Assembly: GCA_946699065.1 (NCBI GenBank)
Contig: CAMPDV010000201.1
Coordinates: forward strand, 422,835-486,834
DNA: 64,000 bases
From: Loxodes magnus
Lineage: Eukaryota; Ciliophora; Karyorelictea; Loxodida; Loxodidae
Direction: 5' to 3'
This document shows positions 1 through 64,000 of the stretch, piece after piece; within the stretch, counting starts at the first letter, position 1, and the number at the start of each line of letters is the position of its first letter. Under the pieces are notes generated by a model. That model searched no databases. It saw only the letters and a list, made by a program, of their open reading frames with translations, and was not told the DNA's origin. The position numbers and the translations under genes are program-made.

Positions 1-464
1 TTGAACTTAGTCACAATAAAACTTTAAATATGACACGAAAATGGAAATAGAAAAAATACCAATAGAATTAAAAACAGAATTGAATCCAGAAAAAGAAATG
101 ATTGCTACAAGTTTCATTAAAAGATTAGAAAATATAGAAAATAAATTATCATAAAAAAGAACGAAATAAAGACAATAATACAAACTTTGTTGATGTTGCA
201 AATCAAATCAACATATTTTAAAAAACTGTTGATAATGAAAGAAAATAAACGAATAAGAGCAGAAAAGAACATGGAGACAACTCAATAAATTATGAATAAC
301 TCCAACAGGGGTCTACAAATAAAAGCTTTTTGCAAGACCACTTGAACGGTTACAGTGGTAACCTTCCACTTAATAAAAAGGTCGTGGATCACACCCACGT
401 TAAAAAAACTGTCCGCAGGAACTGGTTGCAATTCCAGAGAATGCAAAACTTTACTAACTTTAAG

Positions 465-465
<1 letters not shown>
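1..465 (+). CDS. CCHC (Gag-like) ORF1 element, family A, copy 1 (5' cut by window edge)
   Basis: With TAA/TAG as Gln and TGA as Trp, the plus strand is open from base 1 to about 465. It encodes a Gln/Lys-rich protein with a CCHC zinc knuckle of spacing C-x2-C-x4-H-x4-C (C-W-C-C-K-S-N-Q-H-I-L-K-N-C, codons near 189-231; the W is TGA). It matches the family A copy at 8328-8945 almost base for base. No endonuclease or reverse transcriptase follows, so this looks like an orphan ORF1 that could bind retroposon RNA. Three hairpins (near 345-362, 390-406, 416-441) lie in the last 120 bases, just before the microsatellite. The N-terminus lies outside the window. Confidence 0.7.
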
Positions 466-537
<72 letters not shown>

Positions 538-538
538 G
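466..538. repeat. Self-complementary (ATA)n(ATT)n microsatellite tail of element A copy 1
   Basis: About twelve ATA triplets are followed directly by about fourteen ATT triplets, so the tract can fold on itself. It sits exactly where family A copy 2 carries a short (TTA)n run and is best read as the expanded 3' tail of the retroposon. Confidence 0.85.
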
Positions 539-924
539 AAAAATAAATATTATTGCTATTTTCATTATTTATTTTATTATTAAATTCATATTATTTAGAA
601 TTTGATTTACTTAACTTATGTGAAAGAAGCTTTATTTTGCTTTTCTTATTTATTTTTTAATATTTTTCTGTTTATATACATTTGTTTATATAAAAAGTTA
701 ATGATATTATTTTATTTAGAATTATAGTTTAAATTGTAATTTTATTTTTTAATTAATATTATATTATAATATATTAAATTTAATTGTAAATATATTTTTT
801 ATTTATAATAAAGTTATTATCATTTATTATTTTTATCTACGTGTTTATTTTAATTTCATTAGTTTTGCTTATAGTATACTTACGTGGTTTTTGTATATAA
901 GGAAATGTTTTTCTAAAAATAATA
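539..924. other. AT-rich intergenic stretch
   Basis: Low-complexity A/T sequence between the family A tail and the RING-UBL gene. I see no coding frame or structured element. It must hold the promoter and 5' leader of the gene starting at 925, but no motif can be named. Confidence 0.5.
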
Positions 925-2644
925 ATGTAATCCGAAACATCCTAGATTGTTTAGTGTCAATCTTGTAAAGAAGATTTCGACGGATAGGATGAACTTCCCG
1001 TGCTGTTGCCATGTAAGCACAATTTATGTGCAACCTGTACTCAAGATCAATTTTTAAACAGAAAATGCATCAAACGCTCAAATTGTCAAGAAGTTCATAC
1101 GATCCACCCTTAAAACTTATTAAAAGACAGTTAGTTACTTTAGCATCTTGAGCAAAAGAGTGTAGTGAAAAGTATAAAACTATTGGAAAATTAATCTTTA
1201 AAAATACATTAAGCTTAGACTTAACTGGCTAAAGTTTAATTTAATTTCATCTAGTAGTTGATCAAGCACGTAAGTAATTACATTCTTAAGGATAATATCA
1301 TCTTATAAAAATAGCTGGTTTAGCAGGATAAGCAAATCTAAGAACGGTTAAGGTTTTTCTAAATCTAGAAATAGATGATAGATAAATAGGGGAGTAATTA
1401 GTAGAAGTATGGCTAATAATGTTTAGATATTTCTTAGTTTGAGCCCTAAGTAACGAAATTAGTAACTGATGCTTAAAGGATTATCTAGTAGAATGCTCAG
1501 ATAACAGTTAAGTGCTATGAGGAGTTAGACAGTTACAAGTTAAATCAGGCTTAAATGGTTTAGGAAAATAGCTACTTAAAGAATGAGATTTAAAAGATGA
1601 GTAACTAAGTATAAAATCTTTAATAGGAGTTGGTTTCACTTTAAGGCTAGTAAAGCTAATTGTAGTAATAATAAAAGACACAATTAGTACAGCCTGAGCA
1701 AATTTAAGAAATTTAAAATATTCCTTAATAGGCAGAGCCATAGGATTTCTAGATAATCATAGTATCACCAAATAATAATTCATTATAGCTCTAGGTCAAA
1801 TAAGAAACTACAATCTGGTAGATAAAAGAATAAATCTAAAAATAAACTAGATTATCCTTATATCATCTCGACGTCTTAAAGAACAACAAAAAACTGTGGG
1901 ACACTGAAATTTTATCGAATTTATAAATTGTAAATGGAGAAAAGCTTCAAATGAAGAGAAGTAAGTTTAAAAATTAAATGTTTTATTAAATTAGATGGTA
2001 AGTTATTTTATTAATAATTTAGAAGGTATAACGATTTTTAAAAATTTATCTATAGGTAAGTTAACATTTAATATTCTTAAAACTATAGCATGTAAGTTAG
2101 CATTTAATATTCTTAAATTATAGCATGTAAGTTAACATTTTATTATTCTTAAAACTATAGACTGTAAGTTTTATATTTGATATTCTTAAAATTATAGTGA
2201 GTAAGTTTAATATTTAATATTCTTAAAATTATAGTTTGTAAGTTTGACACTTAATATTCTTAAAACTATAGACTGTAAGTTTGGCATTTAATATAATTAA
2301 AACTACAGATTGTAAGCTAAAGATTTAATATTATTAAAACTATAGAAAGTAAGTAAATATTTAATATTCTTAAAACTATAGAGAGTAAGTGGCGTTTTAA
2401 CGCTCCATTTAGATCGTAATTGTTTATTTTATCGATAGTATGTAAGAGATAGTTATAGTTCTCTTTATTCTTAGATCGTAGCAGTTTTTTAATATTATCT
2501 TAATTAGGCTGTAATATCTATTTAATTATTATTGTTTTATAGATTGTAAGTTTATTTGTAAAAGTATTCATAAGGGGGTAAGTTCAAGTCAATATGAGTA
2601 TAGGAAGTGAGATTCAATTTTACATTATGATAGTGTGGAAATGA
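925..2644 (+). CDS. RING finger / coiled coil / ubiquitin-like protein, copy 1, with a chain of 3-nt exons
   Basis: The first exon, 925-1960 (345 codons plus one base), starts MQSETS. It holds an N-terminal RING-type finger (C-Q-S-C, then C-K-H-N-L-C-A-T-C, then C-I-K-R-S-N-C, residues about 12-65), a Gln-rich coiled coil of about 200 residues, and a C-terminal ubiquitin-like fold (about residues 268-343). This is the layout of a RING E3 ligase, but no substrate can be named. The exon ends at GTAAGT at 1961. About seventeen 3-nt exons follow, then a last exon 2604-2644 that ends on TGA. Exon lengths sum to 1,128, exactly 376 codons. Paralogues with the same design lie at 14228-14935 and 21593-23566. 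The start is the first ATG of the open frame. Confidence 0.85.
1961..2603 (+). other. Micro-exon array 1: introns separated by single-codon exons
   Basis: Runs of GTAAGT...TATAG are separated by exactly three variable bases. The triplets include CAT (2134), ACT (2161), TGA (2198), TTT (2235), ACT (2272), ATT (2309), AAA (2346), AGA (2382), TAT (2439), GCT (2508), ATT (2543) and GGG (2575). Two longer gaps each hide a further AG-ATC-GT junction. Intron lengths vary (23, 26, 28, 30, 32, 33, 34) and are not multiples of three, while the exon stays at three. One junction (CTATAG directly followed by GTAAGT) has no exon. Spliced with the flanking exons the frame is kept, giving a 17-residue linker ending in L-Y-R-Y-W. 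Whether all units are really spliced needs RNA. Confidence 0.8.
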
Positions 2645-2989
2645 GAGCATGAATACTTTTAATACTTTATTTAGAACTCTATTTAATTTAAAAAGTTAAA
2701 AAATAATATCTTATTATTTTACATTAAGTAAAAAGAGTTTCTAAAGTATTGATAATCAATTATATCTTTTATAAAGTTTAAAATAGTATAATAAGATTAT
2801 AACTTAATTTAAATATATTTATCTTTTGAATATTTAACTTTATTCTTTTCAACGAGTTTGTTATTAAAAAAATATTAATTTCATAATTATGGAGTATGTA
2901 ATTTATATTATGCTTTAAGTGAGTTAGGAGTTTATTGGTTTTCGATAATGTTAGTAATGCTTTTTATATTTATTCATATATATAATAAA
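2645..2989. other. AT-rich downstream region of RING-UBL copy 1
   Basis: A 3' flank without a visible gene. It is recognisably related to the flanks downstream of copy 2 (about 13860-14200, inverted) and copy 3, so the duplication unit extends past the gene. Confidence 0.5.
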
Positions 2990-3397
2990 ATGGATGTCGG
3001 GCGCGTCAGAAAAACTAGTAGGTAATTTGGTGCAGTATATACTGTATTGCGAGAAATTTCGCACTAGATGCCATCACGGAGAAGGGTGGATAAGCTTCTT
3101 TGAGACATACCTATCTTGTCCTAAGGTTTCTCTCTAGCAGCATGAAAGTTTGACTGACGGGCCTTCTAATTACCGACTTAATAACTAATTCTTATTTGGA
3201 CCTTATTCAAGAAGACTGAAGAATTTGACTCAAGATTTAAGAATAATTTTTACAAAGAAGATTCCCCATTTGGAGAAGCTGACATGACTTATTGAACCTC
3301 TAGAATTTTAACAAGAAATATGAGAACATTTTTCTTAATATTAAATATTAATATTGAAAGAGCTACGAGCCAATAAGGTGCTACGCGCTCTATAATC
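2990..3397 (+). mobile_element. SINE family A, copy 1
   Basis: A GC-richer island. Its head (about 2990-3170, with AGGTAATTTGGTGCAGT and CTAGATGCCATCACG) recurs at 24880, 41770 (minus) and 60492 (minus). The body contains GAAGATTCCCCATTTGGAG. The 3' end is the hairpin GAGCTACGAGCCAATAAGG...GCGCTCTATAATC, shared with other SINEs here. The paralogous sequence near 13930 lacks the insert. The head looks like a structured pol III type RNA, but I cannot name the parent RNA. Confidence 0.75.
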
Positions 3398-5989
3398 ATT
3401 TTGTTTTATTTATTTAATAGTTTTAAAAGGTAGCATTTAAGTTTTTTAGTCATTGTGCCTGTGATCTATTTAATGATAAACAAATAATATCTTGTTTAGA
3501 AGGATAAGTGCTTTGTTGCAATAATATTTTATAAATTTTATTTAAAATATTGTACTAATGTAATCTTCGTGTATTCAATCTAAGTAAAAAAGTAATTTAT
3601 TTATTACTAATATAAGAGGATCTTAATAATAAACTATTTTTTTATTTATTAATTTATTTAAGGTATTTTTGTAATTTTTATTTTTTTTTTATTAAAATTT
3701 TATAAGCGTGGAATTATGAATTAAAGTTTAACTTTTTTATGTCTCTAAAGTATTTACTCTAAAATATTTTTTTATATTGTGTTTATTATTGTAGCAAAAA
3801 AAGAATTTTAAAAGGTGAAAAAATTATAAATTAATTAATTAAAATTAGTAAAGTATAAAGGATAAAATGATCGAAAAAATTGTAAGAGTAAAAAAGTTGA
3901 AAAGTAAAAAATTATAAAAAATTAATTGTAAAATAAAAGAATTTTAGAGGTGAAAAAGTTTCACAAAAATTTATCTAAGAGTGTAAAGTTAAAAATAGAA
4001 AATTCTAAAAAGATTATAAAATGAAAATTTAGTAGGGAAAAAATTTCGAATAAAAGAATTAAAAGTGAAAAATGGTGAAAAGGTAAGATATTAAAAAAGA
4101 AAAAAAAATTAAAATAGATTATTTTAAATTTTTTGGATTATAAAATTTTGTGAAAATTTTATTTTTGTTTCTTAGCTAAGTGATTAGCCATAGAGGGAAT
4201 TTTTGAAACGGAATAAATTTGTGGAAACTGGATAAAAGATTTATAAAGGGAATAAGGAAAAATGAAAAAGGATGTAAGGTGTGGGAGTAACGAAAGATTT
4301 TTGAAATAGAAAATTTTGAGTAAGAATAGAAGAAAATTTATAATAGAATTGTTCAAACATTTTTTGTTAAATTTGGAAATTGAAATTAGTGAAAAAGTAA
4401 AAAAACTTTTAAAAATAAAAAGTATGCGATCACTGTTAAAAAGCGAAAACAGAAAAACGGAAAAAAAGAAAAAACGGGGAACATTTTTTTTAACTAAAGT
4501 AATACAAAAATATTTAATATTTTTTATTTAGGAATTTTAAAAGAGGGATAACAATTTAGATTTTTAGGAATCAACTTTTTAAAAATTGAATAGTTTATTT
4601 TTAGTTTTTTCATTAATTTAAATAAAATAAAATAAAATAAATTTTATTAATTTGAAAGTAAATGAGTCTAAAATAGTCATTACTAATCTATATCAGTTAA
4701 TTTTTGTTTAATTGATAAAATTGAAGATAAGATGTAAAATATTAATTTTGCTTTTTACTCTAAGTTTTATACTTCAGAAGATTTTTTGGACGGAACAAAA
4801 ATTTTATAAATTTGGAATTAAATTTTTAAATCTAAAGCTATTCTTATTAAAGTAAATCAATTTAAGTACAACATTTTTTTAGATAATGTATAATATAAAG
4901 ATTAGGATTGTTAAATATATTTTTATAATTAAATTTTTCTCAGAGATTTACTACAGGAACTTTTTAAGGTGGACAAATATTTTAATAAATAGAAAAAATT
5001 TAATTTAATTTTTTCTTAAGCTTATAATAAGAATATTTGCTAACTAGATTGATGCTGGTAATAGTTTTTTAAATAATAAGTTATTAATTTAGATTTTTTG
5101 CTATTTAATGTAGACAAAGATGATAAATATTATAATAAGATAAATTAAAAAATAATAAATATTTTCATATATATTTAAGAATTCAAAATTGCTAAAAACA
5201 CAAATTATAGTTCAACAAAATTTCTTATCTTAAAAAATAATTTAAATATAAAATATTAAATAATAAAATACAAAATCTTTCAGATTATATCTTATTAATC
5301 TTTATTCATACACTAATAAAAACTTAAAAATCTTAATTTTTCGTAACGAAAGAAAACAGTATATTATTTTAATAGAAGATATTAAACATTTTTATTAAAA
5401 TATTTGGACATTCTTAAAATTCTAAGTATATTAAGTTAGAATCTATTTATTAGCAGAATATAGCTTTCACAACAATTATTTTTAAATATAAATTTAAATT
5501 TAGTGCTTTATAATACGAACTGTAAAATTTAAAATTAAATTATTGCTAGCTTAAATATTTTTATTTCCAAACCAAACAATTTTATAAGTTAATTTAGAAA
5601 TAGATAAATATTTTACTAATTTTACTATCAAAATTACTTTTCACTATATATTAAAAATTTCTAAATATTGCTAATTTTTTTTAATTAAAAAAATAAGGCG
5701 GATATTTAATCTCATGGTATAATAAAAGATACTTATTAATTTTAAATAAATGCTTATAATAAATAATATTAATATAATTATTAATATAAATTTTCAAAAA
5801 CATAATAGAATATGTTAATTTTGCATCTGAGTAAATCACTTTTTAGATAAATTACAAATTAAGAAATAAAAAAAATTTGAGAATAAAATTATAAATAATT
5901 TAACTATTATGCGTTTATAAGATAATTAATATAAAAGATAAAATAATTGATAATATTAGTAAGATAAAAAAGTTTCAATATTTTGAATA
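3398..5989. other. Long AT-rich region; proximal part is duplicated
   Basis: From 3398 to about 4100 the sequence matches, in inverted form, the flanks of RING-UBL copies 2 and 3 (purine-rich stretch near 4020-4100 against 13260-13350 and 20560-20640). A short lysine-rich open frame at 4316-4531 has no supporting motif. From 4550 to 5990 I see only low-complexity A/T sequence. Confidence 0.5.
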
Positions 5990-6560
5990 GTGGGACATAA
6001 TTGCCCTGCTTATAGTTTATTTCATGAGAATTATGTTAAGTATAAGAGTTTATACAAATTTATAATCAACCTCTAGTTAATTTTTCTTTCTCCTATTCTT
6101 ATGCTTCTTCTATATTATTTCTAGATTGTGTTCTCACATTTTCTTCTCTCGCTTTTTATTTTCAACTTCTTCTTATTTATTTTTCGCATAACGATTACTA
6201 AAGTTTCTTTCTTAAATTATATTATTTTCTCCCATCAATTTATCTTTTTGCTTCAACTGCTAATTTTTTAAAGTTTTTATCCTTTTTTTAAACAATTTTT
6301 GAATAAAATTTTTAATTATTTGTCTATCTTAATGTTTTTACAAATCTTAATTAAAAAATTTTAGTCGTGCAGAATTAGCTGTTTAAATTATTTATCAAAA
6401 ATATTTTTCAAATAGATAATTCCTAAAAGACATTTTTATGGAAAGTACATTCAAATATATGATCAAATTCATCATGAGCTAAACCACATGCACAATCAAA
6501 TCCATTTTATATGTTAATATAACGCAAATTAATTTTTTTATAAATTATAGGTGAATATCT
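5990..6560 (-). pseudogene. 5'-truncated LINE ORF2 fragment (C-terminal zinc motif)
   Basis: Read on the minus strand, the frame near 6500-6430 gives C-A-C-G-L-A-H-D-E-F-D-H-I-F-E-C. This matches the Cys/His motif at the C-terminus of LINE ORF2 proteins and is comparable to F-C-I-C-G-E-Y-D-T-L-Q-H-V-M-E-C near 46170 in LINE 2. A Lys/Gln-rich tail follows to about 5990. No reverse transcriptase core precedes it, so this is a 3' remnant typical of aborted target-primed reverse transcription. It does not match either full LINE in the window closely and implies a third LINE lineage. Confidence 0.6.
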
Positions 6561-6744
6561 TAGTTTGGAAATATAAATTATGTTTTATATTTGATATCTG
6601 TTAAATTTAGTATAAATTATTCCAGAAAATATACTTTTATTATTTTAAATATATTATATGTATCTTTAAGTTGTAGACATCTGAATATTCCTTTAAAAAA
6701 ATCCTTTTAATAGTTTTTCTTTCACCCTCAGAATAATAAATTTA

Positions 6745-7520
6745 AAAAAGTTAAAAAGTTAAAAATCTTTGTTAAAGCCTTAGTAGTCAACCATCTGACC
6801 TATTCTATCAGCTTGTCTCTATTAGTTTGTCTTGAATTCCTACTAGGCTTAGTTAGGCGGTGTAGCACTTCATTAGCGCACCATCCTTTAATATTCTGAA
6901 TAGTCTTCATCTTGCATGTAGTCCTAATTATTTATCCAAGGATTAAGATTTGAATTAAAGAATTTTTTTCTATAAATTTTTCCGCTTTATGTTGGATATA
7001 TCCTAAATAGTTTTCTAAAAATATCTTATTTATTCTTTCTTTAAATTTCGCTTAGTTAGTAGCAGTATTTTCATTGGTGTTATTTATTGCACACGTAGCA
7101 TTTTATTCTTCTTTTAAACTATTATTCCTGTAACACTTATTTAATTTAAATTTACTACTTATTTTAAATAAACGTTTACTGTTTATTTTAATTTGAGGCT
7201 TCATTTTCTATTTCCATAGGATCTGATTAATTCTGTTAAATCGAAAATGGCGTTACCTGAATTTATTATTAAATTTAAAGAATTCTTTGTTCCAGTTTTT
7301 TTTCTATTTCTTATGATTATTAATATTGTTTCTCAAGTAAAGACGTTATTAGTTTTTCTAATTTTTCTACTTTATCAGTGAGGTATTTATTTTTGAACAT
7401 AAACTCTTTTAATGATTTAGATAATATTTCTATTTGAGTTTGTGTCGGAAGTTTTTTTAATTCTGGATTTCCAAGTGGTTAATGTTCGTCATATCAATCA
7501 TATTTCTCACTTTCACTCAT
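6745..7520 (-). CDS. CCHC (Gag-like) ORF1 element, family B, copy 1
   Basis: The minus strand is open from ATG at 7520 for about 255 codons. It encodes a short acidic N-terminus (MSESEKYDWYDEHQPLGNPE, W from TGA), a Leu/Lys-rich coiled coil of about 60 residues, a Gln-rich stretch, and a knuckle C-Y-V-C-N-K-Q-H-Q-W-K-Y-C (C-x2-C-x3-H-x4-C). Copies lie at 32640-33409 and 63355-64000. The element ends in repeats of a TTTAAC-like hexamer (minus strand). There is no reverse transcriptase, so it probably depends on a LINE. The real termination codon cannot be chosen because the tail stays open. Confidence 0.7.
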
Positions 7521-8327
7521 TGTAATTATTTCGTTTTTTTATTTTTTAGAGAATTTTCCTGTTTAAATGTTTTGTTCAAAGTTCTGTTATTTCTTAGAAG
7601 CAATTTTTATATATAAATTAAATTAAATTAAATTTTATTAAATATTTCTATTAAAAAAATAATATAAATTGCTTAAAAAAATGTATCACAGCTAATATTC
7701 GCTGCATAATATAAGTTTTTAAGTCTTGCTTCCATTTCACTTTCTTAAATTTTTGTCTTTTTTTGCCTCCATGTCTTGTTAAAATCAGTCTCATTAGTTC
7801 TTGAGTTCCTTTTCTCTTTTTTACGTCTCCTTATGGATTAAATAGATCCGTTCTCCTTTTTTCTCCTAAAGCAAATAATTTATTTAAATTCTAAATTTTC
7901 AGCGATTCCTGTATAGATATAATAAATATGAATTATAATAAATTTGAATATTATTTGTTGCTTATTTAAAATTTTACTGTTATTTAAATATTTTAATTAA
8001 ATAAAAGCAAAATAATAATAAATAAATGTATAAAATACTTACTACTTAGTAATTACAAATTATTAGCAAAAATAATATTATCATAGTACTACTTTCATTT
8101 ATAAACTTATTATAGTATATTATATTTGTAATCTTACAAATTAAAATTATAAGAAAAAGTAAATAATTAATAATCATAAATTAGTATTTAATGGTTAATG
8201 TAATTGTATCTAATTTATTATTATAATAAAGTTTTATAAATTATAGATATAAGTTATGGTAGGATAAATAGAGATAAGTTAACCTAAAAACGAAACTAAT
8301 CAAAAACTTTAAATTTAATTAGACCAA
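7521..8327. other. AT-rich spacer between families B and A
   Basis: It includes a pyrimidine-rich stretch (7740-7870) that may be the 5' region of the family B element on the minus strand. No gene or repeat can be supported beyond that. Confidence 0.4.
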
Positions 8328-8945
8328 ATGTAAAAAGTAATCTCAAATTATGAAGAAACAACTTACAACTTAGGCGAAAAAATACGGGAACTAATGAGTA
8401 ATATAGAAGATTAGAACAACGAATTACTAATACTTAGAAGATAACTTATTTGTAGCAAATTAATAACGGAAGAATAACTCTGAACTTAATCATAATAAAA
8501 TTTTAAATACGACACAAAAATGGAAATAGAAAAAATACCAATAGAATTAAAAACAGAATTGAATCCAGAAAAAGAAATGATTGCTACAAGTTTCATTAAA
8601 AGATTAGAAAATATAGAAAATAAATTATCATAAAAAAGAACGAAATAAAGACAATAATACAAACTTTGTTGATGTTGCAAATCAAATCAACATATTTTAA
8701 AAAACTGTTGATAGTGAAAGAAAATAAACGAATAAGAGCAGAAAAGAACATGGAGACAACTCAATAAACTATGAATAACTCCAACAGGGATCTACAAATA
8801 AAAGCTTTTTGCAAGACCACTTGAACGGTTACAGTGGTAACCTTCCACTTAATAAAAAGGTCGTGGATCACACCCACGTTAAAAAAGCTGTCCGCAGGAA
8901 CTGGTTGCAATTCCAGAGAATGCTAAACTCTACTAACTTTAAGTA
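8328..8945 (+). CDS. CCHC (Gag-like) ORF1 element, family A, copy 2
   Basis: ATG at 8328 opens about 206 codons. The N-terminal coiled coil has the block E-K-I-R-E-L-M-S-N-I-E-D-Q-N-N-E-L-L, matched in the full-length copy at 60940-61756. A basic stretch follows, then the CCHC knuckle C-W-C-C-K-S-N-Q-H-I-L-K-N-C. The last 120 bases hold three hairpins: GGTTAC-AGTG-GTAACC, CGTGG-ATCACAC-CCACG and CTGG-TTGCAATT-CCAG. They are followed by a (TTA)n tail. The family A gene at 61756 keeps the second and third hairpins with altered loops, so they are probably the 3' recognition structure. There is no endonuclease or polymerase domain. Confidence 0.7.
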
Positions 8946-8966
8946 TATTATTATTATTATTATTAT
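8946..8966. repeat. (TTA)n tail of element A copy 2
   Basis: About seven ATT/TTA triplets follow the terminal hairpins, at the position of the larger inverted microsatellite of copy 1. Confidence 0.8.
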
Positions 8967-10228
8967 AGATATAAGAGATTGGAAAATTCTAATTGTTTTT
9001 TTAATTAAAATAGGCAATTTAAATTATGTAGGATAAAATTGTTTATATCATAGAGTCCTTAACTTTCGTTCTTTATTAATGAAAATATCCTTGGCAAATG
9101 CTTTCGCAGATAAATCCCTTCTTATTCTTAGTTTAAATATATCCCTTTCTATTAAAAATAATATAAACACTTATTTTTCTCAACATTTCAGACTAAATTA
9201 ATTATAAAAATCTCTTTATAGATAATTTAATATTTTATCAAATTGGCAAAGAAAAATCTAATTTATACTTTTATATATAATTGAAAAGATTGTGGGAGCT
9301 GAGAATGACCTTCGTGATAACACTTTCTGGTTTTATGGCTAGGAACAAGTTCCTTTCCTGTCGCTGAGAAAGTCCTTGGTCAGAGTCATTTTCTGAAGGG
9401 AACACTGTCTTTGAGAAGTCATTTTCTGAAGGGAACACTGTCTTTGAGATTATCCACTCTTAGTAGGGGTTTGAAGCCTGGCTGCTCATAGCGATGGAGC
9501 TCCCTAGCAGCTGTGCCTGGAGCACAACAGGATATCCCCGTTATTCCATAAAAAGAGAGCGTCAGGTCGTGCAATCGGAAAGGAGTTTCCAATCCAAAAA
9601 ACTTTTTTAGTTAAAATTAATTAATTTATACTTTTATCGAAGAGACATTCTTTCTAATTATATTATAGCAGGTGGTTCATTTATCATATTTTCAAATATA
9701 GATAGAAGTTAAAAAAATAAATGAGACTAATTCTTTAAAGTTTAGTATTATAAAAAAAATTATTTTATAGATAATAAATTTATAAAAGAAATTATATGCA
9801 AATAAAGAAACTAATAAATAATTCTAATTTATTAAACATCATTAATAGACTCTTTATATCTATTATACAAATATTTAGTTTAATAGTATATTTTAAATAA
9901 TTTTATTCTGTTTTATTCTTTTATAAAATAGTTTTTAATTAATTTAGAATAAAACTTTAGTTTAACAAAATCTTTAAAAGTTAAAAAATATGTAGATATC
10001 AAATTTAAAATATTTTGAATTGTAAAATGATCAAAAATGTACTAAAAATTATAATATTATTTTAAGCTATAATTAGAAGATAAAGAAAGTATAAAATTTA
10101 TGTTAATATTGTATTTTAAAATATATTAAACATATTTAATATATTAAATAGCTTAAAAAATAATTTAATTTTCTTTTTTTTAAACATTTTAAGGAAGTAA
10201 AGCTTTAAATAATTTTACATAAATCATG
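8967..10228. repeat. Inverted duplicate of 14940-15740, interrupted by SINE E
   Basis: AT-rich, with no gene seen. Anti-parallel similarity to 14940-15740 is visible at several points, for example the TTTATACTTTTAT / AAGAGACATTC block near 9622-9650 against 15455-15480, and the stretch near 9840 against 15265. The copy at 15.4 kb lacks the SINE E insertion, which gives an empty-site control. Confidence 0.55.
9259..9637 (+). mobile_element. SINE family E, copy 1, with 16-bp target-site duplication
   Basis: The element body 9275-9621 is flanked by perfect direct repeats TAATTTATACTTTTAT at 9259-9274 and 9622-9637. The inverted duplicate at about 15.46 kb has the unoccupied site. A second copy lies at 16467-16780. 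Copy 1 carries an extra tandem 32-base block (AGTCATTTTCTGAAGGG...). The sequence is GC-rich with several hairpins. GGCTAGGAACAAG and GGTTTGAAGCC weakly resemble pol III A and B boxes. The 3' end TTAGTTAAAATTAA differs from the tail used by the other SINEs. The parent RNA is not recognised. Confidence 0.85.
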
Positions 10229-10735
10229 AAGAGGATGATGAAGCCTCATAGTAGACCGAAAAGCTCAAGTCGGAGTTTATGAGCAAATGACAAGTTTAAA
10301 AAATGATATCTGAGTAATGCAAGAGCAAGACGAGAAAAACGGAGTAAAGTTAGATTCTAGACTCAAATTAATAGAAGAAAACCAATAGAAGCCTTCATAA
10401 GGAACTCCAATGGAAATAGAGAAACAAAAAAATACATTTCCGAGAGCAAGAAAAAAGATGCTATATTTGTAACAGCACTTGAATTTATGGAGGAAATGTC
10501 CCCAATAGAAAAAGATAAGAATGAATATCTGGAGAAATGTTAACTAATAGCAACTGAAGTAGCGAGCGACGAATTTCTTTCATCGGGAAATGCGAAAATC
10601 TTGAAAAAAAATTCTCAACTCAGATTATTCAAAAGAGAGAAGTCAAGGAAAAGGAACAATGCAAGGAACGAACATGCAGGAAATGAGATATTATACATTT
10701 AAAACTTCAATTAAGCTGGAAGGCGAACATTTATT
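10229..10735 (+). pseudogene. Decayed CCHC ORF1 element
   Basis: An open Gln/Lys-rich frame leads into R-C-Y-I-C-N-S-T-W, the first half of a knuckle. Beyond this the frame shifts by one: the next readable frame gives L-W-R-K-C-P. The missing base falls where the zinc-binding His should be, so the intact motif was probably C-x2-C-x4-H-x4-C. The protein is therefore broken. Confidence 0.6.
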
Positions 10736-10787
10736 TTAATGATTAATGATTTATTAATTTAATAATTTTATCATATAGTAAAAAAAG

Positions 10788-11695
10788 ATGTCAGGTTTAT
10801 AGAAAGATTTCTTCTCTAAAAACACCAAAATAGAAGAAGCAGCAAAGACAGAGGAGGAGAAGTAGCTAACGCAATCCATGCAAATGGAGAAAACTTGTAA
10901 GCCCAAAACAGAAGTACGTAAGTATGAATTGTAATAAGTGATACCGTAAACATATGAAGAAGTTGAAATTACTTAGGAACCTATTATTGGTAAAGCTCGT
11001 AAAACAGGTTAAAGATAAAATCCCTGGTAAGAAGAAAATAGAAAACTTAAGGACTTGGTTAACGAGCTCAATAAATAAATAAAGGAACTGAAAATGTCAA
11101 CTGAAAGAGGTATCCTATTGAATGAGCAACGCATCTTAAACTATGAAAGAGAAGCCTAAGGAATGTGGAATTTGATTCGAGAATAACAAAATATTACGTA
11201 ACGAATATAATAAAAAATATAAATCCTTATTGGGTAACAGTAAACCTTTGTAACGTAACCATCACGAATAATTAACCCTGATTTAATGGAGCTGAAACTC
11301 CCTATTGTTCCTCCATAACTGCCAGCAAAATTATTACCACTTAGAAAAAAATGTTATAAATGCGGCAGTCAAAAACATCTTTATCGATAGTGCAAAATTT
11401 TTCAAATGCAACAAAGATAATATAGGTAAAAATAAGAAGCCAAAAAATAAGCATATTTTTAAGAGTAAGAGAGATTTCGAAGAAATGAAAAAGCTAGAAT
11501 ACAGAGAATTTTTTGCAATAGCAATAAAAGGTTGTATAAAATCAAGAGTATAAATATATGGGATAGTTTTCAAAGTAATGCCAGACCTTAATTTTAAAGT
11601 TGGAAGGAAAACCAATTCAAAAACCCATCTATAAGTAGAAAGGATGTAAAAAATACAGGGGATAGGACTTCCTCCTGAAACTTTTTCTAACATTT
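10788..11695 (+). CDS. CCHC (Gag-like) ORF1 element, intact
   Basis: ATG at 10788 opens about 300 codons starting MSGLQKDFFSKN. It encodes an acidic/Gln-rich N-terminal third, a coiled coil (residues about 90-150, E-N-R-K-L-K-D-L-V-N-E-L-N-K), a Pro/Leu hinge, then the knuckle C-Y-K-C-G-S-Q-K-H-L-Y-R-Q-C (C-x2-C-x4-H-x4-C) and a basic tail. The frame ends in (TTA)n at 11700, the same kind of tail as family A. No endonuclease or reverse transcriptase is present. It is inserted directly 5' of the duplicated gene at 11735. Confidence 0.7.
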
Positions 11696-11734
11696 TACAT
11701 TATTATTATTATTATAATTTTATCATATTATATC

Positions 11735-13140
11735 TCTATGAAATTAATTATTACGACCAACTCACTATTTATAGTTAACTTTCTAATGAGAATTATTTTG
11801 AAGGTAAAATTTTAGCAATATTTAATTAAAGAGCAACTTTATGCTTTAGAGACATGCAAAATGTATAGATAATCCGAGAAAAAATTAAAGGAAATTAGAG
11901 ATTTCCTTAAATTAACTATAAATAATTAAATTGGATTATAGAGAGCGTAGCACCCTCTTTAGTGCGCAGCTCTTTAAATTAACTTTATTTAATGTCGAAA
12001 AATAAAATTTTATAGGCCTCTCTATCCTTGTTTTCTCTTCCTGCAGTACGTCCCTGTAATTTTTCCTTCCAAAACATAGAATGAAATATGCGATTACGGG
12101 TACATCTTTCTCCGACCTATGATGAAGAAGGTTTTCTCCTGGCATTCAGAGTTCTCCAGCTTGTCGAATCTTCCTTCTCTTGTTATTTGTTTCTCTTTCT
12201 CCGATTTATCCTCCGTCCGCGCTCATTTTTTAGTTGCCTTGCTGCGCCTCAAAGCAGCATCCGAAGGAAAGGACTTTACACCCTATTTAAAATATGTATA
12301 TAATAAACTTAACAAATAATATAGGAAAGAAATAGTTTCAATTGAGAATTTATTCTTATAGTTCCCATTTATTATATTTGCTTTATTATCCTGAGAAAAG
12401 TTAACTCTGTATGAATGGAGAAAAAACAATCTAAAAATATCTTAAAAATTTCCACTATTCGGATTAACTTAGAAATCTTTCTGATAGATTTCCAGGTAAA
12501 AATTTGTAAAGACTAATAACATAAAACTAAATCTAATTAAACTAATGAAATATTTCTTTCAATAATAAGAAATAGGCCTTATAATTAAAATTTTTCATAA
12601 TAATTTACTAAAAAATAAAATAAAATATTTGGAAAATGTAAATCAAATTAAAGAAACATAGGTAGAATAAAAAGTAAGCGATGATGAAAAAAAGAAGCGT
12701 AAAAATTAAATAGAAAAAGAACTTCACACTAATAAACTTAAAATTATATAAATTGAAGTATCTGAATTAAATTGAGAACTAACAATTTTTTTAAATGAAC
12801 TAATTTATAAATTTTGTATTTTCGGTGAATTTTATTATTATTAAAGATTTTTCTTAAAAAATCTAATTAAAAACTAAATTAATTAAGAAGTGTACTAATA
12901 TAAACTTATTTTATAACTTCTTATTTTTTCAATTAATTATTTTATTTTTACTTAAAATAAATATAAAATCTTCATTCTTCTTTATATAGAATACTCCTCT
13001 AAGAATTTCTAATTTATATTTCAAAAATTTATTACTAGTCTCTTTAATTATTCTTTAAATTAAAGTAATTACTTCACATTTTTTTATTTTTATAGCTTCT
13101 AAAATTATCTTTTAAAAATCGAAGAAATTAATCTTTTATT
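11735..13140 (+). pseudogene. Broken paralogue of the gene at 18690-19560
   Basis: Blocks match the 18.7-kb gene: S-N-E-N-Y-F-E-G-K-I-L-A-I-F-N, then after a one-base shift C-K-M-Y-R-Q-S-E-K-K, and later E-L-H-T-N-K-L-K. A SINE B (11932-12312, minus) interrupts the frame, and the intact copy shows the uninterrupted site. The family is not firmly recognised. Hydrophobic segments and Gln/Lys-rich coils suggest a membrane-associated protein. Confidence 0.55.
11932..12312 (-). mobile_element. SINE family B, copy 1
   Basis: Minus-strand copy of the element at 43300-43646 (about 85-90% by eye). On its own strand it starts near the CCTTTCCTTCGGATGCTGCTT block and ends in the shared tail hairpin (GCTGCGCACT...GGGTGCTACGC...CTCTATAATC at 11970-11932). 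The paralogous locus at 18.89 kb lacks it, so the insertion post-dates the duplication. Flanks share a degenerate TATAATAA-like repeat. Confidence 0.8.
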
Positions 13141-14227
13141 TTTATATTGAAGCAAAATAAAATTTTCAAAAATTTTTAATTAAAATAAATATAAAAATTA
13201 AAAAAAGTTTAATAAATCCAATAATTTAAAATTATTAAAGAATTAAAAAAAATTTTCAATGTTTTTTTAATATTTTTTTCTTTCTCTTTTTAATACCTTA
13301 TCTTTTCACATTTTTCACTCTTAAAACTTTTATTCACAAAATTTTCTCCCTTTTAAACTTTTTCATTTAAATAGTTTATCAGAATTTTTAACCTTTTTTA
13401 TTTCTCAAACTTAACTATTTTAGTTTTTTAGAAACTTCCTTTTAAACTCTTAATTAATTTTTTAGAAATTTTTTTACTTTTAGACTTTTCCTTTGCTATC
13501 ATAATAAACACAATAAAATATATATAAAACTTTAAGAAACATAAAAATCTTTAAATTTGTAACTTATTATTCTACATTTTTCAAACTTCAATTAAATACC
13601 TTAAGTAAATTAAAAATAATTAATAAAATACTATCCTAATAAATTATAAAAATAATAATTAAGTTCTTTTTTATTCATAACCTAAAGCTAAAACTAACCT
13701 CTCATTTTAACTTAATTATACTCATACATATATATCTTAAATTTACTTTTACTTAAATTAATAAAATTAATTATTTTTAAATTTTAACTTTCAAATCTAT
13801 TAAGCAGTATAACAATATAATACTTATCCTTCCAAAACAAGATATTATATACTTATCATTAAATAGATCATTTATAAGCAAACTAAATAACTTTAAAGCT
13901 ACTTTCTCAAACTACTAATAAATATAAACAACATTAGTAACATTATTACTCATCATTAAATTCCTAAATCAACTTAAAGCATATTATAAAATACTTACAC
14001 TATAATTATGAAATAATATAATTTAATAACAAACTAGAAAGAATAAAAATATATTAAAAAGATAAATATACATAAATTAAGTTATAATTTTATTATATTT
14101 TTATATACTTTACGCAAAATATATTGCTAATTAATGCTTATAAAAATCATTAATAAATGCTAAGTTACTAAGATATGTTATTAATTTTTAAATTAAGTAA
14201 GTAAATTATTAAAATTACCTCATGCTC
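13141..14227. other. AT-rich downstream flank of RING-UBL copy 2
   Basis: Homologous in inverted form to 2645-4100 and colinear with the flank of copy 3 (20500-21590). No gene seen. It is useful only for tracing the duplication. Confidence 0.5.
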
Positions 14228-14935
14228 TCATTCGATCACTATCATAATGTAAAATTGATTCTCACGTCCTATATTCCTATTATCTACACTTACCCCCTTA
14301 TGAATACTTTTACAAACAAACTTACATTCTATAAAATAATAATATTAAAGTAAATATTACCGCCTAATTAAGATAATATTAATAAACTGCTACGATCTAA
14401 AAGTAAAGAGAACTATAAACACCTCTTACATACTATCGATAAAATAAATCATTACGATCTAAATGGAGCGTTAAAACGCCACTTACTCTCTATAGTTTTA
14501 AGAATATGAAATGTCAAACTTACAATCTATAATTTTAAGAATATTAAATGATAAATTTACGCCCTAAAGTTTTTAGAATATTAAATGTTTACTTACCTAT
14601 AGATAAAATTTTTTTAATGCTTCGTACCTTCTAAATTATTAATAAATAAACTTACCCACTAATTTAATAAAGCATTTAACTTTTAAACTTACTTCATTTC
14701 ATTTGAAGCTCTTCCCCATTGACAATTTATAAATTCGATACAGTTTAATCGTCCTACAGTTTATTGTTGTTCTTTAAGATTTCAAGAGTATATTATCATA
14801 AATAAGTTTATTTTTCGATTTATTTTTTTATCTTCTTTATCGTAGTCTTTTATTTTACCTAGAGTTATAATATCTTATTGTTTGGCGATACTATGGTTAT
14901 CTAAATACCATAAAGTTTTGCCTGTTAAGGAGCAT
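14228..14935 (-). pseudogene. RING-UBL copy 2, 5'-truncated, with micro-exon array
   Basis: Only the ubiquitin-like domain (about 14935-14693, I-T-I-V-S-P-N-N-K...L-Q-M-K) and the 3' array remain; the RING and coiled coil are gone. The array 14692-14269 has about eleven triplet exons: TGG, AAG, GGC, ATT, AGA, ATC, TAT, ATC, GCG, AAT and GGG. The last exon 14268-14228 encodes G-R-E-N-Q-F-Y-I and ends on TGA. Spliced, the triplets read M-E-G-H-Q-N-L-Y-R-E-W, in frame with the last exon. Frame is still kept, so truncation may be recent. Confidence 0.7.
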
Positions 14936-14939
14936 TTTA

Positions 14940-16150
14940 AGGTTTTTAAATGTTTAAAATAAAGAAAATTTTTTTATTTTTTAGCTGTTTAGTATATTTA
15001 ATAAGTCAATTATATTTTTAAATACGATACTTACAAAAATTTATATCTTCTTTAATTTCTAATTATAGCTTAAAATAATATAGCTATTTTTAGTACATTT
15101 TTTATAATTTCACTATACTAAATATTTTTCATTTGATATCAAAATATTTTTTAACTTATGAAGATTTTGTTAAACTTAAGCTTTATAGATAATGAAATAA
15201 AAACTATTTTATTAGAATATAAAGGAGAAAATATATATTATTTAAGTATTATTATAATAGATATAAAGTGTCCGTTAAGGATGTCTATTATATTAAAATT
15301 ATAAGTAATTTGTTTATTTACTATATATTAAATAAACAATCTATTATAATACAAAATCTTTAAAATGCTAGTCTCATTTATTTTTTAATTTCTATATATA
15401 TTTGAAAATATTATAAATTTACTTTTTGCTATAATATAGTTAGAAAGAATGTCTCTTCACTAAAAGCATAAATTAAAATTTATAAATTTGATAGAGTTTT
15501 AAAATTATAAAGAGATTTGTATAATTAATTTAGTCTGAAATGTTTAGAAAAAGTAAATGATTATATTATTTTTAATAGAAGGATATATCCAAACTAGAAA
15601 TAAGAAGGGATTTATTCTTTATGGATTTAATTTTATTTACAAATAAATAATTTTATCTTATATAATTTAGATTATCTATTTTAATTAAAATAAATTAGAA
15701 CTTCCCAATCTCTTAAATCTATAGTTTATAAACTTTTATTTTAGCTATAAATTAGATACAATTGCATTAATCATTAAATACTAATTTATTATTATTAATT
15801 ATTCTCTTTTTCTTATAAATTTAATTAAAGATAATTATAAATATAAGATACTTAAATAAACTTAAAAATAAAAAGTATTATAATAATAGTATTATTTCGC
15901 TAATAATTTGTACTTATAAATGAGTTAAGCTTTATATAATCTAATTTTCCATACATTTTTTATTTAAGTTAAGAAAATATTTAAATAGCATTACATTTAT
16001 AAATAGACAAGAAATAATATTCATTTAACTATAATTTATAGTTTATTTTTAATAGAAATATTTAATAAAATCTAATTTTATTTATTTGTATATCTATTAT
16101 TCTTAAAGAACCTTTAAATCTCCTTTTAATAAAAAATAGTTCTAGTTTCA
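14940..16150. repeat. AT-rich region; inverted duplicate of 8967-10200
   Basis: The stretch 14940-15740 is the partner of the duplication described at 8967-10228 and carries the empty SINE E site near 15460. No gene seen from 15740 to 16150. Confidence 0.5.
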
Positions 16151-16259
16151 TATTTTTTTTATTGTTGGTCTCTTTTAACTAATTAAATTAAAGAACTAAA
16201 TATGATTTTAGTTCAAACTGTTAATTTATTATGACTTTTACTTAATTTTTAAGGCTTGA

Positions 16260-18640
16260 TTAAAAAAATGAAGCGGGAGTTTGTATTAAGTTGAGAAAAA
16301 GAAGTAGAGGATAAAGAATAAAAAATTTACTTATTTTTTTTAAATGCTGAAAGGTTTCTATTTGAGAAGAAGTATAAAATTTTATACTAATTAAAATAAT
16401 TAGAACTTGCAGATAACACAGATTTTTACGAATTTAATGACGATAATTTAAAACTTAAAGAAACAAAGATAATTGAAAAGATTGTGGGAGCTGAGAATGA
16501 CCTTCGTGATAACACTTTCTGATTTTATGGCTAGGAACAAGTTCCTTTCTTGTCGCTGAGAAAGTCTTTGGTCAAAGTCATTTTCTGAAGGGAACACTGT
16601 CTTTGAGATTATCCGTTCTTGGTAGGGGCTTGAAACCTGACTGCTCATAGCGATGGAGCTCCCTAGCAGCTGTGCCTGGAGCACAACAGGATATCCCCGT
16701 TATTCCATAAAAAGAGAGCGTCGGGTCGTGCAATCGGAAAGGAGTTTCCAATCCAAAAACTTTTTTAGTTAAAATTAATTAAATAAGAAGCAAATAAAGG
16801 CTCGTAATTATTTATAAAAGTTAAGAAAGGTGCTGGTGAACTTGTAAAGAGAATTCAGATCTAGTAGAATAATTAAATTGAATTCTAGAATCAACTTAAA
16901 TTAGTATGAAAATTATTTGAACTTAGGAAATTAAATAAGAAAATTTACAAAGAACTTTTCTAAAGTAAGAATAAAATTGGTAAAGTGAATTAAAATATAT
17001 ATGAAAGAAATAGAAAAAATAGTAAAAAATTAATTTAATTGAAATACTAAAATTTTCTTTTAAAAATTATTGTAAAAGATGTTTGATCCAATATTAAGAT
17101 AAAAATTGTAAGAATTTGTATAGTTGGAAGAAGATAAGATATAAAGAATTTTGAATAACTTTAACAAAAATATACAGAAACTGATTGAAGAATAGAACAC
17201 ATTTTAACCATAATATGAATAATAAAGGATTAAAAATAATAAAAATAGCTTATCGATGAAAGACTGATTATAAAATACTGAGTTTAGAGATTTTTTAAAC
17301 ATTTTTAATTTCTTATATTTAGAAACATCAAAAATCTTAAAGAATAATTACTTTTATATATTATTTTTTAAATAAGTTAATGCTAAATTTAATCGATTTT
17401 TATTATTCTTTAATATTTTTCTTAATCTTAAAATATGGCTAAGTATAAAATTTTAAATTAAAGACTTTTTAAATATTTCTATTGCTTATTAACTTATATA
17501 TTTTTTTATTTTAATAATATTTTTAAATAATTTAATAGAAACTGATAAATTCAATTAAATTATAAGTAATTTATATCATCATTTTTTATTAAAATATCTA
17601 ATTTTTTAAGTTTTCTTTTTAATCTTAACTTTTTATATGTTTTACTATATTTTTAACATTAAAATCGAAATTACATCAATTTTTAATATACTTCATCTTA
17701 ACTTTTAATTAAAATATTTTAAATAGTTATTAAAAATATTATTTAGAATTACAAATTTTTTTTAATTTTAATAACTTTATTTAATTAAAGTTTTTAATAT
17801 TTACTTTGATTTTTTATAAAAAACTAAGATATTTTATATATAATATATTATTTTAAATTTTTATATTTAAAGTTTTTTTTTCTTATTATTTAACTAACAT
17901 GTTATTTTTATTGTTGACAAATTAAATTATTTGTGTCATACTAATTATTTCCTTTTAAAACTTCTTTAACTTTTATCCTTTTTGATAATATTTTTTTATT
18001 TATTATTTGGTAGCAGGTTAAATATTGCAATATTTACACTTCTATTATATTTTTTGTAAATGCAAAAAGTTATCTAAATTTTTCAACATTTAAGTTTTTT
18101 TTTCCTTTTAATGTTTAAATCTTATTATATACTATTTATTTTGGCAAAATTAGTAATTGAGTTTGCAAGACTAATTTTAATTTATTCCTTATTTAAGCTA
18201 TTATTCAGTAACTTATGATTTTAAGAGAAATAATATTTTTAAATTAATTTTAGGATGTTTAATATAGGATTTAACTTAAAAACCAGAATTTTAAATATTA
18301 TAATATAACTTTTTCAAATCTGATCGAAATTTTTATCTTAAATCAATATTATCTTAATTTCTCTAAATATGCTTCAAATATTTATTTGATTTACTTTAGT
18401 CCCACTTTATGTTGTAATTTTATAAATTAAATTCCTACCTAAATAATTTAATTAACTCTCTTATAAAAGATTATTTAGTTTACTTTAACTAAAACTTTGC
18501 TAGTCAGTAAATTTTACTTTTATTAGATTATCTATATTTCTTTTAATTAATGATTGATTATGTTCATATGTTTTACTTTATTTAATAAATTCTAAGCTAT
18601 TAAATTAACTTATATAAGATGTTGAAAAGTAAAAATGTTT
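16260..18640 (+). pseudogene. SPX/EXS-like (phosphate exporter type) gene, split by SINE E
   Basis: Before the SINE the frame reads D-K-E-Q-K-I-Y-L-F-F-L-N-A-E-R-F, like the helical SPX motif that precedes E-K-Y-x-x-L-x-x-Q-L. After it (16785-17000) the frame continues with a Lys-rich helical segment. From about 17300 to 18640 the frame is dominated by hydrophobic stretches, as expected for a multi-span EXS-like membrane domain. Several one-base frame changes are needed and no start Met with the usual SPX beginning is seen. XPR1/SYG1-like identity is an inference; a different membrane protein remains possible. Confidence 0.4.
16467..16780 (+). mobile_element. SINE family E, copy 2 (inside coding sequence)
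   Basis: About 95% identical by eye to 9275-9621, without the internal tandem block. Both flanks are open in the reassigned code. A degenerate direct repeat (AAGAAACAAA / AAGAAGCAAA) brackets it, consistent with insertion into the gene at 16260-18640. Confidence 0.85.
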
Positions 18641-18689
18641 ATAGCTTAAATATAATCTTAATATAATTAACTTTTATTTATTAATTCAA

Positions 18690-19560
18690 TTATTTTATAA
18701 TATTATATCTCTATGGAATTAATTATTAATATCTACTCATTATTTATAGTTAACTTCCTAATTAGAACTATTTTGAAGATAAAATTTTAGCAATATTTAA
18801 TTAAAAATAGCTTTAAGTTTTAGAGATATGCAAACTATATAAATAATCAGAGAAAAAATTCAAAGAGATTATAAATTTCCTTAAATTAACTATAAATAAA
18901 ACAAATAATAAAGGAAAGAAATAGTTTCAATTGCTAATTGATTCTTATAGTTTCCATTTTATTTATATTTGCAGTATTATCCTGAGAAAAGTTATCTCTG
19001 TATGAATGGAGGAAATACATTTAGACATATCTTAAAAGTTCCACTATTTGGATTAACTTAGAAATCTTTCTGATAGATTTCAAGGTAAAAATTTGTAATG
19101 ACTAATAATATAAAAATAAATCTAATTAAACTAATAAAATACTTCTTTCAATAATAAGAAATAGATTTTATAACTAAAATATTTTCATAAAAATTTACTG
19201 AAAAATCAAATCAAATATTTGGAAAATGCATATCAAATTAAGCAGAGCCGTAGGTGGAATAAAAAGAAAGCCATGATAAAAAAAAAAGCTTAAAAAATTA
19301 AATAGAAAAAGGAAATACACACTAATAATCTTAAACTTATATATATTGAAGCATATGAATTAAATTGCGAGCTGCTATTTTTTTAAGTGAACTAATTTTT
19401 AAATTTTGTATTTTAGGTTAAATTTATTATTATTAAAGATTTTTTTTCTTAAAAAATCTCATTAGAAACTAAATTAAGAAGAAATGTACTAATATAAACT
19501 TATTTTATTATTTCTTATTTTTTCAATTTATTATCTTATTTTTACTTAAAATAAATATAA
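18690..19560 (+). CDS. Hypothetical protein with paralogue at 11735-13140
   Basis: In the reassigned code the frame is continuously protein-like: Y-F-E-D-K-I-L-A-I-F-N, then C-K-L-Y-K-Q-S-E-K-K-F-K-E-I, a hydrophobic helix near 18950-18990 (F-H-F-I-Y-I-C-S-I-I-L), and a basic segment W-N-K-K-K-A-M-I-K-K-K. The paralogue conserves these blocks. It may be the 3' part of a larger membrane protein, possibly joined to the open region upstream; start and stop are not fixed. The V-W-M-E-E-I...L-R-N-L-S-D pattern is vaguely like the large PAS/Tmc-type proteins of ciliates, but this is not secure. Confidence 0.45.
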
Positions 19561-21592
19561 AATCATCATTCTTCTTTATATAGAATACTCCTCTAAGAAT
19601 TTCTAATTTATATTTCAAAAATTTATTTCTAGTCTCTTTAATTATTCTTTAAATTAAAGTAATTACTTCATATTTTTTTATTTTTATAGTTTCTAAAATT
19701 ATCAATAATTATCTTTCAAAAATCAAATAATTGAAAGCTTTTATTTTTATATTGAAATAAAATAAATTTTTAAGAATTAATAATCAATAAAAAGAAATAC
19801 ATTTGTCATAAGATGCTAGATTGCGATTTATTATTTAATTTTGATTATTGAGCTTTTATAATTTACACTACTATAATAAAATTATAGCTATTTAGTATGT
19901 AATCTCTATTAATTTATTAAAAATAGCTTTTTTAATACAATTAATCTTTTAATTTCGCAATTTATTAAGCTTTAAGCTACATATATCTGAATTCTTAAAT
20001 TTAAATGATTTTTATTAATTAGTTTGTCTTTATCTTTTTTAATTTTTTAATTATATGATATTATCTTTTTTGTAAAGATATTTTGAATTACAATTAATTT
20101 ATTTTAAAATTACTGTAGATTAAGTATTTAAAATTATTTTTTAATTTAATATGAATAAACTAACATATTTTAGTTATTAATTATTTATCATTTATTTTTA
20201 TTTTATTATTTTCTCTTATTTTATTGTTTTTGCTTACTCTAAAAATATTAAAGGGTAAAAATTTAATAGTTAGGTATTCAAATAGTATTTAGTATGTTTC
20301 TTGGTCAGTTTAAGCAATGCAATTCTATCTTTTTATTTTTCTTTTTATAATTAAATTAAAACGCAGAGTAATTAGATTATTCTTTTACTTTAACCTCAAA
20401 CTTTTTAATCTTAATTTGTATATTTATCTTATAAAATTATATTCTGATACTAAATTAACTTTTCTATTATGTTTTTGAAAATTTGAATTAATAATTATAT
20501 AAATTAATTTTATTTAATATTAATATTTATTTTAAATTTAAAATTAAAATTAATTAAATGTTTTCCTTTCTCTTTTTTCTCCTCTTTTTATTTCTTAACT
20601 TCTTACCCTTTTTTACTTGCAATCCTTTTATTCAAATAATTTTAAACTTTTAAAACTATTTAAGTCTTAATTATTAAAAAAATATTTTTAGTCTTTTTGA
20701 TTTTTTTAAACTTTTATAAATTAAAAAAAAACTTCCTTTAAAGCCCTTTTACTCTCAAATTGATCTTTAAAATTTTTTTATCCTTTTAAAACTTTTAAAT
20801 TTCCAAACTTTCCACTTTAATATAATTATTAACTAACTAACATAACAATATTTTAACTCAAATATTTTAGAAAACATTAAAAATATTTTAAACTTTAAAT
20901 CTCATAACTCAACACTCATCTAACTTTATCCAATAGAATTTCAAAAACAAATACCAGAATAAATAAAAAAACAACATAAATTTTAACTTCATAATAAAAT
21001 ATCCAAAATAATATCAAAGTGACCTTTTAACTTATTACTAAAAAACTTAATCTAAATTAAACTAAACTAAACTAAATATTTTACACCTTATTACATTTTA
21101 ATCTACTCTCACATATTTCATAACATATTCACTCTCACTCAAACTAAATAGACTTTTTTTAAACATCTTAACTATTATATCTATAAAAACTATATTATCA
21201 CAATATAGCAATTTAACAATCGTCCTCACAAGGTATACTTATCATTAAATTAATAAACTTAAATATAAAATTACCTTAAATACACTCTTTTTCATAAAAT
21301 ATACTACTCTTAATAAACATTAATTACTATCATTAAATTCCAAACTAAAAACATAATATAAAATAGATACACAAATAATTATGAAAATAATATAACTTTA
21401 AATAGCAAACTAAAATGAATAGTATATATTCAAAAGATTAATTAAGATATACTTTTATTTACTCTTCATAAAACTATTATTGCCCATTAATACCTTTAAT
21501 ACCCTTTATATAAATACAAAATTAATAAGTATATTTAATTTTATTTAATTAGAGTTTAAATAAAGTATATAAAGTCAATTCTTCTCCTAGTC
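19561..21592. other. AT-rich region between the duplicated gene and RING-UBL copy 3
   Basis: From 20500 onward it matches the flank of copy 2. The block 19770-20500 is absent from the copy 2 locus and is either an insertion here or a deletion there. No gene seen. Confidence 0.45.
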
Positions 21593-23566
21593 TCACTCAT
21601 AAACTATGTAAAATTGATTCTCACGTCCTATTTTACTCATAAACCGCAACTCACCCCCTTATTTTTACCCTTTTACAAACATAACATACATTCTATAAAA
21701 CAATTATAATTAACTTACCTCCTATATTAAAGATTATTATAAAAATAACTGTTACGCACTAAAAATAGAAAGAACTATAAATACCTCTTACATGCTATCG
21801 ATATAAATAAACATTACTCTCTAATTTGGAAACTCAAAATGTTTACCAACTATATGTTTAAGAATATTAAAATGCTTACTCCCTATAAGTTTTAAAGGAA
21901 TATTAAAATAATTACCTTCTGTAAGTTTTAAAAAATATTAAAATACTTACTCCCTATAAGTTTTAAAAGAATATTAAAATAAATACTTTCTATAAGTTTT
22001 AAAGAATATTAAAATACTTACCCTCTATATGTTTTAAAAGAATTCTAAAATACGTACCCTCTATATGTTTTAAAGAATATTAAAATACTTACTCCCTATA
22101 ATTTTACAAGAATATTAAAATACTTACGAACTATAAGTTTTAAAGAATATTAAAATAAATACTTTCTATAAGTTTTAAAGAATATTAAAATACTTACAAC
22201 CTATATGCTTAAAAGAATATTAAAATACTTACATACTATAAGTTTTAAAAGAATATTAAAATGCTTAACTTACAATCTATAAGTTTTAAAAGAATATTAA
22301 AATGCTTAACTTACAATCTATAAGTTTTAAAGAATATTAAAATACTTACTCCCTATAATTTTACAAGAATATTAAAATACTTACGAACTATAAGTTTACA
22401 ATAATATTAAAATACTTACAAACTATAATTTTTAAAGAATATTAAAATACTTACATACTATAAATTTTAAAAGAATATTAAAATGCTTACTATCTATAAG
22501 TTTTAAAAATGTGTCGTACCTCCTAAAATTATTTATAAAATAACTTACCAGGATCTTTAATAAAAGATTTAACTTTAAACTTACCTCCCTTCATTTGAAG
22601 CTTATCCCCATTGACAATTTATAAACTCGATACAGTTTATCCGTACCACAGTTCATCGTTGTTCTTAAAGATGTCGAAAGTACATGGCACTAACTTAGTT
22701 TATTGTCCGATTTATTCTTTTATCTACTCTATCGTTTTCTCTTATTTGACCTAGAGCTATAATGCCTTATTGTTTGGCGATACTATAGTTATCCAGATAT
22801 CATAAAGCTTTGCTTACTAAGGAATATTTTTAAGAGATTAGATTGCCTTATTTTAAGACTTTAAAAACTAAATCTATAAACCTTGCATCTATCTCGCTTA
22901 CTCTTTTATAAACTCTTAATGCTTCTCTATTTATCTTTAATACTTTTATATCTTAGACTTTTAATCGATGCTTTATTAGAAAATATTCAAGTTGTTACTA
23001 ACTAACTTGCTATACTCTTTCTGAGCTTTTTATAAGATACTCTTTCCATTTTCAATCATTCTATTTTATTCTTATCTTGCAAAATCACCTTATAAACTTT
23101 AAGATCTCAACTAACCTTATATCTCTAAAAGAGTTGCTATCTTCTTCTTAACCAAGACCAACACACTCTATAAATCTTTTTATATATCAGAACTGCTTGC
23201 TAGCAAATAATTTTCAAGATCCTATAAGAATTTATTCGCAATCTATACCTTTACTTTAGTTATCTTTTAGGCTTCTTTACTAAGTTCCTTCTCTAAATGT
23301 TTTAGAGTATTTAAATCATTTTATAAGGATGATTATTTGATGTTTTATAATAAGCCTTCATCAAATTTTAATTTTCCTGGATGTGTTTGAGTCATAACCT
23401 TACAGTCAACTTTTGCACATTAGATTTAACTATCCTTTGAATAGTTAGTATGAATACAATCATAACACATTTAGTGTTCACATGATAGAAGCATTGGAAT
23501 CTTCTTCTCATCGTCAAAATTTCCGTTGCAAGCTTCACACTTGATGGCTACGGATATTTCAGACAT
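21593..23566 (-). CDS. RING finger / coiled coil / ubiquitin-like protein, copy 3, longest micro-exon array
   Basis: The first exon, 23566-22585 (327 codons plus one base), encodes MSEISVAIKCEAC and a RING-type finger (C-E-A-C, C-E-H-Q-M-C-Y-D-C, C-A-K-V-D-C). A Gln-rich coiled coil follows, then a ubiquitin-like domain (I-T-I-V-S-P-N-N-K-A-L...V-N-G-D-K-L-Q-M-K). Then come one 6-nt exon, about 26 three-nt exons and a last exon 21627-21593 ending on TGA. The total of 982+6+78+35 = 1,101 bases is exactly 367 codons. It is likely a ubiquitin-ligase-like protein. The first exon is open throughout and sits 190 bases from the end of a retroposon ORF1 on the same strand. Confidence 0.85.
21628..22584 (-). 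other. Micro-exon array 3: about 26 consecutive single-codon exons
   Basis: On the plus strand the pattern is TTAC-NNN-CTATA (rc TATAG-NNN-GTAA) repeated 19 times between 21845 and 22500, plus non-repetitive units on both sides. The triplets (gene strand) include ATA, TAT, TTT, TTC, GGA, ATT, ATT, TAT, GTT, AAA, TTC, GGA, AGG, AGG, AAA, GGA, AAG, GGA and TTG. Introns are 32-38 nt in the repeated part and 23-35 nt elsewhere. Donors are GTAAG, GTATT, GTACG, GTAAT or GTGAG; acceptors are TATAG, ACAG or TTAG. The exon never deviates from three bases, except for one 6-nt exon near the start. Confidence 0.8.
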
Positions 23567-23754
23567 TACTATTATTTATAAAAAAAAGATCCTTAAATAC
23601 CATAATTAAACCCTGAACATTACGTTTCATTTATTTTAATCTCCTTAAAGAAATATTAAAATTAAATAATTAAAAAATAATTAAAATAAATCTATAAATA
23701 TTAAACAGATTTAATTACATAATTAAAAATTATAATTTCTTAATTAAATTAAAA

Positions 23755-24690
23755 TTGCTTGGCAGTGACATCAAGTCACCGCTTAAAAGAAGTTTTAAAT
23801 TTAGAATTTTCTTACTTGAATCTAGCCGTAATTCCCTTGAATCTTGTTCATCTTGTCTTTTTTCTCACACCTTATTTAGTTCTTGCTCCTACTCCAAGTT
23901 TTTCAGGTTCGAGATTCTATTTTTTTTCTATGTACTTCCCCGTTTTCTCTGCATCATATTTAATTTTTCTTTCTCCTTATTGATATTTGGACTTGTCTTT
24001 TCCAAGATTTCTCCTTGATTTTCTGGAAAGCTGCACATTGTCTTCATAGGTGTCATCAACTCTTGCAATAATAACACAGTTTTCTCGCCTTTGGTACTTG
24101 TTGCATTTCCAATTTAGAGGTCTTTTCTATTTCCATCCTATCGGAATTTAAATTCTACTCCAGTGGATTCTTCTTGTTTTGGAGGTTTTTCTGGCTTTGT
24201 AATATGTTTTCGATCTGTTGACTCTAATCTTGAATTCTCTGTACTTAGAAGTTCGTCTAACTGAATTACTCTCGCTAGTAATTCCAAAGAGTATAAAGTT
24301 CCCTCTCCTAGTTTGCCATCCTGAGATCTAGGGTTTCTTGTAACTCATGTTGGATTATTTCGGGTAGCTTCTCGTTCTCCTTCCTTAGCTTTATAATCTC
24401 TTCCTGGAGATTAAATACTACTTTGATGAGCTACTCCATGTTCATCTGGCCAGAAGGATTAAATTCAGAAACCTCCTGATGTAGAGCTGACTTCAGTTGC
24501 TTCTTAGGATTTTCTTACGACGTAGGTGTTTCCACATGTGTTTTTTTCTGGACTTATTTTCGTTCCTCGTAGTTGGTTTATTTCCCGGATAATTAAGGTT
24601 ATTAAGAAGACGACTATCGAGAGATAGCTTCCGGTTTCCTCTCCTACTACGAGGAGGTGGTGTAGAAACCCTTTCTGAAGCTTTATTCCA
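23755..24690 (-). CDS. CCHC (Gag-like) ORF1 element, family C, copy 1
   Basis: The minus strand shows a 5' hairpin block (CCACCTCCTCGTAGTAGGAG), then an open frame with the conserved segment H-Q-E-V-S-E-F-N-P-S-G-Q-M-N-M-E-Q-L-I. A long coiled coil follows, and the knuckle C-Y-Y-C-K-S-W-W-H-L-W-R-Q-C in which both W are TGA (24053-24058). It ends in the hairpin GGTGAC-TTGAT-GTCACT just before the element edge. The 5' block matches LINE 1 and the copy at 34866-35775. There is no reverse transcriptase. An initiator Met is not obvious upstream of MNMEQ. Confidence 0.7.
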
Positions 24691-24879
24691 ATTTTTTATT
24701 AATTAAACAGTATAATATATTTTATTTACTATTATAATTGCTTTAATTATATTTATTAAATATTTATTAAAATAGTAAATAAAATATATTATACTTTAAT
24801 AAATATAAATAATTCTATTTTTTTAAATAATTTTTTATTTCAATTACTACATTAACTATATTTATTATATATTATCAAA

Positions 24880-25281
24880 CGGATATCGGCCGTGTCAGAA
24901 AAATTAGTAGATAATCTGATGCAGTGTATACTGCATTGCCAGTAATCTCGCACTAGATGCCACCACGGGGAAGGGAGGATAAGTTCCGTTGAGACATACC
25001 TAACTTACCGCGAAGGTTTTCTCTAGCAGTAAGAAAGTTTGGCTGACGAGCCTTAATGACTTAATAACTAATTCTTATTTGGACCTTATTCAAGAAGACT
25101 GAATCATTTGATTCAAGATTTAAGAATAATTTTTAATAAGAAGATTCCCCATTTGGAGAAGCTGACATGACTCATTGGATTTCTAGAATTTTAACAAGAA
25201 ATATGAGAATATTTTTCTTAATATTAAATATTAATATTGAAAGAGCTGCACGCCAATGAGGTATTACCGCGCTCTATAATC
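24880..25281 (+). mobile_element. SINE family A, copy 2
   Basis: The closest relative of 2990-3397: the same head (AGGTAATCTGGTGCAGT, CTAGATGCCACCACG), the same body (GAAGATTCCCCATTTGGAG), and the tail hairpin with a changed stem, then GCGCTCTATAATC. Poly-T rich sequence follows. Confidence 0.8.
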
Positions 25282-27189
25282 ATTTTTATTTATTTATTTT
25301 TTTATTGATGTATAATATTTTTTAAACTTAGAACTATATATTTTTTCATTATTGCTCATTTTAGTTAGTTAAATTTGTAATAAAAGCTTTTAGTATTATC
25401 ACATATATCCTAATTACTTTTTCAAACTATAATTACAATGTTTTTACTCTCATTTGATATTACTATAAACTTATTATATATTTTAATTCTGTAAAATATA
25501 CTATTCATCTACAAAATTTAAGAACTTTTGAAAAAAATAAAAAATATAATTTAATGAAAAATCAGCTGTTTAAACCCTTCTTTTTGCTAATTTTTTTACT
25601 TTTATAGTATGGCTGCAAATAAAAAAAACTATAATAAAAATTGTTAACAAAATTTCGATAGTAATCTTTTACTACTTTAGATTGAAAAATAATAAATTAA
25701 CAAAGGCAATTAGTGATCTTTATTAAAGAACTTAAGATTTAATAAATTATATGGAAATTTTTATTATATTTTAAGATAAGAATTAATACTGAATATGCCA
25801 TTGTAATAAATTTAAGGGAGAATTTTGCAGACAGATTTGATCGAAAAAGAAATTGACAACACTAGAAAATTTAAATCAAAAAAATCCTAAATACTAAACG
25901 AATCATAGAAAATAGAAATACAAATTATTACAAAATTTATTCACTACCGAAGAATAACAATATGTTGATAATACAATCGACCAAGATAAAATAGTTACTA
26001 CCATTTTTACAAAAATAAAATAATAAAAAATTAATGAGAAAATTTATTTATAATATATTGTATTCAAGATTTTGCTTTACAATAAAAAAATATGCAAAAA
26101 AACAAAGAAACTTCCTATATCTTAAAATTAGTTAATGAATTAAATATAAATTGATAGATATAGTAATAAATCAAGAAAAGCAATCTTAATATCATCAAGA
26201 CTCATGCCAGTAAAGATCCAAACAAGTTCAAAGTACATATTTTTAAATAGTAAACTAATATGTGATAAACACAATAAAAGTGACTACACAAAAATAAAAT
26301 ATATTATGTTATATTATGGCAAATTTTAAAATTATATATGAAGTAAAATGAAAATCAAATATATTTTTCTCTATTAATTAATAAAACAAATTTTTTAAAG
26401 CATTAACTATCATTTAAGCAAAAAATTTATTTAATTTGGAATATTCAAGACAATAAACTTCCCGCCATATTGCTTAACTTTTAATGGAACATTTAGACTA
26501 CAAGTCTACCTAGGCCGATAGTTGTTAAAATTCGCTTTCTTATAAGATATCGGATTAAACAATTTTATATATGATTTAGAGTATAATCATATATTCGAAA
26601 TCTTGCTATCGACATTCTTTTGATTAATAGATAAAAATAAATAAATCACATATAATAATTCACTTATTTTTTGCTTTTTTAATAGCATTAAATATTAATT
26701 TATCAATTTTATAAAAATTAGCAATTACTATATATTAAAAAATATACAAATAGCTTTGCATTCTTAAATAATCTCTCACTTACAAAACATGCTGCCAAAA
26801 TTGGTTTAGAACATATAGATTTTCCATAAAGATATGAAAAGCTAGTAATATAAAGAAAAAAATCTATTTATGGTCAATATACTTTTAAAAACTCCTCTTA
26901 ATACAGAATGTTGACAAAGAAATAGAAAATTTAATAAAAATGAATGAAATAGTATTAAGGTGCTTAACAACAGCCAGGAAAAATTTTGAAAACTTGAAAT
27001 CATTCTTTAAGTTCAAAATTGATTTTTGGTAGGTAGTGCATAAAATATTCATTCGTAAGGGAAAGAAATAGTTTACTTCAAGATATATCTATAGTAAAAA
27101 AACAAAATGAAATTTTTTACTCTTGGAGATAATTAAAAAGACGGAATATTTAAACTATTTTTCTAATAATTAAGATAAAAAACGAATAG
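25282..27189 (+). other. Open but unassigned region
   Basis: From about 25820 to 27180 the plus strand reads without obvious nonsense in the reassigned code, with Lys/Gln/Ile-rich protein-like composition in more than one frame. A short match (CATGCTGCCAAAATTGG at 26788 against CATGCCGCCAGAATTGG at 58367) suggests part of it is related to the 5' region of the RRM-type element at 58.5 kb. I do not recognise a domain. Confidence 0.3.
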
Positions 27190-27231
27190 AGCCCTAAAAG
27201 AGTTCAACTGCTTCCTTATTGGATTGTCGTC

Positions 27232-30200
27232 TCATTTATTTATGGATAAGTGTTGAAAAAGTTCGGTTATATAAAAATGGAAAAATCTTCCCACTTTGTA
27301 TTCTGAACAGTTTTCTATGATATTCCTTTCATTTTCTCTTGCATTACTACAGAAAGGGTATTGACATGTCATAACTAGGTGTCTTTCTTTTAAGAAATCC
27401 TAGCTTCCATTACATCTCGTTCTTATTCTTAATAGGTAACATATTTCTTCTTTTCTTTTTTATTATATCTCAGGTAGTTGGGTGGTCCTACTATATATTC
27501 ATCAAATCATGTTTTTCTATAATTTAATGTTGTTGTAATTTACTCCATCCTTTCTCTTTCTTTTACGTATACTCTATATTCTCATATCGCACGATTAATG
27601 TTTTCTTTCCTTTTTAATTGTCACCACAATCATCTGTAAATATTCCTTCTTCTTCAATTTTTAATTCTAATTTTATTGCTATGCAATATTATTCAAATAT
27701 AAAATTATTTTCTTTACTTAGGTCGAACAATAATCCGTCTACTGTTTTTCCTTTGTTTCCTATTAATATGCCTTGTAATCTCAACGTTTTTTGTCATAGA
27801 CAATGTTTAAATTTCATAAACTACAATCCGTGTTCTAACATCTTATTTTGCACTTAAAAAGATGCATCTATGATTGTTCGTAAAGATCTTCTCTTTATTA
27901 TTTCTAGTTGCTCCATCACTTATTTTCCTACAAATCATTCGCAATATGGGATCACTTCTGTCCCATAACTGAAAACTGAGCTTACGAAGGTTTTTATCAT
28001 TAATCCTGCATTATATGGTGTTATTCCCTTATTCATTGTTATTTTTCCCAGTATTCATGTTTGCATTTTTTATGCTGCTTCTAGTCTATTCTCCATGTGT
28101 TTTTCAAAACTGATGTTCTCTTCTATTATATGACCTAGGTACTAAAAGGTCGTTACTCTTTCGATCCTTAAATTTCCCACCTCGATATTATTTCCAATAT
28201 TTTCTCAGTTACTATTTTCTTCTGATTTTCATATCATTCATTTTTTTTAGCCGCACTTTCCTATTTGTACTTTGCTACCCATTAAGTTAAATTTTCGATT
28301 ACTTCCTCTAATTATTCCCATTCGCTTATTAAGCCTAGGTCATCTGCGTATGCAAAACATCTTACATATATTTCTTGTGTTCAACCATCTTCGTTTTTAT
28401 AGTCTATCGTGATTCCTAGTTTTTAATCTTCCAAATTATGGAGAAGTCTTGCTATTATCAAGTAAAATAGTCTTGGCAGCGTTATGCTTCACTGTTTTAG
28501 CCCTTTGTTTGTCGTGAGTGATTTTGTTATTTAATAAATGATTTTCAATTTAATTTGTTCTTCAAAGTAGAAGTTTGCTAGCAGTTTAATTAACTATTCC
28601 GGTACTTTTAGATCGTTTAGGATTTATCATTTATCCTTTCTTTGTACTGAGGCATAAGCTTATTTAATATCAACAAATATTACAAATAAATTTTTTTTGC
28701 GCATTGATCATTCACATACTGTTCTTAGATTGAAGATTTATAGTGCGCATGATTTTCCTTTTTTGAAACCACTTTTTTTTAAATCATATTAGTATTCGCT
28801 TTCATCATTATGAAGATATCCTTACAATTGCTAGAAAATTCATGCGTCTACAATTTTTAAAGCATGATTCAATAATGAGATTGGTCTATAGTTCATCGGG
28901 TTCATCTATCCTCCTTTTTTGCATATTAATATTATGTATTGTTGTCTCATCTCCTAAGGTATTACTCCCTCTTAAATCATCTTAGCTATCATTTTGCAAA
29001 TTACCTACATTAATTTTTTCCCACCTGCTTATATTTCATCAGATCCTGCTGCTTTTCATTTCGCCAATTAGTTAATGCTTTCTCAAATTATATTCATTTA
29101 CCACTATTTGTCTCTTGTTTAAGAATTTAGTTGGTAACGTATTATCACCATCTTCATATAACTGCTATCATTTGTTCCTGAAAGTCTTAACATCTTCTTT
29201 TGGTAAGGATACTCACTAATTATTTTTTCTATTAAGTAGGTTTTTTAGTTTCTTCCACATTTCTGTCAGGTTTTCTTTATTTACATTGTTCATAAATAGG
29301 TTAAGTTAGTTTTTTTATCTTTTTTTTAATTAAATGTATTCTAGTCTTACTCTTTGATTTATCTATATTTTTCGTTTTGTTGATTTTCTTTTATTTTTTC
29401 GTTGTTCTTTATCCTTTATTTTAATTGTTTGCTGCATTTTCTGAAAATTTTATTGCACTATTTTGTTGTTTCTGAGTATTTATATATCTTAAAGTTTTAT
29501 GTTTTTACTGTTTCACATACCATTTGAGCTCCTTCTTATATCTTTTTCTTTCATCATTTGAAAGTCTACGTTCTTTTTAGGCTTTTGATTTCTTCTTCTT
29601 AGATATTTTCTTGTATAAATCTTTCAAATTTATCTTAGATCTCTTTTTTCTTTAATAGTGAGCAATTTATTTTTGCTATCTTTTATAGTTTTCTAACTTC
29701 TTTACCAATCTTAATCTATAATACCAGACCTATGGTCCCCTATTACGTATGAGTAATAAAAATCACTTTTTATCACCTTTTCTCTCATTATCTCTTCAAT
29801 TAAAAGAAATCTATTTTATATTCATTGTTATAGTGAACATAAGTACCTATTTCAATTGAATCAAGGCATATTAAATTATTCTGTTCCATGAACTGTAGCA
29901 TTCTCTTACCAGCTGAGTTTGTTTTCTTTGGTTTTCATTACTCTATGTGCGCATTTCAATCTCCTATGATCATTACATTAAGTCCTTTTTCTATTGCTTA
30001 AAGTCTGAATTTGTTCACTGAGTTATAGAATGGCTCATATTATTAGTTATCATTTGCCACAGGTGCATATATATTTATTACTGCCAGTTTTCTCCTTATT
30101 TCAATGGCCATCACTCTCGCTCATCCAAAAAGCGTCATTTGGTTGACTTCATTCTATATTTCTCTGATCTCCTTACATACGTTCTTTCTAATATAGAACG

Positions 30201-30549
30201 CTACTCATTTCCCTTTTTTTTACCCCACATTTATTAAGTTTTTATATCCTACTATATTACACATATCTTTTTAGTATTCAATCTAAATCTCTTATATTGC
30301 CATTATGTGGATACTTTTTTGAGTCATGAATTTGGCTAGTGCCTCTTTTGCACTTCTAACTCCCCTAACATTTGCTGTCCCTATTTTTATGACTTATTCT
30401 TATTCTTCTTTTTCACCCATCTCCTCTGCTTCCTCTTCATCACTTTCTTCTTTTTATTCATCTTCCTACTCCATCTTTTTTTCATCTTATCTATTATTCT
30501 CTGCTTCTATATTCTCTTCATTATTATTTATTTCCCCTTTTTTATATTT
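27232..30549 (-). CDS. LINE 1 ORF2: APE endonuclease and reverse transcriptase
   Basis: An acidic N-terminus overlaps the end of ORF1 in another frame. The endonuclease begins K-I-G-T-A-N-V-R-G, followed by an A-I-Q-E-I motif, I-N-I-Y-A-P-V-A-N-D and I-I-G-D-W-N-A-H, where W is TGA at 29956-29958. The reverse transcriptase has C-F-A-Y-A-D-D-L-G-L (28339-28350) after L-F-Y-L-I-I-A-R-L. The C-terminal Cys/His motif is R-C-N-G-S-Q-D-F-L-K-E-R-H-L-V-M-T-C near 27400. The frame ends on TGA at 27234-27232, immediately before the 3' hairpin. The exact start is uncertain. It should nick target DNA and copy the element RNA. Confidence 0.85.
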
Positions 30550-32099
30550 TTCCACTTATTATATATATTTTCCTCTTTCTTATCTATTCTATTTTTCTTC
30601 TTTTGCCTTTTCCTATTAATTGCTGTTGGGTAATTGCTCATTTTTGTTTTTTGGTTTCTTAGCATAGTAAATTCTAATTGAAGTTTGTTTCAGTTTGCTT
30701 CTTATTTCTCACTTTTATCCTGCATTTTATTCTTTTTCTTCTTGGACTCGTTCTATTTCTTTTTTCCTTTTTCTTTATTAACGCTTTTCCTTACATTTAC
30801 ATTATGCTATTTTGTTTTTTTCTTATTTCTTCTGTTATAATAAAGCTTTTTTACCCTCACTTATCCTATCCTTTTCTCTGATTTTTTTTATATTATATCT
30901 TATTGTATAATTTTTTGTTTTCTATTTTTTAATTTCTATGAACATTTCTCTATCCCTCTGGCTTACATATGTCCAATTCCATTTTGATGAAAATAATTCA
31001 TATTTATTCATTTAGCATAAAAGACTTTTGATTATTAAATTTTTTAGTTTTTTTAATTATTTTCTTATTCTCCTCGTTTTATTTCCTTCTCTTCTTCCCT
31101 TGCTTCCTCTGAAATCATTTATTCTCCTTCTTCATTTATCCTCTTATTTGCTTGATTTGCTTTTGATTCTGGTTTGTTTATTGATAATTTAACTTCTCCT
31201 TCAAGCATCTCTAATTTTCTTGTATGTAGTTTTTTCCTTTTTGCTGCTTCCACTCTTCTACATTATTGATCTGTGTGCCCTTTCAATTTGCATTGACAGC
31301 AGATAAAATTTACTGGGTGTTGCATTCTCTTTTTGTTTCCATTCAGGTCTATTACTTCTGATATCCTCTTTGCTTCGTCTATATCCTTTAAATCTAAGTA
31401 CACTACACTGATACCTGTTAGCACTGCAGTTTTTGGTTTGTATGCTATACTTCTCTTCTAGATTTTCAATATTGTCTCATTACTTCCATTACTTCTTTCA
31501 TTTTTGAGTATTTTTATGAAGTAAACTGGCTAGTTATGAATGTCAAATTATTCTAATTATTTTCTTGCTTAGATAGGAATTCTAACGCCTTTGAATGTTC
31601 ATTCCCTGAATTAAGCGAATTGCTAGTATCTTTCTTCATTGTTGAATATTAAATATACTATTCCGTTTTATTTGACGATTAATTTGGCCACTGCTTTTCC
31701 GTACTCGCTCCATATTTTATTTATAAACACTTGTATTACTTCTTAGTATATGGCCTTTTTCTCTACTAAATCTGTATTTTCCAGATACTGGTTAAATAAA
31801 CTGTGACCACCATATCTGATAGATCATCATAGGCATTTTAGTAGAATCTTACCATTTAGTTTTCAGGGACGTTGGTTGAGATTAGCTGTTCATTCTTTTA
31901 ATAAATTATAGCTTAGGTTGTGACTTTTTTTACCACTTCATTACTTTCTTATTTTATACTCCTCTTTTAGGGAAGTACATCTAATCATAGATATATTGGT
32001 ATCCTTTTTCCGTTTAGTGTATTATTATATCATGCTTCTTTGATCAGTGAAAATGTTTCCGTGTAGTCTGAGAGATTGGGTTATAAATCTGGTTTCCAT
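30402..32099 (-). CDS. LINE 1 ORF1: RRM-like and CCHC RNA-binding protein
   Basis: The frame starts MEGTR-type (METRFITQSLRL) at 32099; an earlier in-frame ATG sits in the 5' hairpin loop near 32170. Two RRM-like segments are visible (S-E-Y-G-K...V-Y-L-I-F-N-N-E-E-R-Y; T-G-I-S-V-V-Y-L-D-L-K-D-I). The knuckle is C-C-Q-C-K-L-K-G-H-T-D-Q-Q-C near 31300. A long Lys-rich C-terminal half follows. It is expected to coat the LINE RNA. The element at 58551 encodes a recognisable relative. Confidence 0.8.
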
Positions 32100-32334
32100 T
32101 CGTAATAAAGAAGGTTGGACTAATAAAAGCGAAGACGTGGTAGAAGAAAGTACTTCAGGTTTTCTCTCCTACATTGAGGAGGTGGTGTAAAAACCCTTCT
32201 TGAAGGTAACCATTTTTTAATATATATAAAAAAACTTTAGTTATCTCTAAACATAAGAGAAATAATTTAAAGGCTATGCATAGTATGAATAAACCATTTC
32301 TATAACATAATGAACTTAGTGATTCATAAAAAAA

Positions 32335-32590
32335 ATGTTATTATAGAGTGCGTAACCCTTCAATAGGGCGTATCTCTTTAAAAAGTTAATTTTTAAGTCT
32401 TTAAACCCCAATATTTCCTTTGCGTTTTCTCTTATAATTGTGAGCAAGGTTGCGGTTCCAATTCTCCAAAGCACAGGACGCCAACAGGCGATTACAAGTA
32501 GATTTCCACCGCAGGAAGAAGATATTAGTCTGGTCCAACATTTAGAAGGCATGCTTCTCAGTCAGTTCATCTTTAAGAAATATTCTCTTT
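32335..32590 (-). mobile_element. SINE family C
   Basis: GC-rich. It ends in the shared tail hairpin (GATACGCCCTATTGAAGGGTTACGCACTCTATAAT on its strand, stem CCCT/AGGG). It shares short blocks (GTAATCGC, CTTTGGA, GAGAAAACGCAAAGGA) with SINE B and is probably a distant subfamily. Its head differs from SINE A. Confidence 0.65.
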
Positions 32591-32639
32591 ACCTTTTGAG
32601 ACAATATCACCATATTTAAATTAAATTATATAGTTAAAG

Positions 32640-33409
32640 TTAAAGTTAAAAAGCTTTGTTAAAGCCTTAGTAGTCAACCATCTGACCTATTCTATCAGCT
32701 TGTCTCCATTAGTTTGTCTTGAATTTCTACTAGGCTTAGTTAGGCGGTGTAGCACTTCATTAGCGCACCATCCTTTAATATTCTGAATAGTCTTCATCTT
32801 GCATGTAGCGTTCCTAATTATTTCTCCAAGGATTAAGATTTGAATTAAAGAATTTTTTTCTATAAATTTTCCGCTTTATGTTGGATATATCCTAAATAGT
32901 TTTCTAAAAATATCTTATTTATTCTTTCTTTAAATTTCGCTTAGTTAGTAGCATTATTTTCATTGGTGTTATTTATTGCACACGTAGCATTTTATTCTTC
33001 TTTTAAACTATTATTCCTGTAACACTTATTTAATTTAAATTTACTACTTATTTTAAATAAACGTTTACTGTTTATTTTAATTTGAGGCTTCATTTTCTAT
33101 TTCCATAGGATCTGATTAATTCTGTTAAATCGAAAATGGCGTTACCTGAATTTATTATTAAATTTAAATAATTCTTTGTTTCAGTTTGTTTTCTATTTCT
33201 TATGATTATTAATATTGTTTCTCAAGTAAAGACGTTATTAGTTTTTCTAATTTTTCTACTTTATCAGTGAGGTATCTATTTTTAAACATAAACTCTTTTA
33301 ATGACTTAGATTATATTTCTATTTGAGTTTGTGTCGGAAGTTTTTTTAGTTCTGGATTTCCAAGTGGTTAATGTTCGTCATATCAATCATATTTCACACT
33401 TTCACTCAT
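32640..33409 (-). pseudogene. CCHC ORF1 element, family B, copy 2 (frameshifted)
   Basis: About 97% identical by eye to 6745-7520, with ATG at 33409 and the knuckle intact. A T is missing in the run near 32870 (AAATTTTCCGC, against AAATTTTTCCGC in copies 1 and 3), which shifts the C-terminal third. The 3' end carries GTTAAA-type hexamer repeats at 32636-32656. Confidence 0.75.
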
Positions 33410-34102
33410 TGTAATATTTCGCTTTTTTATTTTTTAGAGAATTTCCTGTTTAAATGTTTTGTTCAAAGTTCTGTTATTTCTTAGAAGCCATTTTCATATA
33501 ATAAAAAGTTAAAGAAATGTTTAAAATAATCTAACTTATGTCATTACTCAATTAAGCTAAAAAAGCTAATAAGTGAAAGAGATTAAAATAGTCTACAGAT
33601 AAGATTTAATACAATCAAAAATAAATTAATTATAAATTAAATCGAAGTGTTCTAAGGCTATTTTAAAAGATTTATCTTTCTCATTATAAGATAAAATAAA
33701 AAAGTTTTTAAAAAGATAAATCTACTTTACTATTTTAAATGAAAAACTAGCAGCAAATCTCTATGCAAAAAATGATAGGAAATTTCGTAAATAATATTTA
33801 AAGATAGTATTTCTGTATCTGACTATTAAAATAAAAAAACTAATTTACCTTTATCTTTACATAAGAATCATTTAAAATTTAAATATATTTAGGATTTAAT
33901 TCTTGTATTATTTCCATTTTTATCAAAAAAAGATATCACATATTTATTGCTTTATTAGTTCAAGTTATTAATCTATCTCATCTTTTTCTATATTTTGAGT
34001 TTATAATTATGAGAGTTATAACTCAAAGCAGCTATTTTATTCACATATTAGTTCATCTTTTAGTGAATACAAAGCTAAAATTAAATAAATCTCTCAATCA
34101 AT
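33410..34102. other. AT-rich; possible 5' part of the PAS-like gene
   Basis: Around 33910-34090 the plus strand gives hydrophobic runs (H-I-F-I-A-L-L-V-Q-V-I-N-L; F-I-H-I-L-V-H-L-L), perhaps transmembrane segments of the gene that is open from 34103 in another frame. Nothing else is supported. Confidence 0.3.
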
Positions 34103-34853
34103 ATGTTTTGTGCTTCTAATAAATCTCAATTTCAATTAAGAGAGATAAAGGTGATGCTTAAATCAGCTTTTTATTAAAGCTTAGTTTATAATAATCTCCA
34201 ATATAAGCCACATTTTATTTCTAGATTTAATGAAATTAAATTAAAAAGAAGTGATTATAGTAACTATAAAGACTCTACTTCATTCATATAGAAAAAAGAG
34301 AAATATTAAGATAGACAATAAGAAATAAAATTATAAATAGAGAACTTTACAAGTAACTGTTTTAATAATCAAACTGCATTAGTATTTATTTATATAAAAT
34401 AAAATAAATTTAAATGCTTAGTAAACAGAAATGAATTTAAATTCTTTATCTTAGGAAACTTCTAAGAAAAGTTTATAATACTAGCCAACTATTTTAGAAA
34501 TTTGAGATAGATGTTGTCAAATACGAAATATACTCAAATATTAAAACAATTGCACATTTTTAAAATATCTAAACTATCAACTCAGAACCAAATATCAAAA
34601 AAGGATATAACATTAAAAATAATAAATTTGAAGAGCGACAAATAGATATAACAAAGACTGAGTAAATTATTATTTTTATAGAATAAAATAACTAAAACAC
34701 ATTGGTACTATAAAGAGTTTTTGATGAGGACTATAAAAGATTTATAATTTATAATATGAATAGAACTGAACATTATGAAACGTAATTCTATTAAAATTTT
34801 ATAAAACTAAATAAAATCAAAGAAAGAAATTTATATTATATAGATTATAGATT
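34103..34853 (+). CDS. Possible PAS-like domain membrane protein, partial
   Basis: ATG at 34103 opens about 250 codons that stay protein-like. The segment C-F-N-N-Q-T-A-L-V-F-I-Y-I and the following V-N-R-N-E-F-K-F-F-I-L-G-N-F resemble the sensor domain of large ciliate PAS proteins (pattern D-x-x-A-x-V-F...V-N-x-x-F). The C-terminal part is Lys/Leu-rich. The frame runs into the end of the ORF1 element on the opposite strand at 34866, which may have truncated it. Family assignment is inferred from pattern only. Confidence 0.35.
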
Positions 34854-34865
34854 AATATTAAGTTT

Positions 34866-35775
34866 GGCGATCTTTGAGGAATTTCACCTCTTCCCGCCAA
34901 TCACCGGATTACTCCGGGATTAAGTCAAAATTTTAAAAATTTCTCCTCTCACACCCACTTGATCTTGTTATGGCTAGTTCCATCTTCCGTTTCGCGAAAG
35001 TTTCTTCTTATAAATGGTTCCAATTTCTGTCATTCATAGTTTTTCTTTTATTCTCCTCTGCTGCAATTATCTAACCTTTCTTTTTTGTGCTTATTGCTTT
35101 CTCTATTTTTCCCAGTATCGGTTCTTGAAGCTCAGGAATTCCTAGCATTTTCTTCACAAATGTTGCTCTGAATTGCAATAAAGCATCTTTTTACAATCTT
35201 GATTGATTGGTCTTCTTCAATTTCTTGTCAATTTCTTCAATCAGCATTGGGTCGCCTTTCTGCCCTTTTAGTTTCTCTTCTAGTCTCTCAAGTCTGTTGT
35301 AAAATTCAGTCTGTTTTTAATGCTAATTCTGGGATTAGCTAGTTTAATCCGACGATATGTTTCAGAAATCATTCAGTTCTCGTTCTAAGACATAAGTCTT
35401 GACTCTATTCCTTCAGTAGGTCAAACTTTTCCATTAATTTGTCATTATCTTTCTTGTGTTTCCTAACCTCTTTCTGGAGGTTTAGCACTATTCTGATGAG
35501 CTATTCCATGCTCATCTGGCCAGAGGGATTGAATTTCGTCACCTCTTGGTGGATAGCAGACTTCATCTGCTTTCTTGGTTTCTCAGCTGAGATTGGAGTA
35601 TCTATATGGACTGTCTTCAATACTTGCTTCCGCTCTTCTTGTTAAATTCCATGTTGTTAGTTCAGTATAGATTAGGATAAAGATAGAGAAGATTAGTAAG
35701 TCTTGGTTTCCTTCTTCCTCTCTTCCTTTTCGGCTTAGGAAGAGGTGGTATAAAAGCCTGATTTGAAACCTTCAA
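34866..35775 (-). pseudogene. ORF1 element, family C, copy 2 (no knuckle, frame break)
   Basis: The 5' hairpin CTCTTCCT-AAGCCGAA-AAGGAAGAG corresponds to the hairpin at 24.65 kb and in LINE 1. The protein has H-Q-E-V-T-K-F-N-P-S-G-Q-M-S-M-E-Q-L-I, then a coiled coil. A change of frame near 35420 leads into R-L-E-R-L-E-E-K-L-K-G and a basic helical region. No CCHC motif is seen. The 3' end is a GGCG...CGCC hairpin (34905-34867). Confidence 0.6.
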
Positions 35776-37280
35776 TCATTTTATTAATTAATTTATATTA
35801 TATCAGGATAAAATTGGTATAATCTAAATATAAAGATTAAAAAGAATGCGAAATCTATGATATTAAAACGTAGACATTCAGAAGTATCAGTTTAATTTAT
35901 CTATCAGTAAATCTTTTTGCATGTGATATATGCGAGGAAAAGATATTTGTGTTTGGAGGATGAAATAACAAAAAAAGGAGGATGAAAAATATAAATATAT
36001 GATTAATTGATTGTAGTTGTAAGATATATTTATGATTTTAGATTAAAGCATCAAATACAATTCTTATTATATATATTTGATTAAAAAAGAATCTTAAAGT
36101 TAGACATTTTATTGAAGTTAAATCTTAATTCTTATTAATTTTTCACTATGGAAATTGCCATTCCTAAGGATAATTATCCTATGAATAAAGCTTATTCACA
36201 TAAACTTCATATTTAGAAATAAATTCTTATGTAACTCTTTACATATCTGTCATTGAAAAATATCTAAGGACAAACATATGACAAACACCAGCAAGTCGCA
36301 TTTTCATTTAAGATTCTATAAAATAGCTCTTTGATTTTTCCCAGTTTTTGCTCCAAACATTCCATCTAAAGTCATAACAATAGAAAAAAACAGGGATGGC
36401 TAGACTTCAATATATATACTTATATTTTTTATATTTGCTAATAAACTTCTAATCTATTATATGAGTAGCATCAAGCTCTATTTTTTATTTTCATAAGCAT
36501 TAAAGAATCAATCATATAATTTCTTATTATATAACCTTCTTTTCCATTTTATTATAAATAAAATAATCATAAAATATAAGAAACTTAAATAAACATTAAT
36601 TTTAGTATTAAACGATTTTCGCAAATACTAAAAGAGGAAAGTTTTATTTAAGAAATTTGAATGAAATAGTAATAAGAAATTGGGTAATTAATGATTAATT
36701 AAAAAGTTAAATACTTTGTATTCAATAATTTGATGGTTTTTTACATTTATAGTTACTATTTTTATATAATCTAATTTTATTTAAATTTTTAAATAATAAA
36801 AGCTTAAAGAACTGTTTAAAGATTAAATGTAAGATTAAAAAATGAATTAATATCAGCAGTTTCAATTAATTATAATATATTATTTTGCTTATTTTAAAAA
36901 AGGTTTTAAAAATAAATAAAGGCTTTTTAAAAACTTTTTGATTTAAAACTAAAATAATTTCTAATTAATAAATACAAAGCAAAGTTACAGTAATAAGGAT
37001 ATAAACTCTTTGATATAGCTTTTGATATAATATTTCATTAATAATTAAATAATTAAAAATAGAAGCATTATTTATACTGGAATATCCAAAATCAATTTAT
37101 ATCTGACTAATCTTTAAGGTAAAAGTAGAATTTTATAAACATTGTATTAATAATAGTATACTTATAAATATACTTAATAAATAATTTAGTATTTAGTTAT
37201 AGTTAAATTAAGTCAGGAAAATTATTTTCATAAGAGTATTTATTATATTAAAGTGATTATTTAAGTAATATAAATAAAAA
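35776..37280. other. AT-rich upstream region of the WD40 gene
   Basis: The last 700 bases are similar to 53640-54300 upstream of the second WD40 copy, so the duplication includes upstream DNA. A possible minus-strand frame at 36400-36130 (L-R-Y-F-S-M-T-D-M-Q-R) has no recognised domain. Confidence 0.4.
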
Positions 37281-38343
37281 ATGGAAAATAAAGAAATTCT
37301 ATTTATTAAAACTATTTTTTTACGAAAACTGTTAAGACAAAGAATTGATTCCCTAGGCAGAATACCTCTTCTTCTTTTTAAATATGAAATCCTACCCAAT
37401 TTGTGTTTTTAAAAACTTGTCAATAAAATCAATTATGACTAAAATTAAGGTAATTCTTAATATTTTAGATTAAGTTTTCACTGGCCATTTATATGCAGTT
37501 TTATCGGTTGTAATATCAAGAGACTAGAAATGAATTATTTCAACATCTTGAGATAAAACGATAAAGATTTGGGATTTCCAGACTGGAAGGTGTATGAGAA
37601 CTTTGAATGGACATACGGATTGAGTTTACTCGGTAGAAATATCAAGAGACTAGAAATGAATTGTAACGGGAAGCCGAGATAAAACGATAAAAATTTGGAA
37701 TTTCTAGACTGGAATCTGTACGAGAACTTTAAATGGACATATGGATTGAGTCTACTCAGTAAAAATAACAAGTAACCAGAAATTAATTGTAACAGAAAGT
37801 GTAGATACAACAATAAAGATTTGGGATTTCCAGACTGGAAATTGTACAAGATCTTTGACTGGACATACACATTCAATTAGATCGGTAGCAATAACCAGTG
37901 ACCAAAAATGAATTGTAACGGGAAATCGAGATGAAACGATAAAGATCTGGTCTTTCTTAACTGGTTAGCTTATTCGAACTCTGACTGATCATTAAAACTG
38001 GATTGGATAGATAATCTTATCTCTGGATAATAAATATATAATATCATGTTCTGCTGATTAATCAATTAAAGTATGGAACTTTTAGAATGGATAATGCATT
38101 CAAACTCTTACAGGTCACACAAATGTTGTGTTTAGTATTCAAATTAGTAATGATTCAAGTGCTATATTTTCTGGTTCTTGAGACAAGATAATCAAGATAT
38201 GGAACTTCTAAACAGGAGAATGTATTTAAACTCTCTTAGGCAATACTTAAGAAGTAAATTCAATAGCATTAAGCAAGGATAATAAATGGATTATATCAGG
38301 ATCTTGTGATAGCACTGTGAGGAAGTGGAGAATAGCGAATTGA
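37281..38343 (+). CDS. Seven-blade WD40 protein with a 19-nt intron
   Basis: Exon 1 is 37281-37449 and exon 2 is 37469-38343. The intron GTAATTCTTAATATTTTAG (37450-37468) joins phase 1 exons, and the spliced length 1,044 is exactly 348 codons, ending on TGA at 38341. The 55-residue N-terminus (MENKEILFIK...) precedes seven WD repeats of about 42 residues, for example S-R-D-Q-K-W-I-V-T-G-S-R-D-K-T-I-K-I-W-N-F, where the first W is TGA. Seven blades make a complete propeller, so this is probably an intact scaffold protein; its partner is unknown. Repeats 1-4 are unusually similar to each other. Confidence 0.9.
37450..37468 (+). other. 19-nt intron
   Basis: GTAATTCTTAATATTTTAG has canonical GT/AG ends. 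Removing it restores frame between the N-terminus and blade 1. The paralogue has a 20-nt version at 54467-54486. It shares the TTCTTAA core with introns in the micro-exon arrays. Confidence 0.85.
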
Positions 38344-38524
38344 GGGGAGGCAAATATATTTAAGACTTTAAATTTTACAACTTAAGAAGTCAATTATTAA
38401 AGTTAAGTAAATTCATGCAAATATCTATATTAACAAGATTATAAAATAAAAGTCCTTTAAATATAAAGGTAATTTCATTTGTATGTATGATTCTTATTAA
38501 TTATAAAAGATTATATTATTAAGT

Positions 38525-38665
38525 CCGTTAAAGAGTTCAATTTTATACAGGACCTGCAAGGTATCCGCACTGGATCTCAAAGGGGTTTGAGAGCAGATGC
38601 AATCTTAGAATAAGGATTTCTCAAAGTTTATAAAGGGAGATAATGCATCCTCTGAAATATTAAAT
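38525..38665. other. Isolated GC-richer segment, possibly a single-copy SINE or RNA gene
   Basis: Base composition rises sharply in an AT-rich setting (ACCTGCAAGGTATCCGCACTGG...GGGAGATAATGCATCC). No second copy was noticed in the window and no coding frame is convincing. Flanks 38344-38524 and 38666-39269 are AT-rich with nothing recognised. Confidence 0.35.
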
Positions 38666-39269
38666 AAGAATTCCAGAATAACTACACATACACAAATATT
38701 AGAAAGAAAAAGGATATTTTCTTTTAATAAGAGAATAAAATAAAAAATATATATAAAAATAGTTCTATTTATTAGCATTCAACTATTAAAAGCAAATGTT
38801 TCATATAAATTTGCTACGATAAATAAAAACTTGGAAATAGTTGGTATAAAAATTAATTTTTTGGAATAAAGCTTAAAGAAAATTAAATTAGGCTTATTAA
38901 TAATCCAGACAAACATGTTAGAAATCTAATAAATAAATAATTTACTTAAAGAAACTAAATTTTTATCTTTAGGAGTTTATAGGAAAAAGTAAATATAAGC
39001 TTAACTTTAAAGTTATATAAAGAAAATAATTTTAAATTAAAATTAAAAATAGAAAATTCATTTCTTAGGATCAAAATAATGGTAAAGGATAATAAACACA
39101 TCTATAAAGAAATATTTGGATATTAAATTTCTTTAACAAAAGATTTTAGTAAATTAAAGAGATAAGCGAAGTATATAAATATAAAACCATGCTAAGGATT
39201 AAAAATTAATTTAATTTCTAGAAGCCGAATTAAAATATAAAATGATAAATAAATAAATTAATTAATTAA

Positions 39270-39640
39270 CGTGGGTCTGCCATTATAGGCTATCCACGGA
39301 TTAATGTTTTAATAAAATAGTCTTGATGCTATTTTCTCCTTGTTTTAATTCACAAATGTGAAACCTTCTTCTCTATTCTTTTGATTCGGTCTAAGGCCGG
39401 AGTTGAAATTCTTAAGGAATTCTCATTCTAGTACAAATGTCACTCTTGAGTATCTTCTATAGTTAAAAATCTTAGTTTATTTTTGCCTCAGCTATGCCTT
39501 GCTTTCCACCAAGCTCCTATCCAAGTTGACGGCATAGTGAATAGGAGAGCTTCTGAGGCGCGGACTACAGAATAAGGCTCGCTTTTTCTGATATTAAGTC
39601 TCAAGCTAGAGACTAGCTCAAAACTCACCGTCCATATTTT
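39270..39640 (-). mobile_element. SINE family F, copy 1
   Basis: On the minus strand a GC-rich head (AGCTCTCCTATTCACTATGCC...GGATAGGAGCTTGG) is joined to a body with AACTCCGGCC and a 3' hairpin CCGTGGATAGCC...GACCCACG followed by TTAATTAATT. Body and tail match 41250-41560, but the head is different. Confidence 0.7.
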
Positions 39641-40025
39641 AAATTATTATAAAATGATAATAATTTACATATTTTAAGAATGAACAAATGATTAAAAGTG
39701 TATAAAGAACTAAGAAATGATATATATAATTAAAAGCATATGAACTATTATTATGAGATAAATTAAAATAATTGTAAATAAGAGCTATAAATATTCTATT
39801 GCTATATTATTACAATAGAAAGTAAAATAGTTATAAAGAAATGGATTGAAACTAAATAAAACTTCTAGTAAATTATCTCATAAATCCATAATTATGATAA
39901 CAGTATATATTTAAATATTACTTTCATTTTTATTATTATGTATTTAACTAAAAATAAAACCTTATTGACACTGTGTAATTATTTAACTTATTCATAGTCT
40001 AGCAATTTTGGAGTAGTTAATATAC

Positions 40026-41110
40026 ATGAGCTAGATAAATAAAAAAATAGTAAACGAAAAATTTTATTGTAAATGTAAAAATTATCCAAGAATTCTTAAT
40101 AGAAACAGTAGCTTAAAAATAGGTTTAACTAAAACGATATGTTTATATGAATCATGTTGTCATGATAATGATATAACTGACTTAAATATAGAAGTGGAAA
40201 AGATTCCTTTAGAATATAAAATTGAAATAAAGGAAGAAAGCAGACATAAGAAGTTAGAGACTATCATTTTAAATTAATTATTGACATTTCTGGTTCAATG
40301 TGCTCATATTTTGAAGAATTGAAGAAATAATAAAACTATTTATAAATAGCTTAATCGAAAATAATCCTACTTATAAAGTTTGGATAATATTTTCCGAAGA
40401 TAATGTTTTAATTTGAGGAGATTGTCCCCTAAATGTATTTATGCTTTAAGGTAGTAGCAACTAAAAATAGATAGGAAATATTTATAAAAAGAATCGATAT
40501 AATACATCTCTCTTTCTGTCAAAGAAAGTGAATAAAGCAAGCGTAATATAATAGATTAACTTTAAGTTGAAGTTTTACTGCGTTAGGACCTGTTATTCTT
40601 GATGCTATATGACGAGAGCAGGACATTGAAGAGCGAAAATAGTATTAGTAACTGATGGAATGGCAAATTAAGGTTTATAGAGACCAGAGTTTTATAATCA
40701 ATGTTAAGAAATAGTATAAAAAGCCATATTGATATTTCCGTTTTTGATTTTGGAGATGTAAATTGTGATTTAGTGTACTTAAGAGTGTTTACTGAAAAAA
40801 TTCAACAAAGTAATGAAGGAGAAAAGTAAAAGAATAATTAGGATAAATAAGCAAAATATAGCCTCAGCATCTTGAAGAAAATGTAGCACAATTTGTATAA
40901 AACTAACTAAAAGCACAAGATATTTAATAAAGATAAGTTTACCTTAAAGCTGTTAAATTAATTCTACTGAATTAAATTGTATTAGTTGAAAAGTATCAGA
41001 TGTTTATAATGATTCAGTAATACAATTTTCCTATATTTATTATCAATAAGAATCAAATAAAACTCAATTCGATGGAAACTAAAATGTTAAAGAAGAGAAG
41101 TAAGAAATTT
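40026..41110 (+). pseudogene. von Willebrand A (vWA) domain gene with frameshifts
   Basis: A Cys-rich N-terminal stretch (C-K-C, C-L-Y-E-S-C-C-H) starts at ATG 40026. In a shifted frame follows F-K-L-I-I-D-I-S-G-S-M, the D-x-S-x-S metal-site motif of vWA domains. Later come K-I-V-L-V-T-D-G-M-A-N-Q-G and D-I-S-V-F-D-F-G in two further frames. At least three one-base shifts are needed, and none sits at an obvious small intron, so the gene is probably dead. A functional relative would be a vWA adhesion or ubiquitin-pathway type protein. Confidence 0.6.
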
Positions 41111-41249
41111 GGATATAAAAGTAGCAAGAAAACAATACTCATGATCGAATTAAAAATTTTCATCATACCTATGCTTAAGTAAATAGTGCAAATTAAGTTG
41201 AAAATCATTTAAATGAAATCTTAAATATAGCATAAATTAATTAATTCAT

Positions 41250-41775
41250 TAAATTAACGTGGTCCACATTGTTTGGCTTACCAAGACAAAATAAAGAAAC
41301 CAAATTTAGTTATTAATAATAGGGTAGAAATATTTCTAGCTTTATCTGGTCTCTTTGCTTCTTGTCTTCTTCTCTTCTTCTCTTCTTCTCTCTGATTTTA
41401 TAATCAAAATTGATTGCCTTCACTCTTGTATTTTTCCAAAGGCCGGAGTTAAAAGGGATTAGAGAGCATTCCAATATTAGTGTCAAATGACTCAATTAAG
41501 TTAATTCTATTAAGTAATAATTATTTTAATCTCAGTCATGTCTTTGTTGTTTTCGATTTCCTGATCAGATAATGACATATAGAATCAGGACAACTCTGAG
41601 ATCTGCATTTCGGTTCCCTTTAGTCGACCTCTAGTACCGATAGAGAGAACCCTCAAGCAAGTAAGGCTTATCACACAATGGGCGCGTCCTTACTTGTATG
41701 TGGTGGCATCTATTGCAAGAGTAGTTGCAATGGAGACATGACTGCACCGGATTACCTGCTCAATCGATTAAAAAC
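41250..41775 (-). mobile_element. Composite SINE: family A head joined to family F body and tail
   Basis: On the minus strand 41775-41560 carries the family A head (CAGGTAATCCGGTGCAGTCATG, ATAGATGCCACCACA). From 41560 to 41250 the family F body (AACTCCGGCC) follows, then the tail hairpin TGG...CCACGTTAATT. A (GAAGAA)n-like purine run lies at 41358-41393. The combination shows that heads and tails are exchanged. Confidence 0.7.
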
Positions 41776-42715
41776 CAGAATCCATTTTAAAAATAGATTT
41801 ATATTAATAAAACAAATAATAGAGTTTATAAGTATAAACCGATTCGAAAGATAGTGCTGAATGAGAAAATTCAGAATCTTAGCTATAAGTACAAGTCTAA
41901 GAGAAAGAACTTAAAATTAAAACTGAGACTCTCAAACAAGTTCTAGTAAACCAAATTTAAAAATATAGAAATATTAAAATAAAAGCTAAGGTTTTGAAAT
42001 AAAATAAGATCCAAGCTGTTGTTTAATGTTTCAAATTTATTTTAAAAGGATAAACTGATTAAAAATGCTAGTAGTGGCTATACTTTTTGAAAATTTTTCT
42101 TTTTAGTCATTTTTGTTTATTTTTAAATGGATCACTTTTACTAAACATCACGTTATATAAATTTAATTTTATCTTATTTATCTTAATTTACGAATTAAAT
42201 TGAATTGTTTAAATAAAGAATTTACAATTAATTTGCTTAAAAGGAAAATCTTTAAACAATAAAAACTATAAAAATGATTTATCATCTAGTTAAAATAAAA
42301 AAATACTTTCATAATAAGTTATTACTAAATTTTTCTTTTTAATTAATAAATATTTAAAATGACAATAGTAAAATAATAATAAACTTTATCTGATTTTTAG
42401 CATTCAATGATTTAATTTTTCATCTTTTACAATTTATTTACATGATAATAGCCAATAATCAAATAGTTTAATAGTTATTGATTAAAAAGTGTTGAAGATT
42501 CACTTTAACTTTTAATAGTTTATCTTTAATCAATATAATTTAGCTTTTTTTCTGTTTCTTAAGTTTAAAATTTTTCTTAAATGATATACAAATTTTAATT
42601 TATTTAGGTATATAAAAATTTAAATTTGGAAAATTTAAAATATCTATGATTGTGATATTTAATTATTACTAATATAAATTTCCAAGTTATTTCTCTTCTC
42701 GCGTAATATTTTAAT
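41776..42715. other. AT-rich intergenic region
   Basis: No coding frame, repeat or structured element could be supported. Confidence 0.4.
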
Positions 42716-43215
42716 ATGACTCTGAAAAAATTTATTTATGAAGAATCTTTATTTTACAATATTTTTCTTGAGAATCTATTTAATTATTTTAATGAATATT
42801 ATGGTATTTAATAATTCTTATTATTCTGAAGACTTTTAATTAAATATTCATTATTTTCTTTTATCCTTTACTTTCTAAAAAATTTCTAAAATTATCTTAG
42901 CTTTTAGAAAATATTCTAGCAATAATATATCTTAATTAAAGTATTATATCTAAAAATTATTTTTACATCAGTTAACTCATCAATAGTTCTAAAAAATCTT
43001 AACTTTTAATTTGAGAAGTAATTTCTTGAGGTCTCTCAGTTTTATATTTATTTTATTATTCATTTTAATACATCTTTAGCAATCTTTCTTTTTCTCTCTT
43101 ATAGATTTGTCAACTAAGCATCTTTTTTAATCTATCTATTTTTTTATTGACATTCTAGATCAAATTGAATGATTAATTTTAATTAAAAGTTTTATAAAGA
43201 AAATTTCCAGCCTAT
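42716..43215 (+). CDS. Hypothetical hydrophobic protein
   Basis: ATG at 42716 opens about 165 codons (MTLKKFIYEESLFYN) with a strong bias to Phe, Leu, Ile and Tyr and several possible membrane helices. I recognise no family, and the composition is also what AT-rich noncoding DNA gives in this code, so this is a weak call. SINE B begins 85 bases downstream. Confidence 0.25.
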
Positions 43216-43299
43216 GAATCAGCTCTGTATTAATTAATGAGATATTTTATTATTTTATTTAAACTCTTTTTATTTAATTATATATTTTTTTTTTAATTA

Positions 43300-43646
43300 G
43301 GATGGAAAACCCTTTCCTTCGGATGCTGCTTGGAGGCCCAGCAAAGTAACTAAAAAATGAGCACGGACGGAGGATAAATCTGAGGAAGAGAAACCAATAA
43401 CAAGAGAAGATAGATTCAACAAGCTGGAGAACTCTGAATACCAGGAGAAAACCTTCTTCATCATAGATCAAAAAAAGATGCACCCGTAATCGCATATTGC
43501 ATCATATGCTTTGGAAGGAAAAATTACAGGGACGTACTGCAGGAAGAGAAAACAAGGATAGAGAGGCCCATCAAAAAATTTTCACATTAAATAAAATTAA
43601 TTTAAAGAGCTGCGCACCAACGAGAGTGCTACGCGCTCTATAATCC
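43300..43646 (+). mobile_element. SINE family B, copy 2
   Basis: Same element as 11932-12312. It starts near GATGGAAAACCCTTTCC, includes GACGTACTGCAGGAAGAG, and ends in the shared hairpin GAGCTGCGCACC...GTGCTACGCGCTCTATAATC. Confidence 0.8.
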
Positions 43647-44210
43647 AATTTATTTATATCATATCTATTTTTATTCTAAAACGCTATCTATCAATTTTCA
43701 TTATTTAAATTTCTTTTCATGCTCTATTTAATAATTTTCTCAACCTATTATATTAATTAAATACACCCAATCAACTTTTCAAATAAAAAAGAAAAGTTTT
43801 GACTATTATGAATAACTTAAGCATAAATTTTTTTAAGTATCTTAATTATTAATTTTTAGATTAGTTAGCAAAGTTTATATCTCTTATATTTTTCTGGAGT
43901 TTCTAAAAGTAATAAATCTATTAATATTCCCTTATTTCTTAAATATAACTTATTTTTAATTAGAATATTTAATAGTTTACTCTATGATTTCTATATACCA
44001 TATAGCTTGATTATAAACTAATCAATTGCTTTTTATTTAAAGGATTATTCTTTGAAATTTGTTTCATTAATAGAATATCTAAACCCATACCTCTATAAGA
44101 GTTATAATTAGCTTCGATGAATTAGAGCATCAATATATTACTTTTTTTGCTTTCCAATAAACTCAGAAATATTTAATCTATTCTTCTATTTTATTTTTAT
44201 TTTTTTAAAA
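43647..44210. other. AT-rich intergenic region
   Basis: Nothing recognised between the two SINEs. Confidence 0.4.
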
Positions 44211-44545
44211 CAGCCATAGTTGTTCGAAGGTGAACAACAAGGTCATCTTCATCAGAGGTTGGGGAAGTTAAGTACTCATAAGCGACTTTATGTCTTCCTC
44301 TGCTTTGGTGATGCAATGAGACAAAATCCTGCCATGTCCTTGGACCTCCAACAAGTAGAAAGGTTCATGAGTATTCTTAAATTATATCAGTATTGAACAT
44401 TTTTATCAGTACTGAATAATTATACCAGTATTGAACAAGATCTACCAGTATCTGATAATTTTATCAGTAAGAAACATTCTTGTAAGTATGAAACATTTTT
44501 TTTAAAGAGCTGCGCACCAATGAGAGTGCTACGCGCTCTATAATC
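44211..44545 (+). mobile_element. 5S rRNA-derived SINE
   Basis: The head (44211-44355) follows the 5S rRNA layout: GCCATAG near the start, TCATCAGAGGTTGGGGAAGTTAAG where 5S has the A-box region ending GAAGTTAAG, and GGTGATGCAATGAGAC...ATCCTG where 5S has the C-box (GGATGGGAGACC-CCTG). A middle part of five or six degenerate TATCAGTATTGAACA-type repeats follows. The end is the common tail GAGCTGCGCACC...GTGCTACGCGCTCTATAATC. The body therefore has an internal pol III promoter and borrows its tail. Confidence 0.7.
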
Positions 44546-45559
44546 AAATTTATTTATTTATTATTTATTTATTTATCTAGGAAGAATATCATGCACTGTT
44601 TAATAATTATTATCCAAATAGATTACAATTTCTTTATAATACACCTATATTTATCTCTTTTCTCTAAAGTTATTCACTATCCCTTAGTATAAATTATATC
44701 AATTTTGAAACAAAAATGTTTAGCAGAATTAAGTATAAAACATAAGAAAATTTGCTAATTATTAAGCTAATACGAGTTTGAGATGTTTCTTATACAACGC
44801 TTATGATATTTGCTGCTTTCGTGATTTAACATTTCAAAATATTCCAGTAGAGGGATTGGGCTAGAATAGATAATTAAGGGCCAAATTTAATCTTTTTAGT
44901 CAAAGACAGCAATTAAAGTATAACAGTATAATAGAAGTTGTATGAGATGATTATTATGCATTTATATTAAAACTTAAAAGTAAATTTAAAGTCTTAAATC
45001 TAAAAAGTTTATATTAAGATAAGTTTGCAACTTAAAGATAAGTTCTATATGATTGTCTTGCTTAATTTACTTTTTTTAAATGATTAATTTAGACAGAAAT
45101 AGTAAAAAGTTGAAGACTTCTAGCTGGAAATCATAAAGCTATAATTTCTTTATATTAGTAATAATTTATATGCTAATTAGCAAGGATAACTATATTGAAT
45201 AATTAGTTACTTCTACAATTTAAAGAAATAGATTATTATTAAAAATAGTCATATATCAAATAGTAGTATCTGTATTCTAAGACAGTAATATATAACTTTT
45301 ATGCTAATTTCTCCTTTTATTTAAGATTAATATATCATCTTATATTAATAAAGAATAAACTTTTATTCATAATGAAACTGAATAAAGAATTAGGATTTTA
45401 TTTCATTTAAATAGCAAAAATATTAGCTTTCGCTTAAATATTTAAGAACAAGAAGCTATATAGAGATTTAATAAAAAAGATTAATAAATATAATGCATTA
45501 CTACCTAGATTTGATAAGCTATTATACATTCATAAGAGAATTAGAATAAATATTTAAAT
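44546..45559. other. AT-rich region with a possible WD40 trace
   Basis: Around 45100-45160 the plus strand reads E-I-V-K-S-W-R-L-L-A-G-N-H-K-A-I-I-S-L, which loosely resembles a WD blade. No second blade could be aligned, so it is not called as a gene. Confidence 0.25.
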
Positions 45560-48500
45560 TTAAATTTAACTAAAAAAATTTGTGGTACCTTCAATTTTCA
45601 GAATATGTTCTTCCAATTGAAGGTATTATATTGTTTTTAAATGTTATTGTATATCAAGTTTATTGCTCTTCAGAACTAATTTTCTAGTTTAGGTTTTTTT
45701 TTTCTTCTAAGTATTTTCTTTCTTGTTCATTTTCAAGCTAACTTTCATTTTTTTCTATTTTCTGTTGTCAATCTTCTTCTTCTTCATCTTCGCTATCGTT
45801 TTCCTCTTCGTTCCAATCTTCTTCTTCCTCATCATTTTACATCTAATTTTGTTGGACATCTTATTCTTTGTTTTCTTGTTTTTATTATTCTTCATTCTCT
45901 TCATTAAAATTTTCTATTCTTAGATTTGCTTCTTTTTATTATTTCTCGTATTGCTCTTCTTCTTTCTCTTGTTATAGAATTTCTCGCCTCCTTTTAATAA
46001 ACATTTGAATGAATATTTTTATTTATTCATCCACCATTTCTATTTTTTTCTTAGGAAAAGAGTTTATATATAGTTAATCGTAACTTATTAGTTTCAAAAT
46101 ATCACATTAACCAATTTTGGAGACCAATCATTCTCTTATATCAATGTAATATATACATTCCATTACATGTTGGAGAGTGTCATATTCTCCGCATATACAA
46201 AAAGGGTTTTCAATAATATAATTTCGATCTTTCAGAGTCTTTCGAAATGCGTAAGACTGGCTTCTAATCTTATAGATACAAATTATTTCTTTCAAATATT
46301 TTTTGTTTAATTTCGTGTATGTTATTTTGGGGAATTATCTTAGGTTTTAAAATTGTTCTGTATATATTTATGCAGTAGGCATTCTGCTGAATCTTGAAAG
46401 AGCTAATTCAAAATATGTCTTTTATATTTATGTCTACACATATTTACTGAATTAAATTAAGTTGTTATTGTGCTCTTTATTATCAATTTCTATTTTATAA
46501 AATGAGGCCAGTTTCTAAACTTCATCATAATATTGATATCCCTCTTTATAATTATTCTCAAACAATATTCCAATAGATGATTAAGGTTGATTTTAGCTTT
46601 CATTTCTAATCTTAAAGAAAAACCTGAAATACTTAAGAGCCATCATGTGTTTGAATGGCATCCAATTGAGGTCTACAAAGCATGATTCATTAAACGTATT
46701 TCCTGCTGATTATAAGGCTTTTCTGGCTATTAATCTCATGCTCTTTTCAATTCTGTTCAAGATTCCATTTATTCCATACTGCACAGTCCGAGGTATTAAG
46801 TCCCCACCGTATTCTGCTTTAGGAAGCGTGAACAGTCTACAAAGCATTTTTAAATTTCAAGGTGTTACGTTTCTATATCTTGATAATGCAAATACTGCCT
46901 TTTTAATTGCTGAAAGATAGTTTGCAGCAACGTATTTGCAATGGTTAATTAGATTCTTCTTTTGGTGAAGGATCACCCCTAAATATGTGACTTGCTGTTT
47001 CTAAATTATTGCTTGGTCTCCTATTTTTAAGTCTAGTTTTGTTTCTTTGCTTTTCTTTTTTAAAAACTATAACGTTTCGCATTTGGAGACATTTATTTTA
47101 AGAAATGTCTAATTGAAAATGGAGTTTGCTTCATTAATAAGTGACTACATATTTTTTTATGAGTTCGATAATAGTATTAAATCGTCAGCTCAACCTCTAC
47201 AAGTGAACCTATTCTTAAAATTAGCACATCTGAATCCTAATATTTCTCCTTTGTTTTCTATATGTCTAATGACAATGTCATAGTATAATAATGCAAGCAC
47301 AGGTCCATGCGAACTTCCTTACATCACTCCATTGCTAAATTTCAATTTCTTAGAATTTGTTCCGTCTATAATAAAGGAAGTAGTTAAGTTATTATAAAAT
47401 GATTCTAAAGCCAAGATGAGACCTAGTGGTAATTTGACTCTTCTTAGTTATTTAAAAAGAATTCTTCTTTCAATAGAATCAAACATTTTCTCTACGTCAA
47501 TTAAAGTTGCAATCAGTTTAGTTTTTCCTTTCGCTTGTTTTCGATAAAGATCTATGATTTATTGGATCACTCATATTTATTAGGTGGTTTATTTGTTCTT
47601 CATAAACCCCATTTAGCTTGAGTGGATTAACTGTCTTTCATAAATTATTGAGTAGAGTCTCTTCGTAAGGGCCTTATCATATAATTTCAAAATAGTATTG
47701 ATAAGGGAAATAGGGCGTCAGTTTTTTCAATCGTCTTTACTTCCTTTTTTGAAAATGGGGATTATGATAGAAGTATTAAGCTCTTCAGGAATCCTTCCAA
47801 TTCTAAGCATGTTATTTATAAAAGAATGAAGCATCAACGCTAGATAATATCCTGCATATTTTAGCAATTCTCCTTTTATTCCATCTGGCCCTGCTGCTTT
47901 ACCATTAGGAATTAGACTTATAAGTTAGATAATCTCTTCTATTGTAAAAGGATCGAAATTTTATAAGTAAGAAAAGGGTTAATTTTGAATTTCTATGTTA
48001 TTTTCATAAATTGCATCTATTTTCTAGTTACTTAGTTCAATCTATTGGTTAGTTAAATTCGAATGCTTGCTAAATACCTAATTTTCCCATGCTTCTACAA
48101 ATTAGTCCTTCAATTCCTTATTAAAGTTCATCAAATTTCTTTGTCTAGGGTTAAGTATTTTCTTTGCTTAAGAAAACATATCTTTTGTGGTTTCATTGAG
48201 GAGTAGGAATCTGTTTTTGGCCTTTTGTTTTTTAAATTTTCATAAATGATGCTAAAAGCTTTTTCATAATGTGTTCGCTCTTTAGTGAAGATCAATGATT
48301 TCTTAGTTATTCCTCCCTATATATGCTAAAGTTTCTTTGTACAATTAATTTGCTCTCTTTGCTTCGATATATTTTTATGTGAGGTCCTTAGGAAGTCTAT
48401 TATACTTCGGGTCTGGGATAAATGAGCCTAAAACTTAATCTGCATTGTTCTAAATGCAGTCTCTAATATAAGTGTATTAATCTTCTAAGTTATCTCTATC

Positions 48501-50400
48501 AATTAGGAAGAATACTTCTACTTAATCTTTGAATGAATTCTAATAGATAAATCTATCAATAGGATCCTACAGTCTACTTATTTTGTACTTTCTCACTTTT
48601 ATTTTTTCAGTTTGAAGATGAGTATGGTATACAAATTCAACTGTGAATGGAATATGATCTGAAAATAAGCTATAATTATGAACCTGAAAATTTCTAAATT
48701 AATTCATATTCAAGTGATTACTGATGACAATATAATCGTTGCAATACATATTTTTATTCCCTTTATGTAAACATGTGTTCATATTTGCATCGTTTATTAT
48801 TTCTAAATCGTTTTAGAGAATGAATTCTTAGAATCTATTTGTATTGTCATAGTTGTTAATAGGGTTATCCCCAAAGCCTTATAGTAGTGCGTTAAAATCT
48901 CCTAATAATATATGTGAGTTGTCAGGAAAAGAATTAAGGAATACATTTATATATTCATATGCTTCGTCTTTTATATTTTCACTCTTGCTGTTATCTGGCA
49001 TGTAACAAGATGTTATGAATATATTATCTAGTTTGATTGTAACGAACCTCTCTTGAGCTAATTGTTATATGCTATTCTATTCCATGCTATTAAGTTAATC
49101 TCTAACAATTAAGCAAACTCCTCCTCCTTTTCCTGAGTTCTTGAAATAGGTCCTATATCCATTAATAAGTATTGGAGGATAGTCTTATTTTTATCACGTT
49201 TCATTAATTGAGAAAATGTCTAAGTCATTATTTCGTATAAATTCTTCCACGTTTAATTGCTTGCTTCCAATTCCATTTATGTTAATATGTCCAAGCTTTA
49301 TTATGCCTATCTCTCTTTGCTTATCGATAGGCATCTTTATTTCTTAATTCTCAAATTCTTGTTTGCATTAATACGGTTATTCTACATTGTTCTCTACACC
49401 TCCTTTGAGTCTTAGTTATTTTTAAAGGACAATATAGTTAATTCTAAAATCAGTTTATAGCAGCGTTTTAACTATATAATTTCCGTTTTTTATAAATCGA
49501 TGAATTTCTTATGATGAAGTCAAAACTCCTCCTTTTATTCCTGGCTCATAAATACAGAGAATCTTCTCATTTTGATGAATTTATATGTTAAGCAATTTGG
49601 GGCAATTTTTGATATATTACCTGTAACTTATTATAATGAATAATGTCAATGAATCGTACTTTTCACTCAATTTATTATCGATTTTTATATCTATTTCATT
49701 TCCATCACACGTAGCATGGTTTAGTTTGCAAGATAAAGTTATAAATCTATTGCCTACTAAAGTGAAAAGATTCTAATTTCATCATTTATTGGACCTTATA
49801 AATTGAATTAGTTAGGCGTCTTTAAATTCGTATTTATTTAAAATCTCTTCAATATTTATTTCATTAAACCCAAATTTTGACTATTTTAAGTTTAAAGTGT
49901 CTTGGTTAAATTTGGCATCTCTTCAACTTCTCTTTCCAAATTTTGTTTGGCTATCCCAATTCATCACATATGATGTCTAGATATTTGAATTTTCTAAAAT
50001 TTCAGTCTGCTAATCTTCTTAAATTTAATCACTTAAAAATGTTTATGTTGAAGCATTTCATTTTATTTCTTTCAAGTAAGATTGAGTTTTAACATCTTAT
50101 TATTTTCTTTATATTTCTGAAATTTATGCATAGACATTTAGCTTCAATTCTACTTGATGCTCATAATCCAGCATGAGTTAAACATATAATCCGTTTAATT
50201 CATTATATTACTCTTACAGTTTTCCATTATTCTATTTTGTGATTTATAGTTCTTGTTAAGAAGCAACTAGCTAATGATTGGTAACTACTGTTATTGTTCC
50301 TTCATCCTTAGCATTGATAGAATTTTAAGTCTAAATAACCTAATTTTTTAACTCCATGATTCTTGTCTAACTATAATTGCTTATTAATTTCCCTTTTTTT
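45560..50400 (-). mobile_element. LINE 2: single-ORF non-LTR retrotransposon, nearly complete
   Basis: One long frame carries a coiled-coil N-terminus, an APE endonuclease, a reverse transcriptase, a Cys/His motif and an acidic tail. A hairpin with arms ACCTTCAATT and AATTGAAGGT lies at 45580-45630 near the 3' end. It differs from LINE 1 in organisation, in catalytic motif context and in 3' end. Confidence 0.85.
45651..50357 (-). CDS. LINE 2 polyprotein: coiled coil, endonuclease, reverse transcriptase
   Basis: From ATG at 50357 about 1,569 codons are open in the reassigned code. In order: a Gln-rich coiled coil (residues about 1-150); a region of about 200 residues without a known motif; the endonuclease (I-N-I-N-G-I-G, I-N-E-T-W with W=TGA at 49194-49196, L-L-G-D-F-N-A near 48890); the reverse transcriptase with F-T-C-R-G-W-A-D-D-L (TGA at 47190-47192); C-terminal F-C-I-C-G-E-Y...H-V-M-E-C; and a tail rich in Glu/Asp (E-E-E-D-W-N-E-E-E-N-D) near 45800. 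There is no separate ORF1; the coiled coil may take that role. The terminal codon is uncertain. Confidence 0.85.
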
Positions 50401-52079
50401 GTTCATGTTCAAGCATCTTTGCTATTAATTTTTAAACAGGTTTGTGTTTCCTTTTCTCAAAACTATTTTTATTAACACGAGACAAGCCTTTAGTAGACAC
50501 TCTATATATCTTAATTGATAAATTATTTGTTTAATTTATCATATAAATTCTACAACTTTGTATACTTCAATTCAACGAAGTCGCACTAGGTAGATTGATC
50601 TAAGAATAATAAGTCTGTACCAGTAGTTAAATCTAAAGTCAATATAGTTGCTTGAGAAATTTAGTTGCTGAATTGCATTTCAATTTATGTTTATTCATTC
50701 TATGCCTGAGGAGTGATTGTTTATGTAAAAATGCTTTTGACTGATTTGGCATATTTATTTTTTTGAAAGCTCAGTTCCTATGATATTTAATAATACTCAT
50801 TTTGTAATAATTAACACTAAGCCTGTTGTTACTAGCAATTGACTGTGAGTGAATGTACCTTTTAGTCGATCTGATCTATTTTGCTTAATAAATGAAAATT
50901 TTCACCTTTGAGATTTTAGTTAAGAGTTTCTACCTCCCTAAGATGTTATTATACTTCATTATGTCTCAAATTACATTTACTCAATTCAGCTTGAATGAAT
51001 TAAATTTGAGTAACCAAGTTGTTTATAATATTTTGGGCTTCTTACTTGGAAGCAAGTATTGCCTCATCATGTAGTTTAAATGATAGTGTCATGTTCATTA
51101 GCTCCTCACTAAGCATAGCTTGTTTTACTATACTTTGCTATTAAGTCTAAGTGAGAAGTTAACTCTAAGTTTCCAATTCTTATATTTAAGTTAAAGAAAG
51201 ATCAGTATTCGTTTATATTGATTATTATTTATTTGTAGCATTATTTACAAATTATTTGGACTAAAGCATTAACTATTTCTATAAATATCAAACCTTAAGA
51301 TTTAATTTTTATTCTAGATTTTCTTAATTTACTTTTGAGCTTTAAATAAATAATTTTGGTATTATTCTAAGTGTATTTTATATTGTGATTTAATGTTTAA
51401 AGTTTCTTTATTGTGTTACTCATATATATGTATTAGCTTTTCTTACAGAGAATTATTTTTAGTTATGAGTTTTTAAATTCGAAATTTAAGATTTTTGCTT
51501 TCATTTATCCTTTAATTTTCAAAAGTATTTGCCTCTTCTATCTTGCTTTAAATTTTATATTTTAATTTAGCAATTTTTTCTTAAAGTTACGCATTTTAAA
51601 TCTCAAGATCAGTTAAATATGTAATATCAAACTTCTCTTAGTAATCAGTTTAAATGTTTATTGAAATCTGCTATTGACTTTTTATGTTATTTTGTGTATT
51701 GAATTGTTGAATTTTTATAGTCTCTTATTAATTTTGTATTTAAATTTAATTTTAGTTTTTAATTAAAGAAATATCTTAAAGATTAATAGTCTGCTAATCT
51801 TAAAAAATATGATGGAAACATAAAAAATGCAGTAATAAAAGTTTAGTAAGATAAAAGTAAAATAATTTAAGGTATTATAAGGTAATTAAGAACTTAAAAT
51901 TATTTAGACAAATTTAGAATATTTGTTTCTAAATACATTCAATATCACCATTATTTTTCACTAGAAAATTACATAGAAATAGGTAAAAATGGAATAAAAA
52001 TTATAAAATTAAAATAAAAAATATAAAGAAAAATTAATTAATATGATTATTTTAATAACTAATAATGCTTATAGATTCC
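50401..52079. other. AT-rich region with weak hydrophobic frames
   Basis: The plus strand near 50500-51200 can be read as a Leu/Ile/Tyr-rich chain with possible membrane helices in two frames, but no motif decides between them. No repeat noticed. Confidence 0.25.
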
Positions 52080-53050
52080 CTATATTTTAGTTACCAATTC
52101 AATTTTCAACTATAAAAACAATAAAATAACACTAATCAATTTCATTAACAACAAAAAGGAGTTATATATCTAATTAATTAAGCAATTCATTTAATGCAGC
52201 TATATCATTCTCTTCATTTTTAAAATAAGCAACTTAATACAAATTATTTAAATCAAACTAAATCCAATTATTTATATCTAGTTCGGAACTAACTAACTAA
52301 ATCAAATCTATTTCAAGGCAAAAGTCATCATAGTTTTCAAATCTATTTGTTTTGCATATTCTTATTAACTACCTTTATAAATTAAATAGTAGAGCTAAAT
52401 ATTTATATGCAGACTCAGATTACAGATATGAACGATAAGGATGCAACAACGAACCAATAAATAATAACAAACTAGCTAATAGTTTATCATTATTTAAGCT
52501 TTAAGGCTTATAATCTAACAATACTTATTGTATATCTATTTCATTCATTTTTCAAACGAACTTTAATAAACCTCAGATTATATCACAGTACTGTTATTAC
52601 CCTTATAACAATAAAGAATTACATCTCTAATCAAATTTGTCTATTATATCTTGAATGCTAATCTTATATTTTCTCTTCAATTTTAGAACTGAGATTACAT
52701 AATCTTCTCCTTTTTATTTTTACTCTTAAAAGCCAATAGATTATAAGCTCTTAATAATTAATATCCTAAAATTATAAATAAATACTTAAAGATTGATTTT
52801 AGTTATACTTAAGTATGGCTCTAAATAGTTTTTAATACCTTCTTTTGATTATAGAAGCTGCTTTTCTTATTTAAAATTCCTTTTATACTGCTAATAGCTT
52901 TTCTCTTATTTCTTTATTACTAAATAGCTCTTAAAATATGAAATATTCAACCTTATTAATTTTTATTTCTTAGTAACTTTTAAATACTTTTACCGAAGAC
53001 AAAGTTTGAAGAATAGGTTCAAAAATTTCTATATGTATTATTAATTTCAT
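52080..53050 (-). CDS. Unknown protein gene, probably with a small intron and a frame break
   Basis: The minus strand reads well from ATG at 53050 (MKLIIHIEIFEPILQTL), including I-R-K-A-A-S-I-I-K-R-R-Y-Q-K-L. A candidate 20-nt intron (GTATTTATTTATAATTTTAG) lies near 52790. The distal part is protein-like in another frame: M-N-E-I-D-I-Q-Q-V-L-L-D-Y-K, S-L-L-H-P-Y-R-S-Y-L, and N-Y-D-D-F-C-L-E-I-D-L-I. The removal of the intron alone does not join the frames, so there is a further shift or an error in my exon model. The 5' end abuts SINE D. No family recognised. Confidence 0.4.
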
Positions 53051-53056
53051 TTTAAA

Positions 53057-53365
53057 TAGGAAGGAACAATCCGTCAACTGAGTTTATTTAAACTCTGGTA
53101 CCAGGAAGTACTCCATGGGCGAAGAACAGAGCAAGAATCTTGATAGGAGCCAAGAGAGAAAAGATTGAAGAGGCATCAAGTAGCGTTAATGACGAAAGAT
53201 TCCAGATACTAAGGTTTCTTAAGGAGCATTCCGGTAACGGGCCTATAGAAAGCAAGACTCACAAATGAATGCTAGCACTATGGAAGACTTCAGAAATAAT
53301 TTTTTTTATTTTAAAAATCTTTATTAAAGAGCTGATCGTCATTGATGTGCTGCTTCAAATATTAT
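53057..53365 (+). mobile_element. SINE family D
   Basis: A GC-richer unit with AACTCTGGTACCAGGAAGTACTCC-type hairpins and a degenerate version of the common tail (AAAGAGCTGATCGTCATTGATGTGCTGCTT). Single copy here. The tail relationship is the main reason to call it a retroposon. Confidence 0.55.
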
Positions 53366-54300
53366 CTATTAATTATTTATTTTAAAGATATTTATTTCTT
53401 CTAAATTTAAATAAAAACTAAAATTAGACTATAAATTAGTAAATAGTAATTTGAAGCTTCTTAATAGAAGTAGTTAACATAGTAAAGCTTATTTAATAAA
53501 GGTTTTAAATTTGTAAACTAGAATTAGAAATAATGTAAGCATTTCACTGTGTGATACTCTTATTTATTTGGTTTCTTTTATTTTTTAATTAAATTAGTAT
53601 AAGGAAATTAGCTTAGGTTAAATATGAATTATAAGTAATAAAGTACTTTTGTAAATATAAAAGAAGAGATTAGTTAAATAAAAAGTTTAAATGAATTAGT
53701 AATAAGAAAGTGGATAATTAAATAATAATTTCTAAAATAAACAATTTAATACTTTAAACTATACATTTTACTTACTATAGTTACCATTTTAACTAATTTT
53801 CTTAAAATAATCAAATATTATATCACTAATTTATTATTAAATGCAAAGGAAAAACTATTCTTAATACCACCTATTTTCAATACATTAGAATCTAATATTT
53901 TACTTATTATTCAATCTAATTATAAAAGAAATCTAGTCTTTTTTATTAACAAATTTAGATTTAAAACTCAAATAAGCTATAATCAATAAAAGTAAAACAA
54001 AATTACTATAATAAGAATATAAATTCTTGCATATTACTTTTGATAAAATAAACTAAAAGCAAAAATAAAAATAATTAAAATTGTAAAAATTTATTATGCT
54101 TAACTATTTTAAATTATATCAGTCTAATTGAAAGGAAAAAATAAGTTTTTTAAATTATATTTTAATATTAAAGTACCTATATCCAAGATTCTAATAAATA
54201 ATTTAAATATTCAATTGTGTTTAATTTAAGTAATTAAAATTATTTTCATAAGATGAATTATTTTATTATTAAATAATTAAAATAATTTATAAAATAAAAA
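53366..54300. other. AT-rich upstream region of WD40 copy 2
   Basis: From about 53640 it is similar to the sequence upstream of the intact WD40 gene. No separate gene seen. Confidence 0.45.
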
Positions 54301-54997
<697 letters not shown>

Positions 54998-55354
54998 AAT
55001 ATCAAAAAATTGCTATTTGAAGTTTTTCCGTTGGAACTAAATTTTTTTTAATACTTAAAAGTAGTGAATTAAGTAGCTATTATTATTATAGTATTTATTA
55101 ATATTTCTCTTCTTGATAAAAATATCAAAAGATTAATGTTGCCATTTTTTATCTTAGAGAATTTATTAAGATATTCTTAATCAGAGAAAGCAGTTAGAAT
55201 AAGTCCAATTGGTATTATTTGTGCTTAATCTATATGTTATCCAAAATCTCTCTATATGTGTATGAAGAATTCCATTAATGAGGCATATTATTTTATTTTT
55301 GGTTTGCTTGAGTTGTAATTTTGAAATGTCTCCCTATATGAATTAATTAATTAA
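54998..55354. other. AT-rich intergenic region
   Basis: No feature supported. Confidence 0.4.
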
Positions 55355-56090
55355 TTTACGTGATTTCACCTTTATTTGGTTAATCACAAATCAAAAGTTT
55401 AATGCTAAAAAAAGAAACTTTATTTTGCTTGGATCTTGTTTATCATAAGTTCTGAGGATTTTTAATTTCTTTTTTCTGAGAGTTTCCGATAGGTTGATTT
55501 CCATTAATTTCTTATTAAATTCGTTAATTGCATGCTATATGTTTGGAGTTTCTTTGTTTAGCTGGATTATTTTTTTCCTGTAGAGTTTACCTTCTTGATT
55601 GCAATAGATCCTGAAAATATTTCCCATTAGTTTTCTACTATTTTATTTTTTTCATTAGAATTGGAAGCAGCTTCTAACTTCGTGCTCTGGGCACTTGCAG
55701 TATTAACATCTCATTATTTTCCAATAGGGAATATAATTTTTTGTAGGCTGTTGCTCTACATCCATTGTATAATTCATCAACATCTTTTACAGAAATAAGC
55801 TTTCAGTTAACTCTGCGAATTGGTTAAATTTTGTTTCTAATTATTCTATTCTGATATTTCCTAGCTATTTATTTTCAATTTTTTTCTTATGAATAATCAT
55901 AAGACGTTAAATTTTCTTTCGAGTTCTTGTACAGTTCTTAAAAATTTAAAATTTTTAATTGCATAACTAGGAGTTCTTAAAGTATTTTTTATTAGTCGTA
56001 ACTTGACTAAGATGAATCCTTTTGAGAAGAGACTTTAACAAATAATTTTCATTTTTTTAATATAAAATTGAGATAGATTATTCTTATTTT
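55355..56090 (-). pseudogene. Decayed CCHC ORF1 element related to family A
   Basis: The knuckle C-Q-Y-C-K-C-P-E-H-E-V-R-S-C (C-x2-C-x4-H-x4-C, near 55690-55650) is intact. Upstream the coiled-coil segment V-Q-E-L-E-R-K-F-N-V-L-W lies in a different frame. The 3' end is a hairpin GTGATT...AATCAC followed by GTAAATTAATTAATTAATT, like the family F and A tails. Confidence 0.6.
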
Positions 56091-56810
56091 TTAGATGAAG
56101 TTTTCTACTTTATTTACTTTAAAAATTATTCATTTAATAAAATTTTATTTTCTGCTAATTTTATTAATTCATCATATTTTTCTTACTTTTTTTCATCATT
56201 AAAAATCCCTCCTAAAAGCTTTATCTGGATGTTGTTTAAATCATACTGGCTTATCATATTAATCTCGAAAAATTATTATGTTTGAGCTTTTATCGAGAGT
56301 ATAAGAGTTATAATGGCTTGATTATATTATTGGCTATGGGACATTTTTAAATATATATTGTAGTTAGTTTAAATGATTAAAGGAAATAATGTATTTAAGG
56401 GTTTAAGATGTTGACTTGATGATAGTAGTGATGACTTAATTAGTATTTAGATATAGATATAGCTTAATAATTATTTGATTATAATTTTGATTAAATAAAT
56501 AATAGAGTAATCTAAGTAGTACTTGTATAATTTGAACATAAGGATGTATTTAAAGATAGCTTTTATGACTATGTTGAATATAAGTATGCTATAAACTGTA
56601 TGTTTGCATCTGAATAATGTTAATATTTGAATAATAGATTTTTAAAGATGTTTAGATAAAATCTTATTCTTTATTTATTTCAGACGCTTTAAATATTTTA
56701 ATAAGTAATAACATATTTACCTAATTATAGATCTTTAAACTACTTCTTTACATATTAAATTATATTTATTATAAATTCTATTAATAATAAATATATTATT
56801 ATTATGTTTA
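56091..56810. other. AT-rich intergenic region
   Basis: No feature supported. It contains the 3' flank of the RING-Kelch gene. Confidence 0.4.
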
Positions 56811-58205
56811 TCAGTTATGACTTCTAATACTTCTATAACTCAATTTTTCTAAATCAATTCTCATTATTGAAACTCTTGGCAATTCTTCAGCAAAAACATA
56901 TCCATAGTTATTTCTTACTTTCATCTTCGTTAAAGCTTCAACATCTTTAAAAATTTAATTTTATTGCCATTATTCTTTGCTTCTTTTATATATTCTTCTT
57001 GAATATTCTTTCGTAAATGCATTTTTCATACCTCCACACACGACAAAAGGCTCTATAGAAACTATAGGCCTAACAACAGCTTCAGGAAGATCCAAATTTT
57101 ACTTACTTCATCTATCATTCTATATGTTATATTTTCATATATCTTTTAAAGTTTATGCTTTCTAATTTACACCTCCAAAAGAATAAATATTTTATTCATC
57201 TTTATCTACTACTAAAGTTTAACCTGCTATTTAAAATGGAAACTAGGAGCAGTTTTATCATTTACTCTAGTTTCCTATCTTTAACTTTTCTACTGATTAT
57301 AGTGCTTGATAATTATTTGCAAATCCTCCAATCACATAAACATATTTTTAAGCAGCTGCTATTCCAAAACCACCTCTTCCCTCATTTAGATCACTAAGTT
57401 TTATTCTATTACCTTCAAAATCAAATTATCAAGTTTCTTTTATTCCTTTATTTTAATTTAAGTTATATCCTCCAATTAAATATAACTTATTTTAATATTC
57501 TATACTTTTACTAACTTCTGGAATTATAATTTAAACTTAGATTTATCGTAATTACTCTGTTTAAATATTAAATAAACTTAATTTTTAAATCCATCAATTA
57601 AAAAAGTGAATATAGTTAGATTATATAAAGTGTTAGGTTAGTTTATGTTAGTTAGTCTAAATAATATTTGGTTACTTAGTATTGTGTTATAGTTTGTATC
57701 TTATTAGATTGTAAGTTAATTTAGACTTTAGTATTGTAGGTGGTTATGAGTTATATTAGAGTATAGTTGGTTTTAGTGATTAGTAGAATTAGATAATATT
57801 TGAGTGTTATTTTTGGTAGATAAATGTTGGTTAATGATTGATGATGATATTAGTTAGTGGTATTATGAGAGTATTACTAATGTTTGATTATTTGGTTGTA
57901 ATGGTTTTAGATTTTTCCATAATTTACCTCCTTATCTCTTTTAATTTCTATCTAGCATCTTAAATCTTTTATATGTATTATTAGTTTTAAAATATCATTC
58001 TTATTAAATCACTTTCTTAAGGTAAATCATCAAATCTAAAATGGAATCCTTTTTAACAAATAGGACATTACATTATGCCTTATAATCAGTACTGAGTATT
58101 CAAACACAAACCACAGTAAATATGTCCACAAGGTAAGACAGTTGGAAGAGCATTAGTTAAGTTGTAATCTTCTAAGCAGATTAAGCATTTTGGTAACGCT
58201 TACAT
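56811..58205 (-). CDS. RING-Kelch protein, single exon
   Basis: ATG at 58205 opens 464 codons to TGA at 56813-56811, which is followed at once by TAA. The N-terminal RING finger is C-L-I-C-L-E-D-Y...L-P-C-G-H-I-Y-C-G-L-C...C-P-I-C-Q-K-G (residues 7-55). A Gln/Thr-rich linker of about 130 residues follows, then Kelch repeats (Y-L-I-G-G-Y, G-R-G-G-F-G-I-A-A-A-Q-K-Y-V-Y-V-I-G-G-F, Y-S-F-G-G-V, W-K-Y-N-I-Q-N-D-R-W with W=TGA). The architecture fits an E3 ubiquitin ligase whose Kelch part binds substrate; this is inferred from domains. About 200 C-terminal residues have weaker Kelch character. It is the cleanest intact single-exon gene in the window. Confidence 0.85.
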
Positions 58206-58550
58206 TTTTATTATTATTTAGACTACAAAAGCTATAAAAGCAATTTATAACAGTTACCATCAAAAATTAAGTAAAAATATCAACTATTACATTATTACTT
58301 TATTTAGAATTATTTATTTAAAAGTACAATATTAGGATATTATATAAAGTAGCAATCCTATATTCCACATGCCGCCAGAATTGGATCAAGATTTCTAGGT
58401 AAATTTATAAAGGTATGAAGAGATTTACAACTTAATCATATCTTTGATATTATTTTTAAGAAAAAAAATTCTGTCGCAAAATATTATAACTACTAGAAGT
58501 AATGCAGAAAAAAAAGGATAGAAATCTAAAATGCAGCTCGAAACTGCTAA

Positions 58551-59400
58551 ATGCGTAGGAGTTACCTATTTCAATAAATTTTTAGAAGAAGAATACTACA
58601 ACCAAAGACTCAGTCCAGTAGAAATGCAAGAAAATAAATCATTCAAGCATTTCTCAGATAACTGAAATAAGAATATGGTAAAAATATTGAGAATATGAAA
58701 ATCCTTCATACAGGAATAATTATTAAATTACTCAAAAATAAGGAAACACTCACACAATTCGGAAATAATTAAACATGGAAGTGTAGAAATTTTGTAATAC
58801 CAACAGAGCAAAGAAATATAGAGAAATTCTACAACATCAAGAACTACTCGATTCATTGAACACTTTACATGTAATAAAGTTTTAGCCAGGTAGAAACCCA
58901 TCTATAGCAGTACGGAAAAATAGTATTTACAGAGATCGGAACCGTAAAAGATACAAAAGGAGACAATGGGAAAATGAAAACTTATTTAGAATTGAAGGAG
59001 ATCAAAGACGCAGAAAGTATACTAAATAAGTTAGATGAAGGGGGTATAAGCACTACTTAAGTCAGTTTAGAAATCCCGTACACGTATTGTTGTATCGCCA
59101 ACCATCAATTTGAAAATGTATGAATTGTAACCAAAATGGGCTCTACTCAAATTTTTTCTTAAGTAAAAAAGCTATAAAGTAAGCAATTAAAAATGCTAAG
59201 GAAGTAAACTTGGTTGACGCATTTGGAAATCAGGAATAACATACTTAAATTTAAAGAGAAAAAGATAGTGAAAGAAAAGAAAGTGAAAAAACTAAGAAGA
59301 TTAACCTTCAAATAAAATACTACTTTTATTTCTAGCAAAGGCTACAAGTTTAAGCCATACTAAAGTTGCTTTAAAAGTGATTGACTTTAATAAATACTTA
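58551..59400 (+). CDS. RRM-type ORF1 element, orphan
   Basis: ATG at 58551 opens at least 280 codons. The segment Q-A-F-L-R-Q-L-K-Q-E-Y-G-K aligns with V-F-I-N-K-I-W-S-E-Y-G-K of LINE 1 ORF1. The RRM-like part G-K-I-V-F-T-E-I-G...K-T-Y-L-E-L-K-E-I-K-D-A aligns with V-V-Y-L-D-L-K-D-I-D-E-A. Where LINE 1 has its knuckle, only Y-C-C-I-A-N-H remains, so zinc binding is probably lost. No ORF2 follows within the next kilobase. Confidence 0.6.
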
Positions 59401-60229
59401 ACTACAAAATTAAATTAATAAAACTGAGGCGAAACGAACAGTGTCAAAAAACAGAAAGTAAAATAGGAAATATGGCAAAAAAATCTGAAACAACTAGAAA
59501 ACAGTGACAGGAAGGAAATATAATAATTGTAACAAAAAGCAAAGATAAATTTGTAATTAAAAAGATAAAAATTATACCTAGTTAAAAGATGGAAGCAATT
59601 ATTGACAAAAATGAATGATAGATAAATAGAAGTTATACATAAAGTAAAGATAAAATTATAAAAATAAATTAAAATTCTATTTATTGTAATATTGTCTTAT
59701 TTTTGTTAATAACTTTTATTTTTAAGACATCAAATTTTATTAAAAAAAACTTACTTAATTTATTAGTAATATTCACAATTAATGGAAATTATCAAAACAT
59801 TTATAAAGTTTAAGCATATTTGCAATCTTTAGTTTCTACTATCTTGTTTTATTTATATTAACCCTTATTAAGTTATTCTGATTATAATTTTCATTAAACT
59901 CATATAAAAAATTTTTTCATTCAACATATATCTAAGCTCAATATCAATTATAAATTAATAATAATATATAAAGTTATAAATAAACTAATATAGGTAATTA
60001 AGATCTTAAATCAAACGAATTAAAAAAATTTATATTAAAGATATTAGACTAACTATAATATTATTATCAAGCTAAGTTTATATTGTTTTTTATACTATAA
60101 GTTTATAACCACTATTTTTATAAACAGAAATTATTAATGTGACTTTACCTTTAATAGCTTTGTCATGAATTTACTATTTATTTTCATTTAAATTTTCTAA
60201 TTATTCTTTTTGTCTTAGTATATTATCAA
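59401..60229. other. AT-rich region, lysine-rich tail of the upstream element
   Basis: The upstream frame may continue to about 59640 as a basic tail. Beyond that nothing is recognised. Confidence 0.35.
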
Positions 60230-60492
60230 ATGAAACATCTAAGCTTCTCCATATTTGGAATCTTCTTATTAAAATATTATTTAATATTTTATTGCAAATA
60301 CATAGTCTTTCTAAAAATAAAATTCATATAAAAATGGGAAATTTAAACATCGTCAGTCAAAACTTCGACTGTTAGCGAAAGCTCTCTAACAAGTTAGGTA
60401 TATCTCTTTTGAGCTTGTCCACTCTTATTCGTGATGGCATCTAATGTGAGATTACTGCAATGCAGTTATTCACTGATTCCAGATTACCTACA
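60230..60492 (-). mobile_element. SINE family A, diverged copy
   Basis: On the minus strand the head (GTAGGTAATCTGGAATCAGT, TTAGATGCCATCACG) and the body motif AGAAGATTCC...TGGAGAAGCT are recognisable. The stem regions have changed on both sides, which suggests RNA structure is kept. The common tail is not seen. Confidence 0.65.
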
Positions 60493-60939
60493 AATTTTAA
60501 AATTATGACTTCATACATATTTTAAATAATATAATAGTCTTAATATTAGTATATGGATTGTTTATTACCAAATTATGTTTATATCTATTTATCTAAATAA
60601 TTTTAAAAGTGAAAAATTTAAAATTAAACATTTAAATTTAATTATTTGCTTACATTTTTCTGAAGTAATACAATTTAATGTTATGAATCTTTTATTTTGA
60701 TGATGATAGCAAATTAAAATTAAACTAAAATATATATTAAGTATTTAAATTAACTTATAGGAATTTAAACAAACAGATACTTAAGTTTATCTCTCATGAA
60801 CTAGAAAAATCTGAGAAAGAAACGAGATTTGATATTAAATGCAAGACAAGAAGAAGTTAGAAGAAGAAATAAATATACTAGCAATTCAAATTTTACATAC
60901 AAGTAGAAGGGTGAATTATATTAATGATTAATTAATTAA

Positions 60940-61756
60940 TATATAGTAAACTAAAAGTAATTAAAGTTTAGCATTCCCTGGATTTTCAACCAGGTTTTTG
61001 CTACCATTTTTTTAGCGTGGATGGATACCACGCCATTTTTTTTTGTGGATGGAACCACTGAGAATCTTCTGTCTTTTATAAGAATATCTTCTTCTTGTAA
61101 ATTCCCGTTTCGGTGATTCAGAGTCTGCTAAGCATTCTTAACGTTCTTTGTTGTTCTTTCATCTAAATTTATCTCCACTGATCGCAATTTTGTAATAGGT
61201 GTCACTTTGATTTGCAATAATAGCAATTTTTGATTGGTCTTTTCTTGAATCTCTTCAGAAATACTTTTTTTTCAAGTTAATCGATTCTTTGGAGTAATTC
61301 TTTATTAATCTTTTCGTCATTCTATTTTTCTTGGATGTTTGTTTATGTAGAAACTTTTTCAATAATCATATTTTGTTCTTGCTTAAAATTCGATTGAGAT
61401 TATTCATATAGTTACTATTCCGTGACTAAATTATTTTAAATCAATTGTCGTCTTATTATTAGTAGCTCGTTGTTTTAATCTTCGATAGTATTCATTAGTT
61501 CTCTTATTTTTTCCCCTTGATTGTAAATTGTTTCCTAATAATTTTGTATTATTGTTTTCATTTAGTCAATTTATATTTAGATTTCCGATTATTTTTGTAC
61601 TTTTACTGGATTCGTCTCTATTGTTCCAATTATAACTTTTCCTTCAGATGAGGAACTTGATTTATCTTCTTCTTGTTATTGTTTCTGCATTAGTTTCGCA
61701 GCTTTCCTTTTTGCGTTCTTAATTTGGTTTTTGGAAAGGCGAATAGATTATTCCAT
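60940..61756 (-). CDS. CCHC (Gag-like) ORF1 element, family A, full length
   Basis: ATG at 61756 opens about 270 codons (MEQSIRLSKNQIKNAKRKAA). A Ser/Glu acidic patch is followed by a coiled coil with E-K-I-R-E-L-M-N-T-I-E-D-Q-N-N-E-L-L. The knuckle C-Y-Y-C-K-S-K-W-H-L-L-Q-N-C has the W from TGA. The basic tail runs into the two terminal hairpins (CGTGG...CCACG and CCTGG...CCAGG), then an A/T tail with TTAATTAATTA. It is the reference for the shorter copies at 1 and 8328. Confidence 0.75.
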
Positions 61757-62214
61757 TTTTTTTTTTATATTAATTAATTAATAAAGTATATAAATTATAA
61801 ATAAAACTATGATTAATTAATGAATAATTTAACTAAAACAATAAATAAAAAGTTAAATACTTTATGGATTAAAGACTAAAATAGCACAAAATTAAAGTTA
61901 GAGAAATAAAAATTAAAATACTTAGTAAATTATTTTTTATAATTGATATTAGAATAATAAATAATAAATTAATTATAATAAATAAAATGTAATTATTTAA
62001 TAATTTTACTAATATTTATAATTAATAGATTTTATATTAATTATGATTATATCTCATTATCAACAAATAAGTTTATCTCTATATAAATAGAATATAATAT
62101 ATTTAATTATTGTACCATCTGTATTTTTAAAAGCAATTTTTATTATTTTTTATATATTTAATTACTTATAATGCTACTGAGTATTGTTTAATATTCTAAA
62201 ATTGTATAAAAGAA
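61757..62214. other. AT-rich intergenic region
   Basis: No feature supported. Confidence 0.4.
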
Positions 62215-63130
62215 AGAAAAAAGTAGAACGCTACAAGAAGAACTTTTGCAACTTTTACCAAAACAGGAATAAAAATCAGAAGCAGAAATACTTCAATTTA
62301 CGTCCTCTTAAACTGACATCTTCTTATAAAGTTCAAATTTATAAATCATAAAGATAGGAAAGGTACGTAAAGGTACGGAAATAAATTCCTGAATTTCAAA
62401 TATGACAGAGAAACCAAAGTAATTAAAGAAAATGTAAAATCTAGACAGTGCATAAATTATATTTTGGATAAAAACAATAAACATGAATTAACTAGTGCTA
62501 ATGAAATTCAATCTTCAGAAAAAAGGTCTAAATTTAAAGAAACAAAAAAATCATTCAAAAACGGAAGCAAAAAAATATATAGAATTAATCGAGACTGATG
62601 ATTTAAGAAAGAGAAATAGATGTTTTTGAATCATCTAATGGGACTAGAGCAAATAAATCGCCTAACTTGACGAAAGAGTCAAGAATTAGCACGATAACTT
62701 AAAGATCTGAAACGCGCGACAAAAAGAGTAAAAGAAGTTTCGCAAAAAATAGAAATATAAAAAGAAACAATCTTTATCCATCAGTAAAAGGTGTTTTAAA
62801 TTTGTCAAGAAGAAATGTTAATACTGCGTAAGTTGCTCATATCTCTTTAGGATTTGTTAGAAATTTAAGTTTTTATAAAGAAATTATTGAAAAGATTAAT
62901 ACAGTGAAAAAGAGTCAGAAAGAAAAAAATCAAGAACATTTTGAAAAATAAATTATCATAATGTTCTGTAACAAAACTGGAACGTCGAAAAAGGGAATAG
63001 ACTAATTTAATAGAGAGTAGATTTGAATAAAAAAAATGGAGATTGAAAATATTGAGATTTTCGAGTTTTCAATCTTACAAAAATGTATGTCCTAAACATT
63101 TTTTGAAGCATAATGAAGTATAAACTGTTT
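62215..63130 (+). pseudogene. Basic protein gene with a degenerate P-type ATPase-like motif
   Basis: The frame is protein-like from about 62580 (E-R-E-I-D-V-F-E-S-S-N-G-T-R-A-N-K). Near 62960 it reads I-M-F-C-N-K-T-G-T-S-K-K-G. P-type ATPases have D-K-T-G-T-L-T at the phosphorylation site; here the catalytic Asp is Asn, and no other ATPase motif is visible, so the match may be chance. If real, this is a dead fragment. Confidence 0.3.
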
Positions 63131-63354
63131 TTTCTGTATGAGATTGCAATTCCTTTGTAATAGAAAACTTTAATTTATCTTTGCTATAATTAAGATGATT
63201 AAAGTAAACAATTTCTTTCAGATAAAAGTATTTTATTAAATTAAACATTAAATAAATAAAGCATAAATAATTTATTAATTTATAAAAATTAAAAAATTAA
63301 AAATAGTTAAGCTTAAATTTTAAATTATTAATAAAAATAAATTTGAGTTTAAAG

Positions 63355-64000
63355 CTAAAGTTAAAGTTAAAGTTAAAAAGCTTTGTTAAAGCCTTAGTAG
63401 TCAGCCATCTGACCTATTCTATCAGCTTGTCTCCATTAATTTGTCTTGAATTCCTACTAGGCTTAGTTAGGCGGTGTAGCACTTCATTAGTGCACCATCC
63501 TTTAATATTCGGAATAGTTTTGGTCTTGCACTTAGCGCTCCTAATTATTTCTCCAAGGATTAAGATTTGAATTAAAGAATTTTTTTCTATAAATTTTTCC
63601 GCTTTATGTTGGATATATCCTAAATAGTTTTCTAAAAATATCTTATTTATTCTTTCTTTAAATTTCGCTTAGTTAGTAGCAGTATTTTCATTGGTGTTAT
63701 TTATTGCACACGTAGCATTTTATTCTTCTTTTAAACTATTATTCCTGTAATCCTTATTTAATTTAAATTTACTACTTATTTTAAATAAACGTTTACTGTT
63801 TATTTTAATTTGAGGCTTCATTTTCTATTTCCATAGGATCTGATTAATTCTGTTAAAACGAAAATGGCGTAACCTGAATTTATTATTAAATTTAAAGAAT
63901 TTTTTGTTCCAGTTTGTTTTCTATTTCTTATGATTATTAATATTGTTTCTCAATTAAAAACGTTATTAGTTTTTCTAATTTTTCTACTTTATCAGTGAGG
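63355..64000 (-). CDS. CCHC ORF1 element, family B, copy 3 (cut by window edge)
   Basis: About 97% identical by eye to 6745-7520. The knuckle is present, the N-terminus is outside the window, and the run that is broken in copy 2 is intact. The 3' end on the minus strand is (TTTAAC)n at 63379-63356. Small differences (for example TTGCACTTAGCGC) mark it as an independent copy. Confidence 0.7.

Follow-up and report, generated by a model that had tools for sequence, protein, structure and literature searches.

Arrays of predicted codon-sized exons in the tails of a RING/ubiquitin-like gene family of the ciliate Loxodes magnus

The analysed window, a stretch of 64,000 nucleotides of Loxodes magnus DNA, carries on its minus strand a gene (gene 1) starting at 23566 with a large 5' exon (22585..23566). 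This exon encodes a RING-like finger (about 23539-23414; Pfam zf-C3HC4, E 3.4e-4), a middle part that by eye resembles a coiled coil, and a ubiquitin-like domain (about 22789-22585; Pfam ubiquitin, E 1.4e-3). It stays open with TAA and TAG read as glutamine, holds no TGA, and ends with ATG AAG GGA G at 22585, i.e., in phase 1. For L. magnus, a MAC assembly of 706 Mbp and the use of code table 27, with TGA as tryptophan or stop, were reported (PMC11441545). Read with the bacterial code, the window contained no frame reaching 150 aa; with TAA/TAG as glutamine there were 72 frames of at least 180 aa. The tail of gene 1 (22584..21593) contains 29 GT..AG introns in total. Intron 1 (22555..22584; 30 nt, GTAAG..AAAG) is followed by a six-base exon, ATCCTG (22549..22554), and then by an array (21604..22548) of 28 GT..AG introns of 21-38 nt, which enclose 27 internal exons of 3 nt: GAG ATA TAT TTT TTC GGA ATT ATT TAT GTT AAA TTC GGA AGG AGG AAA GGA AAG GGA TTG AGA CAT TGC GAG AAT GGG GAC. 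Part of the array (21860..22507) was identified by TRF as a tandem repeat with about 18 copies of a 35-bp unit. The last exon, TTTATGAGTGA (21593..21603), reads (C)TT TAT GAG TGA in phase 1, and the C-terminal end predicted after joining is LQMKG-DPGDIFFRNYLCQIRKEERKGIETLREWGLYE-stop. The terms "intron" and "exon" were used for the GT..AG elements and the bases between them.

A sequence-only reading of this locus had counted about 26 consecutive three-base exons; the array was found as described, with 27 internal exons of exactly 3 nt instead. For the repeated units it had proposed a constant three-base exon between introns of 32 to 38 nt. The spacing was recovered, apart from the one 6-nt exon in the tail, but the intron lengths were 30 to 38 nt. 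The extension of the rule to introns that are not copies of the repeat was borne out by the triplets AGA, CAT, TGC, GAG, AAT, GGG, and GAC at the 3' end. The gene 1 pattern was confirmed in the DNA as real and as widespread beyond the window, and two further tails in the window as well as a genome-wide family came in addition to that reading. On the plus strand, the paralogue gene 2 has a RING-like and ubiquitin-like exon (925..1960) with the end ATG AAG AGA A, again phase 1, and a tail (1961..2644) in which 17 introns with 3-nt exons follow one another and the first phase-1 TGA lies at 2642-2644. This run is preceded by further introns with 3-nt exons and a zero-length junction, TATAG/GTAAG, at 2055/2056. 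In the gene 3 tail (14228..14692, minus strand), 11 introns with 3-nt exons stand in a row, the first phase-1 TGA lies at 14230-14228, and a zero-length junction occurs at 14597/14596; no RING part was seen upstream, and the gene is probably truncated. Zero-length junctions of the form AG/GTAAG could be a recursive splice site or two fused introns, with the frame kept either way. Using a chain parser that imposes GTA/GTG..AG intron ends, the longest chains in the window at a forced exon size of 3 were 28 (minus) and 17 (plus). No chain longer than 5 was obtained at exon sizes of 0-2 and 4-12, none longer than 3 in 60 dinucleotide shuffles of the window, and the longest chain was 3 after masking of its three tails. 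Long chains arose only at exon size 3, despite the imposed intron ends. An Rfam scan of 21400-23700 gave a single match (AniS, E 0.46), below its cut-off, which was ignored.

The genome searched comprised 705,730,643 bases in 7,843 contigs. At least 81 matches were found for the array DNA, at least 51 for the gene 2 tail, and at least 126 for the gene 1 protein, with overlap between the sets. The conserved tail motif occurred in 46 exact copies (reversed control 0), and the open triplet after one tail intron was TAT in 46/46 of them. A second tail motif, that of the distant relative C1275 described below, was present at 117 places with up to 2 mismatches (control 0), so that both motifs together mark 163 places. 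Exactly flanked 3-nt junctions numbered 5,759 genome-wide. Thirty-one fetched loci and the three window tails were parsed into 943 units; exons of 3 nt are imposed by the parser, and in a few loci as many as three units at the far end are probably spurious. The chain reached the conserved tail in 30 of the 31 fetched loci and broke in L055 where donors are lost. L028 has one 2-nt exon that was bridged by the parser via shifted sites, and L036 is cut off by the locus edge. Unbroken parsed loci showed 17 to 125 introns in a row with 3-nt exons, the introns being mostly 20-38 nt long; the longest run, 125 units, was that of L011. The family is clustered: contig C78 (940 kb) carries 14 of the 46 exact tail motifs, 12 of them on the plus strand. 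In its predicted spliced form the joined conserved tail would give strings such as the 21-mer AGTTATATCGAGAATGGGGAC. A search for intronless copies of the joined tail, allowing up to 3 mismatches, found none.

The spacing was analyzed for the intron consensus of the nearest paralogues of gene 1 (type 1), from which the introns of gene 1 itself differ by 1-2 bases. Exactly 3 nt were found at 736 of 737 type 1 junctions (of 0-24 nt) genome-wide. Among 549 array introns of the fetched loci, 66 had lengths whose difference from 31 nt was not divisible by three. Comparing like anchors there, the length differed in 67 of 501 introns (over 12 bases) versus 1 of 404 exons (3 bases). At the per-base rate of the introns about 25 of 737 exons were expected to differ, and one was observed; the nominal P of 5e-10 for exon versus intron length change is too small, since the units share descent. 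The same spacing was found in the relatives C321 and C1275, which score 32-33% over the whole protein versus gene 1 in a search that counts TAA/TAG (Gln) as stops and gives 87% for gene 1 itself. Their array introns, GTAAGTTTCATTTTAATAATTAACACTTAAG and GTAAGTTAAAGTTTAAGGTGAAAATGAAG, do not resemble those of gene 1, and the exons are again 3 nt long, with array entry in phase 1 (CAA ATG GAA TTA A/GT). At the far end of C1275, the sole distant tail read, AAC GTT ATC GTG AAT GGG GAT stands before TGATGAAATGAGAG, compared to AGT TAT ATC GAG AAT GGG GAC before TGATCAATTGGTGAGAG in a near-paralogue tail of gene 1. At five of the seven positions the two triplets match or are one base apart, and the introns do not align by eye.

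For a second intron type, of the kind present in these relatives, 5,023 junctions of 3 nt (control 0) were found, next to 1,168 off-size junctions, of which 632 measured 0-2 nt and 536 measured 4-24 nt. The off-size junctions were concentrated: among the 100 listed of the 632, 96 fell into two arrays (C469:212-7009 and C675:204588-208242), and among the 100 listed of the 536, 97 fell into four, on C469, C675, C746, and C750. The 100 listed of the 5,023 places with 3 nt extended over contigs C41 to C156, with one off-size junction there (C151) among the matches listed. The long second-type arrays with a relaxed 3-nt rule are located at C469:51-7009, C675:204523-216658, C746:917-11940, and C750:154575-158135; in C750 the off-size junctions were fixed at 5 nt among the matches listed. 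None of the 100 listed of the 117 places with the second tail motif followed one of these four arrays on the same strand and side. We infer that the deviant arrays are decayed or mis-assembled satellites and form a natural control without the constraint; mis-assembly may be the cause of the long ones near contig starts. As the source of the 3-nt rule, mis-assembly is untenable, since the rule recurs in both paralogues of the window, in the 31 loci fetched, and in intron types that are unrelated to each other. The comparative evidence supports consecutive 3-nt exons, because the spacing is kept, and the rule recurs in unrelated introns, while intron lengths shift by non-multiples of three.

Introns and triplets differed strongly in their variability. 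A set of 271 introns with a length of 31 nt was compared across 19 loci, excluding L011. The consensus was matched exactly by 208 of them, and the main base reached at least 92% at every site; the ends of this consensus, GTAAGT..ATATAG, are nearly invariant. The triplets of the same units take 30 forms. Per-site heterozygosity was 0.0138 for the intron and 0.699 for the triplet in a deduplicated set of 288 units from 23 loci, from which L011, L036, a group of six near-duplicate loci, and all three tails of the window had been removed. Neighbouring units with identical introns shared their triplet in 21 of 162 pairs. Taking the ubiquitin-like exons of the fetched loci as yardstick (median dS 0.13, 435 pairs), the introns are more alike and the triplets far more different. 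The close relatives L015, L017, L018, L025, and L026 differ from each other mainly by gain or loss of whole units. Unit turnover keeps the introns uniform, and selection or mutation makes the triplets diverse. The triplet set is restricted, with 34 of 64 in use. Triplets containing GT (3 seen, 40.5 expected) and TAG, CAG, or GAG (0 seen, 15 expected) were scarce, as expected if extra donors and acceptors are harmful. This explains the set only incompletely, since AAG was not avoided (19 seen, 11.7 expected) and AAA, TAA, GAA, and TTT were rare for no clear reason (2 seen, 37.4 expected). A phase-0 rule assigning a single codon to each amino acid was rejected, as the 33 second-type triplets seen include AAA, TTT, GAA, and six ATT. 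We take the restriction as a trace of how the units arose rather than as a code.

At all 32 loci translated, the step from the upstream exon into the tail is in phase 1, and by eye this also applies to gene 3, L059, L061, L063, and L064; 13 loci have an alternative donor, GTGAAG, located 5 nt further upstream, whose use would result in phase 2. Joined in phase 1, the tails read LYREWGL, TLREWGL, RYREWGL, and similar. Between C1275 and the gene 1-type tail, 6 of 7 residues are identical in phase 1 (RYREWGL versus LYREWGL), compared to 4 of 7 in phase 0. Among the 21 tails in which the GAC-type triplet is followed by an intron, many of them close relatives, a TGA within 20 nt after the last intron was found for 20 in phase 1 (the exception being L016), for 12 in phase 0, and for 3 in phase 2. 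The other tail form ends by eye at the same in-frame phase-1 TGA in 14 of 14 cases, with a phase-0 TGA close after, and its last exon is 3 nt shorter in three of the 14 (L014, L019, L058). Inside the arrays stop avoidance was absent in any phase; for phase 1, 5 cross-junction TGA were seen versus 4.7 expected in 351 pairs. An initially apparent depletion of phase-1 TGA (9 seen, 31 expected) was an artefact of the fixed order in the conserved tail. The lack of avoidance is neutral at best, because TGA can be tryptophan in the L. magnus code, where it has this meaning away from the 3' end. Neither codon usage by phase nor pN/pS on the tail columns (0.73, 0.78, and 0.85 for phases 0, 1, and 2; 8 deep types; permutation P 0.29-0.44) separated the phases. 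In the arrays the triplet acts as a unit, with strong association inside and none across junctions, which is not predicted by phase 1 and is explained by the shared descent of the units. The sequence-only reading had equated each exon with one codon, allowing units to come and go without harm to the frame, and had held that a simple tandem repeat would not force the spacing in unrelated units. One codon's worth per exon was retained, but in phase 1, with codons straddling the junctions, and not in phase 0. Frame-safe gain and loss of units agrees with the data, yet is half the story: the triplets are hypervariable, and their diversity is about 50-fold that of the introns. The independence of the spacing from the repeat was upheld by the relatives with unrelated introns.

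The domains encoded upstream were compared with known families. Both Pfam matches of gene 1, zf-C3HC4 (20.9 bits, cut-off 21) and ubiquitin, are under the curated cut-offs, as is zf-RING_UBOX in gene 2 (23 bits, cut-off 25.2). A profile of seven paralogue domains matched ubiquitin among the PDB sequences in one stretch (e.g., 5vix_A, E 2.9e-6), which argues for homology of the paralogue domain to ubiquitin. With a pN/pS of 0.86 in the ubiquitin-like part and a dN/dS of 0.58-0.65 over three full-length genes, the upstream RING/ubiquitin-like exon is under weak constraint. Together the two domains suggest a putative ubiquitin-pathway protein with a targeting or recognition tail. Viewed by eye at 22789-22585 and at the corresponding place in the fetched loci, the ubiquitin-like domain is conserved except for a short variable stretch after TxL, such as YSHT, RSWT, or WAYT, which fits diversification of a contact surface. 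A TGA was found inside the ubiquitin-like exon in 5 of 6 loci checked (L009, L011, L015, L047, L051), and the gene family seems to use internal TGA as tryptophan. Such in-frame TGA in a coding exon offers a possible test case for context-dependent TGA.

The array, its spacing and deep conservation, the hypervariable triplets, and the continuity of the frame are shown by the sequences; splicing, translation, ligase activity, and a role in recognition are predictions. From these comparisons we consider it probable, at roughly 0.78, that the tail consists of spliced codon-sized exons read in phase 1, which add a hypervariable C-terminal peptide to a RING/ubiquitin-like protein. Each unit would comprise a spliceosomal GT..AG intron of about 20-38 nt and a 3-nt exon. 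The phase-1 introns would be excised one by one, and the triplets joined in frame with the RING/ubiquitin-like exon and onward to the TGA. The introns would behave as a minisatellite in which whole-unit gain or loss keeps the frame and leaves the triplets free to vary. The predicted product is a short hypervariable C-terminal peptide before a conserved L-Y-R-E-W-G-L-like end. On a putative E3 ligase this peptide would most likely serve as a variable tail for recognition or targeting, with its diversity arising from the shuffling of units and perhaps also from skipped exons. The array introns carry the signature of spliceosomal introns, a GTAAG-like donor and a conserved acceptor. For L. magnus introns in general a mean of 19.3 bp, a mode of 17 bp, and 93% at or below 25 bp were determined by read mapping, with a maximum of 40 nt in the annotation (PMC11441545). 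Ordinary introns are shorter than those of the arrays. A wider proposal, to which we give somewhat less than even odds, is a codon-by-codon writing of peptides: a minisatellite of intron plus codon, a family-wide hypervariable peptide, shuffling of whole codons, diversification of the triplets by selection or a targeted mechanism, possible skipping, and in consequence a recognition repertoire of a protist.

A minisatellite might also have grown from an intron and be removed as one intron or remain 3' untranslated, with the inner GT and AG as inherited copies and the spacing as the mere shape of the unit. Units do spread by whole-unit duplication, with 125 of them in the L011 array, and the genome of L. 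magnus was described as rich in tandem repeats (PMC11441545). In 14 of 32 loci, and by eye also in gene 3 and L061, TGA is the final complete codon ahead of the tail; should it act as a stop, the tails of these loci would not be translated. The absence of stop avoidance in the array interiors and the loss of spacing in some long arrays point in the same direction. But this explanation, which we regard as unlikely, accounts neither for 736 of 737 junctions keeping their spacing despite drift in intron length nor for unrelated intron families sharing it, and it gives no reason why tail triplets outlast the introns between subfamilies or why just 3 of 34 bases vary. The triplets could further be real exons of which a regulated subset is included, more an alternative-splicing device than an inherited hypervariable sequence. 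Any subset of triplets keeps the frame, and resplicing-like zero-length junctions (AG/GTAAG) occur in six tails (genes 2 and 3, L059, L060, L061, L064); the inherited differences between loci are already large, however, which makes this quite improbable. Least credible of all is an array that the mRNA retains and that is translated into a repeat protein, open merely because TGA is the sole stop: unspliced, gene 1 has an open frame to 21593 (675 aa), but unit lengths change by non-multiples of three and would scramble the frames, the second intron type has two TGAs per unit (GGTGAAAATGAAG), and the conserved GT..AG ends would have no role.

Compared with known systems, spliced codon-sized exons in series would stand apart. 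The micro-exon genes of schistosomes contain series of very short exons, most of them with lengths divisible by three so that they can be dropped in frame, and encode variable proteins; their exons measure 6-81 bp (3-81 in the abstract), mostly 15, their introns 0.1-5 kb, and there are 10-20 exons per gene (PMC10526429). Many symmetric short exons are common to these genes and the Loxodes tails (gene 1: 27 internal exons of 3 nt), but the former have mostly 15-bp exons and long introns, the latter 3-nt exons and near-identical intron copies of mostly 20-38 nt. A 3-bp exon in Drosophila homothorax (PMC7392893) and a 1-nt exon in Arabidopsis APC11 (PMC4674806) were reported. Exons of one codon or less can be spliced, as proposed for the Loxodes tails, but these are single tiny exons per gene with neither array nor hypervariability. 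The bicycle genes of aphids are a large, fast-evolving family with many micro-exons of almost all one phase, more than 100 in megacycle (PMC9168663). One-phase micro-exons are thus shared with the Loxodes tails, whereas the bicycle exons are described as small and not as single-codon and belong to insect effectors. The introns of bicycle and megacycle genes are presumably not tandem copies. In the PRDM9 zinc-finger minisatellite the repeat unit is coding, and the units are nearly identical apart from their variable positions. These are the DNA-recognition positions, at which the tandem units vary under positive selection (PMC3890296). The Loxodes units are likewise alike except at few positions (heterozygosity 0.014 versus 0.70), but 31 of their 34 bases are intronic with lengths varying by non-multiples of three, and the exonic part amounts to one codon's worth. 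Arrays of single-codon exons did not appear among the titles and abstract openings listed from the open-access literature searched, which mostly lies apart from subscription papers and preprints. In the main text of the L. magnus genome paper neither ubiquitin nor RING finger occurs, and "exon" appears in the reference list only (PMC11441545).

If the triplets are joined, the spliceosome copes with dozens to more than 100 successive exons of three bases, a situation that in our judgement is unforeseen by exon-definition models and hardly visible to ordinary read aligners. Thousands of exons would then have been missed by annotation in one genome, and a new route to hypervariable proteins would emerge, in which the repeat unit is mostly discarded and one codon per unit kept. 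Two questions would become testable: how small exons can be when they occur one after another, and by what means a protist might assemble a diverse repertoire for recognition. Elsewhere in the window, two coding tandem repeats with a 126 bp unit (37500-37950 and 54502-54886) appeared WD40-like by eye. Frames resembling parts of a non-LTR retrotransposon, endonuclease and reverse-transcriptase-like, were likewise seen by eye at 48264-49387 and 46128-46847 (minus strand).
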